A stretch of 64,000 nucleotides of DNA, from assembly GCA_945874535.1 (NCBI GenBank), contig CAMCGZ010000003.1, positions 62,001 to 126,000 on the forward strand. The letters are read 5' to 3'. The position numbers and the translations under genes were made by a program. The stretch comes from Bdellovibrio sp. ZAP7 (GTDB lineage Bacteria > Bdellovibrionota > UBA1018 > CAIMNF01). This document shows positions 1-64,000 of this stretch, one piece after another (positions within the stretch are counted from its first letter, which is position 1; each line of letters opens with the position of its first letter). The notes below the pieces were generated by a model. That model searched no databases. It had not been told where the DNA came from and saw only the letters and a program-made list of their open reading frames with translations.

Positions 1-433
1 CGTATGGGTCGAAAACTGGGGGGTCTACGATCCTAAGCAACCTGTCACCCTCACAAAATCCATGGCATTGATGAGCCAAATGATCCAGTCGCACACCGAG
101 CGTGCAGCCAGGATGAAAAAGCCCCTGGTCCTGGAGGAGTTTGGCCTCGCCCGCGATCAACGCTCGATGGATCCTCGCTCCCCGACTCTCAATCGGGATC
201 GCTACTTTGCGCACACTTTTGCAGAAGTCACGCGCATCCGCCATCTCACCGGTTACCTCACAGGAGTGGCCTTCTGGGCTTGGTCCGGAGAATCCCGCCC
301 CACGGTTCCGGGAGGACTCTGGAAGCACGGACAACCCCTACTCGGCGACCCACCCCATGAAGAACAGGGCTGGTACGGGATCTACGACACCGATGACAGC
401 ACGATGTCCGTGATCAAAAGAGCATCTGAGTGA
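1..433 (+). CDS. Endo-beta-1,4-mannanase-like glycoside hydrolase (GH5), C-terminal part, 5' end outside window
   Basis: Only the last ~143 residues are present; the frame is open from base 2. The stretch VWVENWGVYDP resembles the conserved His-Ile-Trp-x-x-Asn-Trp-Gly-Trp-Tyr segment of GH5 mannanases. KPLVLEEFGL carries the Glu-Phe-Gly signature of the GH5 catalytic nucleophile, and FWAWSG matches the last barrel strand. The protein would hydrolyse beta-mannan, probably outside the cell, although the export signal is not visible. The stop at 431-433 lies 21 bp from the end of the convergent tRNA-Pro gene. The family call is fairly firm; the substrate is inferred from subfamily resemblance. 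Confidence 0.75.
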   Translation, partial: VWVENWGVYDPKQPVTLTKSMALMSQMIQSHTERAARMKKPLVLEEFGLARDQRSMDPRSPTLNRDRYFAHTFAEVTRIRHLTGYLTGVAFWAWSGESRPTVPGGLWKHGQPLLGDPPHEEQGWYGIYDTDDSTMSVIKRASE

Positions 434-454
434 AGTGAATTCAGGAAGAAAAAA

Positions 455-530
<76 letters not shown>

Positions 531-580
531 ACATTTTTTAAGAGTCGTCAGCTTAAACCCTATCCCCGCCCCGGTGCAAG

Positions 581-1345
581 TCATTTCGGTTCGAGCCCGT
601 CGAATCGGTGGTGCTTTCTCCACCCTTTGCGCCTGAAGGAGGCATAAATCAAAGATGATTTCCCGGTGTCCCAGTCCTGCTGGGAGCGGCTGAGCAACTG
701 CCCCAAGGCCGGAAAGGCTGATGCCAAGCGGACCTCCATCGCCTCAGCATTCCACTCACGGGAGCCTGCTTTTCCGCCGTCCTTTTGCTTCACAATGTAG
801 GTCTGCCGCCCGTAGGGAACCTCGGACGACTTGAGCTTCACCTCGCCCCGGATCACATAGAGCTCGGTCTTTCCCCTGTGTGCGCCGAGCCAAAACTCTG
901 AATCTGTGGCTTCAATTTGTTCCTCCGGGGTCGTGATCCGGATCCGGGGCTTCATCTTCCCGGGCTTGATCCAAATCTTCATCCAACCACGACCCAATGC
1001 GACATCGTGGGTCCGGTCGTCTTCCGCCCAGGCCGACTTCAAGATCTGACCCTGGAAGGCGCCTCCACCGATCCATTTGACCGACTCCTGGTGAATGACT
1101 TCGAATGCACGGTTCTCGCTCAGGCTGACCCGGTCTCCCGGATCGAACCATTCTCCGGCAACGGCAAATCTCTTGTGCTTCTTCAATGAGACGACATTCA
1201 CTCCGGGTGCCGCACTCCCCTGGGCGCTGGCAATCTGACTGAACAAGGGGGGAAGCGCCGCTTCATCACCGGGAAGGTAAATGGGGACGCCCGAACACGG
1301 GAACGAGACCAACAGCGCCATGAGGATCAGCGATCGGGAGCTCAC
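581..1345 (-). CDS. Secreted FecR-domain protein
   Basis: 254 aa with a hydrophobic N-terminal segment (residues ~5-20) that looks like a signal peptide, so probably periplasmic. Residues ~120-175 (WMKIWIKP...IRITTPEEQIEATDSEFWL...ELYVIRGEVKL) fit the FecR fold: an 'inherently true of the sequence' beta pattern ending in the V-x-x-G-x-V segment. Classical FecR proteins are membrane regulators of ECF sigma factors. This one has no cytoplasmic anti-sigma part and no sigma gene beside it, so it is better seen as a stand-alone FecR-fold envelope protein of unknown ligand. It lies 50 bp upstream of tRNA-Pro on the same strand. Confidence 0.6.
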   Translation of the reverse strand: MSSRSLILMALLVSFPCSGVPIYLPGDEAALPPLFSQIASAQGSAAPGVNVVSLKKHKRFAVAGEWFDPGDRVSLSENRAFEVIHQESVKWIGGGAFQGQILKSAWAEDDRTHDVALGRGWMKIWIKPGKMKPRIRITTPEEQIEATDSEFWLGAHRGKTELYVIRGEVKLKSSEVPYGRQTYIVKQKDGGKAGSREWNAEAMEVRLASAFPALGQLLSRSQQDWDTGKSSLIYASFRRKGWRKHHRFDGLEPK

Positions 1346-1388
1346 TTGTTTACAATCCTAACACGAGCCGATACTCTGAAAAACATCT

Positions 1389-1598
1389 ATGGATACCACC
1401 GCCTTCAAGAAAGAAAAGTATCTCGAGATCGCCCGCAGTCAGGGACCCGAGAGGGCTGTGAACGAACTGCACCAGGACCTCTGGACCCTCGAGCAGGAAT
1501 GTTTCGACACCCCTGAAGGATACCGTTCCGAAGTCTGGAAACAGCTCAATGAGCTTCGACTGTTTTCGAGGGAGCTGTGGGATCTGAATCTCGGTTGA
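1389..1598 (+). CDS. Small hypothetical protein (69 aa)
   Basis: A short acidic, helix-rich protein (ERAVNELHQDLWTLEQECF...) with no recognised domain, signal peptide or membrane segment. Its start lies 43 bp from the divergent FecR-domain gene, and its last 53 bp overlap the convergent RDD gene tail to tail. Codon use resembles the neighbours, which favours a real gene, but no clear ribosome binding site precedes the ATG. Function unknown. Confidence 0.5.
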   Translation: MDTTAFKKEKYLEIARSQGPERAVNELHQDLWTLEQECFDTPEGYRSEVWKQLNELRLFSRELWDLNLG

Positions 1599-2019
1599 CC
1601 CGCATCCGCCCGGAGCGGATGCTGTGAGTTCCTGAGATCCATTCGTGCAACCCCCTTTTTTGAGGGTGGAAAGCCACCATCAAGAATCCGCACCCCAGTA
1701 GTGCATAAGAAATCAGGTAAGCATACAGGCGGCGGACAGCTTGGCTCCGGGTCATCGGTGATCCCGTGGCACTATCGACCACCCGGATTCCCAACCAGGA
1801 CTTTCCTATCGTCGTCCCTTTCCGGATGGGCCATTCGACGTAATACAGGTAGGGAATCACCAGCGTGGCGATGACTGAAATCACCTGTTGCCAGACGGTA
1901 TTCAGGTTCAATGGCCAGGTGATGCCGTACTCGATTGCTAGCTCGAGCACATTCCATATGAAAAAATCAATCAAGTGAGCCAGGGCCCGGATCCAGAAAC
2001 CCGCAAAGACGGCGTTCAT
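1546..2019 (-). CDS. RDD family membrane protein
   Basis: 157 aa with the RDD family layout: an N-terminal helix containing the Arg...Asp pair (FWIRALAHLIDFF), a second helix (VISVIATLVIPYLYYVEW), then the GTTIGKSWLGIRVVD segment typical of the family, and a third helix (~100-120). RDD proteins are small inner-membrane proteins; some have been linked to Na+/H+ transport, but most have no assigned role. The start codon overlaps the stop of the upstream EamA transporter by 4 bp (ATGA), so the two are translationally coupled. Confidence 0.8.
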   Translation of the reverse strand: MNAVFAGFWIRALAHLIDFFIWNVLELAIEYGITWPLNLNTVWQQVISVIATLVIPYLYYVEWPIRKGTTIGKSWLGIRVVDSATGSPMTRSQAVRRLYAYLISYALLGCGFLMVAFHPQKRGLHEWISGTHSIRSGRMRVNRDSDPTAPSKTVEAH

Positions 2020-2915
2020 GCTTTCTTCCTCAATGCTCCTACCCCGACTCCGAGGAAAATGAGACTCATGGCAATCACCGTCCTGACTCCGATCGGTTCA
2101 CCGAGGTTGTACCAACCGTTCATCACGGCAATCACGGGTTGCAGGTAAATGAACACCGCCACCACCGAAGGTCCGACCTGGGTCAAGGTCCAGGAATTGA
2201 GGTAGTATGCGATCATCGTCGCAAAGACGATATTGTACGCGGCCGCCCCGAGAAAACGGAGATCCCAAGTTAAGGTGGTCAGCAGGTGCCAATCGCCCAC
2301 ACAAAGTGAAAACAACACCATCGACCCGAAAAAAAACATCCAAGCGGTCGCCCAGAGGGGTGAATTCTTTTTGAAGAACCCCTGACTGAGCGTCAAGAAC
2401 AGGGCTAAGCAGGCACAGTTCATCAGGGTGAACACATCCCCCTTGAAGGTGTCACTCGAGATCTTGAATTCCGAGAAATCCCGGATCACTACTGCACCCG
2501 CAATCGCCAGAAGGAAACTCGCCCCACGGAGTTTGCTGAATTTTTCACTGCCTGCGATGATGGCAAACGCGAGAGTGAACAGCGGAATCATCGAATTCAG
2601 GATCGCAGAATTGGTAGTCGTGCTGTACTTGAGCCCGAGCAGGAAAAACGCCTGATTCAATGCGAGGCCGATCAACCCGAAAAAAAACGTGCGGATCAAA
2701 AAATCCCGATCCATCCTTCGCTTCTCACGGGGCACGGCGAGCCGGGCTATCGTGAGCATCAGGATCGAGGCGATCAGAAGGCGAACGGCTCCCCACAAAA
2801 CGGGAGGATAGGTGCCTAAGATCACCTTGGCAGCGGCATAATTGAAACCGTAAATGAATTGGACTCCGACCAAAGCGAAAACCGGGAGCATCGGGGTCCG
2901 GGCGCTGCCTGTCAT
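2016..2915 (-). CDS. EamA/DMT-family metabolite transporter
   Basis: 299 aa from the chosen ATG, with about ten hydrophobic helices in two EamA repeats, as in drug/metabolite transporters. Such proteins export or import small metabolites across the inner membrane; the substrate cannot be read from sequence. The ATG at 2915 starts just before the first helix and leaves 113 bp for promoters before the divergent HDOD gene. A TTG at 2996 in the same frame has a better purine-rich site (aggaagg) and would add 27 polar residues, so the start is uncertain. It is coupled to the downstream RDD gene. Confidence 0.85.
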   Translation of the reverse strand: MTGSARTPMLPVFALVGVQFIYGFNYAAAKVILGTYPPVLWGAVRLLIASILMLTIARLAVPREKRRMDRDFLIRTFFFGLIGLALNQAFFLLGLKYSTTTNSAILNSMIPLFTLAFAIIAGSEKFSKLRGASFLLAIAGAVVIRDFSEFKISSDTFKGDVFTLMNCACLALFLTLSQGFFKKNSPLWATAWMFFFGSMVLFSLCVGDWHLLTTLTWDLRFLGAAAYNIVFATMIAYYLNSWTLTQVGPSVVAVFIYLQPVIAVMNGWYNLGEPIGVRTVIAMSLIFLGVGVGALRKKA

Positions 2916-3028
2916 CCTCAAAGTGTCAAGGATGGCGTCGCCCGGGTCAATCCTGTCAAAGTCCTGACGCCGGATCACACGACCCGCTCCATTCAAGTTC
3001 CTTCCTGTGTCAGCCGATACCTAGGAAG

Positions 3029-3865
3029 ATGAGTACACACTCCTGGGTCCAGAAAATCCATTCGCTGCCGGTGCTCCCGCAAGTGGCCATGCGGGTGACC
3101 GAACGGATCCAGTCTTCGGGCTCCACGCTCGATGAGATTTCGCGCCTGATTGAGTCGGATGCAGGGCTCACTGCCAGGATTCTCAGACTCGCCAATTCCT
3201 CTTATTACTCGGTTCCGGGCGGAGTGAAAGACATCCGTAAGGCCCTTCAATTTTTGGGGTTCACCACTATCGCACAGGTGGTCCTCACCTCTTCCGTATT
3301 CGGGTCTTTCAAGAACCCGGGACTCAGGGATTTTCCTTTGCTTCCATTCTGGATCCATTCCCTGGCGGTGGGACAGGTGGCCGAATTGACCGCTCGGGGG
3401 CTCAACCTTCCCCAACCCTCCGATGCCTTCATCGGCGGACTGCTTCATGATGTCGGCAAACTGATTCTCCTCGAGCTGGCTCCGGATCAATTGGCTCGAA
3501 TCGCCCGCCATGCGCTGGAAAACGGGGTATCGTTCATCCGGGCCGAGAAGGATCTCGGATTCGAAGACCACATTTCTCTCGGCGTCGGCCTCTCCCGACA
3601 CTGGAAACTCCCCGAATTGGTGGAAGATGCCATCCGGTCCCACCATGGACTACCCGAAACCAAATCCGGTCAAATCATTGCCTGGGCAAATCTCTGGGTT
3701 CACCTCCAGGGCATCGGCGCCTCCGGCAGCCATGATCCTGAAATGGAATCACGGGCTCGAGAACTCGCGACCCTTCTCGGGCTCGGACCGTCCGTCACAG
3801 AAACCATCGAAAAACAATTCCGGAAGGAATTTGAAAAAGCGGAGGCGATACTCGGTGGCCATTAA
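3029..3865 (+). CDS. HDOD domain signalling protein
   Basis: 278 aa, almost entirely one HDOD domain. LPVLPQVAMRVTERIQSS...DAGLTARILRLANSSYY is the typical first half, and GLLHDVGKLILLE with SHHG matches the HD-derived motifs further on. HDOD proteins act in bacterial signal transduction without proven hydrolase activity. This is the first gene of a five-gene forward operon (HDOD, kinase, regulator, phosphatase, anchored protein). It overlaps the kinase gene by 11 bp, which suggests it feeds into or is controlled by that pathway. A purine-rich taggaag abuts the ATG. Confidence 0.9.
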   Translation: MSTHSWVQKIHSLPVLPQVAMRVTERIQSSGSTLDEISRLIESDAGLTARILRLANSSYYSVPGGVKDIRKALQFLGFTTIAQVVLTSSVFGSFKNPGLRDFPLLPFWIHSLAVGQVAELTARGLNLPQPSDAFIGGLLHDVGKLILLELAPDQLARIARHALENGVSFIRAEKDLGFEDHISLGVGLSRHWKLPELVEDAIRSHHGLPETKSGQIIAWANLWVHLQGIGASGSHDPEMESRARELATLLGLGPSVTETIEKQFRKEFEKAEAILGGH

Positions 3866-5006
3866 GCGTCTCAAACGCCTTGCCGAATCGCTCGTTCTTC
3901 CTGAAGGCTTGGAAGCTCTTCCGGTTCCCTTACTGCTTTATCGTAAGTCAGATGGCAGCCTGCTTCCCAATCCTGAATTCATTGCCGTATTCGGAGCAAA
4001 TGCCCCCGCAAGGATCCTTTCTGCCCGCCCTCTCGGCCTTGCCCAAGAGCGCCCCGTTCATCCGAGCGCGTTTGAGACTCCGGGAAGACAGGAAGGTTGT
4101 GTTCTCGAGAATGACCGTGGCGAACGGATCTCGGTGGACCTGCGGGTGACCCCCTACGGGAAGACCTCGGAAGAGACCTGGTTGGTGATGTTCGAAGACA
4201 CCGGCCCGAGAGTCGACCTCCAGAACCAACTGGTGAAGCAACATTTAGAGCTTCAAAAATCCTATGAGCAACTGCGATCCTTACAGCAAGCTCTCATTCA
4301 ATCGGCCAAACTGGCCTCTCTTGGCGAACTCGCCTCCGGGGTGGCGCACGAATTGAATCAGCCGCTCCAAGCGATCATGGGTTTCAGCCAGGAACTCAAA
4401 TTTATCGAAAAACTTTCGCCTGTCGGCTCCGAGTATGCAGATGACATCGTTTCGGCCTCGAAGAAGATGGCCGAAATCATCAAATCACTCAGAACATTCG
4501 CCAGGGATTCGGGTCAGGAACTTCAAGCGACCTCGGTCGGCCATGCCATCGAGGAGTCTTCAAGACTTCTCCGGCACACCTTCCTCCAAGCCGGGGTCAC
4601 TCTTGAGCTCAACGTCGAATCCGACCTTCCCCTCACCCATGCAAATCCGATCCAACTGGAGCAAGTTTTTGTCAACCTGCTCAGCAATGCCAAGGATGCG
4701 CTCGAAACCTCCGGAAACCCCTCCCCTAAAGTTTCCATCGTAGCCAGCACCACTTCTGAGGGCATCCGGGTCCAAGTCATCGACAACGGATGCGGCATGC
4801 CGCCCGAAGTCCGCGACAGGATCTTCGACCCGTTTTTCACGACCAAGCCGGTTGGCAAAGGAACCGGCCTCGGACTCAGCATCACCCATGGCATCCTCTC
4901 CCGGGCTGGAGCACGCATCAGCGTGGAAAGCGCCCCGGGAGCTGGAACCCGATTCACCCTGCTTTTCCCAATTGACCGTTCACAAACAGAAGGAGAGACC
5001 GCATGA
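3855..5006 (+). CDS. NtrB-like sensor histidine kinase (soluble, PAS-like input)
   Basis: 383 aa from a GTG at 3855 that sits ~10 bases after a GGAGG. Residues ~20-115 look PAS-like, followed by a coiled linker (~117-150). The HisKA helix has the phosphorylated His at ~165 (SGVAHELNQPLQAIMGF). The ATPase domain has the N box (QVFVNLLSNAKDALE), G1 (DNGCGMP), F (FDPFFTTK) and G2 (GKGTGLGLSI) boxes. No membrane segment, so the input is cytoplasmic, perhaps the HDOD protein. The stop overlaps the regulator start by 4 bp. Confidence 0.93.
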   Translation: MAIKRLKRLAESLVLPEGLEALPVPLLLYRKSDGSLLPNPEFIAVFGANAPARILSARPLGLAQERPVHPSAFETPGRQEGCVLENDRGERISVDLRVTPYGKTSEETWLVMFEDTGPRVDLQNQLVKQHLELQKSYEQLRSLQQALIQSAKLASLGELASGVAHELNQPLQAIMGFSQELKFIEKLSPVGSEYADDIVSASKKMAEIIKSLRTFARDSGQELQATSVGHAIEESSRLLRHTFLQAGVTLELNVESDLPLTHANPIQLEQVFVNLLSNAKDALETSGNPSPKVSIVASTTSEGIRVQVIDNGCGMPPEVRDRIFDPFFTTKPVGKGTGLGLSITHGILSRAGARISVESAPGAGTRFTLLFPIDRSQTEGETA

Positions 5007-5692
5007 ACACCGAACCCGTCGTACTGATCGTTGATGATGAAGAGACCATCCGCAAGCTTCTGAAAGCCCGCTTCGAGCGGGATGGATTCAGAGTGGTCAC
5101 TGCATCTTCGGCAGAAGAGGCGCGGACCGTCGTGGAATCCACCCCGGATCTCGGAGTCATGGTCACCGACATCCGCATGCCGGGTAAAGACGGACTCACC
5201 CTCACCGCTGAGGTGAAGGCTTCACACAAACACCTGAAGATCATTGTGATGACGGGGCATGGAGAAAAATCGACTGCAATTCGCGCTCTCCGGATCGGAG
5301 CCTCCGATTACCTCGAAAAACCGTTCGACATCGAAGAGATGACCCATGCTGTGGCTCGGACTGTGAATGAATATAAACTGGAAATGCGAAATGAGGAGAT
5401 CCTCGCGACCGCCCTGGTGAGCGCTCCCCCGGTGGCAGGTGTCTCATCCGTTCCGACCGGTGAAGACATCTGGTCCGAGAATGACAGCCTCACGAGCAGC
5501 TACACCGTTCTGAAAAAGAAGTGGTCCGAGGCATTCGAGAAGGAGTACTTGACTTCCGTTCTCGAGCGTCACCACGGAAACGTCACTGCAGCAGCCAAAG
5601 AAGCTGCTGTGGACCGAAGCAACTTCCTCCGGCTACTGCGCCGTCACCACATCGACGCAGCCGTATATCGTCCTCAAAAGAAGGCTTCCTGA
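5003..5692 (+). CDS. Response regulator: receiver plus Fis-type HTH, no AAA+ domain
   Basis: 229 aa. The receiver (1-~120) has the acidic pair DDE at 11-13, phospho-acceptor Asp56 (MVTDIRMPG) and Lys106 (LEKPFD). A linker of ~60 residues leads to a Fis/HTH_8 helix-turn-helix (HGNVTAAAKEAAVDRSNFLRLL is the recognition region, ~190-215). The architecture is that of RegA/PrrA/ActR regulators, which bind DNA without the sigma-54 AAA+ module. The start is coupled to the kinase, its probable phosphodonor. Targets are unknown. Confidence 0.92.
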   Translation: MNTEPVVLIVDDEETIRKLLKARFERDGFRVVTASSAEEARTVVESTPDLGVMVTDIRMPGKDGLTLTAEVKASHKHLKIIVMTGHGEKSTAIRALRIGASDYLEKPFDIEEMTHAVARTVNEYKLEMRNEEILATALVSAPPVAGVSSVPTGEDIWSENDSLTSSYTVLKKKWSEAFEKEYLTSVLERHHGNVTAAAKEAAVDRSNFLRLLRRHHIDAAVYRPQKKAS

Positions 5693-5695
5693 ACC

Positions 5696-7135
5696 GTGTC
5701 GGTCTCGATCGGAGCCCGGCTCCTTTTCGTGACCCTCATCCTCCAGTTTTTGTCGGTCTCGATCGTTGTACTCGGATCGAGCTGGAACCATGCGGGAGTG
5801 ATGTTGGAGCGCGAGGAAAGGCACTTGGCCCATCATATCGATCATTTTGTTGAGAACTGGAACCGGAATGCCCAGCCCTGGATCGGGCCTGAGGGTGTAC
5901 GGTTCCAGCTACTCTCTCCGGAATCGAAGATTCTTGCCGACACCGCTGACCCGAAGAGAGTCGGCAAACGTCTCGCAAAACCCCACCTTTTCCTCGAACT
6001 CGCTCTGAAATCCGGGATCGATCGGGGATCGATCCGGCCTTACGGACTCTTTCGATTCCTCCCGGACCGTAAACTGGTACTGGCTTCCATTCCGGGTAAC
6101 ACCTTCATGGAGGAGTTCCGGAAGAATCTTGTGGAACAGGCTCGCCTGGGTCTGCTTCTCGGAGGATGCACACTACTTCTCACCCTTTTCCTCTTCCGGA
6201 CTTTACTCAGGCCCCTCAAAGAACTCACGGTAGCCCTGGAACAGGCGGAGAACGGAAGTCTCGATGTGCCCCTTCCCCAAGCGGGAAGTGACGAGACCGG
6301 AATCCTGATCCGGGTTTGCGGAGTACTGATCGAACGGATCCGGATGCTGCTCGCCGGTGAAGCCCGGTCGAGCAGGATGGAGGAAGAAGTCAATATCGCC
6401 GCTGAAATCCAGTCCCGATTGCTCCCTCCGCCGGAAGTTCGCATGGGTCCATGCGAGGTGCAGAGTCATTATCAATCTGCAACCGAGACGGGCGGAGACT
6501 TCTGGGGATGTTTCGAATCGGAAGGGAAAGTCTACCTCTACGTGGGAGATGTGACCGGACACGGTCTTCCGAGCGCACTCGTTACAGCCGGAGTCCGTGG
6601 TTCATTGGCTACGCTCATCAAAAATGAGGGAAATACCCCTTCTTCTTCTCCGACACTCAAAGACATTCTCACTACCGCCAATTCGGCTGTTTGGGACATC
6701 GGCGGAGGAGAATTGCAGATGACGCTATTCGTATCCGTCTTTGACCCGTCGATCAATACCCTTCACTACGCAGGAGCGGGACATCCCCCTGCATGGATCT
6801 TCAAGAAATCCGAAGCAGAAAAAAGCTCGATCCTCCACAGCCGCGGAACACGGCTGGGAGAAGGTCCCTCACTCACCGTGATCGATGAACACTCCACTTC
6901 TTTCGGGTCGGGAGACACACTTCTGCTCTATACCGATGGAATGCTCACCCCGCGTGGTGAGGACCTCACTGCCGAGCACAGGACCGCATTCCGGAGTGCA
7001 ATCGCCGGAATCCTCGCAAAAGAGGAGAATCTCGGCCGTTCGAAGACTGCCATCGAGTTTCTGCTTTTCGAGGCCACTGGAGGATCACCCCCGGCTGACG
7101 ACATCACTTTTGCATTAATGAGGGTCGGACCATGA
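5696..7135 (+). CDS. Membrane HAMP-PP2C (SpoIIE/RsbU-type) serine phosphatase
   Basis: 479 aa from a GTG three bases after the regulator stop. One N-terminal membrane helix (~8-28), a periplasmic part (~30-140), a second helix (~148-166) and a HAMP region (~168-215) precede the PP2C domain. The metal-binding motifs GGDFWG, GDVTGHGLPSALV, YTDGM and PADDIT are all present. Such phosphatases normally dephosphorylate anti-sigma-factor antagonists (STAS proteins). No such partner is in this operon, but a STAS-like protein is encoded at 23890-24492. Confidence 0.92.
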   Translation: MSVSIGARLLFVTLILQFLSVSIVVLGSSWNHAGVMLEREERHLAHHIDHFVENWNRNAQPWIGPEGVRFQLLSPESKILADTADPKRVGKRLAKPHLFLELALKSGIDRGSIRPYGLFRFLPDRKLVLASIPGNTFMEEFRKNLVEQARLGLLLGGCTLLLTLFLFRTLLRPLKELTVALEQAENGSLDVPLPQAGSDETGILIRVCGVLIERIRMLLAGEARSSRMEEEVNIAAEIQSRLLPPPEVRMGPCEVQSHYQSATETGGDFWGCFESEGKVYLYVGDVTGHGLPSALVTAGVRGSLATLIKNEGNTPSSSPTLKDILTTANSAVWDIGGGELQMTLFVSVFDPSINTLHYAGAGHPPAWIFKKSEAEKSSILHSRGTRLGEGPSLTVIDEHSTSFGSGDTLLLYTDGMLTPRGEDLTAEHRTAFRSAIAGILAKEENLGRSKTAIEFLLFEATGGSPPADDITFALMRVGP

Positions 7136-7722
7136 ACCGGTTCTCGAAATGGGAGTGGTTTTACATCTTCGTGGCCACCGGCCAAATCATTCTTGGGGTT
7201 TCGATCCAGAATCCTCCGGACTCTGGAACCGCACCCGACCCTTTCGAAGGTGAATACATCAAGGCCAGTTCGCTCGAACAAGCTGTGGATGAATCGAGGA
7301 AGCCTCAGAAAATCTCTCTGCCTGAATCCTCCTTGAAAGACTGGATGGCCGGCGATGTGAAAGTGAGAGATGAGGTTGTGAGCACGCCATCTCCGACGCC
7401 TCTACCGAAACTCTCCCGCACCTCTGAAGAATCGGTACGGGCCTTCCTACTCGAACCAACTCATCAGACCGTCTTCAAGAGAGATCGAAAAGAAGAAGGT
7501 GCTTTCCGGGTCATGTTCCGTTTTGAAGTGTTCCCCAAGGACCGATCCGGAAAGCTCCAGGTCCTGAAGGACGGGAAAACCGTTTTGGAGATCCCATTTG
7601 AAGGCAGTTCAGACGGATCCCATCGCACCGGAGCGATGATCCAGAAGCCGGGCGTTTACCAATGGCGGATCATCACGGAGGAATACAAAGGAGACTACCG
7701 GAACTTCACTCTCCGGCCCTGA
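7132..7722 (+). CDS. Membrane-anchored hypothetical protein with Ig-like C-terminal part
   Basis: 196 aa. One N-terminal hydrophobic segment (WFYIFVATGQIILGVSI) is followed by a Pro/Ser-rich linker. The C-terminal ~90 residues look like a beta-sandwich (FRVMFRFEVFPKD...LQVLKDGKTVLEIPF...GVYQWRIITEEYKGDYRNFTL), resembling FecR-associated or Ig-like periplasmic domains. The start overlaps the phosphatase stop by 4 bp, so it probably works with that membrane phosphatase on the periplasmic side. No family recognised. Confidence 0.7.
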   Translation: MNRFSKWEWFYIFVATGQIILGVSIQNPPDSGTAPDPFEGEYIKASSLEQAVDESRKPQKISLPESSLKDWMAGDVKVRDEVVSTPSPTPLPKLSRTSEESVRAFLLEPTHQTVFKRDRKEEGAFRVMFRFEVFPKDRSGKLQVLKDGKTVLEIPFEGSSDGSHRTGAMIQKPGVYQWRIITEEYKGDYRNFTLRP

Positions 7723-8968
7723 GAGAGGCCATGAAGAATCCATCTGTATCGAATGGTCCGATGAATCCGGATGAGTCGAGACTGAACCGCTGATGGGTCT
7801 GTAAGAACTTCTCAATCCGCTCGGTGGACTCGGCCCGATTCTGCGTGCAAACTCCGTAAACCAGCCTTCCGCCCGGTTTCACTAAACGGGAATAGGTCTC
7901 AAGAACCGATTCTTGAAGAGTGCCGATCGGCAGGCTTCCTTCCACTTTGGCTTGCTCGAGCGGCTTCCGATTCCACTTCGTATCGGGATTCCGGCGCAAA
8001 ACCCCGGTACCACTGCAAGGAGCATCAATGAGTACCACGTCGGACTTGCCCTCGAAGGGTGTCAAGCCCGGATCCCCGGTGCGCGGAAGCAGTTTTGCCT
8101 GCACATTTCTTTCACCCGCACGGTCGATCCGTTGCCTGAGATTCCTGACTTTCATTTCAAAAACGTCGTAAGCGTAGACCCTGCCCCTACCCCCCATCAA
8201 ATCAGAAAGAGCGAGAGTCTTACCACCCGCACCGGCACAGGCATCCACCACTTCCATGGGCGCGGCCTGGAGATCATTCGGCAACGAAGGAAACGGACTC
8301 CTTTCCACACCGGGACGATCGCGAAGGTGCGGCCGGACCGATTCGGGAAGGAGGGCATACAAACTCATGATTTGGGAACCCTCGTCCTGAATCTCAAAGT
8401 AACCCTGTTTGAACCAATCATTCTTCTGGACGGCGGCGAAACCCCTGAAAATACGGGCACGTGTGGAATGATTCCCGGGTCTTGATTTGGGCAATCCTGC
8501 CTCACTCAACCAAGACTCCAACTCCGGCAACAAGCGTCCGTCGTTTCCGAAAGCACGACGATGAAAGCGAATCACTGTCAGCGGATCCTGACTGAGCAAC
8601 CTAGCCATTTTTTGGGCATGATCTTCGCCCCAATCCCGAGTCCACTCCGAAATCATCGCCGGTGGAAAATCCTCGACCCCTCCTTCGCTCGGAATCTCCT
8701 CCCAACGCTGCCAGAGGTCCCGGAGTGTCGCATGAATTCCGTCGTGCTTCTTGAGTCGGATGAAGCTGAGATTCCAGAACTCCAGGGGAGTGGCCTCCAG
8801 GCGGATCTTGAAGGTCGACGCTACGGTCAGGGGTCTTCTCAAAAATGCGCCGAGCAAAGTCGCTACCTTGGATTTCTTCGATGGATCCAGCTTGGAAACC
8901 ATCGAATCGAAATGGGTCCTGCTCTCACAGAATGCAGCGAAGACCTCGTTGAGTACGGTCGATTTCAT
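7706..8968 (-). CDS. RsmB/NOP2/Sun-family RNA cytosine-5 methyltransferase (paralogue 1)
   Basis: 420 aa from the ATG at 8968, 10 bp after the pyruvate kinase stop. The C-terminal half is a class I SAM methyltransferase with ACAGAGGKTLAL (SAM loop), LIDAPCSGTGVLRR (motif IV, conserved Cys) and YGVCTQNRAES (motif VI, the catalytic Cys position). The N-terminal half is not the NusB-like domain of true RsmB, so the RNA target may differ from 16S C967. A second family member with a NusB-like domain lies at 30857-32125. Its last 17 bp overlap the convergent 7132-7722 gene. Confidence 0.87.
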   Translation of the reverse strand: MKSTVLNEVFAAFCESRTHFDSMVSKLDPSKKSKVATLLGAFLRRPLTVASTFKIRLEATPLEFWNLSFIRLKKHDGIHATLRDLWQRWEEIPSEGGVEDFPPAMISEWTRDWGEDHAQKMARLLSQDPLTVIRFHRRAFGNDGRLLPELESWLSEAGLPKSRPGNHSTRARIFRGFAAVQKNDWFKQGYFEIQDEGSQIMSLYALLPESVRPHLRDRPGVERSPFPSLPNDLQAAPMEVVDACAGAGGKTLALSDLMGGRGRVYAYDVFEMKVRNLRQRIDRAGERNVQAKLLPRTGDPGLTPFEGKSDVVLIDAPCSGTGVLRRNPDTKWNRKPLEQAKVEGSLPIGTLQESVLETYSRLVKPGGRLVYGVCTQNRAESTERIEKFLQTHQRFSLDSSGFIGPFDTDGFFMASLRAGE

Positions 8969-8978
8969 CAGGAAGTCT

Positions 8979-10457
8979 TCAATTCCGACCCCTGCCCGGG
9001 GCCCTGTTCTTGATCTGATGGACCTTGATCGTATTCGTGGTTCCACGACCGAGACTCGGAGTACCGGCTGTCACGACAATCAAATCATCTTCTTCTGCCC
9101 GCTGATTCTCGACCAGGGTCCGACCCACCATTCCAAACAGATCATCAGTGGCGACCAACTCCGGAATCAAAACGCCTTCCACTCCCCACACGAATGCGAG
9201 TTTGCGGAGAGATGCTTCATTGTCCATGATGGCGACAATAGGTATCTCCGGCCGATATTTGGCCAAGGTGCGGGCTGCGGTGCCTGAATGGGTCAGGCAG
9301 GCAATCGCACGGGCACCCACATGGCTTGCAATCCGGGAGGCACTGAACTCGATCGAATCCACAATCGATCCTGAAACGGGAATCAAATTCTGGTGAACAG
9401 AATAGCGGGTTTCGCCTTCCGCCTCACAAATGATCCGGGCCATGGTTTCAACCGCTTCTACCGGATACTGTCCGGACGCCGACTCGGCCGAAAGCATCAC
9501 GGCATCGGTTCCATCAAAGACCGCATTGGCAACATCGGACGCTTCAGCCCGGGTCGGAGTCGGGCACGAAATCATGCTCTCGAGCATCTGGGTCGCGGTA
9601 ATGACTGGTACGCCGAGTTCATTCGACATCCGGATGAGCATCTTCTGGATGATGGGTACTTTCTCAGCCCCAAGTTCGACTGCCATATCTCCACGGGCAA
9701 TCAGGATCCCGTCGGTAACTTCGAGAATACCCTCAGGAGCATAGACCGCTTCTTCGCGTTCGATCTTGGCCACCAGCAATGGATGATGATTGCTGTTCTT
9801 CCGGATCTGCTCCTTCACAAAAGTGACGTCTTGCGGGGTACGCACAAAAGAAAGGGCAACCGAGTCCACTCCGAGTTCGAGTCCGAGCTTCAAGTCCCTG
9901 AGATCTTTATCGGTGGCACAAGGGAGAGACAGGGGGGTACCCGGAAGATTCATGCCCTTGTTGGATGTCAGCTTCCCACCCACAGAAACCGTCACGACCA
10001 TCTCGGGCGCATGGACTTCTTTGACTTCGCTTGAAATCTTACCGTCATCGAACAGGATGCGGGACCCCTTGCGGACGTCTTTGGACAAGGGACCTGCGAT
10101 CTCGGCTGAAATGGGAATCGCGATCCTACCGGTCAAAGAGGATCTGGGATCGGTTCCTTCCGGGAACAACAAAACCTCATCTCCGGCCTTTAAATCAATT
10201 CCCGGAGCAGGGATTTTCCCGACCCTGAGCTTGGGACCTTGCAAATCCTGGAGGATGCCGACATGCTTGCCCGCGTTTTTTGCAGCAGCCCTCACCGAAG
10301 CGAAGAGATCACGGTGAACTTCGTGGGTCCCGTGGCTGAAATTGAGACGGGCCGTGTCGAGCCCGGCTCGGATCAGCTTTTCTATTTTCTCAGGGGTGTT
10401 GCTCGAAGGACCGAGCGTACCGACAATCTTAACTTTTCTTCGCGATGAGATGTGCAT
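8979..10457 (-). CDS. pyk: Pyruvate kinase
   Basis: 492 aa, full length for the family. The start RRKVKIVGTLGPSSNTPEKIEKLI is the conserved N-terminus with the substrate-binding region, and LLVAKIEREEAV is the active-site signature with the catalytic Lys. GILIARGDMAVELGAEKVP and ITATQMLESM are further hallmarks. It converts phosphoenolpyruvate and ADP to pyruvate and ATP in the cytoplasm. Its start lies 29 bp inside the end of the upstream coiled-coil gene, so the two are probably co-transcribed. Confidence 0.97.
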   Translation of the reverse strand: MHISSRRKVKIVGTLGPSSNTPEKIEKLIRAGLDTARLNFSHGTHEVHRDLFASVRAAAKNAGKHVGILQDLQGPKLRVGKIPAPGIDLKAGDEVLLFPEGTDPRSSLTGRIAIPISAEIAGPLSKDVRKGSRILFDDGKISSEVKEVHAPEMVVTVSVGGKLTSNKGMNLPGTPLSLPCATDKDLRDLKLGLELGVDSVALSFVRTPQDVTFVKEQIRKNSNHHPLLVAKIEREEAVYAPEGILEVTDGILIARGDMAVELGAEKVPIIQKMLIRMSNELGVPVITATQMLESMISCPTPTRAEASDVANAVFDGTDAVMLSAESASGQYPVEAVETMARIICEAEGETRYSVHQNLIPVSGSIVDSIEFSASRIASHVGARAIACLTHSGTAARTLAKYRPEIPIVAIMDNEASLRKLAFVWGVEGVLIPELVATDDLFGMVGRTLVENQRAEEDDLIVVTAGTPSLGRGTTNTIKVHQIKNRAPGRGRN

Positions 10458-12153
10458 TGGTGCGTTTCATCTTAGCAAGCTCTTGCTCATAATGCTCGGT
10501 CAAAAAACGTTCCCGCTCACGGAAAGCCATCTCCATTTCCTTGATCCGGTGATCGTAGCCCCTGTCCTTCTCATCCGCCTGGCGCTTGGAGGTGCGCTCC
10601 TGCTCCCGGAGCTTCTTGTCATGATCGTATTTCAATTGGCTCAGGGTTTTTTCATGTTCTTCTTTGGCTTGAGTGATCTTCTCGTCGAAATCACGTCTGA
10701 TATCATGTACGCGCATCGCCCATTCCCGATCCTTCATGCGCTGTCCATGGGACAAGTTGTCCACCACCCGGTCACGCTCCACCTTCAGCGTATCCCGCTG
10801 CTCCTGAAGGGAATCTCGAGCGCGCTCCTGTTCGCGTGTCATCTCTTCGGAGTGTCCCAAGTGCATCCTCTCGACGCGACTTCTTTGAGTTTCCTTAAGG
10901 TCGAGCATGTCTCGCTCATGCCCGTACTGGGCATCCTGGAACGTATCCACGAAGGTACGTTCCTTCAGATCGGCATCCTGACGGAGGTCCCGACTGAGAT
11001 TCCGGACCTGCCGCTCAAAACCCGTCCTCATATCGGATCGCTCGCTTTGATCTCGGGATCTCGCTGCAGCAAGTTGCTTATCATTCTGATCCTGAGTGGC
11101 ATCAAGCTGCTCCAGGTACCGTCTTTGCTCGGTATCCTGGATTTTCTTCACCACCATGGGCGACGCCTTCCTCGGGTCGTCGGTGTTCTGAAGCTCACGG
11201 ATCAGTTCATCTCGCGAACCCATTTCTACGGCGAAATGGTTGTTCTTCCGATCCAGGTACTCGCCATATGCCTGATCCTTCCGGGCCATGGCTTGCTCGG
11301 TCTGTTCCTGATTTACCCTGACCAGATTCCGCTCGCTCGAGGAATTCCGCAAGGCGGAGTCCCTCAGCGCGTTCTGATAATAGTTTTCCATCCGGGCCTT
11401 GTCCGTTTTCTGATCACGAAGCTGGTCCGAAAACTCGCGTTTCTGACGGGCGGCCAAATCACGGGTTTTCGCGTTCGCCTCGATCATCCGGTCGGCAAGA
11501 ACCCTTTCATAAAGGTTCTCCGCTTCTTCGGCCCGTTCCCCCATCCGGTTGACGGTTTTCTCATAAGAGGAAACGATCCGATCGCGCTCCCGGAGGTGAT
11601 CGGCCTCGTAAGATTCTATCGACTCTTGACGGGCTTTGGCTTTTTCCGTTTCGACATCACGGCCCTCGTTCCGGTAGATGGCGAGCTCATCATACAGATC
11701 CTTCATCTCGGTTGTATGAGAGCGTCGCTGAGCCGCGAGTGCCTCTTCGGTTTTCGATTCAGCAGCCTCATGGATACGACCCTCGCGCTCGGAAGACACT
11801 TCCTCCGCCCGCTCCACTCTCTTTGAAGCTTCGGATTGAATCTCCCTGCGGTATCGATCCAACTCCTGCCGTTCCTCATGAAGGCGCTTCAGATCATCCG
11901 ACATCCGCTTTCCATTCGATCCGTAGAGATCTTCCTTCAACCTCCGGACTTCCTGACGTGCGGAATCCTTTTCTTCGGCAAGTGCCTCGTTGTATTCGCG
12001 TTTGAGGGACTCGAGCTCGTGCTCTTGGTCAGACTTCATCTTGAGAACTTCTTCCTCATGACGGGTCTGGCTTTGGGAACGTTCTGTATCGAACGAGTCC
12101 TTCATCCTTTGAGTGGCATTCGAATACGCGGTGTAATCCGAGACAGTCGACAT
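10429..12153 (-). CDS. Long coiled-coil protein (574 aa), filament-like
   Basis: From the ATG at 12153 (MSTVSDYTAYSNATQRM) the protein is almost entirely charged heptad-like sequence rich in Glu, Arg, Lys, Gln and Asp, with few prolines and no membrane segment. The composition predicts one continuous coiled coil. Cytoskeletal coiled-coil proteins such as crescentin or the Bdellovibrio Ccrp filament protein are possible relatives, but this is inferred from architecture only. It is followed by pyk (29 bp overlap) and preceded 63 bp upstream by mpl. Near-complete bias against hydrophobic codons makes the opposite strand appear open for ~500 codons. Confidence 0.85.
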   Translation of the reverse strand: MSTVSDYTAYSNATQRMKDSFDTERSQSQTRHEEEVLKMKSDQEHELESLKREYNEALAEEKDSARQEVRRLKEDLYGSNGKRMSDDLKRLHEERQELDRYRREIQSEASKRVERAEEVSSEREGRIHEAAESKTEEALAAQRRSHTTEMKDLYDELAIYRNEGRDVETEKAKARQESIESYEADHLRERDRIVSSYEKTVNRMGERAEEAENLYERVLADRMIEANAKTRDLAARQKREFSDQLRDQKTDKARMENYYQNALRDSALRNSSSERNLVRVNQEQTEQAMARKDQAYGEYLDRKNNHFAVEMGSRDELIRELQNTDDPRKASPMVVKKIQDTEQRRYLEQLDATQDQNDKQLAAARSRDQSERSDMRTGFERQVRNLSRDLRQDADLKERTFVDTFQDAQYGHERDMLDLKETQRSRVERMHLGHSEEMTREQERARDSLQEQRDTLKVERDRVVDNLSHGQRMKDREWAMRVHDIRRDFDEKITQAKEEHEKTLSQLKYDHDKKLREQERTSKRQADEKDRGYDHRIKEMEMAFRERERFLTEHYEQELAKMKRTNAHLIAKKS

Positions 12154-12216
12154 CCTGCACCCAGAATATCTCAAGGCGATGGTGTAAAAAACGGGCAAAA
12201 AATTCCGGGAACGAGA

Positions 12217-13662
12217 CTACTGACGGAGCCGTTCGAGTAATTTGGGGATGAACCCGCCAAAACCGCCGTTCGAAAGCACTGCTATCACATCACCCGCACG
12301 GGAATGAGTCGCCACAGAATTGACGCCGGAATCGACCGATTCGAAAAACTCGGCATTCCTTCCGCGCGCCTTCAATCCCTCCACCAGTTCCTGGCTCGAA
12401 AACTGCTGATCTGTCGGGATCTTGCTCTGATCATAGGCAACAGCGACAAAAATCCCATCTGCACAATCGAAGGCCTCGGTGTAGTCCTTTTGAAATACTT
12501 TCCTGCGTGAGGTGGCGGACCTGGGCTCGAATACCGCAAGCAGCCTTCGTCCAGAATACTTGGCAGCCAGTGCCGCCAGAGTTTCACGAACTGCGGTTGG
12601 ATGGTGTGCGAAATCGTCGATGACCAGCACTCCCCTCACCTCTCCACGCTCCTCTTGGCGGCGCTTGATTCCGCTGAACGATGCCAGACCTTTTTTAATC
12701 AGGGAGGACTCGACGCCGAGCAGGCGACACTCGATGTAAACAGCAAGAGCATTCAATGCGTTATGCTCTCCCGGAAGCGGAAGAGACAGGTCATCGACCT
12801 TCTTTCCTTGATACAGAACTTCGAAACGGATTCCGGAACCGTCGGTCACAGCCCCCTTAAAGTGATAATCGGCAGGATCAGAGAGGTTTCTGGAGTAGCG
12901 CACAACCGGAACTTTCGAGTCATTCAACAACTCGCGCACGTTCTCGGTCTCGACACAGGCGATCAGTCGCCCGCCTGGACGGATCCTGGAAATCAAGCCA
13001 CGGAATGCTTTTTTTACCGAATCCAGATCGGGATAGATATCGGCGTGATCGTACTCGACCGAGGTGAGAATCACATCATCTGGAAGATAATGGTTGAACT
13101 TGGGAACCTTGTCCCAGAATGCGGTGTCGTATTCATCCCCTTCCAGAACAAAATACGAACTGCCCGGCTCGACATGAAAGCTGTTCGGCAGGCTTGCCGA
13201 AACTCCACCGATAAAATAAGACGGAGCCTGAGCGCTTTCATTCAAGACGTGGGCCAAAAGACTGGAAGTAGTCGTCTTACCATGCGTCCCGGCAACTACC
13301 AGATTACGGGTTCCCGGGAGCAGGTGCTTCTCCATGAACTCGGGCAAAGATACATAAGAATCGCCTCTGTCCATGAAAGCGATCATCTCGGGATTCGTCC
13401 GTACGATCACATTTCCAACCACCACCAGATCCGGCACGCCGCCGATTCTGTCGAGATTGGACCCGTCATACGGAGAGAAGAGTTCGATTCCGGCATTCCG
13501 GAGAACATCACTCATCGGAGGATAGACATTCTGATCACTTCCGGTGACACGGACCCCTGCACGACGGAGATAGGCCGCAAATGCGCCCATGAGAGTGCCG
13601 CAAACACCGATGATATGAACATGTTTGAACCGGCCGGTTCCAACAGATGATTCCATCCTCAT
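12217..13662 (-). CDS. mpl: UDP-N-acetylmuramate:L-Ala-gamma-D-Glu-meso-DAP ligase
   Basis: 481 aa in the Mur ligase fold. KHVHIIGVCGTLMGAFAAYLRRAGVRVTGSD is the N-terminal nucleotide-binding part of the Mpl/MurC type, VVAGTHGKTTTSSLL the ATP P-loop, and VIDDFAHHPTAVRETL the conserved Mur motif. ALNALAVY is the LNALA-like segment. Mpl joins recycled murein tripeptide to UDP-MurNAc in cell-wall recycling, which implies a meso-DAP wall. MurC is ruled out by the EGDEYDTAFWDKVPKF segment typical of Mpl. ATG codons at 13662 and 13656 are equally possible starts. Confidence 0.93.
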   Translation of the reverse strand: MRMESSVGTGRFKHVHIIGVCGTLMGAFAAYLRRAGVRVTGSDQNVYPPMSDVLRNAGIELFSPYDGSNLDRIGGVPDLVVVGNVIVRTNPEMIAFMDRGDSYVSLPEFMEKHLLPGTRNLVVAGTHGKTTTSSLLAHVLNESAQAPSYFIGGVSASLPNSFHVEPGSSYFVLEGDEYDTAFWDKVPKFNHYLPDDVILTSVEYDHADIYPDLDSVKKAFRGLISRIRPGGRLIACVETENVRELLNDSKVPVVRYSRNLSDPADYHFKGAVTDGSGIRFEVLYQGKKVDDLSLPLPGEHNALNALAVYIECRLLGVESSLIKKGLASFSGIKRRQEERGEVRGVLVIDDFAHHPTAVRETLAALAAKYSGRRLLAVFEPRSATSRRKVFQKDYTEAFDCADGIFVAVAYDQSKIPTDQQFSSQELVEGLKARGRNAEFFESVDSGVNSVATHSRAGDVIAVLSNGGFGGFIPKLLERLRQ

Positions 13663-13678
13663 GATTGTGAGGGGGAAT

Positions 13679-14473
13679 TCATTTGATGCCAACCACAAAA
13701 GCGATCCAAGCGAAAGCGTTGTCGCCTTTTTCCATGGCAACATACTCTCCCGTTCCGGAACCATCCGGTCCCGGATCCTCCCAGAAAACCTTGGTATCCT
13801 TGAATCCGCACTCGAGCATGACCTCGCGGAGCTCGGGAATGCTCCAGACCCGCCAGTCGTAGGTGAAAACATCCTTGTGCATCACTCCGCGACGGTCTTT
13901 GAAGTGAATGGCATAGGTGCCGAAGTGTGTGATCGGATCGAATGATTTTTGATCCCAATAGTAAGTGAACTTACCGAGGCCGGGCATGGTATAGGTCTTC
14001 TGCTCACGACCCTTCGCGATGAATCCCGGACCTCCGGCCATCTCCAGGACGAAAATCCCGTCAGGAGTCAGGGAACGCCGGGCCGCCGTGAAATACTTTT
14101 TGAGTGCTTTCTTGTCCTTGAAGATATTGAAGGAAAAATTCCCCGCCCCAATGATTTCATGCTTATCCCCGGTCGGGATGCAGACGTCCTGCAAACGCAA
14201 ATCAATCCTCTTCTTCTGGGCGGCAGTAAGCTTGGAATACCCATGCTTTTTGCCAAATGCGACGGGCTCGGGATCGAGATCGATCCCGGTGGCGGTTCTC
14301 CGCTCATTTGATTTGACCCACTTACAAGAGATGAGAAAAGTTCCGCAAAAGTCCTCTCTCAGGCGAAGAGCTTCTTTTCTCCTGATCTGAAAAAACATGC
14401 TCTCGAAGATGCGGACATGTTCTTCAGGAGTCTGTACCGAGTTTTCGTAGTGTTTGTACTTGTCGAAGGCCAT
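13679..14473 (-). CDS. Class I SAM-dependent methyltransferase
   Basis: 264 aa. LREDFCGTFLISCKWV and TATGIDLDPEPVAFG are the SAM-binding motif I and acidic motif II; IIGAGNFSFNIF and GIFVLEMAGGPG follow in the usual order. The protein resembles small-molecule methyltransferases annotated only by fold. The substrate is unknown. It lies 4 bp downstream of the hot-dog gene and 16 bp upstream of mpl, so it is probably transcribed with them. Confidence 0.8.
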   Translation of the reverse strand: MAFDKYKHYENSVQTPEEHVRIFESMFFQIRRKEALRLREDFCGTFLISCKWVKSNERRTATGIDLDPEPVAFGKKHGYSKLTAAQKKRIDLRLQDVCIPTGDKHEIIGAGNFSFNIFKDKKALKKYFTAARRSLTPDGIFVLEMAGGPGFIAKGREQKTYTMPGLGKFTYYWDQKSFDPITHFGTYAIHFKDRRGVMHKDVFTYDWRVWSIPELREVMLECGFKDTKVFWEDPGPDGSGTGEYVAMEKGDNAFAWIAFVVGIK

Positions 14474-14477
14474 GTGA

Positions 14478-14957
14478 TCACCCCTGTTTCACTTTCAAAG
14501 AGAGCGTGAGGACGAACTCCGCAACGGGTTCCTCTCCGAAAAGGGAAGGAACTGTCGCGACCACCGGCACGGGCAAATCCACCCGCTCACCGGTCTGCCG
14601 TGACTTCTCTACCGCTTCGGAGATCTTGAGCCCCTCCCGACAGGTGAAAAAGGTATCGCCCTCCGGCCGTTTCAAGAAGCGCGCCTGAAAGTCTTTAAAA
14701 ATGAGTGAACCCTTCGCGCCCTTCAGATTGCGGAGCAACTTGGCCGCAATCAGGCCTCCGGCCGCATCGGCACCGATACAGAGCGCACCGAAATACATGG
14801 AATTCAGATGATTTTTGTTGATTCGCTTGAACGGGAGGCGCACCACGCAAGATTCGGAATCCAGGGAAACAACACTCACACCCGCAGCATAGAGCAGCGG
14901 AATCTTGATGAACGAGAAAGCGCGTAAAAAGAGGGTATCCCGGATCGCAAGTGCCAT
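14478..14957 (-). CDS. DUF4442 hot-dog-fold protein (thioesterase-like)
   Basis: 159 aa. RINKNHLNSMYFGALCIGADAAGGLIA fits the DUF4442/PaaI-like hot-dog helix with its conserved Asn-His-x-Asn and small-residue run. SLIFKDFQARFLKRPEGDTFFTC and the C-terminal strands complete the fold. Relatives hydrolyse acyl-CoA thioesters, but activity for DUF4442 members is mostly unproven. It sits 45 bp downstream of the M48 protease gene on the same strand. Confidence 0.75.
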   Translation of the reverse strand: MALAIRDTLFLRAFSFIKIPLLYAAGVSVVSLDSESCVVRLPFKRINKNHLNSMYFGALCIGADAAGGLIAAKLLRNLKGAKGSLIFKDFQARFLKRPEGDTFFTCREGLKISEAVEKSRQTGERVDLPVPVVATVPSLFGEEPVAEFVLTLSLKVKQG

Positions 14958-15002
14958 GGACGGATCATAGCGAAGCCGGACGGGACTGGCCAGCGAGAAG
15001 CT

Positions 15003-15803
15003 TCAAGTCCTGGAACACCGGGGAAGGTTGCCGCGTTCCCGGATCGAGTTCCAGTTCGCTTCCATCTTGGCGGCTTCTGCCTCCAGGATCCGGATCCGGG
15101 AGTCGGGAGAAGGATGCGTCGAGAGCCACTCCGGTCCGCCGCCTCCGGCACTCACCTTCATGTTCTTCCAAAGTTCGACACTCTGTTTGGGATCGAAGCC
15201 GGAACGGACCATCAAACGGAGTCCGATCAGGTCCGCCTCGGATTCTTGTGAGCGACTGAAGGGAAGCAGTGCTCCGAACTGCAGCCCCACCCCCAATCCT
15301 CCGAGCAAAAGCTTTTTCTTGTCCGGATCCATTTCCCGCAAACTGACGTCAACCACCCCGAACAGCAAGGAGGCCAACTCCCCCTGGGACACCCGCTCAT
15401 TCCCGTGCTGAGCCAAAACATGCCCGACCTCATGCCCGATCACGGCAGCCAGTTGATCCGCACTGCGAGCCACCGCCAACATTCCCGTGTGAACGCCGAT
15501 CTTCCCGCCCGGCAGTGCGAAGGCATTGGGTGAGGAGTCCTTGAAGACAACCACTTCCCACCGGGATACGGGAATCCTGCTCCCTGCATTCTCGATGAGC
15601 GGAACGGCGATGCACTTCACATAGGCATTGACCTTGGGATCCGACTCGATCGGAGTCTTTTTTTTGATTTCCTCGAAGGACTGAACGCCCATGGAATCCA
15701 TCATCGAATCGCCGAACAGCAGGACTCGCTTCCGCCCCAAGGGGGAGGTGGCACAAGCAGAAATGATCAGGATAGCAAACAGCAGACGACAGGGTCGCTT
15801 CAC
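15003..15803 (-). CDS. M48-family periplasmic metalloprotease, lipoprotein
   Basis: 266 aa. The N-terminus MKRPCRLLFAILIISACATS has a lipobox ending in Cys17, so it is probably an outer- or inner-membrane-anchored lipoprotein. VIGHEVGHVLAQHGNERVS has the HExxH zinc motif, and QESEADLIGLRLM supplies the third ligand Glu. The size and architecture match LoiP/BepA-like proteases that clear misfolded envelope proteins. Its start overlaps the stop of the upstream serine hydrolase by 4 bp. Confidence 0.9.
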   Translation of the reverse strand: MKRPCRLLFAILIISACATSPLGRKRVLLFGDSMMDSMGVQSFEEIKKKTPIESDPKVNAYVKCIAVPLIENAGSRIPVSRWEVVVFKDSSPNAFALPGGKIGVHTGMLAVARSADQLAAVIGHEVGHVLAQHGNERVSQGELASLLFGVVDVSLREMDPDKKKLLLGGLGVGLQFGALLPFSRSQESEADLIGLRLMVRSGFDPKQSVELWKNMKVSAGGGGPEWLSTHPSPDSRIRILEAEAAKMEANWNSIRERGNLPRCSRT

Positions 15804-16897
15804 AGGTGATTCCTCAATTCTTCATGAAAAGCCCGACGGAAAGCCCGGATCCGGCTATCATCGCGGGTCGGATGCACCCGGTTGGTCAGCAATACGGCGA
15901 AATTCCCGCTCACCGGATCCATCCAGAGCGAGGTGCCTGTGAACCCCAGATGCCCGATCGAGTCCGGCGAAAACGCAAAACCGGTCGATCCACTTCCGTC
16001 TTGGGCCGGACAATCGAATCCGAGAGCGCGCCTCACCCCATGGGCGTCTGACCAAGGGGTCGAGAACTCTTTGAGCGTCGCGAGCGAAACAAAATCTCCA
16101 CGGAACAAGCCGCGAATCCAAGCTTGAAGATCAGGAAGAGTTCCGAACACTCCGGCATGGCCCGCAACACCGCCCAGGGTGTAGCAATTGTCGTCATGTA
16201 CGAGACCGGCCAGGGGTCCACGCCAAGGACAAACTTCGGTCATGGCTACCGATTCACCCCGGGCCTGGATCGCCCACCGTTCCTCAAGCGGGGAATGGAC
16301 CACGGGACGATAGTGAAGACCCACATTCTCTGACTCTGCCCAAAGTCGGGCCACATCGGTTCCGAGGTCTGTAGAGAGGGCTCTTCCAAGGTGAAGGAAG
16401 CCGAGATCCGAATATACGATCCGCTCACCGGGTGCGGACTCCTGCCCGATCGCATCTAAAGCCGAAAAGAACAACCGTGACCGCACTTCGGTTGAAACCG
16501 CATGAAGCCCGGGGCCGAAACGTCCGATCAGGGTCTCGTAAAAAGCACTCCAAGCCGGCAGTCCCGTCGAATGAAGGAGCATTTGTCTCCATGTGAAGGG
16601 TCTTCCAGGAACTGGACACTCATCCAATCGAAACTGCCCCTGCTCCAGACGCTTCATGGCCAGAAGGGTAGTGCCGAGAACCTTCGACAATGACGCGAGA
16701 TCAAAACGGGTCGATGGACCGACTTCACCGGCCCCGGAAAAGCGCGAAGTCCGTCCGGCATAAAGAGTTGTCACCGGGTGCCCCGAAACCAGGTCTTCGA
16801 TACGACCGAAGGATGCGGCCATTCCGGATCCGATTCCCTGAGAAATCGCACGCTCCATACCGTCTTGAATCCGCGACAAACTCGGGTCCGTCAGCAT
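15800..16897 (-). CDS. Serine hydrolase of the beta-lactamase/esterase (class C-like) family
   Basis: 365 aa. FDLASLSKVLGTTLL has the catalytic S-x-x-K, IVYSDLGFLHLG fits the Y-x-N/S motif, and IGHLGFTGTSLWMD fits the third H/K-x-G box. There is no clear signal peptide. Family members include esterases, D,D-peptidases and AmpC-like enzymes. With Mpl and an L,D-transpeptidase nearby, a role in wall-peptide processing is possible, but resemblance alone cannot decide. It shares one base with the upstream FAD oxidoreductase and is coupled (ATGA) to the downstream M48 gene. Confidence 0.85.
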   Translation of the reverse strand: MLTDPSLSRIQDGMERAISQGIGSGMAASFGRIEDLVSGHPVTTLYAGRTSRFSGAGEVGPSTRFDLASLSKVLGTTLLAMKRLEQGQFRLDECPVPGRPFTWRQMLLHSTGLPAWSAFYETLIGRFGPGLHAVSTEVRSRLFFSALDAIGQESAPGERIVYSDLGFLHLGRALSTDLGTDVARLWAESENVGLHYRPVVHSPLEERWAIQARGESVAMTEVCPWRGPLAGLVHDDNCYTLGGVAGHAGVFGTLPDLQAWIRGLFRGDFVSLATLKEFSTPWSDAHGVRRALGFDCPAQDGSGSTGFAFSPDSIGHLGFTGTSLWMDPVSGNFAVLLTNRVHPTRDDSRIRAFRRAFHEELRNHL

Positions 16898-18141
16898 CAG
16901 ATCACCCAGGTTTCGCCGGGTATGGACTTTCCATCCCTGAATCTCGTGGCCGAGAGCAGTTCAAGATCGATGGTCTGATAACGGCCACTCACCATCTTTT
17001 CGGCCAATCCGCGGCCGGCTGCAAAGCTCTGCATCGCTCCGTGGCCTGAGAAGGAATGGGCTTCGAACACCCGCCCCCGGGGAATCGATCCACCGAACGC
17101 CTCACCGACGATGGCGTGATGATCGGGACTCTCCTCGTAAAGACCTGCCCAACCACTCACATGACGGAGACTTTCAAAGGCGCTCGACCGTTCGTACAAG
17201 GCCGGCCAGATCCACTCTTCGAAAAATGCGTCACCATCGTAATCAAAGCGGTAACCGGGACGTTCTCCGGGATTGGCAAAACCGGAGAGTCCGTAAATGG
17301 ACTCGGGATGGAAATAAACGCCCGAAGGGTCGATGATCATTCCGTAAGGAGTGAGGTCGAGATCCCTCGCATGGAACAGCGAGATCTGCCGCCTCACCGG
17401 TTGTGACGGACAGGAGTACCCCAGACGACGGGCGATCTCGGGAGCCCAGGCACCGGCAGCATTGACCAGCCGATCGGCCTCAATCCGGATCCAATCGCCC
17501 TCCTCGCTCGAGAATTCATCTCGCATGGAAGGATTCCTCGATAACAATTCCCTCTTCTGAACACTCGAAAGGCCGGAGGCGAAACGAAATGCCTCGACAA
17601 AAACTTTCCCGTCGGAGGAGAAATGGGCGCCACAAAAATAGGCTCCATCCACAAATCTCGCACCTCGCCTCATCGCCTCCTCGCGGAAATGTTCCTTGAG
17701 CCGGTTCGGGTTCACAAGCCCGTCACGGACCCCGAATAAGCCGCCAGCAAGATCGGATGTCTTGTCGATGAAGGGTACGCGCTTACGGACGCCCTCCACA
17801 TCCAGCACCTCGACAGGCCAACCCTGGCGGACATGCATTTCCCGCGAACCCAATGCAGCATCCCAGGTTTCCTGGCGGTGGAGCCAAAGGTAGCCACACG
17901 GCCGGTACCCCACCTGCTCCGCCTGCGTGGAAAAATAATCGATAGAAGCTTTTGATAACTCGAGATTCACGGTCTGGGACCAGGTTCCCCTGACCCCGCC
18001 CGCATTCAATTCACTGCTGCTCCATTCACCGCTGAGATCAGGATCGATCACGATCACATTCTTGAGACCGAGACTGACGAGACCATGAGCCACAGCACTG
18101 CCGATGAGTCCGCCTCCGATCACCAACACTTCTGAGTTCAT
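16897..18141 (-). CDS. FAD-dependent oxidoreductase, DAO family
   Basis: 414 aa. VLVIGGGLIGSAVAHGL is the GxGxxG dinucleotide fold, and VIVIDPD is the acidic end of strand 2. VNAAGAWAPEIARRLG and a C-terminal GHGAMQSFAAGRGLAEKM are typical of glycine/sarcosine/D-amino-acid oxidase relatives (DAO family). It would oxidise an amine or amino acid; the substrate is not evident. The start is uncertain: ATG at 18141 gives the usual short lead, while a GTG at 18159 would overlap the upstream stop as GTGA, a coupling used at 22887 and 42283. Confidence 0.85.
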   Translation of the reverse strand: MNSEVLVIGGGLIGSAVAHGLVSLGLKNVIVIDPDLSGEWSSSELNAGGVRGTWSQTVNLELSKASIDYFSTQAEQVGYRPCGYLWLHRQETWDAALGSREMHVRQGWPVEVLDVEGVRKRVPFIDKTSDLAGGLFGVRDGLVNPNRLKEHFREEAMRRGARFVDGAYFCGAHFSSDGKVFVEAFRFASGLSSVQKRELLSRNPSMRDEFSSEEGDWIRIEADRLVNAAGAWAPEIARRLGYSCPSQPVRRQISLFHARDLDLTPYGMIIDPSGVYFHPESIYGLSGFANPGERPGYRFDYDGDAFFEEWIWPALYERSSAFESLRHVSGWAGLYEESPDHHAIVGEAFGGSIPRGRVFEAHSFSGHGAMQSFAAGRGLAEKMVSGRYQTIDLELLSATRFRDGKSIPGETWVI

Positions 18142-18155
18142 GGACGCTTCTGGGC

Positions 18156-19088
18156 TCACCACATCATCTCTGTGAAATTCTCTGAGATGATCTTCGGATC
18201 ACCGTTTTCTTCGGCAATGTAGAGGATCTTCGTTCCCCTCGAGACGAGCCCCTTGCCCCCGCCTTTCAGCTTGGACTCATAATCCTGGGTGAACATCATC
18301 ATCGTGTATTTGGGATGACGGAAAAAATAAGGATGGCTCGCGTTCACGTTGATCCGGGAATACTTCCTGGTGAGTGCGCCTTTGTACGCCTTCCATTGCC
18401 CACGATCCACATGCTTGCCCTTGATCGGGGATGCGAAATCGGTGTGGTAATGCCTCATGTACTTTTCAACATCACGACTTTCCCAGTCACGGATCCAGGT
18501 CTCGAAAAACCGGTGAAGACGCTCATCCCGACCACCACCCTGGTACTTTGGAGAGAGTTCGTCGAAGATCAGAACCGGAGTCAGGCCCGGCTGAATGGTC
18601 TGTTGGATTTCAAGCAGTTCCTCGTTCTTGAGCACCACGCAACCCTCACTATCGAAGTCCCTCTTGAGTCTCTCAGGCTCATTGGTGCCGTGAAGCATGA
18701 TATTATAACCGGTGCAACCAGCGATCTGATCGTACTCGTTAGGATAGTTGATGTAAAAAGCCATCACTCCGAATTTGGCCTTGAGCTGGGGAGGCAGGAT
18801 CTTGGAAGAAAACTGATACACGCCCTCGGGCGTCTTCAGATCGCCCTCCTCTTGCTTGTCACCTTTCACTTTCCCGGTGGTGGTGTGATAGGTCTTCAGG
18901 ATCCTAAAAGAATCATCATCTTCGTAATGGGCAAGGTGGAGAAAATTCGTCTTTTTGTCGATGAGAACCAGCGTGTGAGGATGCTGGGAGTGTGTGGATT
19001 TCTGAGCCGCAATGGAGCACGGTGCGCCCATCAGTTGAAGGGCGGCAAACAGGGTGAACCAAAAACCCGACTCGAACCCGAAACTCAT
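18156..19088 (-). CDS. L,D-transpeptidase (YkuD) with C-terminal NTF2-like domain, secreted
   Basis: 310 aa. The N-terminus is hydrophobic (FWFTLFAALQLMGAPCSIA), a signal peptide. The YkuD domain (~38-175) has His133 in MLHGTNEP and the catalytic Cys150 in DSEGCVVL. The remaining ~120 residues (RFFETWIRDWESRDVEKYMRHYHTDF...) look like an NTF2-like domain. This two-domain layout is that of the cell-shape peptidases Csd6 (Helicobacter) and Pgp2 (Campylobacter), which act as L,D-carboxypeptidases. It would act on murein peptides in the periplasm. Confidence 0.9.
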   Translation of the reverse strand: MSFGFESGFWFTLFAALQLMGAPCSIAAQKSTHSQHPHTLVLIDKKTNFLHLAHYEDDDSFRILKTYHTTTGKVKGDKQEEGDLKTPEGVYQFSSKILPPQLKAKFGVMAFYINYPNEYDQIAGCTGYNIMLHGTNEPERLKRDFDSEGCVVLKNEELLEIQQTIQPGLTPVLIFDELSPKYQGGGRDERLHRFFETWIRDWESRDVEKYMRHYHTDFASPIKGKHVDRGQWKAYKGALTRKYSRINVNASHPYFFRHPKYTMMMFTQDYESKLKGGGKGLVSRGTKILYIAEENGDPKIISENFTEMMW

Positions 19089-19112
19089 TGAGGAAATCCT
19101 ACCTGTTTCGGA

Positions 19113-19832
19113 TCAGGATTTAAAGCGAAGCTTCGGAACGAGGGACAGAGCCTCGATGACGATTTTGGAGCTCATCTTGGATTTCCCCACCCTCCGGTCC
19201 TCAAACAGGATCGGGAACTCTTTGAAGCGGAATCCTTTGCGGAAAGCCCGGTACTTGAGCTCGATCTGGAAGGAATAACCCCCCGCTTCCAAGGTGTCGA
19301 GATCGATTCCCTCGAGGACACGGCGGTTCCAGCCGTTGAATCCACCGGTGAAATCACGAATGGGCGCCCCGAGTACCATGCGGGAGTAAAAACTTCCGCC
19401 CCGACTGATGATTTTCCGGAGGAGCCCCCAGTTTACAGTCCCGCCCCCATCCACATAACGCGAGCCGATCACAAAATCATGCTCGTTCATGAGATTCAGC
19501 ATGGCTGGTAAAAAGGAAGGATGATGCGAGAAATCAGCATCCATTTCGACCAATTGATCGAAACCCTGATCGAAACCCCAACGGAAACCGGCGATATAAG
19601 CCGGCCCCAAACCCTGCTTCTGAGTGCGGTGAAGGACATGGATTCTCGGTTCAGAAGCCGACAGGCGGTCTGCCAAGGCACCGGTACCATCGGGTGAACC
19701 GTCATCCACGACCAGGACATGAACCTCCGAGGGAGTCCGCTTCATCACCTCGGAGGTGATGGGACCCAGGTTCTCGATCTCATTGTAGGTCGGGATGACG
19801 ATCAGTACCCGATTCGCAGGGTTGGTCATCAA
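19113..19832 (-). CDS. Polyprenol-phosphate mannosyltransferase-like GT2 glycosyltransferase
   Basis: 239 aa. [30 protein letters not shown] and [10 protein letters not shown] (DxD metal site) are the hallmarks of Dpm1/polyprenol monophosphomannose synthase. [15 protein letters not shown] is also typical. It lacks C-terminal membrane helices, so it is the short soluble form. It would load a sugar onto a lipid carrier for envelope glycan or lipid modification. The start overlaps the ssb stop by 4 bp. Confidence 0.9.
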
Positions 19833-20305
19833 AATGGTACGTCTTCTTCAGTAAAGGTAGGCTCGGCTTGGAACGAGGTCGACGCCATATTGCTGTTACC
19901 GTAGTCCTGACCGTAATTGTTGTTCTGGCTCTGGTTGGAGTTCGAATAGCCGTATTCATTGCCGGTAGAGCGGGTCGCTCCGCCGCCGAGGAACTGGACC
20001 TGCTGGGCCACGACTTCGGTGGTATAACGGGTCTGGCCTTCTTTATCCTGCCAGGAGCGGGTCTGCAGCTTGCCTTCGATATAGGCTTGGCGCCCCTTCT
20101 GGAGGTACTGACCGCAGAGCTCGGCGAGCTTGCCGAACACCACGACGCGGTGCCATTCCGTCTTCTCCTGCTTCTGACCGTTGCGGTCCGTCCAGGATTC
20201 ATTGGTTGCGATACTCAAGTTGCAGATGCTTTGTCCGGAGGAAGAAGTCTTGACCTCAGGATTCTGCCCCAGATTGCCGATCAGAATCACTTTGTTGATT
20301 GCCAT
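19829..20305 (-). CDS. ssb: Single-stranded DNA-binding protein
   Basis: 158 aa. [22 protein letters not shown] and the following OB fold (1-~105) are diagnostic, with [14 protein letters not shown] and [21 protein letters not shown] Gly/Ser/Asn/Gln-rich linker (~115-148) ends in the acidic tip FTEEDVPF, the partner-binding tail. It binds single-stranded DNA in replication and repair. The first 50 bp lie inside the end of the upstream zinc-motif gene, and the stop overlaps the glycosyltransferase start. Confidence 0.97.
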
Positions 20306-20774
20306 GCCCCTGATTTACGCCAGATGTCATGACCAAGTCAAGGGATCTTCTCCGTGCAGCCTTTTGTAGCTTACGCTCCGGATATATCAGGCCTTTTTCC
20401 TCGAACTTCTTCCGCCAGTTGGCCTCGACTTCGGCCACCGCTCGCTCGCGATTCACCAGATACAGGATGGGGTCGAACTTGCAGTCCGGACACACCAATG
20501 AGGCCCTCATTTTCAGACGGTAACCGGCTTCAAAAATCAATCCGACAGGAATCAGGAAAGCCAAAAGCCCCTTCCACTCCATCCACGGCCAAGTCAATAG
20601 CGAGCAAAATGCAGTTGTGATCGCAATCTGAGCATAGAACTGTGGAGAGCCGATCTGGGCCGGAGGCGAAAGGTGTCGCTCCTTTTTGCAAGAGACACAA
20701 AAGAACCTGTATTTCTGGCGTTCCAGGTTCTTCAAGTAGGATTGTACTGAACGGTGCTGAAAAATCGGCTGCAT
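20256..20774 (-). CDS. Two-helix membrane protein with paired CxxC motifs
   Basis: 172 aa. [12 protein letters not shown] near the N-terminus and [11 protein letters not shown] after the membrane part could together bind one zinc. Between them lie two hydrophobic helices (~50-68 and 72-88). The C-terminal third is basic and helical. A good AAGGAG precedes the ATG by 5 bases. No family recognised. It overlaps ssb by 50 bp on the same strand and starts 48 bp from the divergent Rsm22 gene. Confidence 0.7.
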
Positions 20775-20822
20775 TGAAACTCCTTTTCAAAGTCGCCCAG
20801 TTCCGAGTATACCAAAACCTTC

Positions 20823-22031
20823 ATGAAATCCGATGCAAAAAAGCATTCTTTGACGGAGTCGCCCGAGTTTCCGGAAACCTGGACCCGAGTGTTGGACGAT
20901 GTCCTCCCCGCGTTCGTCAAAGAGCGGTTCTCGCCCTCGGAGTCGTGGAAGAAGAAACCTTTCGACAAGGAAGACGTCAATTTTTTCTCGAAAGGCCTGA
21001 TTGAACTCTCAGAGTTCTTCACTGTAGAGCGCGACGGGAGCAAGCTTCCGAATTATTTCACCACCGCTCGATTCCGTTCGAGTTACTTCCTGTATTTCTT
21101 CGGTCTCCAGGGAGCCAAATTCCTGACACTGTTCGATCGTTACCCGAAGGCCATCGAAGCGGCACTCTCGCACGCCACCGAGACCGGTGTCTTCCGTGTG
21201 GTGGATGTCGGATCAGGACCGGGCACCGCCTCTCTGGCTCTGCTCGTTTTTTTGCTCGACGGACTCAGGAGCGCGGACCGACGCCCCCTCACCCTTCCCT
21301 TTTCCATCGAACTTGTCTGGATCGATCAGAATGGAACCATCCTGAAGGACGGTGAAATCCTCCTCGGAAAAATCCTCGAACTTTACCCGGAGATCACGGG
21401 AGATGTTCGCGCCATCCTGGATGATCGCTCCTGGTGGAAACATCCTAAAGATTTCGGCTTCAATGCCTCATTGGTCCTGTTCGGAAACGTTTTGAATGAA
21501 TGCCCGGATGACCCGAGAATCTTCCAACAAGGCCTGGCTCCGTTTCTGCGAGACCCGAAAGGAGGCGGCGTCCTTCTGATCGAACCGGCCTTCAAATCCG
21601 CTTCACAACGTCTCGCCGGAATCCGGAACGAACTGACCCTCACTCAGGACCCTTTGATCCCATGGGGTCCCTGCCTGCATGCCGGAACCTGTCCGCTCAC
21701 GGAAGGACGGGATTGGTGCCACTTTTCGATCCCTGCGAAGTTACCCGGTAGCTTTTTCAAAAAGTTCTCGATCAAACTCGGAGGCATCCGGGAGTGGCTC
21801 AAATTCTCCTTTCTCTGGGTCGCTACCCGCGAGTCCAAAAAAGCCGCAACCCCACCCAAGGGCTGGGTCAGGATCATCAGCGATCCCCTGCGCACGCAAC
21901 AAGGACTCCAAAACCAGGTTTGCCGTCCGGAGCGCTTCACCTACGTCAAAACACCGCACCGTCCCTTTCACCGTGGAGATATCATCCGTGATCCGTTACT
22001 ACCATCGAACCCATCAACGCGTCGAAACTGA
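20823..22031 (+). CDS. Rsm22-family (METTL17-like) ribosome-associated methyltransferase-fold protein
   Basis: 402 aa. FRVVDVGSGPGTASLALLVF is a SAM-binding motif I, and SLVLFGNVLNECPDDPR fits the Rsm22 core. The cysteine segment CLHAGTCPLTEGRDWCHFS matches the conserved Rsm22 pattern (Cys-x-His, Cys-Pro, Asp-Trp-Cys-His), which in mitochondrial METTL17 helps bind an iron-sulfur cluster. Family members act on small-subunit assembly. It opens a five-gene operon and overlaps the psd start by 44 bp. Confidence 0.85.
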   Translation: MKSDAKKHSLTESPEFPETWTRVLDDVLPAFVKERFSPSESWKKKPFDKEDVNFFSKGLIELSEFFTVERDGSKLPNYFTTARFRSSYFLYFFGLQGAKFLTLFDRYPKAIEAALSHATETGVFRVVDVGSGPGTASLALLVFLLDGLRSADRRPLTLPFSIELVWIDQNGTILKDGEILLGKILELYPEITGDVRAILDDRSWWKHPKDFGFNASLVLFGNVLNECPDDPRIFQQGLAPFLRDPKGGGVLLIEPAFKSASQRLAGIRNELTLTQDPLIPWGPCLHAGTCPLTEGRDWCHFSIPAKLPGSFFKKFSIKLGGIREWLKFSFLWVATRESKKAATPPKGWVRIISDPLRTQQGLQNQVCRPERFTYVKTPHRPFHRGDIIRDPLLPSNPSTRRN

Positions 22032-22890
22032 GCAAGTTTACGGTGAGGCCTGGTTGAATTGGGCCTATCGGACCCTGCCCGGAAGATTGCTCACCCGCCA
22101 TTTGTTCTCCAAGCAATGGGTCAGCCGGATTTTCGGTGTCTTCGAAGACTCTCCGTTGAGCCGTTCGAAAATTGACGATTTCATCCTGAAATACCGAATC
22201 GACATGGAGGAGTTTGAAACCACCGTCTATTCGAACTTCAATCAGTTTTTCATCCGGAAATTCAAAGACGGAAAAAGACCGTTTGTCAGCGATACCGGGA
22301 CCTTCTGCGCGGGAGCCGAAGCCCGATACCTGGTGTTCGAATCCTTGAAATCAAAACAGACCTTCCCGGTGAAGGGGATCGAGATCGATCTCGGAATTCT
22401 GCTACAGGACGCTGAAATCGCAAAAGAATTCGAATGCGGCACCTTGATTCTCGCCCGCCTCTGCCCCGTGGATTACCACCGCTTCCATTTCCCCTTCGAA
22501 GGAAATCTGATCCGTCACACCCGGGTCAGCGGCGAGTACCACTCGGTCAATCCAGCCGCATTCGAAGCCGAACCAAAAGTATTCCTCAAGAACGAACGCC
22601 AGGTGGCGATTCTTGAAAGCCCCGTCTTCGGCAAGGTCGCCATGATCGAGGTCGGAGCACTCGGAGTGGGCAAGATCGTCCAGAGTGCCTACTCTCCGCT
22701 CGATGCGATGCCTGTTAAATTTGCCCGTGGCGCCGAAAAAGGTTACTTTTTATTTGGAGGCTCCACAGTGATCTGGCTCGTCCAAAATGGAAAATTGAAA
22801 CTCAGCCGGGATCTCGTCGAGAACAGCGCCCGGAACCTGGAGACTTGGGTTCCACTCGGACAGGCGTTGGGTGAGCGCCCTGACGCGTGA
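21988..22890 (+). CDS. psd: Phosphatidylserine decarboxylase proenzyme
   Basis: 300 aa from the GTG at 21988, which follows a GGAG by 9 bases. VDYHRFHFPFEG has the conserved His region, and FLFGGSTVIWLV holds the self-cleavage motif GGST with Ser259, which becomes the pyruvoyl cofactor. The GGST form, with flanking sequence, resembles the type II or Clostridium-like enzymes rather than the E. coli LGST form. It makes phosphatidylethanolamine at the inner membrane. It overlaps Rsm22 (44 bp) and the next gene (GTGA, 4 bp). The next operon handles ethanolamine. Confidence 0.95.
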   Translation: MIRYYHRTHQRVETEQVYGEAWLNWAYRTLPGRLLTRHLFSKQWVSRIFGVFEDSPLSRSKIDDFILKYRIDMEEFETTVYSNFNQFFIRKFKDGKRPFVSDTGTFCAGAEARYLVFESLKSKQTFPVKGIEIDLGILLQDAEIAKEFECGTLILARLCPVDYHRFHFPFEGNLIRHTRVSGEYHSVNPAAFEAEPKVFLKNERQVAILESPVFGKVAMIEVGALGVGKIVQSAYSPLDAMPVKFARGAEKGYFLFGGSTVIWLVQNGKLKLSRDLVENSARNLETWVPLGQALGERPDA

Positions 22891-23906
22891 GTAAGGCTCT
22901 CCCGTTGATCGAGGAGCTTTTCCAGAAAATCATCGGCCCCTTCGCCGCCACCGACGTTGCACCCCTGCTGTTTGAACCCGATAACGTAGAAGATCGCGTC
23001 TCTCATTTGATCACGAACTTCAACCGGCACCCCCAGTTCATTCCTCCATTCCAAACACTGATCAAGTCCCTAAACCCACAGGATCGCGAGGTTCCGCTCG
23101 AGGAACACATCCGCTTTTACACCACCAACGCCACTCGACACTGGCTCCTGCTCGGTCTCCTCAATCAGGTTCTCAAAATCAAAGAACTCGAGCTTGATTT
23201 CAGCACTGGCAAGTTTCCTGGAAAGCCGAATGAGATCCTGAAGTATGCGAATGAAGCCAGGAATCAGTTCGGCGAAGAGAGCCGGTACAAGGACCATGTG
23301 TTCGCAGCGGGTTTTCTGTTCGATTACTTGCTCTTCCTGCACCGGAGTCCGGTGCTGAACCTGGGAGGAACCAAGTTGGATGAGCCCATCAACCAGGCAT
23401 TTACCCGGGCGACCGAGCAAGGTTTGCTGAGTCTGAAGCTTTCCAAATTCAAGAAAAAGCTCTCTCTCGACAAGCAAGTCCCGGTCACTTGCTATTTGCG
23501 GCAGCTCGCACAAATATCGCTGATCCTGCTCAAGCCGGGGGAGTCACTCGAATTCTACAAAAAACTTTCTTCATTGAAACACACTGAACCGGTCCGTCTT
23601 GCCATGGAGAAGCAGACTTTCGGAATCCATTGCGGTCTGATCGGCTCTTTTCTGGCGCAAATGTTACCGGAGTTCGCACCGCTCGACCGTGCCATGTCGA
23701 TCTGGGGTGCGCCCTTTTTGGGCTGGATGAGTGGCAACCGGGATGTGCACGATCTGTGTGCCATGGGCATGCTGGCCACCGCTCTGAAAGAGCACGTTAA
23801 AGGATCGGACTTCAAGGGTGACGGTTCCGTCAGCTCGGTACTCCCGGAGCTCTCCTATCTCGATCTTCTGCTGACAGCGGAGGTGAAAAATGAAGCTAAA
23901 GTATGA
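22887..23906 (+). CDS. Unknown protein, possible degenerate HDOD-like fold (339 aa)
   Basis: Starts at GTG 22887, overlapping the psd stop by 4 bp. The protein is all-helical with no signal or membrane segment. FAAGFLFDYLLFLHRSP sits where an HDOD domain has GLLHDxGKLVL. EKQTFGIHCGLIGSFLAQML sits where HDOD has E-x-x-x-G-x-x-H-x-x-x-G-x-x-L, but the His/Asp motifs are lost. The HDOD reading is therefore tentative. With the STAS-like and coiled-coil genes that follow by overlaps, it may form a signalling module. Confidence 0.6.
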   Translation: MSKALPLIEELFQKIIGPFAATDVAPLLFEPDNVEDRVSHLITNFNRHPQFIPPFQTLIKSLNPQDREVPLEEHIRFYTTNATRHWLLLGLLNQVLKIKELELDFSTGKFPGKPNEILKYANEARNQFGEESRYKDHVFAAGFLFDYLLFLHRSPVLNLGGTKLDEPINQAFTRATEQGLLSLKLSKFKKKLSLDKQVPVTCYLRQLAQISLILLKPGESLEFYKKLSSLKHTEPVRLAMEKQTFGIHCGLIGSFLAQMLPEFAPLDRAMSIWGAPFLGWMSGNRDVHDLCAMGMLATALKEHVKGSDFKGDGSVSSVLPELSYLDLLLTAEVKNEAKV

Positions 23907-24492
23907 GCAATTCGAGGGGATCGGCTCATTCACCATCCGGGGCCGAATCGAGGCCGCTCAGTTTCGTCTTCTCGCGATCGGCCTCGAGAGCCTCGTGAAA
24001 AACACCCCGAGTCCCTTAGTGGTGAATCTGACCCTGGCTCCATTTGACGAGGCCTATACCAAGAATCTGATCGAGCTTAAAAAGACCGTTCAGAAACTTT
24101 CACGCCAAAAAATCTACTGGATCGGGAAGACACGAGGCCTTTGCGACTACCCTGAAATCGGATTGCTTTTTTCCCGCTTGGGCGGGTTCAAGTTGAGACA
24201 GGTCGGCGAAAGACTCAAGCTTGAAGACGACTTGTTCGGAATCCATGAACAGATCGAATCATTGAAAAGAAGGATCGAGGAACTGGGCGGAGACGAGGAT
24301 AACGCCCACCGTCTCATTCTCGAAAATAAAATCCTCAGGGAGAAACTGCGGATCCTGAGCCAGAGCGTCCGTATTCAAGAGGAGCGGATGAAAGTCCATC
24401 AGGTGACCCCGGCGACGGACTCCGAGCATTCCGAAAAAGTCCGTACCGCTCGCGAAACCATCAAAACCGGCTTCGGAGACATCCCGCTATGA
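23890..24492 (+). CDS. STAS-like domain plus coiled coil (200 aa)
   Basis: Residues 1-~100 alternate strands and helices in the manner of STAS anti-anti-sigma domains (YEQFEGIGSFTIRGRIEAAQF...PLVVNLTLAPFDE...IYWIGKT). The Ser normally phosphorylated in SpoIIAA is not obvious. Residues ~105-165 are a coiled coil (IHEQIESLKRRIEELGG...ILREKLRILSQ). It overlaps the previous gene by 17 bp and the next by 4 bp. STAS proteins are partners of PP2C phosphatases such as the one at 5696-7135, but a link across 17 kb is only a guess. Confidence 0.6.
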   Translation: MKLKYEQFEGIGSFTIRGRIEAAQFRLLAIGLESLVKNTPSPLVVNLTLAPFDEAYTKNLIELKKTVQKLSRQKIYWIGKTRGLCDYPEIGLLFSRLGGFKLRQVGERLKLEDDLFGIHEQIESLKRRIEELGGDEDNAHRLILENKILREKLRILSQSVRIQEERMKVHQVTPATDSEHSEKVRTARETIKTGFGDIPL

Positions 24493-24782
24493 GCGTAAAA
24501 GCCGTCCTCATCACCCAAGAATCGGTAGTCGATCAGGTCAAACAACTCGAGACTCAAAAAAGAGAGATGGAAGTGGAGCTCGAACAACTCGAGAACAAGC
24601 TCCGAAGCATCGAGGCCTCTTTGGCCGAAAACGAGCAGCTCCGGACGAAGAACCAGGATTTGCTCAATCAGACCCTCCAGAATTTTGAAGAGGAATGGAA
24701 CCGGCGCTCTTCCCATTTCCCGGATATTCACCGCAAGATCCTGGAATCCGCAGCTGCTCTCGTCGCAACGCCCAAGAAGTGA
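24489..24782 (+). CDS. Small coiled-coil protein (97 aa)
   Basis: Residues ~12-70 form a continuous heptad-rich coiled coil (VDQVKQLETQKREMEVELEQ...). No signal peptide or membrane helix. The ATG overlaps the stop of the STAS-like gene (ATGA). The most natural idea is that it pairs with the coiled coil of the preceding protein. It closes the psd operon; the next start is 77 bp further. Function unknown. Confidence 0.65.
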   Translation: MSVKAVLITQESVVDQVKQLETQKREMEVELEQLENKLRSIEASLAENEQLRTKNQDLLNQTLQNFEEEWNRRSSHFPDIHRKILESAAALVATPKK

Positions 24783-24816
24783 CTCGGAACTGACGCGACA
24801 CATCCAAGGTGATTTC

Positions 24817-24845
24817 TTGTTCACCCACTCGCAGTCCGGTAGCAT
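24817..24845 (+). promoter_or_regulatory. Candidate sigma-70 promoter of the ethanolamine operon
   Basis: TTGTTC at 24817-24822 and TAGCAT at 24840-24845 are separated by 17 bp. Both are partial matches. The implied transcript would start only ~8 bases before the permease ATG at 24860. Weak evidence; read-through from the psd operon 77 bp upstream is equally possible. Confidence 0.28.
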
Positions 24846-24859
24846 GAGCGAAAAGCGCC

Positions 24860-26197
24860 ATGGAACAAAGGATTGATGCCAAACTGGAACGCTCTCTCGG
24901 CCCTCTCATGCTTTGGGGGCTCGGTGTCGGCTATGTCATTTCAGGAATGTATTTCGGTTGGAATCTCGGTCTTCCGGCCGGTGGCACCCTGGGGCTTGCG
25001 GTAGCCACACTGTTCATCGCACTCATGTATGTGTTTTTCGTCTTTGCTTATGCCGAGCTCGCCTGCGCGATACCTAAAGCAGGCGGAGCGTTCGATTACG
25101 CCGATCGCGCATTCGGTCCGGGTGTGGGAATTCTGACCGGGACCGCCCAATGGATCGAATTCCTTTTCGCACCACCAGCCATCGCATTTGCCATTGGCGC
25201 TTATTTTCACGAGTTTCTCCCGGCTTTCCCGGTCCTTACCATCGCAGCGACAGCCTTCCTGGTCTTCACCGTACTGAACCTGATCGGAGTCCGTGCTGCC
25301 GCCCGTTTTGAATTGTTCATCACCGTTTTTGCTGTGATCGAACTCCTGATCTTCGCGGGTGTGACGCTACCCCGACTCGACCCTTCCAACCTGACCTCGA
25401 ACGCGCTCCCTCACGGCTGGTCAGGAGTATTCGCTGCCATCCCCTTTGCTATCTGGTTTTTCCTCGGAATCGAGGGGTTAGCCAATGTGGCTGAAGAAAC
25501 CGTCAATCCGGGGCGTAATATCCTGCTCGGATTCGGGACCTCGATCGCCACGCTAGTAGTCCTTTGTGTTTTGACTTTTGTTTCATCGGTAGGGGTTGCG
25601 GGATGGGAAGCGATCGTTTTTCCGGTGGCCGGCATGCCAGAGACTTCCGACTCCCCCTTGCCATTGGCGCTATCGAAAATCGTCGGTAAAGGCCACCTGT
25701 TGTACCACCTGCTCCTGACTGTCGGGCTTTTCGGTTTGGTCGCTTCTTTTCATGGACTCATCCTCGCTGCAGGAAGGGTCACATTCGAGCTCGGAAGGAA
25801 CGGACATCTTCCCCGTTTTCTGGGACGCCCCCATGCGAGATTCAAGACTCCCGCGTCTGCTTTGATTTTGAATGCCATCATCGGATCGATTGCATTGATC
25901 TCCGGGAAAACCTCTGAGTTGATCACCATCGCTTGTTTCGGAGCGATCACTCTCTATATCGCCTCACTCGCCTCCTTTTTCAGGCTCCGGAAGTGCGAAC
26001 CGGAACTGCTGCGTCCCTTCCTCGCACCTCTGTATCCGGTAACCCAAGGGCTGGCTCTTGCGATCGCTGTCATCAGCCTCATCTCCATGTTCTACTTCAA
26101 CCCCCGTCCGGGACTGGCCTATCTCGCCATGCTGGTCACCGGCTCAATCTGGTTTTATTCACGTACCCGTATTTCGGCCCCGAAGGAGGCATCATGA
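24860..26197 (+). CDS. eat: APC-family permease, ethanolamine permease type
   Basis: 445 aa with about twelve hydrophobic helices. The N-terminus (GPLMLWGLGVGYVISGMYFGWN) and ELACAIPKAGGAFDYADRAFGP are characteristic of the ethanolamine permease branch of the APC superfamily. EGLANVAEETVNPGRNI is the conserved loop. It would take up ethanolamine across the inner membrane, possibly in exchange for a product. It is the first of five coupled genes, and its stop overlaps the ligase start (ATGA). Substrate is inferred from family and neighbours. Confidence 0.85.
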   Translation: MEQRIDAKLERSLGPLMLWGLGVGYVISGMYFGWNLGLPAGGTLGLAVATLFIALMYVFFVFAYAELACAIPKAGGAFDYADRAFGPGVGILTGTAQWIEFLFAPPAIAFAIGAYFHEFLPAFPVLTIAATAFLVFTVLNLIGVRAAARFELFITVFAVIELLIFAGVTLPRLDPSNLTSNALPHGWSGVFAAIPFAIWFFLGIEGLANVAEETVNPGRNILLGFGTSIATLVVLCVLTFVSSVGVAGWEAIVFPVAGMPETSDSPLPLALSKIVGKGHLLYHLLLTVGLFGLVASFHGLILAAGRVTFELGRNGHLPRFLGRPHARFKTPASALILNAIIGSIALISGKTSELITIACFGAITLYIASLASFFRLRKCEPELLRPFLAPLYPVTQGLALAIAVISLISMFYFNPRPGLAYLAMLVTGSIWFYSRTRISAPKEAS

Positions 26198-27534
26198 AAC
26201 TCAGCAAAGAACGGATCATCGAAGAGGTCAAAACCTCCGCAAACCCGAAGGTCAAGGTGGCCATCACGGATATCGATGGCATTTTACGCGGAAAATATCT
26301 ACATAAAGACAAGTTCATGAGCAGTCTCGACGGCGGTTTCGGTTTCTGCAATGTCGTCTTCGGCTGGGATTCAGGTGATGTCGCCTACGAAGGCATGGAC
26401 TTCACAGGATGGCACACCGGATATCCTGACGCGATCGCCCGGCTCGATCCGCAATCTTTCAGAAAGGTCCCCTGGGATGAGGATGTCCCGTTTTTTCTCG
26501 GGGATTTCAATCTCGACATCTGCCCCCGCAATCTCCTGAGAAAAGTCAAAGCGCGGGCGGAACAAGCCGGATTCCATGCCAATTTCGGACAGGAATTCGA
26601 GTGGTTCAACTTCAGGGAAACACCTGAAGCACTCCACGAACGGAACTTCAGCGATCCGAAGCCACTCACTCCCGGCATGTTCGGCTATTCATTGCTTCGC
26701 ATGTCCCGGAATTCTGACTTCTTGAACGATCTTTACGATCTCATGTTCCAGTTCGGGGTTCCGCTCGAAGGTCTGCACACCGAGACGGGTCCGGGTGTGC
26801 TTGAAGCGGCCATTCTTTATGCCGATGTGCTGGAGTCAGCTGACCGGGCCGTTCTGTTCAAAGCAGGTGCGAAGGAGATCGGACTCAAGTACGGCATCAT
26901 GCCGACCTTCATGGCCAAGATCAACGAGAAGCTCCCCGGATGTTCGGGGCACCTCCACCAGAGTCTGTCTGATGGGAAATCCAACCTCTTTTTCGACGAA
27001 AAAGGGCGCAACAAAATGAGCCCGCTCATGGAAAGTTACCTCGCGGGGCTCCTCCATTGCATGCCGGAAATCCTTCCTCTCTACGCTCCGACCATCAACT
27101 CATACAAGCGACTGGTCGAGGGAGCATGGGCTCCCACGACCTTGACCTGGGGAATCGACAATCGCACGGTTGCCATTCGGGCCCTGCCCGGTGGAAGCAA
27201 GTCCACGCGGATCGAGCTTCGCGTCGTCGGGAGTGACGCCAATCCGTACCTGGCGCATGCGGCCTCACTCGCGTCCGGGCTGTACGGAATTCAAAAAGGT
27301 CTGAAGCTGACCGTTCCTGCGACTGAAGGAAACGGGTACCGGAACACCTCGAATGGAGTCCTGCCTGCGAATCTGTGGGAGGCCACAGCCCGCTTCAAGA
27401 ATTCCGATGTCGCCAAGGAGCTGCTCGGAGAAGATTTTGTGAAGCACTTCGCAGGAACCCGGGAATGGGAATGGCGCCAACATGCCAAAGCCGTCACGGA
27501 TTGGGAATACAAACGTTACTTCGAAATCATCTGA
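26194..27534 (+). CDS. Glutamine synthetase-like gamma-glutamylamide synthetase (probable gamma-glutamylethanolamide synthetase)
   Basis: 446 aa in the class I GS fold, of the PuuA/GlnA4/IpuC branch rather than nitrogen-assimilating GlnA. NFGQEFEWF and GPGVLEAA hold metal-binding Glu residues. GCSGHLHQSL has the conserved His, RLVEGAWAPTTLTWGIDNRTVAIR the phosphate-binding region, and RIELRVVGSDANPYLA the C-terminal catalytic Arg/Glu segment. There is no adenylylation-loop Tyr motif. It would spend ATP to join glutamate to an amine; the permease and alcohol dehydrogenase beside it suggest ethanolamine. Coupled to the permease by ATGA. Confidence 0.9.
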   Translation: MKLSKERIIEEVKTSANPKVKVAITDIDGILRGKYLHKDKFMSSLDGGFGFCNVVFGWDSGDVAYEGMDFTGWHTGYPDAIARLDPQSFRKVPWDEDVPFFLGDFNLDICPRNLLRKVKARAEQAGFHANFGQEFEWFNFRETPEALHERNFSDPKPLTPGMFGYSLLRMSRNSDFLNDLYDLMFQFGVPLEGLHTETGPGVLEAAILYADVLESADRAVLFKAGAKEIGLKYGIMPTFMAKINEKLPGCSGHLHQSLSDGKSNLFFDEKGRNKMSPLMESYLAGLLHCMPEILPLYAPTINSYKRLVEGAWAPTTLTWGIDNRTVAIRALPGGSKSTRIELRVVGSDANPYLAHAASLASGLYGIQKGLKLTVPATEGNGYRNTSNGVLPANLWEATARFKNSDVAKELLGEDFVKHFAGTREWEWRQHAKAVTDWEYKRYFEII

Positions 27535-27544
27535 GGAAATCGCC

Positions 27545-28702
27545 ATGGCATATGACTTCAATCAAAGAATGAATTTTAACTTTCCGACTTCGATCCGTTT
27601 CGGTAACGGGGTGATCGACGAACTCGGTCCACATCTCTCCCAAGAAAAGCTGAAACACGTGCTTTTGGTTTCGGATCCCGGACTCATCAAACTTCCTGTA
27701 TTCGAACAGGTTTCTTCACTGCTCCGCAACGCGGGACTTCGGGTCACGTCTTTTTCGGAAATCGCCAAGAACCCTGTGAAATCGAATGTACTGAAGGGTG
27801 CCGATCTCTTTCACTCTTCCGGGTGTGACTGTATCGTAGGATTCGGAGGTGGAGCCTCCATGGACGTTGCGCGCGCGATCGCCCTCAAAGTCCACCATCC
27901 TCTCGATCTGTTCGATTATGATGATGCCATCGGAGGCGACCGTCATGTCACCGAAACCGTTCCCTACTTCGTCACGGTTCCCACGACTTCCGGTACCGGT
28001 TCCGAGGTGGGACGATCCACCGTCATCGCTGACGACGTGACTCACGAGAAGAAAATCCTGTTCTCTCCACGACTGATGGCACGCAAGGTGTTTGCCGATC
28101 CTGCACTGACCATGGGCCTTCCTCTCTTCGTCACTGCCACCACCGGAATGGATGCGCTCACACATTGTGTCGAAGCCTACCTTGCGAAGGGATTCTCTCC
28201 CTTATGTGACGGTGTCGCACTCGAAGGCATCCGCCTCATCGCGGACTCGCTCGAGTGTGCGACACACGCCCCGGACCTCGAGTCCCGATCAAAAATGATG
28301 ATGGGTGCCCTGATGGGGGCCACTGCATTTCAAAAAGGGCTCGGCGTCGTTCATTCACTGGCTCATCCCCTGTCCACACTGGTGGACATGCACCACGGTC
28401 TGGCCAATGCGGTGATGATCCCGTACGGAATGGAGTTCAACGCACCGGTTTCGGCCCCTCGTATGAAAACCATCGCAAGGACGATCGGTCTTGAAGACGA
28501 ATCTGCAGATGGCTTCGTGCGTTGGCTTCACGAGACGAATGCCAAATTGGGCATCCCGGCTTCACTGGCCCTACTGGGTGTGACTCCTGAACATGTCGAA
28601 AAACTTTCGTCACTGGCGATTGCCGATCCTTGCCACGGATCGAATGAGCGGCCCGTCACCCGGGAGGATTTCGCGTCGTTGTACCGGAAGGCTCTGGCAT
28701 GA
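27545..28702 (+). CDS. Iron-containing alcohol dehydrogenase
   Basis: 385 aa from the ATG at 27545, seven bases after a GAGGA. GFGGGASMDVARAIAL is the NAD-binding loop and VPTTSGTGSEVGRSTVI the family signature. TTGMDALTHCVEAYL and HSLAHPLSTLVDMHHGLANAVM supply the Asp and His metal ligands. In this operon the likely substrate is the hydroxyl of gamma-glutamylethanolamide, giving an aldehyde. That assignment is inference; the family also acts on simple alcohols and lactaldehyde. Confidence 0.92.
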   Translation: MAYDFNQRMNFNFPTSIRFGNGVIDELGPHLSQEKLKHVLLVSDPGLIKLPVFEQVSSLLRNAGLRVTSFSEIAKNPVKSNVLKGADLFHSSGCDCIVGFGGGASMDVARAIALKVHHPLDLFDYDDAIGGDRHVTETVPYFVTVPTTSGTGSEVGRSTVIADDVTHEKKILFSPRLMARKVFADPALTMGLPLFVTATTGMDALTHCVEAYLAKGFSPLCDGVALEGIRLIADSLECATHAPDLESRSKMMMGALMGATAFQKGLGVVHSLAHPLSTLVDMHHGLANAVMIPYGMEFNAPVSAPRMKTIARTIGLEDESADGFVRWLHETNAKLGIPASLALLGVTPEHVEKLSSLAIADPCHGSNERPVTREDFASLYRKALA

Positions 28703-29445
28703 TCCGGATCGGTGTCTCGGCGTGTTTCATGTACCCGGATCCGTCGAGGACGGTCTTCGGTCACAAGCAACTCTCCTACTTCGAGCACGACATGAGCCGT
28801 TGGTTGGCCCGCACCGGAGTGATGCCGATCCTGATTCCCGACCTGACATCCGACCGACTCATTCCCTACCTCGAACAGATGGATGCATTCGTATTCCAGG
28901 GTGGCGCCGACATCGCTCCCGGCACCTATGGCGCTACTCCGATTGAAAACGGACGCTGGCCGGGGGATTCGCATCGAGACCGCTATGAATTGACCTTGAT
29001 GGACTGGGCTTTCCGAAGCCGAAAACCGGTTTTGGCCATTTGCCGTGGTTTTCAGCTCATGAATGTTTATTTTGGCGGAACCCTTTACCAGGATCTGAAA
29101 ATCGAGACCGGAACACCGGTCGAGCATCGGAACGCCGAGACCTACGACCGGGTGAACCACGAAGTCGAGTGCCCCGCAGGCAGTCTCCTCCGGGTGATTT
29201 ACGGACAAGAACGCTTCCGGGTAAACAGCGTCCATCATCAAGGAGTGAAGACCCTTGGAAAGAACCTCAAAGTGGACGCCCACAGCTTGGACGACGGACT
29301 GATCGAAGCCTTCCATTACGAAGGACCGGAGCCGGTCTCGTTTCAGGGGGTGCAGTGGCACCCGGAGTTTTCCCACACGCTTGGCACGCAAATCATCAGT
29401 CCCGAGCCATTGCTCGATCGTTTTTTGAAGGAGATTCGAAAATGA
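28699..29445 (+). CDS. Class I glutamine amidotransferase-like gamma-glutamyl hydrolase (PuuD type)
   Basis: 248 aa. PVLAICRGFQLMNVYFGGTLYQDL has the nucleophile Cys in the PuuD-like context, and VSFQGVQWHPEFS supplies the His-Glu pair of the triad. RVNSVHHQGVK is also typical. PuuD cleaves gamma-glutamyl-GABA to glutamate and GABA in putrescine breakdown. Here the expected substrate is gamma-glutamylglycine. The start overlaps the dehydrogenase stop and its stop overlaps the next start, both as ATGA. Confidence 0.92.
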   Translation: MIRIGVSACFMYPDPSRTVFGHKQLSYFEHDMSRWLARTGVMPILIPDLTSDRLIPYLEQMDAFVFQGGADIAPGTYGATPIENGRWPGDSHRDRYELTLMDWAFRSRKPVLAICRGFQLMNVYFGGTLYQDLKIETGTPVEHRNAETYDRVNHEVECPAGSLLRVIYGQERFRVNSVHHQGVKTLGKNLKVDAHSLDDGLIEAFHYEGPEPVSFQGVQWHPEFSHTLGTQIISPEPLLDRFLKEIRK

Positions 29446-30809
29446 AGATCATGAACCCCGCCACGGGAGAAATGCTTAAAGAAGTGAAGGAAACTCAGAC
29501 TGCCGAGATCACCGCTGCCTGGTCTCGGGCGAAAGCAGCCCAAGGCGCTTGGAATGCAAAACCGCTCGAAGAGCGTTTGGCAGTGATCCGTCGCTACCAC
29601 GACCTGCTCGACCGGGACGCCGAAACCTTGGCCCGCGACCTTTCGCTTGAAGTCGGAAAACCCCTTCAAGAATCCAAGAACGAGGTTCAGGGTGCGCGGG
29701 GACGGATTCGATTCTTCCTCGAACAGTCCGGCAAGTGGCTCGCTCCCCAATCCATCCGAACCGACGGGAACACGCGTGAGGAACTCAGCTTTGATCCGCT
29801 TGGAGTGATCGCCAATATCTCAGCATGGAACTACCCCTATCACGTCGGAGTCAATGTCTACATTCCCGCATTGATTTCGGGAAATGCAGTCCTGTACAAA
29901 CCATCCGAGTTCGCAACCCTGACCGGCCTGCATATTGCTCGCCTGCTTCATGAGGCCGGAGTCCCGGAAAATGTATTCATACCGATCATCGGCGACCGTG
30001 TGGCAGGAGAGGCTTTACTCGATTTGCCTCTCGATGGGTATTTTTTCACCGGAAGTTATCGAACAGGGAAACACATCGCCGAACGCGTCGCCTCGAAGCT
30101 CGTCCCGGTAGGGCTCGAACTCGGCGGCAAGGATCCGCTCTATGTCACCGATGAGATCCAAGATCTCAAAAAAGTAGCCGGAGCCGTGGCTGAAGGTTGC
30201 TTCTACAACAACGGTCAGAGTTGCTGCGCGGTCGAACGGGTTTATGTCCATGAAAAAGTCTACGACGGATTCATCAAGCATTTCGAAGCGGAGGTTCGTG
30301 CGCTCAAGGTCGGGAACCCGATCGAAGCCGGCATCCAACAAGGCTCCTTGACCCGCCCCGCTCACTTGGCATTTCTGGAAGAGCAGATCTCGGATGCGTT
30401 GGCAAAAGGGGCCGAAGTCCTCTGTGGCGGTAAGCGCATCCCGGGTCCGGGTGCTTACTTTGAACCGACGGTTCTTGTGCATGCCGACCACTCTATGAGA
30501 ATCATGATGGAGGAGAGTTTCGGACCCGTGATCGGGATCATGAAAGTCCGTGATGATGATGAAGCCATCCGGCTGATGCAAGATTGTGAATACGGACTCA
30601 CTGCTGCGGTCTACTCTGGCAATGAAACGAGGGGGCGGAGTATCCTGAGCCGGATCGATGCCGGAACGTCCTACCTGAACTGTTGCGATCGGGTCAGTCC
30701 CTATCTTCCTTGGGCCGGAAGGAAGCACTCCGGCCTGGGTACCACCCTATCCTGGCTCGGGATCCTGAGCTTTGTCAGACCTCGCGGATGGCACGTCAGA
30801 ACTCCATGA
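29442..30809 (+). CDS. NAD(P)-dependent aldehyde dehydrogenase
   Basis: 455 aa from the ATG at 29442. ISAWNYPYHVGVNVYIPALISGNAVLYKPSE is the cofactor region, LELGGKDP holds the general-base Glu, and FYNNGQSCCAVERVYV the catalytic Cys. The length and N-terminus (MKIMNPATGE) match succinate-semialdehyde-type enzymes. In this operon it would oxidise gamma-glutamyl-aminoacetaldehyde to gamma-glutamylglycine. Last gene of the operon; convergent rsmB ends 48 bp further. Confidence 0.92.
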   Translation: MKIMNPATGEMLKEVKETQTAEITAAWSRAKAAQGAWNAKPLEERLAVIRRYHDLLDRDAETLARDLSLEVGKPLQESKNEVQGARGRIRFFLEQSGKWLAPQSIRTDGNTREELSFDPLGVIANISAWNYPYHVGVNVYIPALISGNAVLYKPSEFATLTGLHIARLLHEAGVPENVFIPIIGDRVAGEALLDLPLDGYFFTGSYRTGKHIAERVASKLVPVGLELGGKDPLYVTDEIQDLKKVAGAVAEGCFYNNGQSCCAVERVYVHEKVYDGFIKHFEAEVRALKVGNPIEAGIQQGSLTRPAHLAFLEEQISDALAKGAEVLCGGKRIPGPGAYFEPTVLVHADHSMRIMMEESFGPVIGIMKVRDDDEAIRLMQDCEYGLTAAVYSGNETRGRSILSRIDAGTSYLNCCDRVSPYLPWAGRKHSGLGTTLSWLGILSFVRPRGWHVRTP

Positions 30810-30856
30810 GATTTTGGGCCTTCTTGCTGATCTGGATGATCTACGGGGCATTGATC

Positions 30857-32125
30857 CTAGTCTTGATCCTGATCCGGAAAATCCGAAGGCTCGATCCATA
30901 CGGCATGAATCCCATCCCCTTTCGGCTCCGATTGAGGAACCCATTCCGCACGTTTTTTGACCCCTAAGCCAGCATCCAATTTAGGCTCATTCTCGAGTTT
31001 GAGCATCGAGCAGGTCGAATACAAAATCAAACCTCCGGGAGCGAGATGTGCTTTGGCCCAATGGAGCAATTCTTCCTGCTGAAGCGCGAGTCGTTCGACA
31101 TCATGCCAGCCACGGTTCCACTTGATTTCCGGGTGCTTCCGGATGATTCCAGTGCTCGAGCAAGGAGCGTCGATCCAGATCAAATCGTAGGTTTGGGAAC
31201 TGTCCCATATCCGGGCATGGGGTAAAATTTCGATTTTCGCACTGAGACCGAGTCGATCCGCATTCTCCCGGACTCGGGAGAGCCGATCGTCATCAATGTC
31301 TGTGGCGATCACTACATATCCTGCTGAAGCCAGTCCCAGAGTCTTCCCACCGGGAGCCGAGCACAAATCAAGGATACGCGGGGACTTCCACCCCCTGCTC
31401 TCGATCGTGGCGATCACTTCCTTGACTAACAACTGATTCGAGATGTCTTGCACATAGCCCGCGGGCTCATCGCCACGGAACCCATCATGCAAAATGGTCA
31501 CCTCATCGCCGCTCCGGTACCAGAGATTGGGACGGTTCAAAACAGCCTCCGAGAATGCGAATGTCCAAGCACTCCCCCGCTCCTTCCGGAGCTTCTTGAA
31601 GAGCCATTCGGGAAGGCTGCACCAGGCGAGCTGCTCTTCGAAAGGACTCTGCTCGGTCACTTTCCAGTTCTGCCATTGATCACGCGTGTCGGCCACTTTA
31701 CGGAGGATGGCATTCGCAAACTTGGAGGGCGCATCACCATCCAGCTGACGAATCGCTTGAACACACTCCGAGACCACCAGTGCCGCAGGCGTATCCTGCG
31801 CCAGGAGTTGGAAGACTCCGGATTGAAGGAACCGACGGATTTCACCGGTGGGTTTCTTTTTCAGAGAATAAGTGTCGATGATGAAGTCCAGGCGGCCGCG
31901 GTACCGGAGCACTCCGGAGCACAGCTCAAAAATCCAAGACCGGTCGAACTCCTGGAAAGTCGCCCCGCTCTCTCTGGAAAGTACGGTGGTCATGGCTTCT
32001 TCGAGAGGCCCTTTGGAGTTCCCGGCCTGGGCCAGAACCTCCACCGCGAGCTCCCTCAGACGGACCAGCGACTGGGCATTCTTCTGACCGGAACCGGAGC
32101 CCGGACTGTTCTTAGCGGGCGGCAT
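30857..32125 (-). CDS. rsmB: 16S rRNA (cytosine-967-C5) methyltransferase, RsmB
   Basis: 422 aa from the ATG at 32125, inside the end of sppA. Residues ~15-150 form the NusB-like RNA-binding domain (LAVEVLAQAGN...FELCSGVLRYRGRLDFII...FANAILRKVAD). The methyltransferase part has LDLCSAPGGKTLGLAS, WIDAPCSSTGIIRKHPEIKW and LYSTCSMLKLENE, with both conserved Cys residues. It methylates C967 of 16S rRNA in the cytoplasm. Overlaps sppA by 14 bp. ATG 32137 is an alternative start. Confidence 0.93.
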   Translation of the reverse strand: MPPAKNSPGSGSGQKNAQSLVRLRELAVEVLAQAGNSKGPLEEAMTTVLSRESGATFQEFDRSWIFELCSGVLRYRGRLDFIIDTYSLKKKPTGEIRRFLQSGVFQLLAQDTPAALVVSECVQAIRQLDGDAPSKFANAILRKVADTRDQWQNWKVTEQSPFEEQLAWCSLPEWLFKKLRKERGSAWTFAFSEAVLNRPNLWYRSGDEVTILHDGFRGDEPAGYVQDISNQLLVKEVIATIESRGWKSPRILDLCSAPGGKTLGLASAGYVVIATDIDDDRLSRVRENADRLGLSAKIEILPHARIWDSSQTYDLIWIDAPCSSTGIIRKHPEIKWNRGWHDVERLALQQEELLHWAKAHLAPGGLILYSTCSMLKLENEPKLDAGLGVKKRAEWVPQSEPKGDGIHAVWIEPSDFPDQDQD

Positions 32126-33110
32126 TCCAGATCGCATAGAGCCCCGCAGGGAGCACTCTCGCCTCGTTCGCACCACCGACCAAGCGTACGGCCATTTTGC
32201 TGACCAAACGATCGATGATGCTGCTCTCTTCCTCTTCAAATCCCTCTTCTTCGTCTTGGGAACCCATCAGGAGATCCTGCAATCCTTTCATTTTTCTGAT
32301 GGGATACACGACTTGGGCCTTGCCCTTGAATCCCGCCTCTTTGGAAATGTAGCGGATCGCGTCTTCCAGGGTCCCGAGCTCGTCTACCAACTTCAATTTG
32401 AGTGCCTGAGTCCCGGTGAAGACTCGCCCATCCGCAACTGCCGTGACCTCTTCAGCTGAAAGCTTCCGCCCCTCGGCCACTGCAGCTTTGAACTGCCCGA
32501 GAGTGTCCATCACCAGTGCCTGGAAATACTCGCGCTCTTCGGGCGACAAATCGCGCCAGTCGGCGCCACTGTCTTTGAATTTGCCGGTCTTGACCGAATA
32601 ACGCTCCACCTTGGCCCATTCATAGAGTTTCCGGAGGTTCATGAATTCCATGATCACCCCGATGGATCCGGTCAGAGTTCCGGCATTCGCGAACACCCGC
32701 TTGGAGCCGGCGGCAATGTAATAGGCTCCGGAGGCAGCCACGCTTCCCATCGAAACCACCAGTGGTTTTTTGAATCGCTTCACCGCTTCATAGATTTCTT
32801 GCGAAGGAGCAACTGCGCCACCGGGTGAATTCAAACGGAGCACCACCGCCTTGATGGACTTGTCTTCTTCAGCGTCCTTCAGGTTCCGGAGGGCTTTCTT
32901 GGACTCCAGGATGACGCCTTTCACTTCGATCACGGCGATCCGTTCGTTCTTGTCGGCGAACATCTTTTGTTGATCCCCGTTTTTCCAATGATCACCGCCC
33001 TTCATGAAATAATAGACAAAGGAGAAGATCAGAAAAAACCCGAAGAGCACGGCCGAGAGCCCGAGGACGAGAGCCAGGGGATTCACATTCCGCTTTTTGA
33101 TTTCACTCAT
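32112..33110 (-). CDS. sppA: Signal peptide peptidase SppA (short, 36K type)
   Basis: 332 aa. One N-terminal membrane helix (LALVLGLSAVLFGFFLIFSFVYYF) anchors a single protease domain. VVSMGSVAASGAYYIAAGSKRVFANAGTLTGSIGVI holds the catalytic Ser, and VERYSVKTGKFKDSG holds the catalytic Lys. It degrades released signal peptides within the membrane. ATG at 33110 (MSEIKK) is preferred over 33119, three codons earlier. The acidic tail (DEEEGFEEEES) is unusual. Coupled to rsmB. Confidence 0.93.
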   Translation of the reverse strand: MSEIKKRNVNPLALVLGLSAVLFGFFLIFSFVYYFMKGGDHWKNGDQQKMFADKNERIAVIEVKGVILESKKALRNLKDAEEDKSIKAVVLRLNSPGGAVAPSQEIYEAVKRFKKPLVVSMGSVAASGAYYIAAGSKRVFANAGTLTGSIGVIMEFMNLRKLYEWAKVERYSVKTGKFKDSGADWRDLSPEEREYFQALVMDTLGQFKAAVAEGRKLSAEEVTAVADGRVFTGTQALKLKLVDELGTLEDAIRYISKEAGFKGKAQVVYPIRKMKGLQDLLMGSQDEEEGFEEEESSIIDRLVSKMAVRLVGGANEARVLPAGLYAIWNAAR

Positions 33111-33270
33111 GATTTCCATTCTACCCGGTAACCCTCAGAATACACTGACAAAGGTTTGCCGAGCCCTCACTCGGGCCACGCCTAATGCGCCGCACAAAAA
33201 CACCTTGCCTGCACTTTCTTCTTGAATCTTCAGCCCCCCTCGATTAGAAAAAGAGCTCCTCTAAATATGC

Positions 33271-33346
33271 GTCCCCATCGTCTAGAGGCCTAGGACACCG
33301 CCTTTTCACGGCAGTAACCGGGGTTCGACTCCCCGTGGGGACGCCA
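33271..33346 (+). tRNA. tRNA-Glu (anticodon TTC)
   Basis: A 76-nt cloverleaf with encoded CCA. The acceptor stem GTCCCCA/TGGGGAC pairs fully and the T-arm is intact. The anticodon loop TTTTCAC gives TTC. The anticodon stem CCGCC/GGCAG has one C.A mismatch where most bacterial tRNA-Glu genes have GGCGG. It is followed after ~10 bases by a strong hairpin terminator. Confidence 0.96.
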
Positions 33347-33355
33347 AATAAAAAT

Positions 33356-33383
33356 GCCTGCATCACCCGATGCGGGCTTTTTT
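33356..33383 (+). terminator. Rho-independent terminator after tRNA-Glu
   Basis: A 9-bp stem (GCCTGCATC with GATGCGGGC, one G-T pair) and a four-base loop ACCC are followed directly by six T residues. It lies 10 bp after the tRNA CCA and clearly ends that transcript. Confidence 0.92.
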
Positions 33384-33485
33384 ATTTGGCGCGCTTATAG
33401 AAAACAAGAACCGCGCGGGAGGGAGCGATAGACACCGAAGCTCAAGGGTTCGCCACAGGAGGGGGTGGCTGATTTTTTGCTGCAT

Positions 33486-33514
33486 TTGACAACAGCAAGA
33501 ATTGAACTGATTAT
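33486..33514 (+). promoter_or_regulatory. Probable sigma-70 promoter of the 33525 lipoprotein gene
   Basis: A perfect TTGACA (33486-33491), a 17-bp spacer and GATTAT (33509-33514, 4 of 6 bases). Transcription would begin only a few bases before the ATG at 33525, so the message would be almost leaderless. Its position supports 33525 as the start, upstream of the apparent frameshift. Confidence 0.5.
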
Positions 33515-33524
33515 TTTGAAGGTG

Positions 33525-34102
33525 ATGACTAAAAACTTCGAACGAGTTTCCTGATCCTGGGTATCATTCTTTTGACATCAGCATGCGGTAGTGATGATGC
33601 GAAAGTCACTTTGCGTTTCGGCGGCACAGCCTCTAGCAGCCTCTTCGACCTGATGATCCCCAGAGCCTTTGCTGCCGTGAGTAGTGTGCAACTCTGCTTA
33701 AAAAGGCTAAGATTCAAGCAGCAGGACTCCAGTGAAAGTAGCGCGTCTGATAATAGTGATTTTTCTCCTGGAAAAATCACTATCTCTGCATCTGGGGGCG
33801 AAATCGGGTCCATCACCCTTCCTGCAGCAACTTACAAACGAGTTGAATTTGACCTCGAACCAGACTGCGACAATGCCGGCTTAACAAGCTTTGCTGCATC
33901 AATCGACAATTCCAATTCAAGTAACATTCAAACGACCGAAACCACCACCATCCGATTCAGGGGAAGTTTCGAAGCCGACGGTAGTGATGCTGTCTTGACC
34001 CTCGCTATTTCGAGTATTCTTGCTGCTGTGGATTCATTGACCAGCGCATCCAACTCCAGCGCAGTCAAGTCAGCTCTCGAATCTGCAAGTGGGTCATTTT
34101 AA
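33525..34102 (+). CDS. Ser-rich lipoprotein with an apparent one-base frameshift in its signal peptide
   Basis: The intact frame from 33536 reads LRTSFLILGIILLTSACGS, a lipoprotein signal with lipobox LTSAC, but it has no start codon: a TAA at 33530 lies just upstream. An ATG at 33525, preceded by gaagg and a promoter, is in another frame and stops after nine codons. One extra A in the A5 run at 33531-33535 would join them as MTKKLRTSFLILG. The mature protein (~170 aa) is rich in Ser and Thr with mixed beta pattern and no recognised family. Base composition is lower in GC than the neighbours. Confidence 0.65.
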
Positions 34103-34223
34103 AATGGCAGGCTTCCGGATTGCCTTCACGAATGCACTTTCCTGCTCTCATGAGAATGAACCAGGTTTCTCAAGAGATTAGGAATCTGCTGGGTCGACAC
34201 CTCCATTAAGGGGTCTTGCAAGA

Positions 34224-34688
34224 TTGCCACAAACACCAGATGATTGGGTTGTGGCTACTTACAAAAGACAGCTTAAAAATTACCTGATCGAACCCGAGTT
34301 TCAGCTGAAGTTGATCTCCTACTTCGCCGGACTTTTTGTTTTCACCACGATCACCCTTTATTCCACGGTCTTCATCTTCTTCTGGAGACTGCGTCAAAAG
34401 GCACTCAGCGTAGGCATTCCGGAAGGACACATCTTTTTCCAATTCATCGGCAATGAGAAGCGGGATCTCGACCTCACCTTCGCGCTACTGGCATTCGTGA
34501 ATTTGATCGTACTGATCGGCGTTGGCGTGGTGGTTTCCCACCGGATCGCCGGGCCTCTTCATAAGCTGAAGGGCTACCTGACCCGGGTGATCTCGCCAGA
34601 AGGGCCGGAATTCAAACTCCGCAAGAACGACTTTCTAAGGGATTTGGAGCCAGTCGTAAACGAGTTGAAAACCCGGATCAAAGAATGA
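34224..34688 (+). CDS. Two-helix membrane protein with HAMP-like segment and no output domain
   Basis: 154 aa from a TTG; a GTG at 34251 is also possible. Helix 1 (LISYFAGLFVFTTITLYSTVFIFF) and helix 2 (LLAFVNLIVLIGVGVVVSHRIAGPL) flank a ~35-residue loop. They are followed by a HAMP-like helix (IAGPLHKLKGYLTRV...). No kinase, receptor or cyclase domain follows, so it may act as a signalling adaptor. The stop overlaps the next lipoprotein start by 4 bp. Confidence 0.7.
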   Translation: MPQTPDDWVVATYKRQLKNYLIEPEFQLKLISYFAGLFVFTTITLYSTVFIFFWRLRQKALSVGIPEGHIFFQFIGNEKRDLDLTFALLAFVNLIVLIGVGVVVSHRIAGPLHKLKGYLTRVISPEGPEFKLRKNDFLRDLEPVVNELKTRIKE

Positions 34689-34954
34689 TCAGACTCGTTC
34701 TCCTCACTTTATTGTGTTCATCCTGTTCCATGACCACACCGGCTCCCGGCTCATCGTTTGCCATGGAAGAGCTCGTTCTGATCGAGTTCGCAGCCCGATT
34801 GGAGGAGGACTACCATCGCCTTCATCCAGGCCAATCATCAGCGCCGATTTCCGCCAACGAGGGGAAAAGCATCTCTCCTCCACCGACAGATGTCGGATCG
34901 GACGAAGCCCACGAACCGGTTCGGGAACCGGTTCAATACGATCACGGCCAATGA
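34685..34954 (+). CDS. Small lipoprotein (89 aa)
   Basis: MIRLVLLTLLCSSCSM is a lipoprotein signal with lipobox LCSSC (Cys14). The mature part is short, with an acidic helix and a Pro/Ser-rich tail likely to be disordered. The ATG overlaps the stop of the HAMP-like protein, so the two are made together. It ends 3 bp before the convergent lipoprotein gene. Function unknown. Confidence 0.65.
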   Translation: MIRLVLLTLLCSSCSMTTPAPGSSFAMEELVLIEFAARLEEDYHRLHPGQSSAPISANEGKSISPPPTDVGSDEAHEPVREPVQYDHGQ

Positions 34955-34957
34955 ACT

Positions 34958-35659
34958 TCAGTTACCGAGCTGCTGCCACTCGGGCGACATACAGAGCGTG
35001 ATCATCACAGACCGCCACTTCCCAAGCTGAGTCGGTTTCCTTTCTGCGACACCCATCAGGGCTTGAATCACCTCGCCCGAAGGCTCTTCAAGTCGGTAAA
35101 AAATCCGATATGCTTTCTTGATCGACTCCGGTGACGGTGCATGAATCGATTGCTCGGCCTGACTTGCGTTCCACCCTGGAAAAACCTGTTCCATCAGGCG
35201 GGTGATTCGCAATGTGGCTGTCCCCCCGATCAAGCGCTCGCATAGCCTGGTGGTGAGTGCGAACCGCATCGGATTTGAAAGAGCTGGAAGGATCGGTGTG
35301 ATGTCGTTGTTGCACTCTTTACCCGGAAACTCCCGCTTCACTCCCCCTGAGGCTGAATCCAAAATCTCTGAAGCTTCGTACAAATCACAGGATCCACCGT
35401 AATCCCCTTGGTAAATAATCGATACAAATTCGGAATAGTCCGGATCATTCGCCGAGACACGGAAAATTTCCTCCATTGTCGTCCGGATCACTCGCCGATC
35501 CCCGATCTGGGACTCTACCGGGTACTCCGTATCCATCAACTTGGCTGAAGCGATCGACCTGGCAGTATGATCATTGAATTTGAGTTCAGAGATGTTCGGG
35601 GTACACGCAGCCAACCCGAACAAGCCGAGAATTGCCGGTAAGAATCGCTTCTCAGACAT
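34958..35659 (-). CDS. Lipoprotein of the DUF1501/c-heme operon
   Basis: 233 aa. MSEKRFLPAILGLFGLAACTP has lipobox LAAC (Cys19). The mature protein is mostly helical with several Cys (YGGSCDLYEASEIL, FPGKECNND, LTTRLCERL, ITLCMSPEW). The final segment (WRSVMITLCMSPEWQQLGN) resembles the 'lcmSPeF' ending seen in proteins encoded beside planctomycete-type c-heme proteins. It overlaps the DUF1501-like gene by 8 bp and is third in its operon. No family assigned with confidence. Confidence 0.75.
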   Translation of the reverse strand: MSEKRFLPAILGLFGLAACTPNISELKFNDHTARSIASAKLMDTEYPVESQIGDRRVIRTTMEEIFRVSANDPDYSEFVSIIYQGDYGGSCDLYEASEILDSASGGVKREFPGKECNNDITPILPALSNPMRFALTTRLCERLIGGTATLRITRLMEQVFPGWNASQAEQSIHAPSPESIKKAYRIFYRLEEPSGEVIQALMGVAERKPTQLGKWRSVMITLCMSPEWQQLGN

Positions 35660-37364
35660 TCTTCGGCCCTCCCACGGTTGAGACCCACTCTCCGTTTGTA
35701 CCCTTGGTGATCAAAGGATGATGGTTCGGGGCGGGGCTCGGAATCTGGAGCAGTGATGCAACGGTCGAAACTGCATTACCATAGCCAGCCTTCTGGCCCC
35801 CGAGAGTGACCAGCCCCGCTGCCTCACCCCAAGTATTCCGTTTCTGGAGTGCCTGGGTGGCTTCAATCTTGATGTCTCCCACGACCGTGGTGTTTTTGAT
35901 CTGCCCGGAGAGTATCGAGTAATTCGAGCCGGCAGGCCCGTGATCGGCGCCTTTGCCGTCGTCCCAGGCATCGCGGGCGAACTCAGACGTCAGTGTGATC
36001 ACCGTCTTATCGAACAAGTTCCCGCCATCAGGAGTGGCCCTGGACTTCAATTGCTCGATCAGCTCGTACAAGCATGAAGAAAGTCCCCTAAAATACCTAG
36101 AGAATGAAACCAATTGGACATAAGCACCCGAGGCGTGAGCGTCCACTGAAATGACGGTGGTTCCTCCAGCAGCATCGACATTCTGGGCTCCACGGAAGGA
36201 AGCACCGAGCACGATATTTGCGAAAGATGAGAAATCTCTCTGGAACATGGACCCGCCCGTCATCATGAACTCACTGACGGCGAATCCGGGAGCCAAATAC
36301 TCGATATTACTACCGGTGGTGAGCATGGAAGTGATGTCTGCTCCAGTGTAGTATCCGAAAGTGCCGGCGATCTCCGTACGGAATGGGTTGACCTGGTCTT
36401 GACCGACGAGAGGAACATCATCCGCCCCCGCGAGTCGAAGACTGGCTTCGCCGAACGACCTGGACAACAAGGACTGATACTTCGCAACGAGGGAATTGTA
36501 GACCGTGTTCAACTGGGCATAATCCAGCTTCATCAGGCGCTTGGCGTTCTGGCGCTGGATATAGCTGTTCGGGAACATGCGGTGCCGATCCCCTGCTTGC
36601 CTTTTCATCGCCTCAAGAGCGACATCCATCGCATCACCCACTGAAGATGAATTGGACTCGAGTACAGTCGTTAGCAAATCGAACGGCGAGAACAACTTGG
36701 TCAACGGTCCGGAGGAAGCCAGGTACTCCATCGGGATACCCTTACTGGAACGGTAAAAACGCTTATCCGTCCGGTAGCCGACTGCCGGAAACACTTTATG
36801 CGATGACTCGGCAAGGATCCCACCGAGAGATGCTCCGCCCGGAGGTGCAACGGGTAACCCGGCATTGACGTGCCCATCGAGGGTGTGAAGCCCCCTCATC
36901 ATCAGCATATTTTTTGCCAGAAGATCCATCTGAGCTGAGCCGCCACCCGGGCGGGCAATCTTCCCGGCCCAAAGGTATGGCAAGTGCACTCCATTCACTT
37001 GATGAGTGGCGTATTCGCCACAATAGCCCGCAATCCCTTCATGGGTCGACAGTGCCGGATTGAGGCGCGTGATCAACATGGATGTCTTAGGATCATTCTG
37101 GGCGTTGTAACGGAACCCATCCGAGCTGCCATTGGGTCTGAGCGGGCAATCCCAGAACCAGCGGGAGGGTGCACCGTTCATGCAAACATTGATGAGTTTC
37201 ATCGAGTTGTCATAGGCCCCTTCGCCTCCAATGGCTTGCGCCTCGGCCCGGTAGGTGTACCCGTTCATGATATGAGAGAGGAAGTAAGCCAGTGGTGAAT
37301 AAAGCAACCAACCGGCTCCGAACCCTTGTGCGGACTGCTTCAGAAACTTCCTCCGGTTCATCAC
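35652..37364 (-). CDS. Tat-exported DUF1501-like protein
   Basis: 570 aa. The N-terminus MMNRRKFLKQSAQGFGAGWLLYSPLAYFL is a twin-arginine signal (Arg4-Arg5). TLTSEFARDAWDDGKGADHGPAGSNYSILSG is the metal-site-like segment of DUF1501 proteins, which belong to the alkaline phosphatase/sulfatase-like fold. Tat export implies folding, perhaps with a metal, before leaving the cytoplasm. Its start overlaps the stop of the upstream CxxCH gene (ATGA). In other bacteria DUF1501 proteins sit beside c-heme partners, but the reaction is unknown. Confidence 0.8.
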   Translation of the reverse strand: MMNRRKFLKQSAQGFGAGWLLYSPLAYFLSHIMNGYTYRAEAQAIGGEGAYDNSMKLINVCMNGAPSRWFWDCPLRPNGSSDGFRYNAQNDPKTSMLITRLNPALSTHEGIAGYCGEYATHQVNGVHLPYLWAGKIARPGGGSAQMDLLAKNMLMMRGLHTLDGHVNAGLPVAPPGGASLGGILAESSHKVFPAVGYRTDKRFYRSSKGIPMEYLASSGPLTKLFSPFDLLTTVLESNSSSVGDAMDVALEAMKRQAGDRHRMFPNSYIQRQNAKRLMKLDYAQLNTVYNSLVAKYQSLLSRSFGEASLRLAGADDVPLVGQDQVNPFRTEIAGTFGYYTGADITSMLTTGSNIEYLAPGFAVSEFMMTGGSMFQRDFSSFANIVLGASFRGAQNVDAAGGTTVISVDAHASGAYVQLVSFSRYFRGLSSCLYELIEQLKSRATPDGGNLFDKTVITLTSEFARDAWDDGKGADHGPAGSNYSILSGQIKNTTVVGDIKIEATQALQKRNTWGEAAGLVTLGGQKAGYGNAVSTVASLLQIPSPAPNHHPLITKGTNGEWVSTVGGPKNV

Positions 37365-39070
37365 AGCCCCCGATCCGGCGTTACGAAGGTTTCGGAGGCG
37401 ATAATGCTCCTCAGAAGCTCCTTCACCGATTGATTCTGCTTCAGTTGCTTGCCTAGCTCGATTACACGACTCCTGTAAAGCTTTTGGCTATTGGTCAAGG
37501 CAACTGGATAAAGAGGATCGCTGATGTCGCCCAGGTGAACCGGAACACCGGTCAGCCACTCGAAATACCGCTTCGCTCCACACGCATAAAAATCCTGGGT
37601 GTTTGCGAGCGCCGATCCGAATGCCTGCATCCCTTCAACCGGAATTTGAACCATGGAACCATCATAACTCCGGTACTGAATCACACCCTTTGCCGGTCGG
37701 TCGGAGAAGTCGGGGTCGGGTTCGAGTTCCGGATACGCCGAAAAAGGAAGCGTTGCCGTTTTCTTCATGAAAAACCGGGTGGGTTTGGTCGCATTTCCAT
37801 CTGAACTCAAAATTGAATACATATTCCGGATCGCCCCTGCTCCGACATCCATGGTTTGATGACAGCTCATGCAAGCGATCCCGGAACGCCAGGGGAACTC
37901 GGAGTTGGGTCGGAGGGTGTGCATCACATCCGACGAACGCAGTGCAGGAAGCTGGAGACAGAGGGCATCTTCGAAAACATGCTTGGTCCATAGTCGATAA
38001 CTTCGAATGCCTCCATCAGGACGGACACTCAGGTTCCCGAGCGCTTTATTGTTATTCATGAGCAGGTAGGTCTGCGTGCCGATGAAGCCCGCACCCATGT
38101 GCTCATTCACATTTCCCTCGAAATACTTGTTCCGGAGATTGGCGCGTCCAATTGCGCCTGTGGAGGCCAGTCGGTAATTGAATCGTTCACGGTGTACGAC
38201 TTTTACAGTATTGACCACGCTCGAGGGCACCAGGCCGTTCAGAATGCCCGTCTCTACCAACTCGGGGTACCAGGGAAAGCCCCCGTTGATCTGCGGACTG
38301 GCCGCGACATTCGATGGAGCTGCATTGGTGTTCTGAGCAGAAGATGTGATGCAATCCTTGCAGCAGACAGGTACCGATGTGCAGGTCGGAATGCCATCCC
38401 CCGGTATGACTGAACAGGGGTTGTCACATGGATTCCGGAGCATCGACGAATAGCTATTTCCGAAATCGAAAAAGGGCTCTCGCTTGCCATTCACCATTCC
38501 GTCTTTCATAGTGAATAGAAAATCCGCTGTTTTTTCCCGGCGATTCGAATTGAGGGAAAACCGTCTCGCCCTGAGATCATGGGTCCGGGTGATGAGAGCC
38601 GAATACGGCTCATTTTTTTTGAGAGCGCTGTAGACGAAGTGATAAGCTGGGCTGTTCACATCGTGGATCTCGGCATTCCGGATCGACCCGAGTCCATTCG
38701 AATAATCACTCACAACGAGTTGACTCCGATGAAACTCCAGAAATGAGCTGATCACCTTGGACCCGCGGGTCGAACTGGCGCTAGAGGATGGAGCCTGAAT
38801 CAGTCCTGAGTCGTCGAGCTCACCGAGAGCCAGGATCTCCATGCAAGCCTCGGTACCGTTCTTTTGGCCACTCTTCACTGCGGTCCAGAGCGGGTCTGCC
38901 TCCGGCATCCGTTCTTTCAAAAACAAGCCTGCGCACTTGGAGAGGCGCTTCAATTCGGAAATGATGATTGGGGAATCGACGGACTGTGCAAAAACTTGGA
39001 ATGATCCGGACACACCGAACAGCCCGATAAAGATCTGAAGCCAACAATTCCTCACACGAATTCCCCTCAT
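37361..39070 (-). CDS. Secreted CxxCH (c-heme-type) protein, partner of the DUF1501-like protein
   Basis: 569 aa with a signal peptide (LQIFIGLFGVSGSFQVFA). A single heme-binding motif lies in FPWRSGIACMSCHQTMDVGAG (~residue 400), in the context used by planctomycete-type DUF1588/DUF1585-like proteins. The C-terminal segment (ACGAKRYFEWLTGVPVHLGD...LRSIIASETF) also fits those families. An insertion at ~210-245 holds a run of cysteines (NPCDNPCSVIP...TCTSVPVCCKDCI), unusual for the family. First gene of a three-gene reverse operon. Confidence 0.75.
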   Translation of the reverse strand: MRGIRVRNCWLQIFIGLFGVSGSFQVFAQSVDSPIIISELKRLSKCAGLFLKERMPEADPLWTAVKSGQKNGTEACMEILALGELDDSGLIQAPSSSASSTRGSKVISSFLEFHRSQLVVSDYSNGLGSIRNAEIHDVNSPAYHFVYSALKKNEPYSALITRTHDLRARRFSLNSNRREKTADFLFTMKDGMVNGKREPFFDFGNSYSSMLRNPCDNPCSVIPGDGIPTCTSVPVCCKDCITSSAQNTNAAPSNVAASPQINGGFPWYPELVETGILNGLVPSSVVNTVKVVHRERFNYRLASTGAIGRANLRNKYFEGNVNEHMGAGFIGTQTYLLMNNNKALGNLSVRPDGGIRSYRLWTKHVFEDALCLQLPALRSSDVMHTLRPNSEFPWRSGIACMSCHQTMDVGAGAIRNMYSILSSDGNATKPTRFFMKKTATLPFSAYPELEPDPDFSDRPAKGVIQYRSYDGSMVQIPVEGMQAFGSALANTQDFYACGAKRYFEWLTGVPVHLGDISDPLYPVALTNSQKLYRSRVIELGKQLKQNQSVKELLRSIIASETFVTPDRGL

Positions 39071-39172
39071 TCGCCCCCCTCTCTAGAATAGGTGGAGTTC
39101 CAATGACATTCAATATTTATACCAATTTTGTTTAATCTAACCCTCAGTGTGACGGGTTTTTGACGCCTCAAA

Positions 39173-39574
39173 TCACCAATCCCGTGAAGAGCGACGACTC
39201 TTCTTTTCTGAATGCCGCCTTTTACTCTCCTTGGCTTTTAAGCGACTCGAGTAAGACTGACGGGTTTTCTTCCGCTTTTTAGGAACATGGAGTGCCTGCT
39301 CGATCATCGCCCCGAACTTCTGGATGCAATCCTCGCGATTCTTTTTCTGGTCCCGGAAACGATCGCTCATGAGCACCACTTGCCCGGACTCATTCAACTT
39401 CAATTTTTCCAACAGCCTCAAGCGCTCTTCCTCGGTGATGGACGGACTGGAATGAAGGTCCCACTTGAGAACCGCCTTACTGTTCACTTTATTCACATTT
39501 TGCCCTCCAGGACCGGAACTTCGGGCATAAGAGAATTCGAACTCACTTTCAGGGATGTGAACGATACGTGACAT
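39173..39574 (-). CDS. arfB: Alternative ribosome-rescue factor / peptidyl-tRNA hydrolase ArfB
   Basis: 133 aa from the ATG at 39574, with aggatgga just upstream. YARSSGPGGQNVNKVNSKAV holds the catalytic GGQ motif of class I release-factor-like proteins. The C-terminal tail is extremely basic (KKRKKTRQ...KRRHSEKK), as needed to enter the empty mRNA channel. It frees ribosomes stalled without a stop codon. Divergent from the photolyase gene with 35 bp between starts. Confidence 0.93.
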   Translation of the reverse strand: MSRIVHIPESEFEFSYARSSGPGGQNVNKVNSKAVLKWDLHSSPSITEEERLRLLEKLKLNESGQVVLMSDRFRDQKKNREDCIQKFGAMIEQALHVPKKRKKTRQSYSSRLKAKESKRRHSEKKSRRSSRDW

Positions 39575-39609
39575 GGATTCCATCCTACTCCGGATCAATA
39601 GTTTATGGT

Positions 39610-41097
39610 ATGTTGAACAAAATGAAGCCCCAGTCCGCCGTTCATCTTGTCTGGTTCAAGCGAGACCTCCGGACCCAAGACCATCAGGCCTTGGCAGCAG
39701 CACTTGCATCAGGTCCGACGGCGGGCTTGTTTGTATTCGAAGATGAATGGCTTCAGTCCGAAGATTTTGCGCCCTGTCACCTTCAATTCGTTCTGGAGTG
39801 TTTGACGGAGTTACGTGCTTCACTTGCCCGGATCGGGGTCCCCCTCCTGGTCCGCCACGGTTCGATCATCGGTGTGCTCGATGCCCTACACCGGGAACAC
39901 GCGATTCACACTTTGTATTCGCACCAGGAAACCGGGCTCGATTGGTCTTTCAGACGGGATCAGTCAATCCAGGTGTGGTGCCGCCACTATTCCATTTCTT
40001 GGCAAGAGTTCAAGCAATTCGGTGTGGTGAGAAGGCTGAAGGATCGGAAGACCTGGCCCGAAAAACGCTCTCTCATCATCGATCGGCAGCTGATCCGCGT
40101 GAGTGGTCAAAGCACTCTCAAATCCCCTTGGCCCGAGTTATCGGGAGAGATCCCCATTCCGGATCCGGCGCAGCTGAAGCCGGGGGCCCAAAAGGGCGGA
40201 AGAACAGAAGCCCAGGCCCTCTTGTGCTCTTTTTTCGAGGATCGCGGTGAACACTATTCCGGGTCCATCTCATCCCCCAATACCGCCGGCGAAGGGTGTA
40301 GCCGCCTCAGTCCCCATCTGTCATGGGGCACACTCTCGCTATCGGAAGTCCATGCTTCGATCAGGATGAAGCGTTCGGCTCTCCACGCACTGCCTCGGGC
40401 AGGCAAATGGCTTCGTTCAATTGAACAATTTGAAAGCCGCCTTTGGTGGCACTGCCATTTCATCCAAAAGCTCGAATCCGAGCCTTCGATGGAATTCGAA
40501 AACGTGAACCGTGAATTCGACGGCATGCGCGAAAGTGAATTCGACGAAACCAAGTTCGAAGCCTGGTGCAAGGGCGAAACGGGATTTCCGATGATCGACG
40601 CTTGCATGCGGGCACTGCACCGGAACGGCTGGATCAATTTCAGGATGCGGGCGATGTTACTCAGTTTTGCGACCTATCAACTCTGGCTCCATTGGAAAAA
40701 ACCGGCTGTTTTTCTGGCCCGGCACTTCGTCGACTTCGAGCCCGGAATTCACTACAGCCAGGTTCAGATGCAAGCCGGAGTCACCGGAATCAACACCATT
40801 CGGATTTACTCTCCGAAAAAACAACTCCTCGATCAGGATCCCGAGGGCCGGTTTATCAGAGCACACCTTCCGGAACTGGCACGTGTACCGGTCAGTGATC
40901 TCGCCGAACCTCACCTGATGCCGCCTCTACTCCAGCTGGAATCCGGCTTTCAAGCCGGAGTGCACTACCCGATGCCGATTGTCGATCCGGATGAGAGTTA
41001 CCGTCGAGCGAAGGAGCGGATCTTCGAGTGGAAAAATCGATCTGAAGTCAGGAAGGCGGCAAAACGAGTGCTGAACCGTCATACTTCCAACATTTGA
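39610..41097 (+). CDS. Cryptochrome/photolyase family flavoprotein
   Basis: 495 aa. HLVWFKRDLRTQDHQALAAAL is the N-terminal photolyase domain. The FAD-binding domain has ETGFPMIDACMRALHRNGWINFRMRAMLLSF and GITGINTIRIYSPKKQ-like segments. The canonical Asn-Gly-Gly-Trp stretch that faces the flavin is replaced by IHYSQVQMQAGVTG, a variant found in one bacterial branch. It would repair UV pyrimidine dimers or act as a blue-light sensor. ATG 39622 is an alternative start. Confidence 0.88.
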   Translation: MLNKMKPQSAVHLVWFKRDLRTQDHQALAAALASGPTAGLFVFEDEWLQSEDFAPCHLQFVLECLTELRASLARIGVPLLVRHGSIIGVLDALHREHAIHTLYSHQETGLDWSFRRDQSIQVWCRHYSISWQEFKQFGVVRRLKDRKTWPEKRSLIIDRQLIRVSGQSTLKSPWPELSGEIPIPDPAQLKPGAQKGGRTEAQALLCSFFEDRGEHYSGSISSPNTAGEGCSRLSPHLSWGTLSLSEVHASIRMKRSALHALPRAGKWLRSIEQFESRLWWHCHFIQKLESEPSMEFENVNREFDGMRESEFDETKFEAWCKGETGFPMIDACMRALHRNGWINFRMRAMLLSFATYQLWLHWKKPAVFLARHFVDFEPGIHYSQVQMQAGVTGINTIRIYSPKKQLLDQDPEGRFIRAHLPELARVPVSDLAEPHLMPPLLQLESGFQAGVHYPMPIVDPDESYRRAKERIFEWKNRSEVRKAAKRVLNRHTSNI

Positions 41098-41149
41098 GCA
41101 GTGGTCTTTACGAGTCCGGACAGCCCGTTTATCCTATGACCGGGTATCC

Positions 41150-42286
41150 ATGATCCATCGAAAGCTCTCATCCCTACTGCTCGCACTCCTGATTGCCGGC
41201 AATCCGTCGGGGTCATTTGCCACAGATTGCGATCAAGTGTTCCGCACCCTGCTACAGGGGATTACCGCGCCCCAAGCCACGGTAGATGCGAAGAGCCTGG
41301 TCAAGAAGATCGGAAATTCGACACGGGAACAGAGTGTTCAGAATGGACTGCATTTTGATGATCAGATTCGAGCGATCGAAACGATCGCCAAGAGGGATCC
41401 GACCTTCAAGAAACTCCATGACATGTTCGAACAAAAACAGTTCACCTTCGCAGTCGACACCAGTCGCGAAGCCCGAATGGACATCTTGAAGGGTGGGATC
41501 AAAAACCAGCATGAGATCGCTGGCTCGAATGGCGTATTCAATCCGGGAGCCCGCAATGTTGTGGAGTCGAGGTACCTGAGGCTGGATCCTTCCGAATACG
41601 AACGGGTCGCAGCCCCGGTCAAACCGAAATCCATGTACCTGGTTCCAGAGCCCTCGACGGGCATCGAGTTCACGCCCACCCACTACAGCCTCGACGCATT
41701 TCAACAAAAAAGGATCGGCGACACTTGGATTCTGAAGCGGGAAGCCGTTGAAGAAAACACATTGGTGACCGTGGGGGATAGTCTCGACCGGGCCTTCATC
41801 GAATCCGGACTGGTCGACGACTGGCGCTCGATGGAAGTACTTCCGGACCAGAAGATGACCGAAAAGCTCGCAGTGGATTACCTGCTCCCACTCGACTGGG
41901 CCAAAACATCCATCCCTTTCTATTACCGTGAAGTCCAGCAACACAACAAACTCCGGTTCGTGGAACCGGATGCGTACACCCGCTCCTACAACAAACGGGT
42001 CGAAGAGGGCGAACACCCCCCGACTTGGCTGAGCATTCTCGAAAACTCATCGCAGCCTGATTTCAACAAGAAGTTCCTGAAAAAATTCCCCGAGCTCGCT
42101 CCCTTTGAGAGTGAGCAGCTCTTCCGGCCTTACGGGAATTATGTCGAAGGACTTCATTTCGGCGAATTACCGGCTTCCAAAATCAAGGCTTTCATCTACC
42201 ACTCTGACCCGCCGAGTGCGCAGGAGCTGGTTGAGTTCGAAAGGCTTGGGATAGAAGTGATTGATGGCCGGGGAAAATACAAGTGA
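41150..42286 (+). CDS. Secreted protein of unknown function (378 aa)
   Basis: A signal peptide (LSSLLLALLIAGNPSGSFA, cleavage near residue 25) precedes a soluble mixed alpha/beta protein. GGIKNQHEIAGSNGVFNPGARNVVE is the most distinctive stretch; it recalls proteins of the DUF3626 type, but that resemblance is not firm. Only one Cys follows the signal. The stop overlaps the start of the DUF3095 gene as GTGA, so the pair is translationally coupled, although one product is exported and the other cytoplasmic. Confidence 0.7.
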   Translation: MIHRKLSSLLLALLIAGNPSGSFATDCDQVFRTLLQGITAPQATVDAKSLVKKIGNSTREQSVQNGLHFDDQIRAIETIAKRDPTFKKLHDMFEQKQFTFAVDTSREARMDILKGGIKNQHEIAGSNGVFNPGARNVVESRYLRLDPSEYERVAAPVKPKSMYLVPEPSTGIEFTPTHYSLDAFQQKRIGDTWILKREAVEENTLVTVGDSLDRAFIESGLVDDWRSMEVLPDQKMTEKLAVDYLLPLDWAKTSIPFYYREVQQHNKLRFVEPDAYTRSYNKRVEEGEHPPTWLSILENSSQPDFNKKFLKKFPELAPFESEQLFRPYGNYVEGLHFGELPASKIKAFIYHSDPPSAQELVEFERLGIEVIDGRGKYK

Positions 42287-43458
42287 GCCTAGCTTCCCAC
42301 GAGAGTTTTTACCGCGATCTGACCCCTATCACGGATTTTGCCTCACTGGCTCAACTATCGCAGTACACTGCTGTCCCTTTGGATTGGTGGATGATCTTGA
42401 CAGACATCCGTGGATCCACCCGAGCCATCCGTGAGGGACGGTACAAGGACGTGAATACTTTGGGCGCCGCCACCATTGCTGTCGCTCGAAGAGTTCTCGG
42501 AAAACTGGAGTTTCCATTCGCATTCGGAGGGGATGGGGCCACCCTACTGGTACCGGATGGCCACCAGGAGCAGGTTTTGGCTAGCTTGGCTGGGCTGAGA
42601 GACCTCGCTTCAGTGAACTTCGGTCTCGAACTCAGGCTCGCGAGTGTCAGAATCTCAGAACTTGAGAAGCTCGGTGCTCATGTCCAAGTGGCCAAGTTCG
42701 CAGTTTCAGATACTTGCACCATTGCAGAATTCCGAGGAGAAGGGCTACGTTTGGCCGAGGAGCAATTCAAACAGCCGGGGAGTACTCTTGAATATCGGGG
42801 GCCGGGTACTGCCGACCCCGATCTGCGCGGTCTCTCCTGCCGCTGGAAACCATTCCAGTCCCGGAACGGTGTGATGCTCACCGTAATCATTGAACCCCGC
42901 TCCGGTACCGGACATGACCCGTCCGTCACCTTCGAACGCTTGGTCAAACAAATGGACGCTCTCTTTCCCGACGGTATGGATTCGGCAAACCCGGGCCTCG
43001 CTGAGTTGCGTGGGTACCGGCCGAGCGCGACCTTGCTCAGGGAAGAGGCCCGTTTTCAAAAGCCTGGCCTTTCCGGTTCAAGACTCCTCCGTATTTTTGA
43101 GATCCTTGTGGCTGGGTTCCTATTCAATCGGCGGATCCCTGTCCCGGTCCTACGACAATACGTTCGCGACACTCCGGCACACTGTGACTTTCGAAAGTTC
43201 GACTCTTCCTTGCGTGCGGTCCTGGACTGCACACCCGAACAAGTCCGGGCACTCGAAACCTTACTGAAACAGGAACACGAGTCTGGAGCCATCCATTACG
43301 GAACTTGCCAATCGAACGAAGCCTTGATGACCTGCCTCGTAGAGGGATTGAATCCGGGCGAGCACTTGCACTTTATCGATGGTTCCGATGGCGGCTATGC
43401 TCTTGCCGCCGAACAGATGAAGCTGCAAAAGACCAGATTGCTCACTTCACGCACTTGA
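42283..43458 (+). CDS. DUF3095 family protein (nucleotidyl-cyclase-like fold)
   Basis: 391 aa from a GTG coupled to the gene before. WWMILTDIRGSTRAIREGRYKDVN and FPFAFGGDGATLLVPD are the DUF3095 signature and resemble the metal-binding strands of class III adenylate/guanylate cyclases (T/V-D-I-x-G-S-T and G-D-G). ATIAVARRVLGKL links them. The family has no proven activity. The C-terminal ~150 residues form a separate helical region. No membrane segment. Confidence 0.88.
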   Translation: MSLASHESFYRDLTPITDFASLAQLSQYTAVPLDWWMILTDIRGSTRAIREGRYKDVNTLGAATIAVARRVLGKLEFPFAFGGDGATLLVPDGHQEQVLASLAGLRDLASVNFGLELRLASVRISELEKLGAHVQVAKFAVSDTCTIAEFRGEGLRLAEEQFKQPGSTLEYRGPGTADPDLRGLSCRWKPFQSRNGVMLTVIIEPRSGTGHDPSVTFERLVKQMDALFPDGMDSANPGLAELRGYRPSATLLREEARFQKPGLSGSRLLRIFEILVAGFLFNRRIPVPVLRQYVRDTPAHCDFRKFDSSLRAVLDCTPEQVRALETLLKQEHESGAIHYGTCQSNEALMTCLVEGLNPGEHLHFIDGSDGGYALAAEQMKLQKTRLLTSRT

Positions 43459-43465
43459 ACTCTTT

Positions 43466-44130
43466 TTACAAGGGTGTGTACCGGGCGCGACTGTGCTGAA
43501 TCACGCGCTTTCCGGATTCATCGGCCGGTCCGTCCCACTTCATCCGGAACTCTAACGCTGAGTCGGGAAGTGAATAGATTTTCATGGTTAAAAAAGAATC
43601 CTCACCGATCTGAATCCGGTCCTCTGGAATGCTTCCAAGCTCATCAGATGTGGAACCCTCCCCGTCTTGAATCACATGGGTGATGGCTTCGATGAGTTTC
43701 CCGTTTTTGAATCCGATTTTAATCTCACGCTGCTGGGTATCCCTGACCTGATTCAGGAGATCGAGACCGACGCTGGCCTGAAAAGAGGCATTCATGGCGT
43801 CTTCCCCATCGCCTTCGCCCACTCCATCGCACTCCAGCTCCACATCGAAGTTTTTCCCGGACCGAGCAACTGCTGAAAACGACTTTCCAGTCGACTCCGA
43901 CTCCTCATGGATCTGCAGCTCACTGAGTTCGTACTTGGCGAGGGGGAATTGCTCCCGCTTCGTCAGAGGGATCAGACCCGCCTCAACTAAAGAAAATGGC
44001 ACCGGGCAGGCAGACTTCTTGCCAGTCATGCCGCTGAGAGACTTCGATGCCCCATTCAGGCCCTGAGCGCGGGCAATCCAACGATCAAAATCAGCGCCGA
44101 CGAAACACGATAGAGGGGGCGAAACTTCAT
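43466..44130 (-). CDS. Secreted protein with an apparent one-base frameshift after its signal peptide
   Basis: From the ATG at 44130, eight bases after an AGGAG, a 24-residue signal peptide reads MKFRPLYRVSSALILIVGLP and ends ALRA, then meets TGA at 44056-44058. The mature sequence continues in another frame (GASKSLSGMTGKKSACPVPF...) to 43466. One added base in the GGGCC at 44059-44064 would fuse them at a normal cleavage site. The mature part (~200 aa) is beta-rich (DFSLTMKIYSL, ALEFRMKWDGPADESGKRV) with no recognised family. A very good promoter lies upstream. Confidence 0.7.
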
Positions 44131-44154
44131 TGAATGTTCTCCTAGTGAGGCGGG

Positions 44155-44183
44155 ATGATACAAATCCTGATCATTTTAGTCAA
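44155..44183 (-). promoter_or_regulatory. Sigma-70 promoter of the 43466-44130 gene
   Basis: On the reverse strand TTGACT (44178-44183), a 17-bp spacer and TATCAT (44155-44160). Expected transcription start near 44148 leaves an 18-base leader carrying AGGAG before the ATG at 44130. This supports 44130 as the true start upstream of the frameshift. Confidence 0.65.
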
Positions 44184-44254
44184 CCTTTTTATTTGCACCT
44201 CGCTCTTTTCCATTCAACTTGCAGGGCTTAACTCGGCGTGCTAAATCCCACCCT

Positions 44255-45127
44255 ATGAAATTCATTTGGCTTTTTCTGCTCTGGCCCCTGGCCAGCGAGG
44301 CCTCTTCTATGAACACTCTCACTCTTTACTTCTACCGTTCCCCGGTAAAACTGAACTGGAACACTCCGGGCTCACTGACCCGAACAACGCTCCTGAGTGG
44401 TTCCAAAGACCTGCTCCGGGGCCAAGAGAACATTGCCCTCGGGCACGTCACCGTGAAGCTCGAGTGCGAAGACGGTTCCTCACTTCACACTGCCATGACC
44501 CAGGAAGACCCGATGGAGTCGGTGCGTTTGCTCACCTCCGGAAACATCGGGCTCGGAATCCTGTTTCACCGCTTTGCGGGTCGGCTTGAAAATCGCGAGG
44601 AGATTGAGCGCCGACTCGTTCGGAATCGGAATGTTCGGTTCTTGAAGCTCGCCCTCTCGGGACTGACCTGCAGCCGCCTCATGGCCTATGCCCGTGAATT
44701 CGAAGTCCAGGGCCACTCCCGTTTTTACGGCTTACCCTTGCGTCCCCGTAAAGGAGAGGGAGCCGGATGCTCGGCCTTCGGCATGAGCTTCCTTGAAGTT
44801 GCGGGAGTCCTGCAAGCATCGCCCCTCCGGGAAGCCTCAACGCGCTGGAGCCGGTCACTCCAGGTGCCCAATTCGATGATCGGAACACCCGAGCGTGGTG
44901 TTCCACTGGCCGCACTTGCCCTCAAACCCGGCCACTGGCCACTTCGCGCATCCGAAAAGACAACACCCCTTTTTTTCTGGGAGCCGAACCGGATGTACGA
45001 CTGGGTTGGCGAACAGCTTCTGATGGGAGCATCGTCTCCCTGGCGGGAGATCACAGAAGGACCCCATAACGGGCTCGCTCTCGATCTCAGCTCGATTCCG
45101 ACGCCCTCAGAGCCGTTCTTCGAATGA
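44255..45127 (+). CDS. Secreted protein of unknown function (290 aa)
   Basis: MKFIWLFLLWPLASEASS is a short signal peptide. The mature protein carries three Cys (KLECEDGS, LTCSRLMAY, GAGCSAFGMS), a His/Arg-rich mid-section and a DWVGEQLL...SPWREITEGP ending. No family recognised. It is divergent from the 43466-44130 gene and coupled by ATGA to the YitT gene downstream. The true ATG is at 44255, not the upstream in-frame codons, because only this one begins the signal peptide. Confidence 0.7.
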   Translation: MKFIWLFLLWPLASEASSMNTLTLYFYRSPVKLNWNTPGSLTRTTLLSGSKDLLRGQENIALGHVTVKLECEDGSSLHTAMTQEDPMESVRLLTSGNIGLGILFHRFAGRLENREEIERRLVRNRNVRFLKLALSGLTCSRLMAYAREFEVQGHSRFYGLPLRPRKGEGAGCSAFGMSFLEVAGVLQASPLREASTRWSRSLQVPNSMIGTPERGVPLAALALKPGHWPLRASEKTTPLFFWEPNRMYDWVGEQLLMGASSPWREITEGPHNGLALDLSSIPTPSEPFFE

Positions 45128-45993
45128 AGAACCCGGTCAAAAGGCAGCTGAAGAGCTTGCTGATGATGGCGCTCGGCGTGGTCTTCGCCACCATCGGCCT
45201 GAAAGGTTTTTTGCTTCCGAACGGGTTCCTGGACGGGGGCATCACCGGCATTTCTCTCCTCATCCACCGAACCAGTGGGATCGACCTCTCATTCCTGATT
45301 CTCGGATTGAACGTCCCCTTCATTTTGATGGGTGCGAAACAGATTTCCCGCGAGTTCGCGATCCGTACTGCACTTTCGATACTGGCACTAGCTTTGATGG
45401 TGCACTTCTTCAGATTCCCGCAAATCACCCAGGATAAACTCCTGATCTCGATCTTCGGAGGTTTTTTTCTAGGGAGCGGGATCGGACTGGCCATGCGGGG
45501 CGGTGGAGTGATCGACGGAACGGAAGTCCTGGCTCTGAACCTGAGCCGCCGGACCAGCCTCACGATCGGGGATGTGATCGCGCTATTCAACATCGTGTTG
45601 TTTTCGATTTCGGCCCTCGTAACGGACATCGAAACGGCTCTGTATTCCATTCTGACCTACGTTGCGGCCTCCAAGTCAGTCGATTTCTGGATCTCCGGTA
45701 TTGAAGAGTACATCGGTGTGACCGTGATCTCGAAGAGGGCTGAAGAAATCCGAAAAGCCGTGATTCACGAACTGGCTCGCGCCGTGACGGTCTACAAAGG
45801 CCAAGGTGGATTCGGAAGCAGCGGCTTGCGTGAGAATGAGATCGAGATCCTGTTTTCGGTGGTGACCCGGCTTGAGGTGCACCAGCTCATCACCACGATC
45901 GAGCGCATCGATCCGACCGCCTTCATTGTCCAGCAGTCGGTCAATGAGACCCGGGGGGGCATGATCAAAAAACGCCCACTTCACTCGCACTGA
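45124..45993 (+). CDS. YitT family membrane protein (DUF161 plus DUF2179)
   Basis: 289 aa. Five or six helices fill residues ~10-175 (LLMMALGVVFATIGLKGFLLPNGFLDGGITGISLL is the conserved start; GGGVIDGTEVLAL the hallmark loop). The C-terminal ~90 residues are the cytoplasmic DUF2179 domain (VTVISKRAEEIRKAVIHELARAVTVYKGQGGF). Family members are inner-membrane proteins of unproven transport role, with a PII-like cytoplasmic domain. Translationally coupled to the secreted protein before it. Confidence 0.9.
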   Translation: MKNPVKRQLKSLLMMALGVVFATIGLKGFLLPNGFLDGGITGISLLIHRTSGIDLSFLILGLNVPFILMGAKQISREFAIRTALSILALALMVHFFRFPQITQDKLLISIFGGFFLGSGIGLAMRGGGVIDGTEVLALNLSRRTSLTIGDVIALFNIVLFSISALVTDIETALYSILTYVAASKSVDFWISGIEEYIGVTVISKRAEEIRKAVIHELARAVTVYKGQGGFGSSGLRENEIEILFSVVTRLEVHQLITTIERIDPTAFIVQQSVNETRGGMIKKRPLHSH

Positions 45994-46086
45994 TCGGCAA
46001 GCCAAAACCAAGAAAATCCAAACTTAATGACGAGCCATTACCCGGATCAGTCTCTGAATCACAGGATCCGGTTTGAGTCGTGAGAG

Positions 46087-46534
46087 TTGCAGAGCATAGA
46101 ACTTCTGCTCGGTGCAGTCCAGATGCTCGTACACATGGGACAGGGGAAGGCGGCCGAGAAAGTCCACAATGCTTGGCTCAAGACCATCGAAGACGGGATC
46201 CACACCTACGACATCTATCAGGAGGGGATCAGCAAGAAAAAGGTCGGCACCAAGGAGTTCGCACTCGCCGTGTGCCAGCGTATGGGCGAAGAGCCCTCAA
46301 ACTCGTAAAAGCGAGCTATGCCGCCGCTTCCCCGCTCATTCTCCCTGCCCCGAAACCTTCTGCACCGACCACTGGCGCTGCCGGATGACTGCGAAGGACG
46401 GCGACACGACCAACCCGGGGGTGATCTGGATGCTGCTACGTGAGTTGTCCCAAGCCAACGTCGATGTGATCAAGACCGAGAACCTGTATCTCTTCAATGG
46501 CGAAAAGGGTTTCTCGCTTGGCCAAGGACAGTAA
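46087..46534 (+). pseudogene. Decayed C-terminal remnant of isocitrate dehydrogenase (long C-terminal-domain type)
   Basis: Frame 1 from 46087 reads LLLGAVQMLVHMGQGKAAEKVHNAWLKTIEDGIHTYDIY, the end of the isocitrate/isopropylmalate dehydrogenase catalytic domain, then stops at 46308. The next frame continues as KLVKASYAAA (46296-46328). A third gives PETFCTDHWRCR to 46534, the hallmark end of the extra C-terminal domain of the ~480-residue bacterial form. The catalytic N-terminal ~330 residues are absent, and most of the C-terminal domain between KLVKASYAAA and PETFCTDH is deleted. No start codon or ribosome site fits. A dead fragment. Confidence 0.8.
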
Positions 46535-47019
46535 GCCCCATCCTTGGGCTGGAGAGACCGTTTACTTCGGAACCCGCCACGGAAAGTCCCGCACGGTACA
46601 AGGTCCGGCAGGTATTTGAGGAGTTCCTTTGTAAAGAGCGAGATCGTCCCTATGAGATCTTCGTCGATCACCTCTCGACAGAGGTTCACCATTTTGAATA
46701 CCGGGTGAACCCCGGCGACGATTGGGAAGCGTTGCTCAAGAAAACCCGATTCCCGAGCCATGCCTTGTGCATCCAAAGGGAAGGAGACCCCGTCCCTTTT
46801 CAGACCGCGATCCGGTCCCGTCACCGGCTCGAAGAAGCTCTCAGGCGGATCTCGCGCTTACCCGGCCCCCCCCCGAACGCTTTTACTCAGTGCCGACCGC
46901 TTGGCAAAAAACTGATCGATCGGATTTCCTCCCTCTGCCCCTCCTGCTATCAGCCCGGACTCTGGCCTGAAAAACCGGGAGAAGGAGCTCTCTGTCCCGC
47001 CTGCAACCCGAAACACTAA
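46518..47019 (+). pseudogene. Zinc-ribbon protein, apparently frameshifted
   Basis: From TTG 46518 a frame reads AKDSKPHPWAGETVYFGTRHGKS and ends at a TGA near 46618. The frame one base on continues without a start as RYKVRQVFEEFLCKERDRPYEIF, through VNPGDDWEALLKKTRFPSHAL, to a zinc ribbon SSLCPSCYQPG...ALCPACNPKH. Removing one G of the GG near 46598 would join them into ~165 aa. A C9 run at 46866-46874 sits inside the coding part. Function unknown; it adjoins the decayed dehydrogenase and may be decaying too. Confidence 0.5.
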
Positions 47020-47027
47020 GCGGGTCA

Positions 47028-50000
47028 CTACTCCAGGAACAACTGCTCGAGATCCTGTTTGGACAACTTTTTCATGAAGTCGGTGTCTTCTGCGATGACC
47101 GCATCGGCCAAATCCTTTTTCTTGCGCTGAAGTTCGAGAATCTTTTCTTCGACAGTTCCGCGAGCCACCATTCTGTAAGTGAACACCCGGTTGGTCTGCC
47201 CCATCCGGTGTGCACGAGCAATGGCTTGGGCTTCCACTGCCGGATTCCACCATGGATCCAGAATGAATACATAATCGGCAGCAGTGAGGTTCAAGCCGGT
47301 ACCGCCGGCTTTGAGACTGATCAAGAACACCGACTTGGCAGGATCATTCTGGAAGCGCTCGACCGGGGTCTTCCGGTCAGTAGTCTGGCCATCCAGATAC
47401 TCGTACTGGATGCCCTCTGCTTCGAGATTCGAACGGACGATCGAAAGGAGACTCGTGAACTGCGAGAACACCAGCGCCTTATGTCCCTCGGAAATCAATT
47501 CTTTCAGGCGTGTCAGGAGTAACTCGAGCTTGGAGCTCTGCTCACTCAGTTTAGCCTCGTCAATGAGCCCGGCATGGCAAGCCGCCTGCCGGAGCCTGAG
47601 CAGGGCCTCGAGAACGTGAATTTTAGACTTCCCAAGACCGTTTTCCTTCACTGATTCTTCAATCGACTGACGGTAGCGCTCGCGAACGGCGGCATAGTAA
47701 TCGCCTTCTTCCTGATTCAGTTCACAGAACAGGACCTGCTCGGTCATTTCAGGGAGTTCGGTCAAGACGGCCTCTTTGGTCCGGCGGAGCATGAAGGGCT
47801 TCAGCAATCTGGCCAATGTTCCCTGGAGATCTTTTGAAAGATCTTCGGGATTCGGGAGCTCGAGCAAATCAGGATTCGAAAACTCCAAAATGGAGAGCAA
47901 ATCACGGATGGAGTTCTCAATCGGCGTACCGGTCAGAGCAATCCGGTAAGAGGCCTTGAGCTGTTTGCAGGCGATGGCCGCCTGGGAGCGGGGGTTCTTG
48001 ATGAACTGCGCCTCATCGATCACCGCGACGTCGAACTGCATTTCACGAAGTTTTTCGATATCGGTTCGCAAGGTTCCATAAGTGGTGACCACCAGGTCCG
48101 CAGAAGCGATTTCCTTCTCGACCTTTTGTCGTCCCCCACCCGCATACTGAACCACCTTCAAGGTCGGAGCGAACTTCTGGGCCTCATCGATCCAGTTGAA
48201 CACAAGACTCTTCGGCGCGACAACCAGGCTTGGGAGCTCGGTATCTTTTTTACGCGACAGCAGGAAGGCCAGAACTTGAATGGTTTTACCCAGACCCATG
48301 TCGTCGGCCAGAATGCCGCCCGAGCGGAAGTCCTGAAGGAAACGAAGCCAAGTGAGACCGTCCTTCTGGTACGAGCGGAGCTTGCCTTTGAAGCCGGTCG
48401 GGGCCTTGGCCGCCTTCACCCGGTCGTAATTGAGGATGCGTTCGCGATAAGTGGTAAAGCCTGTATCACCCCGGACTTCCTCGTCATCTCCCAAAGCCGC
48501 ATTCAAGAGCAACCCCTGTGAGGCGCTGAACCGGAGAGTCCCGTCCTCGGCCTTTTTGCCGATGCCTTGCAGGGTCTGAAAACGATTGATCCACTCTTCA
48601 GGAAGAATGCCAACGCTTCCATCCTTGAGCTTCACGACCGAGCTCTTGGCCTCGAGTGCAGCAATGATATCGGCCTGGCGGATCTTATCGCCGCCGAAGG
48701 TCGCCTCCATGCTCACCTGGAACCAATCGGTGGAAGAACTCACTTTTATGGCAAAATCATCCGCCACAACAACCCGCTTGCCTTCGATGTAGACCACCCA
48801 CCCGCTCTCGCCGAGTTCGGTCGCGGCCCGCTGGAGTCCGCTCATGGGGATGGTCCCGGTCGGATCCATCAGGATCTCGAGGGCCTGGGTGAGGGTGGAT
48901 TCTTCGAATTCGCGATCCCGTGAATAAACCTGGAAGTGTTCAAGATCGAGAATCTGATCGACCTCATCGGCCAAGGTGATCTCGTGGCCCGCATAATCGA
49001 AGCTGACCGTCAGGGTCATGCGTCCGGTGGAGGGATCATTTCCGAGCGGACGGAATACGCCCTTGGGTCGGGGCTGAATCGTGGTCCGCTTCCAACCCAT
49101 CCCGTCTGGCCAAGTGATCTTGGGCGAGTTCGGGTCAGTGAGAATTTTTTTGAGCAGCAGATCTCCCTGGTCCTGGGGGACGACAAAATCCCCGCCACGC
49201 AGGTGAATCAGCCAGGATGCGTGCTTGGGTTCGGCCAAGCGGCTCACCCGGTCTCCGAACAACAGGTGACCGGAACGCAAGACCGACACTGGCTCGTTGA
49301 TGGTCTTCACTTCGTCATCACGGCGAAGAACCCCCTCCAGCCGGTATGCAGAACCGAGCGCATCGATCCTGAGTTCGAGATCCCAGGCCTTTCCCCGGTC
49401 CATGCGAAGCGGACGTTCGGCATTGTCCGGAGAACCGTTTGGGGAACGCGAGATGAAAAGTTTTCCGACCGAGGTCAGGGTGCTGAGGACCTGATTCTCC
49501 AGAATCAAATCGAGAGTGAAACGGGTGCAAGGACTTCCGAAAGAGCTGACAGTCTTCGGGTTTCCGGTGCGGGCCAACAAGGCCACCAGCTCTTGGTCGG
49601 ATGAATCAGCGAAAAAGTGTTGAAAGTCGCGCTCTGGGGCGCGGGCCGGACGGAGTGGACCCGCCTCGCCGTGTATGCCCTTCCTACGGTTCCAGAAATC
49701 GAGGACGAGCTTGCCGGAATTATTGGTCTCGGCTGCATGGATCACAAAGGCCGCAAAGAAGTTACCGCCCAGCCTCCGCGAAGCCTGAACGAACTTCCCT
49801 TGCATGAGGTCCAAGCGTTCCATCCACTTCTCAGTGGGAACAGCGGTACGGGGCTGGATCACGCCCCCGGCCTGTTGGCCTTCTTGGGGCTTTGAGCGCA
49901 AGGGAGCCTTACCGCCTTCGAGCAGAATTTTGATCGGCCCCGAACCTCCGACTTTATCCGAAAGTCCCGAACGCTCAAGCTGGATCACCGCAGCCCAAAG

Positions 50001-50564
50001 ATGCTTGCAGAGAGCTCCCCCCGCGTAAAAGGGACAAGTGCAACGGGCTTCGAGAGATCCTGAAGTCGTGGCCTGGGTGAAATCCACCCATACGTGGTAT
50101 TTCTCGCCCTTCCCTTGGACAGTAAGAGAAAACGCGTTCCCCATCTGGCTGACATCTGAAACATATCCCGAACGGAAGTAGTCACGACCGCGGATCAGGA
50201 CACCGCGAGGAAAGTTCCGGATACAACGCTGCTCGAGACCCGATTTATTGTGTGAAGGACGCGAATGATTCTTACCTCCGCCAGCCTGGGCCGGTGCCTG
50301 AATCGGGGACTGCGCCTGACTCGGACCTAGAGCCTGTTCAGGGACTTCGCCCTCCTCCATGGAGTCGAGTGCAGTCTCTCCGTCTGTTTCGGAGATCTGC
50401 TCGGATGCCAGCTCACCTTCGACCGGAGCGCCTTCTAGAAGCGTCTGATCCTCGGTTGCATCCTGCCCCGGAATCAGGGCTCGTGGTTGCTTCGGACCCC
50501 CTCTTCTGCCGCGACGATGCCGGTTGCGACGAGGGTGACCCGATGGAGATTGAGGGTTCGTCAT
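47028..50564 (-). CDS. SWIM zinc-finger SNF2-family helicase
   Basis: 1178 aa from the ATG at 50564. Residues ~1-100 are disordered: first Arg/Gly-rich (RRNRHRRGRRGGPK), then Gln/Glu/Ala-rich. The SWIM finger at ~165-190 is CTCPFYAGGALCKH (CxCx8CxH). A long middle region (~250-700) precedes the SNF2 motor: DDMGLGKT (Walker A, ~755), VVTTYG, VIDEAQ (box II), LTGTPIEN, and the second RecA lobe LVFSQFT...LISLKAGGTGLNLT...ARAHRMGQT. It remodels DNA-protein complexes using ATP. Convergent with the zinc-ribbon remnant, 8 bp apart. Confidence 0.92.
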   Translation of the reverse strand: MTNPQSPSGHPRRNRHRRGRRGGPKQPRALIPGQDATEDQTLLEGAPVEGELASEQISETDGETALDSMEEGEVPEQALGPSQAQSPIQAPAQAGGGKNHSRPSHNKSGLEQRCIRNFPRGVLIRGRDYFRSGYVSDVSQMGNAFSLTVQGKGEKYHVWVDFTQATTSGSLEARCTCPFYAGGALCKHLWAAVIQLERSGLSDKVGGSGPIKILLEGGKAPLRSKPQEGQQAGGVIQPRTAVPTEKWMERLDLMQGKFVQASRRLGGNFFAAFVIHAAETNNSGKLVLDFWNRRKGIHGEAGPLRPARAPERDFQHFFADSSDQELVALLARTGNPKTVSSFGSPCTRFTLDLILENQVLSTLTSVGKLFISRSPNGSPDNAERPLRMDRGKAWDLELRIDALGSAYRLEGVLRRDDEVKTINEPVSVLRSGHLLFGDRVSRLAEPKHASWLIHLRGGDFVVPQDQGDLLLKKILTDPNSPKITWPDGMGWKRTTIQPRPKGVFRPLGNDPSTGRMTLTVSFDYAGHEITLADEVDQILDLEHFQVYSRDREFEESTLTQALEILMDPTGTIPMSGLQRAATELGESGWVVYIEGKRVVVADDFAIKVSSSTDWFQVSMEATFGGDKIRQADIIAALEAKSSVVKLKDGSVGILPEEWINRFQTLQGIGKKAEDGTLRFSASQGLLLNAALGDDEEVRGDTGFTTYRERILNYDRVKAAKAPTGFKGKLRSYQKDGLTWLRFLQDFRSGGILADDMGLGKTIQVLAFLLSRKKDTELPSLVVAPKSLVFNWIDEAQKFAPTLKVVQYAGGGRQKVEKEIASADLVVTTYGTLRTDIEKLREMQFDVAVIDEAQFIKNPRSQAAIACKQLKASYRIALTGTPIENSIRDLLSILEFSNPDLLELPNPEDLSKDLQGTLARLLKPFMLRRTKEAVLTELPEMTEQVLFCELNQEEGDYYAAVRERYRQSIEESVKENGLGKSKIHVLEALLRLRQAACHAGLIDEAKLSEQSSKLELLLTRLKELISEGHKALVFSQFTSLLSIVRSNLEAEGIQYEYLDGQTTDRKTPVERFQNDPAKSVFLISLKAGGTGLNLTAADYVFILDPWWNPAVEAQAIARAHRMGQTNRVFTYRMVARGTVEEKILELQRKKKDLADAVIAEDTDFMKKLSKQDLEQLFLE

Positions 50565-50631
50565 CTGAAAGCTCAATTCTTGTCAGTTCGGGAGTCTTTC
50601 GTCCAGCATTGTTTTTGTTGACGCAGCGCTC

Positions 50632-51399
50632 ATGACTCGTTCACACTCACCCCATATGAGAACAACCGCACCCTCCCTTCGACTTTTGGCAAATCCCGCA
50701 CGAGCCAGGACCAACGCGGGATTCTTTAAAACCGGGCCTGGTCAGTACGGTGAGGGAGACCGTTTTCTCGGCATCCCGATGCCCGTCCTCCGCGAATACA
50801 TTAAAAGTCACCGTGAGCTCCTGACTCCTGAACGGCAAAAATCGCTTCTGAAGAGCCCCTACCATGAGGAGCGCATGGCCGCCCTTTTGGTCTGGGTCGC
50901 TGAAAGCGAAGAGAGCACAGAGGCCGGACAAGACCGGATCGCGCGTCTCTTTCTCAAAAACAAAAGATCGGCCAACAATTGGGACCTAATTGACGTTTCC
51001 GTACCCGATCTGCTGGGCCCCCCTCTTTATCGCCGGACCCCCTTCATGGTGACTGCATTTCGAAAGCTTCTCGGGTCGAAGAACCTTTGGGACCGAAGGA
51101 TCGCCATCCTGAGCACCTTCCACTCGATCAGGAATCACGATTTTGAATACATACTCTTCGCCTGCGAAACGGTACTGGGAGATCGGGAGGACCTGATTCA
51201 CAAAGCCTCGGGATGGTTGCTGAGAGAAGCCGGCAAACGCAGGCCGGCCGTGCTCCGCAAATTTCTCAGTAAGAACTCGGGCCGAATGCCAAGGACCATG
51301 CTTCGCTATGCGATCGAGCGCCTGCCCGAGGCGGAACGGAAGCGTTGGCTTAGGGCACCTGCCAGCTTGCATTTCACCCCAGATTTGATACGAAAATGA
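50632..51399 (+). CDS. AlkD-like DNA alkylation repair protein (HEAT-repeat)
   Basis: 255 aa of stacked helices. FFKTGPGQYGEGDRFLGIPMPVLREYIK and NNWDLIDVSVPDLLG match the AlkD family of DNA glycosylases, which excise 3- and 7-methylpurines without base flipping. DRRIAILSTFHSIRN and LIHKASGWLLREAGKR are the following HEAT-like repeats. It works in base-excision repair. Start at ATG 50632; ATG 50656 is possible. The small secreted protein begins 1 bp after its stop. Confidence 0.9.
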   Translation: MTRSHSPHMRTTAPSLRLLANPARARTNAGFFKTGPGQYGEGDRFLGIPMPVLREYIKSHRELLTPERQKSLLKSPYHEERMAALLVWVAESEESTEAGQDRIARLFLKNKRSANNWDLIDVSVPDLLGPPLYRRTPFMVTAFRKLLGSKNLWDRRIAILSTFHSIRNHDFEYILFACETVLGDREDLIHKASGWLLREAGKRRPAVLRKFLSKNSGRMPRTMLRYAIERLPEAERKRWLRAPASLHFTPDLIRK

Positions 51400-51400
51400 C

Positions 51401-51856
51401 ATGAATTACTTTTTGTCAATTTTGATCGCTTCAGGACTGTCCATGACCTCCGCTTTTGCCGCACCTTCTGAAAAATGGGTGTCTGAAAAAGCATCCCTCA
51501 GCTTCGAAACGTTCATCCGGGTGAAGACCCCCGCCCAGGTGGTTGAGGCAGAAGATGCCCGCATTGTTGGAGAGTCCATCACCTATTTGCAGTCCTTGCT
51601 CTATTCGGCCAACAAAAGCTCGGAATTCCAGGGTGTTTTCAATTCCGAGGCTGAAGTAAAAGCGGCGATCCTGAAAGAGCTGTGCCCTTCCGAGCATGAA
51701 GTGGCTCTGGTCCCGATTCGTCACGAAGGCGCCAAGGGCGAACGTGGCTTCACAGGAAAGATCAAGCCCTTCACCGTATCTCTGGCCGGAAAAACCATCA
51801 AAGCGGATTCAGTGAAGCCGTTTTCAGTGTTTCTGGTTTGCGGAAAAAAGATCTAA
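51401..51856 (+). CDS. Small secreted protein of unknown function (151 aa)
   Basis: MNYFLSILIASGLSMTSAFA is a signal peptide cleaved near Ala20. The mature part is alpha/beta with two Cys (KELCPSEHE, FLVCGKK) that may pair. No family recognised. It follows the AlkD-like gene by one base, so probably the same transcript, although a repair enzyme and an exported protein make an odd pair. It ends 12 bp from the convergent SOUL gene. Confidence 0.65.
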   Translation: MNYFLSILIASGLSMTSAFAAPSEKWVSEKASLSFETFIRVKTPAQVVEAEDARIVGESITYLQSLLYSANKSSEFQGVFNSEAEVKAAILKELCPSEHEVALVPIRHEGAKGERGFTGKIKPFTVSLAGKTIKADSVKPFSVFLVCGKKI

Positions 51857-51868
51857 ATCAAACTGAGA

Positions 51869-52438
51869 TCAGGGACTGACTGTCTCCACCGGAATCAGAA
51901 CCTCGTTTCGCCTGAGAAACCAAAGCGCCCAAGGCGAGTTGTATCGTGCAAAGACCGGCGCACCGATCGCATGGAGTCCGTTTTTTTCGATCCATTTTTT
52001 TAACAGGAGTTCGTGCTGGAGATAGCGATCCCTGGACCAACCTCCGCTGTAGCGGATGGCCGCCATTTTGCGTGGCTCCAGCTGGCGCAGTTTGACAGAT
52101 GGCTCGCCCGGACTGGGCAGTTTTTCGAATGCCCACTCTGCTGGCATGGTGAAATGTACTCGGTAGCCATCTCCTTCCATTTCCATCCCCACCGGAGCCG
52201 TCATCGCAATCTTCGATTGATCCGAGTTCTTACCGAAAATGTAGCCCGCCAAGCGACGAAAGGCACTACTGCCCGCCTCCTCGAAACCGGCTTGAACGCG
52301 GGTCTCTGCCACAACGGTTCTGTCGTACTGACGCAGACTGTAGGCGCCGTCTTCTTTGAGAATATTGAACTTCGGCTCTTCAATTGCCATGCTGACTCCC
52401 GGAATGAAAAAAAACAGTGCCAAGCAAAAAAACTTCAT
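51869..52438 (-). CDS. SOUL/HBP heme-binding-type protein, secreted
   Basis: 189 aa from ATG 52438, eight bases after an AGGA. A hydrophobic leader (FFCLALFFFIPGVSMA) is followed by the SOUL fold: YSLRQYDRTVVAETRV, SAFRRLAGYIFGKNSDQSKIAMTAPVGM, VHFTMPAEW and MAAIRYSGGWS. Members bind heme or other porphyrins, sometimes weakly. It would act in the periplasm. The ATG overlaps the stop of the zinc-ribbon gene upstream. Confidence 0.9.
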   Translation of the reverse strand: MKFFCLALFFFIPGVSMAIEEPKFNILKEDGAYSLRQYDRTVVAETRVQAGFEEAGSSAFRRLAGYIFGKNSDQSKIAMTAPVGMEMEGDGYRVHFTMPAEWAFEKLPSPGEPSVKLRQLEPRKMAAIRYSGGWSRDRYLQHELLLKKWIEKNGLHAIGAPVFARYNSPWALWFLRRNEVLIPVETVSP

Positions 52439-52635
52439 GCTGAATCCTGCACCAACCAGGCCTTGAACGCCTCGAGTCGAATCAGCTTCTGCAAGCCGAC
52501 CGCATCCACCTCCACGACCAAGGCCTGCATAGGAATGTCTGCTTTGCAGGCCCCACAAACCGGTGCTTTCGCACCTTGGCCGAGCGAGATTCGATTCAGG
52601 CGATGACAGGATGGACAAGGCGCGTAAGTCTCCAT
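52435..52635 (-). CDS. Stand-alone thioredoxin-2 (TrxC) type zinc ribbon, thioredoxin fold missing
   Basis: 66 aa. YAPCPSCHRLNRISLGQG...APVCGACKADIP is the four-Cys zinc ribbon of thioredoxin 2. VVEVDAVGLQKLIRLEAF matches the linker before the thioredoxin fold, where TrxC continues with V-D-F-W-A-x-W-C-G-P-C. Here the protein stops after WLVQDSA, so the redox domain is absent. The stop overlaps the SOUL start (ATGA), arguing that the short form is what the cell makes. A truncated trxC or a dedicated small zinc protein. Confidence 0.7.
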   Translation of the reverse strand: METYAPCPSCHRLNRISLGQGAKAPVCGACKADIPMQALVVEVDAVGLQKLIRLEAFKAWLVQDSA

Positions 52636-52664
52636 AGATCCTCACTCCATGAAATGGGCTCAAT

Positions 52665-53432
52665 TCAGCGGATGTCAAGCTCCCAGCTACGGAGATCGAA
52701 GCGATCCCGATCGCCCAGTTCGAATCTCCGGACCCGGTCGCCTCTCAGTTCATAAAACACCACATGGGGAACCCCCAGAACTTCGGCGCGGGCAGAGTCC
52801 TCGATGGCCACAGCCCCATCTTCATCGACTCCGATTCCGAAGGGAATGTGAGCGCTCTCCATTGCTGCCAATAAACGCGACTCGCGATTCCGCCTCAAGA
52901 AGTGCATGTCAATCACAGCACCCGGGAACAGTCCCAAACCCGGAGCGATTCGAGAATCGCTTCTTCCGGTGATCATGCTACCGGCCATCAACGCGGTTCC
53001 CGCACTGGTACCCCCAAACGGGATCCCGGCATCGAACCGGCTCTTCAGAGCCGACTTCAGCGCTAAAGCATCAATGGCTGCCATCGCCCGATTCTGATCG
53101 CCACCGGTAAAAAAGACGCCGGTTGCCGAATCGAGTTGGCGAAGAAATTCCTGATTCCCCGACTCACTCACAGGCGGGGACTCAGAAACGAGAATGCTCG
53201 AGACCCCGAGCTGTGCGAATTCAGCCGAAAGGCTTCGAACGTATTCGCCAGGGATGGTGGACGGCCACCCGATGATGAGAATGCGGGAAGCAGCTCCTCC
53301 GGACCAATCGACAAAACGGCGAAGGGCTGTCTCGGGCCGGGCCCCTCCTCCCACCAGAAGCAGACGGGTCGAAGCGACAGCATTCACAGAAAGGATCAAC
53401 AACAGGGGGGCCAACCAGCGGCAGGGATTCAT
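52665..53432 (-). CDS. Cyanophycinase-like S51 peptidase, secreted
   Basis: 255 aa with a signal peptide (WLAPLLLILSVNAVAS). TRLLLVGGGARPE, GVFFTGGDQNRAM, IPFGGTSAGTALMAGSM (nucleophile Ser) and GIGVDEDGAVAIE are the cyanophycinase/S51 motifs. Secreted members may hydrolyse cyanophycin or aspartyl dipeptides outside the cytoplasm. No cyanophycin synthetase is in the window. The start is 110 bp from tRNA-Arg. Good family call, substrate open. Confidence 0.88.
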   Translation of the reverse strand: MNPCRWLAPLLLILSVNAVASTRLLLVGGGARPETALRRFVDWSGGAASRILIIGWPSTIPGEYVRSLSAEFAQLGVSSILVSESPPVSESGNQEFLRQLDSATGVFFTGGDQNRAMAAIDALALKSALKSRFDAGIPFGGTSAGTALMAGSMITGRSDSRIAPGLGLFPGAVIDMHFLRRNRESRLLAAMESAHIPFGIGVDEDGAVAIEDSARAEVLGVPHVVFYELRGDRVRRFELGDRDRFDLRSWELDIR

Positions 53433-53480
53433 CGCTCCTGTGTTTCGCTGTTTTGATAGAATGTGTCAACGACTACGAGT

Positions 53481-53498
53481 AACGCATCGCAATGCGTT
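53481..53498. repeat. Short perfect inverted repeat
   Basis: AACGCAT (53481-53487) and ATGCGTT (53492-53498) are exact inverted arms around CGCA, between the peptidase gene and tRNA-Arg. No T run follows on either strand, so it is not a simple terminator. It could be a protein-binding site or chance. Confidence 0.4.
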
Positions 53499-53505
53499 CT
53501 GCCTA

Positions 53506-53534
53506 TTGTCCTAGCCAAACAAGGGTGGTAGCGT
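53506..53534 (+). promoter_or_regulatory. Candidate promoter of tRNA-Arg
   Basis: TTGTCC (53506-53511), a 17-bp spacer and TAGCGT (53529-53534), placed nine bases before the mature tRNA 5' end. Both boxes are partial matches. Confidence 0.35.
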
Positions 53535-53543
53535 CAGCAACAA

Positions 53544-53621
53544 GTCTCCTTAGCTCAGCCTGGATAGAGCGTTAGCCTCCGGAGCTAAAGGTCAGAGGTT
53601 CGAATCCTCTAGGAGACGCCA
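53544..53621 (+). tRNA. tRNA-Arg (anticodon CCG)
   Basis: A 78-nt cloverleaf with encoded CCA at 53619-53621. The acceptor GTCTCCT/AGGAGAC, anticodon stem TTAGC/GCTAA and T-arm AGAGG/CCTCT all pair. The anticodon loop CTCCGGA gives CCG, reading CGG arginine codons. Confidence 0.96.
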
Positions 53622-53665
53622 TTTTAAGCACCGATACCGGAGCCGGAGCCGGTCCCTCGTGCTCC

Positions 53666-54331
53666 TCATTCCATCAATCCCATCCGACGGATCAGTTGCT
53701 CGATCGTTTCGTCCGGTTTCAAATGCTCCCCCCGAAGCCCCGTCAAGCGAGCCCCCTCGACATGGTGGAGCCCGTCGTCCACAAACAAGGTTTGCGATGG
53801 CTTCAGTCCGTTCTCCAAGATGATCCGCTGAAAACCGGCAGGATCTGGCTTCCTCAAGCCAAAGAGGTGCGAGAAATAGGCTCTCTCGAACAAATCTGAA
53901 AACAATCCCGGGGCCAGGTTCGAATAAAGGCGATTCAGATGCTCGTAGTGAATGACATTGATATTCGAATACAGAAACAAACGCGTCCGTTCTCGGAGCC
54001 TCCGCAACCACTCGACTCGCTCCAGAGGAAGCGACAGGATCATCGCATTCCAAGCCGCGGTGAACCAATCTGGGTCGGCCGGAGCCCCGGCGGGATCACG
54101 AAAGGACAAGCGGAACTCCTCGGAGTCCATTTGTCCTGTCTCATAGCGATTGAAAACATCGTCCTGCGAGCGCCCCCCGCAGAAAGTATCGCTCGAGACT
54201 CCTTCGAAACGCTCCTGGAACAGTCTATAGGTCCGCCCGTAATCGAGGGGCACGATCACTCCCCCGAGATCCAGAATGACGGCATCGATACCGTGAGCGC
54301 ATGCGTCTCTTTCATTGAAACCTTTAATCAC
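53666..54331 (-). CDS. HAD-superfamily (HAD-IA) phosphatase
   Basis: 221 aa. DAVILDLGGVIVPLDYGRTY is motif I with the nucleophile Asp and the D-L-G-x-V form common in HAD-IA. LFLYSNINVIHYEHL is motif II, LRKPDPAGFQRIIL motif III with Lys, and TLFVDDGLHHVEGA motif IV. The four-helix cap lies between motifs I and II. It would dephosphorylate a sugar phosphate, nucleotide or flavin mononucleotide. It starts at GTG 54331; no other start fits. Divergent from the chemoreceptor gene over 141 bp. Confidence 0.87.
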   Translation of the reverse strand: MIKGFNERDACAHGIDAVILDLGGVIVPLDYGRTYRLFQERFEGVSSDTFCGGRSQDDVFNRYETGQMDSEEFRLSFRDPAGAPADPDWFTAAWNAMILSLPLERVEWLRRLRERTRLFLYSNINVIHYEHLNRLYSNLAPGLFSDLFERAYFSHLFGLRKPDPAGFQRIILENGLKPSQTLFVDDGLHHVEGARLTGLRGEHLKPDETIEQLIRRMGLME

Positions 54332-54472
54332 TCTTTAAATGTACACAAAAAATAAATAACGCCACACATTAAGTCTTCAATTTAGTGTTTTTTCTGCGGA
54401 AAAACCAAACAAACCATTCAACATCAGTGACTTTCATTCCGAAGAGCTTGATGATCCATTAAGAGGGAATCC

Positions 54473-56152
54473 ATGAAACTGAACTTCAGAAATCGAATGC
54501 TGTTGACCATCGCTGCCGCTTGCGCGGTCTGTACCGCGGCTGCCATCTTTGTCTCTTCGAACAAACTGCGAGACCAAGGACAAGAAGCACTGGTAGAGAA
54601 ATCTCGTGCGATTCTTTCGAGACTCGAAGTCGGCGCCAGCTATGTAGCCCAGATGGACACCCTCGATTCCGTAGTGGCTGAAACTGTAAAAAAGTTTCCA
54701 GACGGGAAAATCAGTGACGAGCAGAAAATGAAAGTCCTGAAGAGCGTTCCGATTTTCGCGGCGATGAAAATCGGCGAGATCGGGGCAGATAAGGAAAACT
54801 ACAAGTTCCGGATCGCATCCGATCAACCGCGGAATCAAGACAACCGGTCGAACCCAGAAGAAACCGCGGTGATCGAAAAGTTCCGCAAAGACGAAACCTA
54901 TACCGAGCATGTGGAGATCACTTCCGACGGTCAGTACCTGAAGGTGACCCGGCCGGTGCGGATTTCAGAGAAGCAGGGCTGCCTGACCTGTCATGGTCAT
55001 CCGTCTACGAGTCCGTGGAAGAACGGGAAGGACATCCTCGGTTACACCATGGAAGATCAAAAAGACAAAGATCTCCGCGGGAGTTTCACGATCATCTCTA
55101 GCCTCGGACCGGTCAAAGCGAGTGTGAACAACGCCATCACGAATATCCTCCTTTGGGCTTTTGTCATGACCATCCTGGCACTCAGCCTGGCATTCCTGAT
55201 CATCAGGCGCCCGATTGCAGGACTTTCCGAGCTGGCGAACAACCTTTCGGGAGCTGCCGAGGAAGTGGCGGCCATGTCCGCACAGATCGCCTCCACCAGC
55301 ACCCAGCTCAATTCGGGTGTCTCGGAGCAGGCTGCAGCCCTGGAAGAGACCTCCGCCTCGATGGAGCAAATGAGCGCCATGGTGAGCCGGAATGCCGAGA
55401 ACGCCATGAAGTCCCAAGGGAGCGCCAACGGTAGCCAGCAGAATGCCGAGCGAGGCAAACATGTAGTCAATGACATGATCCATTCGATCGAGCAGATCGA
55501 TCAGAGCAATGGAGAAATCATGGTCCAAGTGGAAGAGAGCAATCGCCAGATGAGCGAGATTGCAAAAGTCATCGCCGACATCGGAAATAAAACCAAGGTG
55601 ATCAACGAGATCGTCTTCCAGACGAAGCTCCTCTCCTTCAACGCTTCAGTGGAAGCCGCCCGTGCCGGAGAACACGGCAAGGGTTTTGCCGTGGTCGCCG
55701 AAGAAGTCGGCAACCTTGCCCAAATGAGCGGTACGGCGGCCTCCGAGATCACCCAGATTCTCGAAAAGAGCATCTCACGCGTCGAAACCATTGTGGATGA
55801 GACCAAATCCAAGGTCGAAATCCTGATGAACTCGGGTCGCGAGAAAGTCGCTGCCGGAACCCAGGTGGCACGACAGTGCGGCGAGGTCCTTGACGAGATT
55901 GTGGACGGAGCCCTCAATGTGAACCAGATGGTGAGCGAGATCAGTGCGGGCTCCCAGGAACAGAGCCGTGGCGTGATCGAGATCAACAAGGCCATGATCC
56001 AGCTCAATCAGATCACGAACCAGAATACCGCAGCTTCACAGGAATCCTCGGCTGCGGCCGAACGCTTGGCGAAGCAGGCAACGCAACTCCGCGCCTCGGT
56101 TCAAATGCTGAAAAATACATTGGAAGGTCAGTCAGGGTCACGCACCAACTGA
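54473..56152 (+). CDS. Methyl-accepting chemotaxis protein with DUF3365 sensor and CxxCH heme motif
   Basis: 559 aa. Helix 1 (~9-28), a periplasmic sensor (~30-218) and helix 2 (~222-244) precede the signalling coils. The sensor holds [11 protein letters not shown] (Cys170, Cys173, His174), a covalent c-heme motif, in the DUF3365 (Tll0287-like) setting that ends [14 protein letters not shown]. The cytoplasmic tip is [32 protein letters not shown]. It likely reports redox state or a gas such as NO or O2 to CheA. AGAGGGAA precedes the ATG. No CheR pentapeptide at the end. Confidence 0.92.
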
Positions 56153-57060
56153 GCCACGACCGACCACACCACCCCGATCAAACAAAACAAGATGGCCACC
56201 GTCTCATGGACGAGTGGCCATCGTTTTTCAAACAAGAAACTGTAAACCAATCCGAATACGGTTTCGAAAACAAGCAAGGTACCGGCTATCGAATGGGGCA
56301 CTCTGCCAGAACAGTAATTCCAAAGCCAATTCGCCAACCAGGAGGACCCGATGCCAAGCCCGGCAGCCACCCACAGGTACCCGACGGCACCCGGGCGGGC
56401 CAGGATCTCAAACGGGCTCGAGAAACAGAACAACAATGGAACCATGAAGACCAGTGAGATCACACCCATCGCACTGGAAAGGTCTTTTCCTGAAATCCAG
56501 GGATGGGCGCGCAAGAAGTTGCCGTTGGAAACGGCATACCAGGTCCAGGATGCCAGGCAGGATACGAGCACCAGCGTGCCCAGAGGGTCATGCGCACTCA
56601 GCTCCCCTCCCTGACGGACCCAGGGAATCCAAAACAGGATCACGAGTCCCGAAAGAATGAGGATGAGCCCGGGTAAGACCCGCGGACTCCGCACGGAACG
56701 CCCGCCACCGAACAGCGGAATGGTGATCGGCAGAAGTCCTAAAATCAGTGAGGAGACGATTCCGTCGGTACGCTGAATCCCCCAAAAAAGTGCGATGGAG
56801 TACGCCCAGAATCCGCTTGCACTCAGCAAGACCAATCTCAACCGCCCCGCTAGGCCGAGCCCCCCCCAGATCCGGCGAAAAGAGCCTAAAAAAAACAGAC
56901 TCACCCAGCCGAAAAAGAAGAACCGTCCAAAGGCGATTTCAAGCGCACTGAAACCTACGAGAACCTGCGGAGCCAGAAAGGGCAACCCCCAGAAAACCCC
57001 AGTCGAAGCTCCGGCAAGGAGCCCTTTCAAAAGATCCGGGTTTGAATTCTGGCGCGACAT
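56128..57060 (-). CDS. EamA/DMT-family transporter
   Basis: 310 aa with about ten hydrophobic helices in two EamA repeats ([31 protein letters not shown] is the first; [27 protein letters not shown] the start of the last part). It is only distantly like the EamA protein at 2016-2915. Substrate unknown. The last 25 bp overlap the convergent chemoreceptor gene. It lies 22 bp downstream of the TetR regulator, so the regulator may govern it too. Confidence 0.87.
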
Positions 57061-57082
57061 AGAGGAGCGCCAGTGTGCCCTC

Positions 57083-57652
57083 TCAGTGGAATTTTTTCAA
57101 GGAGCGGACGATCTCGTCCTTCATCTCTTCGTAGCGCACACGATCGGCAGTGACACGGAACCCGAGTTGGGCCCCGACCATTTGCTGAATCAGACGCTCT
57201 GCCTGGGCACTCGTCTCGAGATCCCCTCTGAATTCACCTGTCGAAACGCCCTCGGAGATAACCTGGGATAACCAGAGCACCTGGGACTGACGCAGATTGC
57301 GGTACGCTTCCTGAATCGAAACAGGAAGGAGTGGACCATCCAATGCAAGAGCCGCATGAGGACACACCTTACCATCCACCACATACTCGTCGTAAATCCC
57401 GAGAAATGCCTTGATCCGCGCTTCAGGAGAAAGCGTGCTCAGCCCGACCGACCAGCTCAGGAACCCTTCCTGATAGTCCAAGAGCAGCGCCACTGCTAGC
57501 GCCTCCTTGGAGTCGTAATGGGCATACAAACTCGGTTTACGGATCTGAATCCGATCTGCCAGATCCTGGAGACTCAAACCGAAGAATCCACGACGTTGAA
57601 TCAGATCCTGGGCCTCTTTTAAGATACGTTTACTGGTAGGTAGTTCAAGCAT
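57083..57652 (-). CDS. TetR-family transcriptional regulator
   Basis: 189 aa from ATG 57652. The N-terminal HTH (~6-55) reads ILKEAQDLIQRRGFFGLSLQDLADRIQIRKPSLYAHYDSKEALA, the TetR signature. The ligand-binding part is helical with YQEGFLSWSV...KVCPHAALALDGP, a Cys-Pro-x-x-Ala segment also seen in AcuR/DhaS-like regulators. A near-consensus promoter sits so close that the ATG is the expected first transcribed base; the upstream in-frame GTG lies inside the promoter and is rejected. It probably represses the divergent SDR gene and itself. Confidence 0.92.
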   Translation of the reverse strand: MLELPTSKRILKEAQDLIQRRGFFGLSLQDLADRIQIRKPSLYAHYDSKEALAVALLLDYQEGFLSWSVGLSTLSPEARIKAFLGIYDEYVVDGKVCPHAALALDGPLLPVSIQEAYRNLRQSQVLWLSQVISEGVSTGEFRGDLETSAQAERLIQQMVGAQLGFRVTADRVRYEEMKDEIVRSLKKFH

Positions 57653-57658
57653 GCTTAA

Positions 57659-57687
57659 ACTATATCCAGCCCCCTGCACTTTGTCAA
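57659..57687 (-). promoter_or_regulatory. Strong sigma-70 promoter of the TetR gene, predicted leaderless
   Basis: Reverse strand: TTGACA (57682-57687, perfect), a 17-bp spacer and TATAGT (57659-57664, 5 of 6 bases). Only six bases separate the -10 box from the ATG at 57652, so transcription should begin at or next to the A of the start codon. Confidence 0.75.
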
Positions 57688-57689
57688 AC

Positions 57690-57713
57690 TTTGTTCATGC
57701 GAACTTGAACAAA
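57690..57713. promoter_or_regulatory. Probable TetR operator palindrome
   Basis: TTTGTTCA (57690-57697) and TGAACAAA (57706-57713) are exact 8-bp inverted arms around an 8-bp spacer, in the 156-bp gap between the TetR gene and the divergent SDR gene. Spacing and symmetry suit a TetR dimer. It abuts the -35 box of the TetR promoter and lies upstream of the SDR gene, so it could control both. Confidence 0.65.
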
Positions 57714-57808
57714 ATACTTAAAACAATGAAATCATGACAATAAAAAGAATTACAACCTTTAGGTAGTGGGGTGTGGATAGCAACTACCCCTTCAGGTAAC
57801 CTTAAACC

Positions 57809-58900
57809 ATGGCTACCTCATCCCACGTTCTCCTGACCGGTTTTCCGGGATTTCTCGGTTCCGAGCTCCTGTTCCGCTCACTCGATCGGAGCTCCGACCG
57901 CTTCACCTGTCTGGTTCAAGACAAATTCCTTCCCATGGCCACCCAGAAGCTCGAATCCTGGGCCCTTCAACGACCCGCGATCCGTGACAGGGTCCGACTG
58001 ATGTCAGGCGATATCACCCGGAACGGACTGGGGATCACTGAACCTGGAATCTTGAGTGACGTGACCCGGGTCCAGCACTTCGCTGCTGTCTACGACTTGA
58101 ATGTCAAAAAAGAGGTCGCACAAAAGATCAATCTGGACGGCACGGTAAACATTCTCCGTTTTTGTGAAGGCTTGGCCGGATTCGAACGGCTCGACTACGT
58201 GAGCACCTGTTATGTGAGTGGCAAGTACGAAGGGGTATTCCGGGAGACCGATCTGGAACAAGCGACGGTCTTCAATAATTTCTATGAATCTTCGAAGCAT
58301 GCTGCAGAAAAAGCGGTTCGCGATGCCATGAAAAAAGGCCTTCCCGCTGCGATTTTCAGACCCGCGATCGTGGTGGGAAACAGCCGTACTGGCGAGACCC
58401 AGAAGTTCGATGGGCCTTATTTTGTCATGCAATGGTTACTCCGCCAAGGCAAACGGGCCCTCTTGCCCCGACTGGGTGATCCGGATCGATACACCATCAA
58501 CCTGGTGCCAAGTGATTTCGTCATCGATGCGATCGCGGCACTGTGTGCCGATCCCACCACCACGGGCAAGACCTTCCAGCTCGCCGACCCCGCCCCGCTG
58601 AGCATCCGGGACACTGTCCGGGTGATTGCTGAAGCCTGCGAAAAACAACTGATCGAGATCCCACTCCCCAAATGGCTGGCCAAGTCGGCGGTGGGTGGCA
58701 TACCGGGATTGGAGAGCTGGCTCGGTATTCCGAGATCCTCGCTTGATTACTTCGTGCATCCCACCTCTTACGATACTACGAATGCCACGAGCCATTTAGC
58801 AAAAGCCGGCATCCACTGTCCTCGCTTCGACGAGTATGTGCCTCGATTGGTCCGTTTCATGAAAGAGAATCCCGAGATCCGGAATCAAGCCATGATCTGA
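57809..58900 (+). CDS. SDR-type NAD-binding protein, thioester-reductase-like
   Basis: 363 aa. VLLTGFPGFLGSELLFRSL is the Rossmann T-G-x-x-G-x-x-G of extended SDRs; HFAAVYDLNV and YVSTCYVSGKYEG (strand 5) and FYESSKHAAEKAV (Tyr-x-x-x-Lys, catalytic) follow. The whole resembles NAD_binding_4 proteins, such as fatty-acyl-CoA reductase or the thioester-reductase domain of carboxylic acid reductases. It would reduce an acyl thioester or a ketone. The divergent TetR gene with its palindrome suggests induction by a lipid-like ligand. Confidence 0.88.
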   Translation: MATSSHVLLTGFPGFLGSELLFRSLDRSSDRFTCLVQDKFLPMATQKLESWALQRPAIRDRVRLMSGDITRNGLGITEPGILSDVTRVQHFAAVYDLNVKKEVAQKINLDGTVNILRFCEGLAGFERLDYVSTCYVSGKYEGVFRETDLEQATVFNNFYESSKHAAEKAVRDAMKKGLPAAIFRPAIVVGNSRTGETQKFDGPYFVMQWLLRQGKRALLPRLGDPDRYTINLVPSDFVIDAIAALCADPTTTGKTFQLADPAPLSIRDTVRVIAEACEKQLIEIPLPKWLAKSAVGGIPGLESWLGIPRSSLDYFVHPTSYDTTNATSHLAKAGIHCPRFDEYVPRLVRFMKENPEIRNQAMI

Positions 58901-58911
58901 ACATCAAAATC

Positions 58912-58935
58912 CTCCGGGCTTCAAAGCGCCCGGAG
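58912..58935 (-). terminator. Hairpin between convergent SDR and subtilisin genes
   Basis: CTCCGGGC (58912-58919) pairs exactly with GCCCGGAG (58928-58935) around eight bases. On the reverse strand the stem is followed by a short T-rich stretch (gatttt), so it may end the protease transcript. It covers the protease stop codon at 58921. Only four T residues, hence moderate support. Confidence 0.45.
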
Positions 58936-60111
58936 CATTCTCCCCACATTGATGCGTCCGCAACGGACTTGGGCCTGAAAGCGAGAGTCGGCCGTGGAGC
59001 AGATCAATTGCTTCACCGAGGCGGGCGACATCGAACGACTCTTGCCAAGGGCCAGAGCAACAGCTCCCGCAACCTGCGGGGTTGCCATAGAAGTCCCGGA
59101 AAGCGATGCGTACCGGCCCTCCAAGTGAGTGCTGTAAATCCGGTCGCCCGGGGCCGCCACCCACACCGAGGCGACACCGAAGTTCGAGAATCCCGCGTAC
59201 TGATCAATGGAGTTGCTTGCTCCCACCGCAATCACACCGGGCAAGGATGCGGGGTAAACCGGCACCCGATCGATATCGCGTCCCTCGTTCCCTGCCGCTG
59301 CAACAAAGACCACACCGGCATCTACCGCATCTTGAACAGCTTGGGCGAGCAATGAACTGAATCCGGCCCCTCCCCAGGAGGCCGAAATCACCCGTGCCCC
59401 CATCCGGACAGCATAGCGAATCGAACGGATCGCACCCTCGGTGGTCCCTTGTCCCTCGGGTCCCAAAAACCGGATGGCCATGACCTTCACCTTCGGAGCA
59501 ACTCCTACCACACCGCCTCCGTTACGGGTGGCCCCGAGGGTTCCGGCGGTGTGAGTGCCATGACCGTTTTCATCCACCGGATTTCCTCGATCGGCGTAGA
59601 AATCATAACCGTGCACATCGTTCGGGAAGCCATTCCCGTCGTGATCACGCCCAAGATTCTGGTCGTTCTCTCCGGGGTTCCGCCAAAGATTGGCAACCAA
59701 GTCAGGATGAGTGAGATCGATACCGGAGTCGATATCTGCAACCACGATCTCCTCGCCCTCACCCTTTTCCCAGGCCTCCGAGACATTCATGATCACTTTG
59801 GCCATATCGTAAAGATCCCCGTTCTTTCCGAAATTGACCGGAACGGATTCGTCGAGTACCGGACGTGGCGCCGGGGTGGGTGTTACCGAAAGAGTAGCGG
59901 GTGGCCGGCGCCTGGCGAAGTTGGCGAAGAGCAAGTAATTGGGCTCACAGTACCGGGTTTCACAAACCTGTTTGGCCTGCTCCGGATCCCGGATCACGAC
60001 CGGCTCCTGGTTGACCAAGGTCATGACCCCGTCGGCTTCAGGAACACCGCTCCCGCAAGCTTGAACGAGGAAGGTCAGACCGACTCCAAGGAAAAATCCA
60101 TTTTTCCGCAT
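58921..60111 (-). CDS. Subtilisin-like S8 serine protease, lipoprotein
   Basis: 396 aa. MRKNGFFLGVGLTFLVQACGS has lipobox VQAC (Cys19). A ~75-residue Pro-rich region precedes the catalytic domain: Asp in VVADIDSGIDLTHPDL, His in ENGHGTHTAGTLGA, Ser in SLSGTSMATPQVAGAVAL. The oxyanion Asn lies in FVAAAGNEGRD. It would degrade proteins at the outer cell surface or in the periplasm. No classical inhibitor propeptide is apparent. Divergent from the radical SAM gene over 172 bp. Confidence 0.93.
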   Translation of the reverse strand: MRKNGFFLGVGLTFLVQACGSGVPEADGVMTLVNQEPVVIRDPEQAKQVCETRYCEPNYLLFANFARRRPPATLSVTPTPAPRPVLDESVPVNFGKNGDLYDMAKVIMNVSEAWEKGEGEEIVVADIDSGIDLTHPDLVANLWRNPGENDQNLGRDHDGNGFPNDVHGYDFYADRGNPVDENGHGTHTAGTLGATRNGGGVVGVAPKVKVMAIRFLGPEGQGTTEGAIRSIRYAVRMGARVISASWGGAGFSSLLAQAVQDAVDAGVVFVAAAGNEGRDIDRVPVYPASLPGVIAVGASNSIDQYAGFSNFGVASVWVAAPGDRIYSTHLEGRYASLSGTSMATPQVAGAVALALGKSRSMSPASVKQLICSTADSRFQAQVRCGRINVGRMLRAL

Positions 60112-60283
60112 CGTTTTACTTCATCCTTTCCGAAATCCGTTTCGGAACGAGACCCTTTCAGTTTACCGGCATCCCGGGAACGGAATCCAGAGGAAAAAGG
60201 AAGCCGTCACAAGTGCCGGCAAAAACGGGGTTTTTCTCCGTTCAGGATTCCACTCCCCTTCCACATGTGTTAGACCGCAGGGA

Positions 60284-61156
60284 ATGGCCCATCGGTTCCA
60301 CAAGATCAACATCGAGATCAGCAATATCTGCAACTTCCAATGCAGCTTTTGCCCCGAAGTGATCCGTTCCAAACAACTGATGCGACTTCCTCTGTTCGAA
60401 TCCGTGATCGATCAGGTCGCACCCTTGACCGAACAAGTGACCTTTCACCTCATGGGAGAACCCCTACTCCATCCCGATCTGGCCGAAATGCTCGATCTCT
60501 GCGGAAAGAAGAATGTGCCTGTTTTTTTCGTTTCGAATGGGGCGCTCCTCACCGATGCGAGAGCGAAACTCCTGCTCCATCCCGCCATCCGACAGGTGAA
60601 TTTTTCTGTACACAGCTTTGCAGACAATCACCCGGGTGAGGATCCGGGCCCCTACCTCGAGAAAATCTTCCGTTTTACCAGGGATGCGTTCGAGCAACGC
60701 CCCGATCTTTACCTGAACTACCGCTTGTGGAATCTGAAAGACCCCCGCTCGGATCACGATACCAACGGAAAAATCAGGTCACTCATTGAAAATGAATTCG
60801 GAATGAAAATCCCGGAAGTGGATGATGTCCGGAAACAGAAGAGTCACCGCCTCTTGAATCGACTATATCTCCACTACGACACCGAATTTGTCTGGCCAGA
60901 CCCCTCACTTCCGGAGCTTGGAGAACGGGGAACCTGTATGGGGCTCAGGAACCATATCGGAATCCTGGCCGATGGAACCGTGGTTCCCTGCTGTCTGGAC
61001 AAGGAAGGAAGGATTCCCCTCGGGAAAATCGGTGAAAAACCTCTGCTCGAGATTCTCGAAACCCCGAAGGCAAGGGAAATGCTCGAAGGATTCCTGGCGA
61101 GAAAGCTGACCGACCCGCTTTGTCGAAGGTGTCAGTACGTCACCCGATTCAGCTGA
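60284..61156 (+). CDS. Radical SAM protein with SPASM-like C-terminus
   Basis: 290 aa. INIEISNICNFQCSFCPEV has the CxxxCxxC cluster motif that binds the SAM-cleaving 4Fe-4S. FHLMGEPLLHPDL is the G-E-P-like loop. The C-terminal Cys set (RGTCMGLRN, VVPCCLDKEG, DPLCRRCQYV) fits a SPASM/twitch domain with extra clusters, as in peptide- or substrate-modifying enzymes. No precursor peptide is visible next to it. SD caggga precedes the ATG. It is convergent with grxC. Confidence 0.9.
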   Translation: MAHRFHKINIEISNICNFQCSFCPEVIRSKQLMRLPLFESVIDQVAPLTEQVTFHLMGEPLLHPDLAEMLDLCGKKNVPVFFVSNGALLTDARAKLLLHPAIRQVNFSVHSFADNHPGEDPGPYLEKIFRFTRDAFEQRPDLYLNYRLWNLKDPRSDHDTNGKIRSLIENEFGMKIPEVDDVRKQKSHRLLNRLYLHYDTEFVWPDPSLPELGERGTCMGLRNHIGILADGTVVPCCLDKEGRIPLGKIGEKPLLEILETPKAREMLEGFLARKLTDPLCRRCQYVTRFS

Positions 61157-61159
61157 GCC

Positions 61160-61411
61160 TCACTTCAAGCTGGCAAGCTGGTCCCGGGTATCCACCTCGG
61201 CGAGCTGGGTGTAGCCTCCGATGAGCTGGCCATCGACATAAATCTGCGGGACGGTTTTCATGCCACTCGTCTTCACCAACTGATCCCACGCATCGTCCGA
61301 CCAGTCGTCAATCATGATGGTCTCGAACGTCACTCCCCGTTGGGTCAGCAGCGCCTTGGCTTTCACGCAGTAGGGGCAATTCAGCATGGAATACATGGTG
61401 ATTTTCTTCAT
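61160..61411 (-). CDS. grxC: Glutaredoxin 3
   Basis: 83 aa. ITMYSMLNCPYCVKAKALL has the CPYC redox site, MKTVPQIYVDGQLIGGYTQL the cis-Pro and glutathione-binding region. Length fits GrxC. It reduces protein disulfides and glutathione mixed disulfides in the cytoplasm using glutathione. It faces the VOC gene head to head over 39 bp and ends 3 bp after the radical SAM stop. Confidence 0.95.
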   Translation of the reverse strand: MKKITMYSMLNCPYCVKAKALLTQRGVTFETIMIDDWSDDAWDQLVKTSGMKTVPQIYVDGQLIGGYTQLAEVDTRDQLASLK

Positions 61412-61450
61412 GGATTCATTTTACCCCAATTCGGTGCTAGAGTGAACAAG

Positions 61451-61870
61451 ATGAAAACGCAGGGAATGAGACACGTCGCACTCAATGTCCGGAACGCCCA
61501 GATTTCGAAGGAGTTCTACTGCCGGGTTTTCCGGATGCAAATCGAGTGGGAGCCGGATGCAAAAAGTGTTTATGTGACCTCGGTGGACGAGCAGGGTCCG
61601 GGGCTCGACAACCTGGCCTTGCATCAGGCGGATGCCCCCTTGCACCGTGCGGGCTACTTGAATCACATCGGTTTTTTTGTACCGACTCCCGATGGTGTCG
61701 ACGAGTGGTATGCCCACGTTCAAAAAGAAGGGGCCAAGATCGTCAAAGAGATCAAAACCCACCGCGATGGCGCCCGGTCCTTTTATCTGGAAGATCCGGA
61801 CGGAATCGTGATCCAGGTCCTCTACCACCCGCCTGTGGCCAAGAGGACGGTTTATTCTCCGTCAACCTGA
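61451..61870 (+). CDS. VOC-family (glyoxalase/dioxygenase-fold) protein
   Basis: 139 aa, one VOC domain. MRHVALNVRNAQISKEFYCRVFRMQIEW is the first beta-alpha-beta unit with its metal His, LNHIGFFVPTPDGVDEWYAHVQ the second, and SFYLEDPDGIVIQVLYHP the typical end with the ligand Glu/Gln region. Such proteins are glyoxalases, ring-cleaving dioxygenases or resistance proteins; this one is not assigned. A GTG at 61442 in frame is an alternative start. Its end overlaps the convergent RNase D gene by 19 bp. Confidence 0.87.
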   Translation: MKTQGMRHVALNVRNAQISKEFYCRVFRMQIEWEPDAKSVYVTSVDEQGPGLDNLALHQADAPLHRAGYLNHIGFFVPTPDGVDEWYAHVQKEGAKIVKEIKTHRDGARSFYLEDPDGIVIQVLYHPPVAKRTVYSPST

Positions 61871-63084
61871 TGGATACCCGAAAGTCTGACGGTTCGTCCG
61901 CCCTCGAGAGAGAGGCGCAATTCGCCCTTCAAAAACGCCAGCAGTACCTGCAATCCGGAATCGCCCAATTGTGGGCTCACCAAGCCGGAATCCGAAAGAT
62001 CCGATAGCTCCTTCGGGTGGAGCCTCAGAAGAGGGAGCAGATTTTGGGGCTGGACAATGTGCTTGGATGAAACACGGAATTCGTCCGAAAGGATATCGAG
62101 GACGACGCGCAGTAAATCCATCGACCGACCCTCTTCAGCACTGGGCTGGAGGATGTTCCGACGCTTCACTTCAACGGGGATCTCGTCCTGACTTGCGATC
62201 CCGCGAATGACCGCTTCCAGGATGCGCTCGCCGTGAGGAGGTTTGGCTTCTCCTTTTGAAAGTCCACGGAATCCCTGGAGCTGCTCGATCGTTGCAGGCT
62301 TGATCTTGGCGAGATCGATCAGAACTCCGTCTTCGGCCAACCACCGTCTGGGCACATTCAACTCGCGGACGCGGGCTTCGCGCCAACGGACGAGTTCAAG
62401 CAGGATGGCGTAATCACGGACGTGGAACTTACCCGATTGAGCCAGTCGCTTGGCAATGTCCTCCGGCGGAACCTCATAAAGATTCCGGTCCGAGAACTTC
62501 GACGACAGATCGAGAGCCCAGTCCCTCCGGCCGTTCTCGTCCAGGCGTTTGAACAGAATTTCCGCGACCTCGATCAGATGCTTCACATCGAGAAGCGCAT
62601 ATTCCAGAACCGGTTTTGGAAGAGGGCGCTTCGCCCAATTGGTCCGGGCATAACCTTTGGGAAGTTCGATACCGAGCACCGACCGGAGCAGATTCCCGAG
62701 TCCGATATTGTCTCCGAGTCCACAAAGAGACGCCCCTACTGCCGTATCAAAGAGCGGCTGGGCCAGCACACCATAGCTCGCCAGGAGGCATTCCTGATCA
62801 CCGTGCGCAGCATGAACAATCTTGAGAATGGAGGGATTCGTCAATGCCTCGAGAATGGGAGCCATATCCCGCTTATGAACAGCCTTCGCATCGATCAGCC
62901 AAGCCCCCTCGGGCGTGGCCAATTGAAGCACTTCCAATTTCGGATAAAAGGTACTCTCACGGATGAATTCGGTATCGTAGGCGATGTACTGAGCCGATGA
63001 CAGCTCCTGTCCGATCGAGACGATACGTTTCGGATCAGTGATCAGTTCAAGCTCGGAAGTCTGGGAGGAAGGAAACCCGGTCAT
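61852..63084 (-). CDS. rnd: Ribonuclease D
   Basis: 410 aa. The DEDD exonuclease has IAYDTEFIRESTFYP (Asp, Glu), IVHAAHGDQECLL (Asp) and LEYALLDVKHLI (Tyr and Asp). PKGYARTNWAKRPL is the usual middle segment. A first HRDC-like domain lies at ~210-290 (RWLAEDGVLIDLAKIKPATIEQLQGFRGLSKGE) and a less clear second one further on. It trims 3' ends of tRNA precursors and other structured RNAs. Slightly longer than the E. coli enzyme (375). Confidence 0.94.
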   Translation of the reverse strand: MTGFPSSQTSELELITDPKRIVSIGQELSSAQYIAYDTEFIRESTFYPKLEVLQLATPEGAWLIDAKAVHKRDMAPILEALTNPSILKIVHAAHGDQECLLASYGVLAQPLFDTAVGASLCGLGDNIGLGNLLRSVLGIELPKGYARTNWAKRPLPKPVLEYALLDVKHLIEVAEILFKRLDENGRRDWALDLSSKFSDRNLYEVPPEDIAKRLAQSGKFHVRDYAILLELVRWREARVRELNVPRRWLAEDGVLIDLAKIKPATIEQLQGFRGLSKGEAKPPHGERILEAVIRGIASQDEIPVEVKRRNILQPSAEEGRSMDLLRVVLDILSDEFRVSSKHIVQPQNLLPLLRLHPKELSDLSDSGLVSPQLGDSGLQVLLAFLKGELRLSLEGGRTVRLSGIHQVDGE

Positions 63085-63099
63085 GCTTCAGTGATAACC

Positions 63100-63588
63100 T
63101 CAGTGATAACCATAAACCTGACCGTTGATTGCGACAAATCCGTGAGGGTGCTTCCCGCCGTCGCGATCACCCGGATTGTAATGCAACCAATGGATGATGG
63201 CGCCCATCGGAGACGGAAGCCTCGAGCGCGGCCCTGCAGTGATGTAGTCTCCGCACGCGATCACATTCATTCCCGGTACAACACGGGGAAGGCGCCCGAA
63301 TTTCTGGTTGTAGATGAGCTCGATATCCCCTGCAGGGTGGGAGTCGAGATTGAGTGCGAAGTGGTTGTGCCCCGTTCGGTCCGTGTACACATTGGTCACG
63401 ACGCCCTGAACAAAAGCCCGATCCTGATGCTGGTCCCGGGTGCTTTCCCTCATCATCAGCACATGCTCGTTATTCACCGCAAGGGGAGCGTAACTTTCGT
63501 CCAGACAGGGCGGAATCGCACCGGAGTACGACGCCTCCGCAACCTGAATCCCGAGGAAGAACACCAACAAGCCGAGCAAGCTTCTCAT
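63100..63588 (-). CDS. Secreted DUF3465 protein
   Basis: 162 aa with a signal peptide (MRSLLGLLVFFLGIQVAEA). FVQGVVTNVYTDRTGHNHFALNLDS, VVPGMNVIACGDYIT and GAIIHWLHYNPGDRDGGKHPHGFVAINGQVYGYH fit DUF3465, whose proteins end in a conserved H-W-x-H...H-P-x-G-x-I/V-x-x-x-G-x-x-Y. The fold is OB-like and the role unknown. Its stop is 15 bp from the start of rnd on the same strand. Confidence 0.85.
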   Translation of the reverse strand: MRSLLGLLVFFLGIQVAEASYSGAIPPCLDESYAPLAVNNEHVLMMRESTRDQHQDRAFVQGVVTNVYTDRTGHNHFALNLDSHPAGDIELIYNQKFGRLPRVVPGMNVIACGDYITAGPRSRLPSPMGAIIHWLHYNPGDRDGGKHPHGFVAINGQVYGYH

Positions 63589-63682
63589 GTCTGGACCTTT
63601 CGATCGCCTTAGAAATGCGATGCGGTAGGTTTACGACAAGATGCGCCTTCCGGGCAAATGGTTTCTGTTGGAAATCAGAAAA

Positions 63683-64000
63683 TCAGGCAGCCATGGAAGG
63701 TCGATAGGCTGTCAGATCGATCACCCGGATCCTGACCCGTGCCTTGGGGCCGGCCAATAAGAAATCGGTTTTGGCGGGATCATCCGCAAAGACCTGGAAA
63801 GCATATTGGGCAATCACCCGGGAGGCTTCGTCCTCGGCCTTTTGGTAACTCTCTATTTTTGAACGGGATTTGAACCATTGGACCGCATGCTCCTGAACTT
63901 CGGGCTTCAGGAAGGGCTGCGACAGGAGGCCCTCCACGTAATCCGCGAATTCCTCGTCATCAGCCCGTTGCTTGGTTCTGAAAGCCTCCACCCGCTTCAG
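63683..64000 (-). CDS. Hypothetical protein, 5' end outside window
   Basis: The frame is open to the right edge, so at least 105 residues of the C-terminus are present; a GTG at 63991 is not necessarily the start. The visible part is helical and charged (FADYVEGLLSQPFLKPEVQEHAVQWFKSR...), then a short strand-rich end (KTDFLLAGPKARVRIRVIDLTAYRP). No family recognised. It lies 94 bp upstream of the DUF3465 gene on the same strand. Confidence 0.6.
   Translation of the reverse strand: MKRVEAFRTKQRADDEEFADYVEGLLSQPFLKPEVQEHAVQWFKSRSKIESYQKAEDEASRVIAQYAFQVFADDPAKTDFLLAGPKARVRIRVIDLTAYRPSMAA

Follow-up and report, generated by a model that had tools for sequence, protein, structure and literature searches.

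How does a response regulator of the NtrC family operate once the part that remodels sigma-54 polymerase has gone, and what do its neighbouring genes contribute? The question is raised by five densely packed genes on the + strand, spanning positions 3029-7722 of the window (the whole 64,000-nucleotide stretch of Bdellovibrio sp. ZAP7 DNA that was analysed). They encode, in order, an HDOD protein, a soluble histidine kinase, a receiver-Fis regulator, a HAMP-PP2C phosphatase and a protein designated X (Table 1). The locus was compared across 12 genomes of the genus, 13 of the family (including the sister genus) and 58 of the class. Judged from sequence, these genes probably form an attack-phase two-component module in which an NtrC-family regulator devoid of its AAA+ domain works without sigma-54, with the phosphatase and protein X as an accessory pair.

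Table 1. Features of the operon and its predicted promoter, in window positions
Feature	Position	Strand	Evidence
Predicted sigma-28 (FliA)-type promoter, TCAAG-N16-CCGATA	2993..3019	+	attack-phase consensus in PMC3627812
HDOD protein, 278 aa	3029..3865	+	PF08668, 177.5 bits against a cut-off of 22.9, E 2.9e-52
Soluble histidine kinase, 383 aa	3855..5006	+	N-terminal region, HisKA 46.9 bits, HATPase_c 95.1 bits
NtrC-family response regulator without AAA+ domain, 229 aa	5003..5692	+	PF00072 107.2 bits, HTH_8 25.9 bits
Receiver domain, intact acidic pocket and phospho-acceptor Asp, Thr, Lys	5021..5353	+	Pfam, motif alignment
Linker (approximate limits), position of AAA+ in full-length orthologues	5405..5479	+	alignment, tblastn
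Fis-type DNA-binding domain (limits approximate), showing the least change between closely paired genomes	5480..5677	+	alignment, dN
HAMP-PP2C (SpoIIE-type) phosphatase, 479 aa	5696..7135	+	PF07228 104.6 bits, structure model
Protein X, 196 aa	7132..7722	+	structure model

A three-gene core and an additional pair

The operon is a real and conserved signalling operon of this Bdellovibrio relative. The earlier note had described four signalling classes coupled with an unknown protein, and the description holds: the genes are confirmed, and all five recur in identical order in six additional genomes of the genus (seven of the 12 in all) and in the single sister-genus genome examined, which exceeds chance. 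In five of those six genomes the operon has both flanks in common with the window, and in G002 the contig terminates after the fifth operon gene. EamA, RDD and pyruvate kinase adjoin the operon in the sister genus, where its flanks gave no FecR or RsmB match. Successive genes are spaced by -11, -4, +3 and -4 bases, so translational coupling is likely; the kinase starts with a GTG lying within the HDOD gene and overlapping its stop. A contig search for named relatives gave only two loci, in metagenome-assembled genomes labelled 'Proteobacteria bacterium' (from a pond) and 'Bdellovibrionales bacterium'.

The five genes are not always found together. Free separation in relatives, which had been named as evidence against the coupling, does not occur for HDOD, kinase and regulator, a fixed core found together in 12/12 genus genomes and the sister genus, and on one contig in 39 of the 43 HDOD-bearing genomes of the class; it does occur for the phosphatase and protein X, which are missing from the locus in 5/12 genus genomes.

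The HDOD protein passes the PF08668 cut-off and has matches in 43/58 class genomes (E <= 1e-10). All 41 genomes whose receiver is intact contain it, and none of the nine with a dead receiver does, these nine (six genera) being related to each other. Since HDOD and kinase are neighbours and could be lost in a single event, it may be the kinase alone that accounts for the association. The kinase has the H-box HELNQ, and no membrane part is predicted from its sequence, in agreement with its earlier description as soluble. The role of HDOD proteins is poorly known, and from this module they gain a constant kinase partner. Among titles and abstract openings on the HDOD domain with a kinase and a regulator, no such operon was found, and the sole match for HDOD in Bdellovibrio concerns, by its title and abstract opening, Leptospira c-di-GMP genes.

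The phosphatase, protein X and a possible substrate

The phosphatase belongs to the SpoIIE-type PP2C proteins by fold and by its metal-binding Asp motifs (GGD, GDVTGHG, TDG and DD); D268, D285, D414, D468 and D469 are invariant in 8/8 proteins. Its fold matches 6k4e (SiaA), 3ke6 (the RsbU domain of Rv1364c) and 3f79 (RssB). According to the structure model, the protein probably sits in the membrane and has a small segment outside the cytoplasm, at about residues 59-133, between two long helices. Protein X is modelled with an N-terminal helix (residues 6-24), a low-confidence linker and an 8-stranded beta domain from residue 103, and is probably anchored in the membrane by its one helix. Neither Pfam nor NCBIfam assigns it to a family at E <= 0.001, and its fold search gave generic beta-sandwich matches alone among the 50 listed (TM 0.27-0.38 by query length). 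Outside the family, no phosphatase match lay within the locus in 30/30 HDOD-bearing genomes, where many contigs are short.

The strongest alternative to an accessory pair, unlikely as it is, takes the five genes as one circuit in which the phosphatase acts on phospho-Ser/Thr of the HDOD protein or the kinase. It would suit the tight packing (+3 bases between regulator and phosphatase, -4 between phosphatase and X) and the order conserved in 7/12 genus genomes and the sister genus. However, in the five genus genomes where the core stands without the pair, protein X has no match anywhere (E <= 0.001) and the phosphatases found elsewhere are only about 31-33% identical. Moreover, the AAA+ domain can be kept or lost whether or not the pair is present, all four combinations being found, so a link between that loss and recruitment of the phosphatase is rejected. 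The fold likewise argues against one circuit, being that of RsbU, RssB and SiaA; the known substrates of the RsbU and SiaA phosphatases are STAS proteins. As the pair is missing at the locus in 5/12 genomes, the HDOD protein or the kinase appears less likely as an obligate substrate.

With SiaA and RsbU the phosphatase shares the HAMP and SpoIIE-type PP2C domains and the fold. It differs from SiaA in scoring 38.7 bits against an equivalog cut-off of 700, which places it outside that family, and its operon, unlike theirs, contains neither a STAS gene nor the corresponding kinase. This agrees with the earlier remark that no STAS or anti-sigma partner lies nearby. A distant STAS partner is possible, because the genome's single STAS match over the cut-off, a protein of 122 aa that carries an SSG motif, lies on a different contig; this lone protein would be the likeliest substrate, a weakly supported suggestion. 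A partner-switch reading is weakened, since no RsbW-type kinase match in the genome passes the cut-off, the single HATPase_c_2 match falling below it.

Origin of the AAA-less regulator

By domain content the regulator is a response regulator, with acidic pocket, phospho-acceptor Asp, Thr/Ser and Lys in place. Walker A, GAFTGA and Walker B, which define sigma-54 enhancer-binding proteins by their AAA+ domain, are absent from it and from seven genus relatives, whereas by ancestry it falls among these proteins, REC-AAA+-Fis orthologues occupying the same locus. Sequence comparison shows an NtrC-family orthologue from which the entire AAA+ domain was cleanly lost. The full form is found in 4/12 genus genomes (505-516 aa) and in the sister genus (494 aa), the AAA-less form in 8/12 (225-240 aa). 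The AAA+ domains of the three other full-length genus members are 74-75% identical to that of G002, which has no tblastn match in the eight AAA-less loci; in the window's linker, tblastn with the AAA+ domain revealed no remnant. The remaining parts are 51-63% (receiver) and 59-70% (Fis) identical to those of five full-length family forms. The loss spared the receiver and the Fis domain as well as the kinase, HDOD and the promoter site, and the motifs VDDE, (T/S)D, MTG and EKP are intact in 8/8 AAA-less genus members.

Loss of sigma-54 is ruled out as the cause, because RpoN was found in 13/13 family genomes, including all 12 of the genus. One or two losses within the genus, two being slightly favoured, are suggested by trees that disagree. 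With four genes that are not part of the operon (rpoB, pyruvate kinase, EamA and RsmB, each absent from 1-2 of the 13 genomes), AAA-less G005 joins full-length G002 (bootstrap 89), and p = 0.059 in an AU test of the AAA-less genomes as a single clade. Addition of the operon genes again places G005 with G002 (bootstrap 71). In FastTree, G005 falls with the sister genus when the operon genes are included (0.999) and with G002 when they are left out (0.977). A gene set lacking rpoB groups the AAA-less genomes together (SH-aLRT 93.4, bootstrap 47).

Another reading, an improbable one, sees in the AAA-less regulator the decaying relic of a module that has lost its output and whose genes are disappearing. 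Such decay would fit the further erosion in other lineages of the class, which have dead receivers, have lost Walker A and GAFTGA motifs or lack HDOD. Against it, the reading frame is open and the promoter site retained in 8/8 AAA-less genomes, and receiver and Fis domain are under strong purifying selection in the window's clade: dN is 0.012-0.019 for the Fis domain across five genome pairs (0.013 for G000 against G009 or G006) and 0.023-0.064 for the receiver, dS being near or beyond saturation. Moreover, many eroded forms retain a near-invariant Fis domain. Since this domain has diverged in three other families (G014, G019, G021, G023, G016, G055 and G056), its near-invariance is limited to part of the class. 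A phylum-wide search for the AAA-less form, with 10 candidates scored per genome, gave matches (E <= 1e-30) in at least 35 of 290 genomes, all in this order; a search of the class added none beyond the 58 compared.

The regulator might also still serve sigma-54 promoters in trans, another NtrC-family protein supplying the AAA+ ring; RpoN is retained, and the genome has at least one other NtrC-like receiver match, within a 468-aa frame. The chance of this is very small, as we know of no route by which a receiver and a Fis domain alone could recruit a foreign ring. The redox-linked RegA/PrrA reading of the earlier note, by which a RegB/RegA (PrrB/PrrA)-type system later gained HDOD and phosphatase, is barely credible: receiver-Fis architecture and a soluble kinase speak for it, but the regulator scores 77.2 bits (receiver region alone) against a cut-off of 250 for NF033791 (ActR/PrrA/RegA) and the kinase 82.9 against 350 for NF033792 (ActS/PrrB), the Fis part has a single PDB match at E <= 5, to a nitrogen assimilation regulatory protein (5m7n, E 0.085), and the full NtrC-type orthologues at the same locus, which with the curated cut-offs exclude membership, largely refute it. 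The 'Fis-only' architecture is thus a derived state, the nearest relatives being full NtrC-type regulators. What is shared with RegA/PrrA/ActR is the REC-Fis architecture and probably phospho-switched DNA binding, here reached by an NtrC protein that gave up a domain.

NtrC proteins that have lost the sigma-54 loop are already known; in this regulator the AAA+ domain is missing altogether. In PMC10274813, the GAFTGA-loss members Rhodobacter capsulatus NtrC, Caulobacter NtrC and Vibrio cholerae VspR likewise combine NtrC-family ancestry with a function shifted from sigma-54. The NtrC proteins described there keep an AAA+ domain without the loop, whereas the window regulator lacks the domain entirely and has same-locus orthologues that retain it.

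The FliA-type promoter and the proposed mechanism

Ahead of the operon lies a start signal of the type that these predatory bacteria employ for their hunting stage, its use being inferred from the promoter sequence. The predicted -10 box ends 9 bases upstream of the HDOD start codon. Because the first 13 loci supplied the pattern, it is post hoc there; its loose form occurs at 33/42 HDOD loci against 37/3142 control segments, its strict form at 21/42 against 5/3142, and outside the family the pattern occurs at 21/29 loci. In the forms tested, the pattern is absent from 8/42 loci. A FliA match over the cut-off is present in 54/58 class genomes, the window's own among them, where fliA lies behind frames that we take to be fliR/flhB/flhA/flhF-like. 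Promoter sequence and fliA gene together place the operon in a putative FliA regulon. The site differs from TTAAG-N16-CCGATA, the consensus for the attack-phase FliA regulon of Bdellovibrio bacteriovorus, at one base with equal spacing (PMC3627812). Two regulators named with a FliA site in that paper, bd0931 and bd1891, may be unrelated to this module.

In the favoured module, the flagellar/attack-phase sigma factor FliA would turn the operon on, HDOD protein and soluble kinase would act jointly, and the kinase would phosphorylate the receiver, whose residues are intact. The phosphorylated receiver-Fis dimer would then bind DNA; upstream of HDOD, no exact 6-base palindrome is common to more than two of 13 regions. 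As the part remodelling sigma-54 polymerase is absent, the regulator would most likely repress, or recruit sigma-70 or sigma-28 polymerase, resembling RegA or FixJ in action though not in descent. Phosphatase and protein X would be an accessory membrane pair, joined to the core in this family only. A wider proposal, held more tentatively, is that of a class-wide NtrC-family attack-phase regulator whose Fis domain does the essential work and whose sigma-54 motor is optional, discarded whole or decaying.

The locus provides a clean natural experiment, in which the AAA+ domain is removed, kinase, HDOD, neighbours and promoter site are kept, and sister species have the full form. It poses the questions of whether the same Fis domain binds the same sites and what substitutes for sigma-54 activation. 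If the class-wide proposal is true, a single locus would hold a natural series from a full enhancer-binding protein to a bare DNA-binding protein, with a FliA-type promoter at most tested loci. The operon offers a candidate regulator within the attack-phase programme that FliA directs in predatory bacteria.

A five-gene operon and its regulator

All five genes named in the earlier note are present at 3029-7722 (table), with intergenic distances of, in order, -11, -4, +3 and -4 bases. One of the flanking genes, FecR-like, scores marginally below its cut-off (23.8 bits against 24). The window's own genome is an assembly of 2.4 Mb in 39 contigs.

Coordinates of the operon, its surroundings and related loci (G, genomes of the class; L, DNA loci from them)
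Feature	Location	Strand	Remark
EamA, RDD and FecR-like genes	window 581-2996	opposite to operon	one flank
FliA-type promoter	window 2993-3019	+	9 bases before HDOD ATG
HDOD	window 3029-3865	+	
Soluble kinase	window 3855-5006	+	GTG start
Receiver-Fis regulator	window 5003-5692	+	
HAMP-PP2C phosphatase	window 5696-7135	+	
Protein X	window 7132-7722	+	probably membrane-anchored
RsmB-type methyltransferase and presumed pyruvate kinase (named from its sequence)	window 7706-10457		other flank
STAS protein	L118 3154-3522		own genome, contig 16
Eroded regulator, G028	L129 4712-5461		
Eroded regulator, G053	L138 433-1182		
Eroded regulator, G040	L130 1-744		
Eroded regulator, G041	L133 2856-3986		
Eroded regulator, G042	L132 3396-4526		
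Eroded regulator, G049	L126 2916-4133		
Fis fusion, G013	L128 2139-2900		
Second regulator copy, G032	L139 8172-9308		

The regulator takes two forms in the family, that is, the 12 genomes of the genus (own genome included) and one sister-genus genome (G012). A long form of 494-516 aa, with receiver, AAA+ and Fis domains, is found in G002, G010, G004, G007 and the sister genus, and a short form of 225-240 aa in the window genome, G009, G006, G003, G005, G001, G011 and G008. As the short form recurs in eight separate assemblies, an assembly error does not account for it. Compared with the window protein, the five long forms show 51-63% identity in the receiver and 59-70% in the Fis part. The G002 AAA+ domain shares 74-75% identity with those of the other three genus long forms and 51% with that of the sister genus; tblastn finds no match to it in the eight short-form loci. 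All eight short forms keep the acidic pocket, Asp, Thr and Lys of the receiver. Among five close genome pairs, whose synonymous sites are near or beyond saturation, dN was 0.012-0.019 for Fis, 0.023-0.064 for the receiver and 0.17-0.24 for the linker. Architecture, orthology, AAA+ loss and constraint are established and mark the regulator as an NtrC-family protein that has lost its motor (AAA+) domain. Trees conflict on the placement of G005, leaving one or two AAA+ losses in the genus. Sigma-54 is present in 13/13 family genomes. Precedents for NtrC proteins leaving sigma-54 are described in PMC10274813 for R. capsulatus and Caulobacter; those proteins keep the AAA+ domain, whereas the window regulator lacks it.

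A fixed core and a separable pair

HDOD, kinase and regulator are adjacent and unchanged in order in all 13 family genomes. The phosphatase and protein X follow this core in 7 of the 12 genomes of the genus, and also in the sister-genus genome. In the other five (G001, G011, G008, G004 and G007) neither gene turns up at the locus; protein X has no match elsewhere in these genomes (E <= 0.001), and the closest phosphatase outside the locus shows about 31-33% identity. Across the class, HDOD is matched at E <= 1e-10 in 43 of 58 genomes. By match coordinates, HDOD and the regulator receiver lie on one contig and the same strand, one kinase-gene length apart, in 39 of these 43; in G044, G045 and G052 the locus is cut at contig ends that carry kinase or regulator parts, and G037 is the one other genome not counted as linked. 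Beyond the family, 30 genomes carry HDOD, many of them in short contigs, and by coordinates none has a phosphatase match at the HDOD locus. In G025 such a match shares the HDOD contig but lies about 22 kb off, and in G027 contig C9 carries both a phosphatase match and one resembling protein X (E 6e-4), close together, with HDOD on C4. The operon thus combines a three-gene core that stays together with a two-gene addition that can be parted from it.

In the phosphatase model (mean pLDDT 84.7, pTM 0.54), two long helices enclose a small domain and are followed by HAMP and PP2C, the last with structure matches to RssB, an RsbU domain and SiaA. Protein X is predicted to consist of a helix joined by a low-confidence linker to a beta domain, and its fold matches are generic only. 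The own genome contains four matches to the operon phosphatase at E <= 1e-20 (itself included) and a single STAS match, over cut-off, in a protein of 122 aa whose SSG motif resembles a phospho-site. Its one HATPase_c_2 match is under cut-off, and no RsbW-type kinase exceeds its own.

Receiver erosion and HDOD across the class

With the Fis part alone as query, 45 of the 58 genomes give a match (E <= 1e-12). Motifs were surveyed in 53 regulator sequences, each the best from its retrieved locus, with receiver counts omitting G045 and G048 (cut by contig ends) and the second copy of G032. Receivers are intact in 41; of these, 33 also retain both Walker motifs, A and B, and a GAFTGA-type loop (GHTGTGKE and loop GAFSGA in the sister genus), and the other eight are the short forms of the genus. 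Elsewhere the regulator is eroded: AAA+ is missing and Asn replaces the receiver Asp in G028, G040 and G053, all of one other genus; G041 and G042 have neither receiver nor GAFTGA, and their Walker A is degenerate; and in G049, G022 and G017 the receiver is truncated or dead and the AAA+ motifs are altered. G013 carries the family's Fis domain behind an N-terminal region without any Pfam match. G032 has a normal HDOD-kinase-NtrC locus and, in addition, a second regulator copy that lacks the receiver and is partly degenerate. The Fis part is near-invariant in most surveyed regulators and clearly diverged in G014, G019, G021, G023, G016, G055 and G056. The six eroded regulators tabulated have a near-invariant Fis part and come from genomes without an HDOD match. 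Several eroded regulators adjoin genes that also flank normal loci; in G028, G053, G041 and G042 the neighbour, which we take to be lysine aminomutase-like, is matched in 12 normal loci (best 81-84% identical). No such common neighbour was seen on the 4.2-kb contig of G049.

HDOD is present in 41/41 genomes with an intact receiver and 0/9 with a dead or missing one, most intact loci having been picked up via an HDOD or receiver match. The Fis-only search ignores HDOD yet gives the same split: 34 receivers intact and one cut in the 35 genomes with HDOD, nine dead and one cut in the 10 without. The eroded loci retrieved, 3-11 kb long, gave no match to HDOD or to the kinase. Given the relatedness of these genomes and the position of HDOD next to the kinase, the association ties HDOD to the phosphorylation branch and is no proof of contact with the kinase.

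A FliA-type promoter and the proposed module

The 13 family upstream regions share T(C/T/A)AAG-N16-CCGATA shortly before HDOD, with TCGATA as second box in G004 and a spacing one shorter in G007. Karunker et al. (PMC3627812) reported TTAAG-N16-CCGATA in 92 of 140 B. bacteriovorus attack-phase promoters and attributed it to FliA; the window site differs from it in the second base only. The promoter test covered 42 of the 43 HDOD-bearing genomes (G037 left out). When the spacing may vary by one or two bases, the site appears in 34/42 loci against 1.4 expected from dinucleotide shuffles; with fixed spacing, the loose form appears in 33/42 and the strict form in 21/42, against 37/3142 and 5/3142 control segments from the same loci. 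Outside the family from which the pattern was drawn, 21/29 loci have it. The eight lacking it are G018, G020, G024, G029, G039, G016, G014 and G045. FliA exceeds its family cut-off in 54/58 genomes, own genome included, where fliA follows what we take to be flagellar export genes. The window holds only one strict site, and none with a following frame was seen in 39 kb around the own genome's fliA, so no tie of the site to flagellar genes emerged here. As the -10 box ends so close to the HDOD start codon, the mRNA would have little or no leader; elsewhere in the class, outside this family, the site begins mostly 55-149 bases before the estimated HDOD start.

Further observations concern the same motif. 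The longest EamA frame (2016-2996, TTG start at 2996) overlaps the promoter, and the true start probably lies further inside. A second CAAG..CCGATA match lies at 61981-62006 of the window (two found, 0.17 expected by shuffles). TGTGTC directly precedes or overlaps CCGATA in many class loci, exceeding what the FliA consensus demands, and could serve as an extended -10 element or as an operator. Traces of a FliA-type site are also kept upstream of the eroded regulators of G028, G053, G041 and G042.

No published account of this module was found in open-licence PubMed Central texts. We moderately favour an attack-phase two-component module whose regulator works without sigma-54, with confidence slightly lowered because Fis is not near-invariant across the whole class. 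FliA would drive its production in the motile attack phase; HDOD may modulate the kinase, which would set receiver phosphorylation, and a receiver-Fis dimer would bind DNA and act on sigma-70 or sigma-28 promoters. The phosphatase pair may relay an external signal to a different target, for which the STAS protein would be the simplest candidate.

Follow-up and report, generated by a model that had tools for sequence, protein, structure and literature searches.

Genes A, B, and C, which occupy positions 34958–39070 of the minus strand of the window (the 64,000-nucleotide stretch of Bdellovibrio DNA analyzed here, from contig C3 of a draft genome totaling 2.4 Mb), are a real and recurrent three-gene unit in Bdellovibrionota. 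The three products very probably form one complex. In the reading that we prefer, and to which we assign a probability of about 0.5, they would be the core of an envelope complex in which a heme relay is coupled to the action of B on a substrate at the surface, and the module would be related, at some evolutionary distance, to the PSCyt/PSD–DUF1501 pairs found in Planctomycetes and Verrucomicrobia, with a third component added. This explanation is based on the linkage of the genes, their export signals, a heme motif, family relationships, and purifying selection, all as judged by sequence. PSCyt/PSD and DUF1501 genes abound in these two phyla, but no function is known for them. The compact Bdellovibrionota version has a constant third component and a partner cytochrome whose place shifts from gene to gene; it reduces the problem to a complex that can be tested, for which Bdellovibrio provides cultured hosts amenable to genetics.

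A recurrent three-gene unit in Bdellovibrionota

Gene A (37361–39070, minus strand) encodes a 569-residue PSCyt3/PSD2-like heme protein with a Sec signal and a single CxxCH motif; gene B (35652–37364, minus strand) encodes a 570-residue DUF1501-like protein with a Tat leader; and gene C (34958–35659, minus strand) encodes a 233-residue protein with a lipobox, MSEKRFLPAILGLFGLAAC, from a family without a Pfam model. The coordinates, the single c-heme motif of A, the Tat leader of B, the lipobox of C, and the overlaps of 4 and 8 bp between the genes were all as originally predicted. The B/C overlap is the 8-bp sequence ATGTCTGA. The stop codon of A is the TGA at 37361–37363, and the A/B overlap depends on the start of B: it is 4 bp (GTGA) with the GTG at 37364, or 1 bp with the ATG that follows (37361), the start used by most B relatives. 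The same genome encodes TatC and a cytochrome c assembly protein.

First, profiles of A, B, and C were run over 291 Bdellovibrionota genomes and matched 101, 98, and 79 of them, respectively. Co-occurrence of the lipoprotein with the other two genes, a check suggested with the original prediction, was found for 100 of the 112 C matches, where both A and B lie on the strand of C and no more than 6.5 kb away; several of the other 12 lie at contig ends. Viewed from B, 100 of 133 matches have A and C adjacent and another 17 have A alone. The linked loci show four gene orders (ABC, 78; BCA, 13; CAB, 7; ACB, 2), and at locus L140 a 645-residue C-A fusion protein is encoded next to B. The source genome carries three copies of the module, one in the window, one split across contigs C18/C32, and a distant one on C12. 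Second, the A, B, and C trees are correlated (Mantel r 0.67–0.81 versus 0.20 or less in 999 permutations, a comparison that ignores shared species history). Third, synonymous sites are saturated between the window genes and their orthologues at L029 (pS 0.76–0.78), and pN is 0.13–0.21 for A, B, and C. We give no numeric dN/dS because of this saturation, but saturated pS together with low pN in all three genes indicates that their conservation is not due to chance, and by these substitution patterns all three are under strong purifying selection.

Several other genes were observed around the module. An RF-1-domain (ArfB-like) gene (39173–39598) and a photolyase gene (39568–41097) adjoin the operon in the window, and the same neighbors are found in L029. 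Positions 34224–34688 encode a small protein in which two membrane segments are predicted and the end is HAMP-like; genes resembling this one are found close to the module in L029, L032, and L033. At loci L148–L151, a single-heme A-like gene is located by a short B-like gene (about 350–380 residues) and a gene for an 800-residue protein, without C.

Families and predicted folds of the three proteins

The CMSCH heme-attachment motif of A (residues 400–404; 37859–37873, minus strand) is 100% conserved in 79 aligned proteins, and four additional cysteines (46, 76, 371, and 497) are near-invariant. With an export signal and a CxxCH motif, A has the sequence features of a c-type cytochrome, and heme attachment is predicted on that basis. 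The aligned A proteins contain no clearly conserved sixth heme ligand, as H114 is kept in 84% and M407 in 50%. In a Pfam scan, window A reached neither the PSCyt3 nor the PSD2 cut-off, with only PSD2 appearing (E 0.18), and NCBIfam was uninformative for the proteins of the window. Among 18 A proteins, however, PSCyt3 was matched by 10 (best 3.8e-6) and PSD2 by 10; PSCyt1 was found in two of the 18 and is absent from window A; and PSD3, PSD4, and PSD5 had no match in this set.

The relationship was clarified by a second gene set in the same phylum, A'-C'-B' (L143, L144, L146, L152, L157, L158, and L160), in which A' is homologous to A and B' to B. Profile comparison by hhalign aligned A with A' over most of its length (99.4%, E 3e-21), and the A' protein of L157 scores above the PSCyt3 cut-off. 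These profile comparisons place A firmly in the PSCyt3/PSD2 (DUF1588/DUF1585) superfamily, below the Pfam cut-offs in the window. The A'-C'-B' set is unlike the module in that A' has two CxxCH motifs and the small secreted middle protein C' is unrelated to C (hhalign 0.3%). An AlphaFold model of A (pLDDT 74, pTM 0.77) matched no fold in the PDB (best E 1.4), and sequence searches found no relative of solved structure for A, B, or C.

Residues 180–264 of A form an insertion modeled at pLDDT <50, within which residues 215–240 (38351–38428, minus strand) contain cysteines at 215, 219, 230, 236, 237, and 240. The original prediction of about seven cysteines within 35 residues is thus corrected to six within 26. 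All six are common only to window A and the one orthologue found, L029; in this region none of the other 77 A proteins in the alignment exceeds four cysteines, and nearly all have none. This distribution and the low model confidence do not support the proposal that the insert is a functionally important second metal site, and it is a lineage-specific, probably disordered addition. An adhesion or disulfide-loop role would be a speculative alternative.

The B leader, MNRRKFLK, is a twin-arginine signal whose arginines (positions 4–5) are kept in 96–98% of 64 relatives. H165, D408, and H475 of B are invariant, and H410, E461, and R464 are near-invariant. Window B aligned with DUF1501 (PF07394) over 51 residues at 20.3 bits (E 3.5e-4), under the 27-bit Pfam gathering score, and 14 of 17 B relatives matched the same family (best 8.8e-7). 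The B family aligned with B' proteins over residues 404–542 (hhalign 99.1%, E 2e-18), and the B' proteins of L143 and L157 exceed the DUF1501 cut-off and are therefore bona fide members; the alignment with them centers on D408/H410, an SEFxR motif, and a DHG motif. By this profile evidence, B is firmly assigned as a DUF1501 relative that falls below the Pfam cut-off in the window, and the predicted pairing of a DUF1588/DUF1585-like A with a DUF1501-like B is supported through bona fide relatives of each. A structure model of B (pLDDT 88, pTM 0.88) points to an alkaline-phosphatase-superfamily fold. Each of the 50 matches listed by Foldseek falls in that superfamily, with lipoteichoic acid synthases, sulfatases, and alkaline phosphatases among the PDB entries, although the scores are marginal (best E 1.9e-3, TM about 0.25). 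Part of the His/Asp set is retained in B, but no nucleophile is obviously conserved, so the protein may be non-catalytic.

Mature C has conserved cysteines at 91, 116, 140, and 223 and a C-terminal W..I...LC.SPEWQ motif, and neither window C nor its relatives matched a Pfam family. A crude signal test did not find the lipidation signal in every lineage. The C proteins of L039 and L040 carry fibronectin type III repeats and a CxxCH motif, and other C proteins bear one or two cytochrome domains. Homology of C to A was considered and rejected (hhalign 1.5%). On sequence evidence, C is a new lipoprotein family, added as a third component to the PSCyt/PSD–DUF1501 pair.

Relation to known gene pairs

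In Planctomycetes and Verrucomicrobia, PSCyt/PSD genes are paired with DUF1501 or DUF1552 genes (PMC5615132, PMC2754498). PSCyt genes and the genes next to them have no known functions (PMC5615132), in agreement with the original remark that such pairs lack an established reaction. Like these pairs, the module combines a DUF1501-type protein with an exported heme protein whose C-terminal part resembles PSCyt3 (DUF1588) and PSD2 (DUF1585), and the two genes are adjacent and co-directional. Unlike them, A lacks detectable PSD3, PSD4, and PSD5, the window proteins fall below Pfam cut-offs, nearly every copy of the module is accompanied by gene C, and the PSCyt1-like cytochrome is movable, being part of A, part of C, or encoded separately. 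The module also resembles the DUF1501–DUF1800 pairs (PMC5122149) in having a Tat-exported DUF1501 protein with a larger partner of unknown function, but here the partner is a c-type heme protein, and DUF1800 (PF08811) was absent from A, B, C, and the A family in the Pfam scan.

Movable cytochromes and possible functions

An extra small cytochrome is present at 56 of 78 loci and matches PSCyt1 at some of them. The extra heme motif is located in A at 13 loci, in C at 10, in both at one, and in a separate gene at 32; the remaining 22 loci, like the window copy, have no extra cytochrome within the stretch examined. Separate and fused cytochromes were never found together, compared with about 10 loci expected if they were independent (Fisher P 1e-7, ignoring the relatedness of species). 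Near the module there is also a heme-tagged family of about 385 residues with an N-terminal YPxFIGxGYxSCxxCHYN motif (for example, L030:8400–9554), which has no Pfam match and probably forms an outer-membrane barrel. This family occurs in 176 of 291 genomes, and 33 of its 72 strong matches in module genomes lie within 10 kb of B, versus 0.7 expected. YceI-like genes also recur near the module, and L029, the orthologue of the window copy, has neither neighbor. The Cyc2 cytochrome-porin was considered as an identity for the barrel-like protein and rejected: Cyc2 is marked by AXPXFAR[Q/K][T/Y] upstream of CXXCH and PXL downstream (PMC8406198), and the consensus here, AYPxFIGxGYxSCxxCHYNGxGGGxLTDYGR, keeps AXPXF only.

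In the proposed mechanism, C, lipid-anchored in the window copy, would hold the complex at the membrane; B, with its alkaline-phosphatase-like predicted fold and conserved His/Asp residues, would bind or act on a polymer or ester located at the surface or in the periplasm; and the single heme of A would swap electrons with a partner cytochrome. In most copies this partner would be the cytochrome that forms part of A or C or is encoded by a neighboring gene, whereas for the window copy it would have to come from elsewhere in the genome, such as the second copy on C18/C32. The originally proposed envelope redox complex is thus plausible and is favored by the recurring cytochromes, with contact among the proteins and heme loading standing as predictions. 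A broader version, which we regard as speculative and rather unlikely, is that predatory and related bacteria have a previously undescribed redox system in their outer envelope, with A, B, C, the interchangeable cytochrome, and the heme-tagged outer-membrane barrel passing electrons to a surface substrate or taking them from it.

The complex could also be real and its heme structural or regulatory; B would then be the enzyme, hydrolyzing surface material that is sulfated, phosphorylated, or the like, and the other two proteins would serve as scaffolds. The resemblance of the predicted B fold to phosphatases and sulfatases and the heme of A without a clearly conserved sixth ligand are consistent with this model, as is a non-canonical cytochrome c of Myxococcus that is reported to stimulate calcium binding by PilY1 (PMC8833165). 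Nevertheless, the extra cytochrome domains and the nearby heme-tagged barrel gene fit an electron relay better, and we favor a redox role over a structural heme, which we consider possible but somewhat unlikely.

Alternatively, A and B might act in the assembly or decoration of surface polysaccharide, a role already proposed for the DUF1501–DUF1800 pair that lies beside bacterial chitin synthase genes. DUF1501–DUF1800 genes have been co-transferred with chitin synthase genes (PMC5122149), Verrucomicrobia PSCyt proteins bear carbohydrate-binding modules (PMC5615132), and some C relatives have the fibronectin type III repeats described above. This role is improbable given the missing DUF1800 and a scan of ten neighbors that revealed no polysaccharide synthesis gene. 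Still less probable is linkage by history or co-regulation alone, with the three proteins working separately; envelopes often contain heme proteins as well as alkaline-phosphatase-like ones, but phylum-wide linkage in four gene orders, the C-A fusion, and the correlated trees argue for joint function. Farther from the module, positions 47028–50576 of the window encode a 1182-residue SNF2-family helicase with a SWIM zinc finger.
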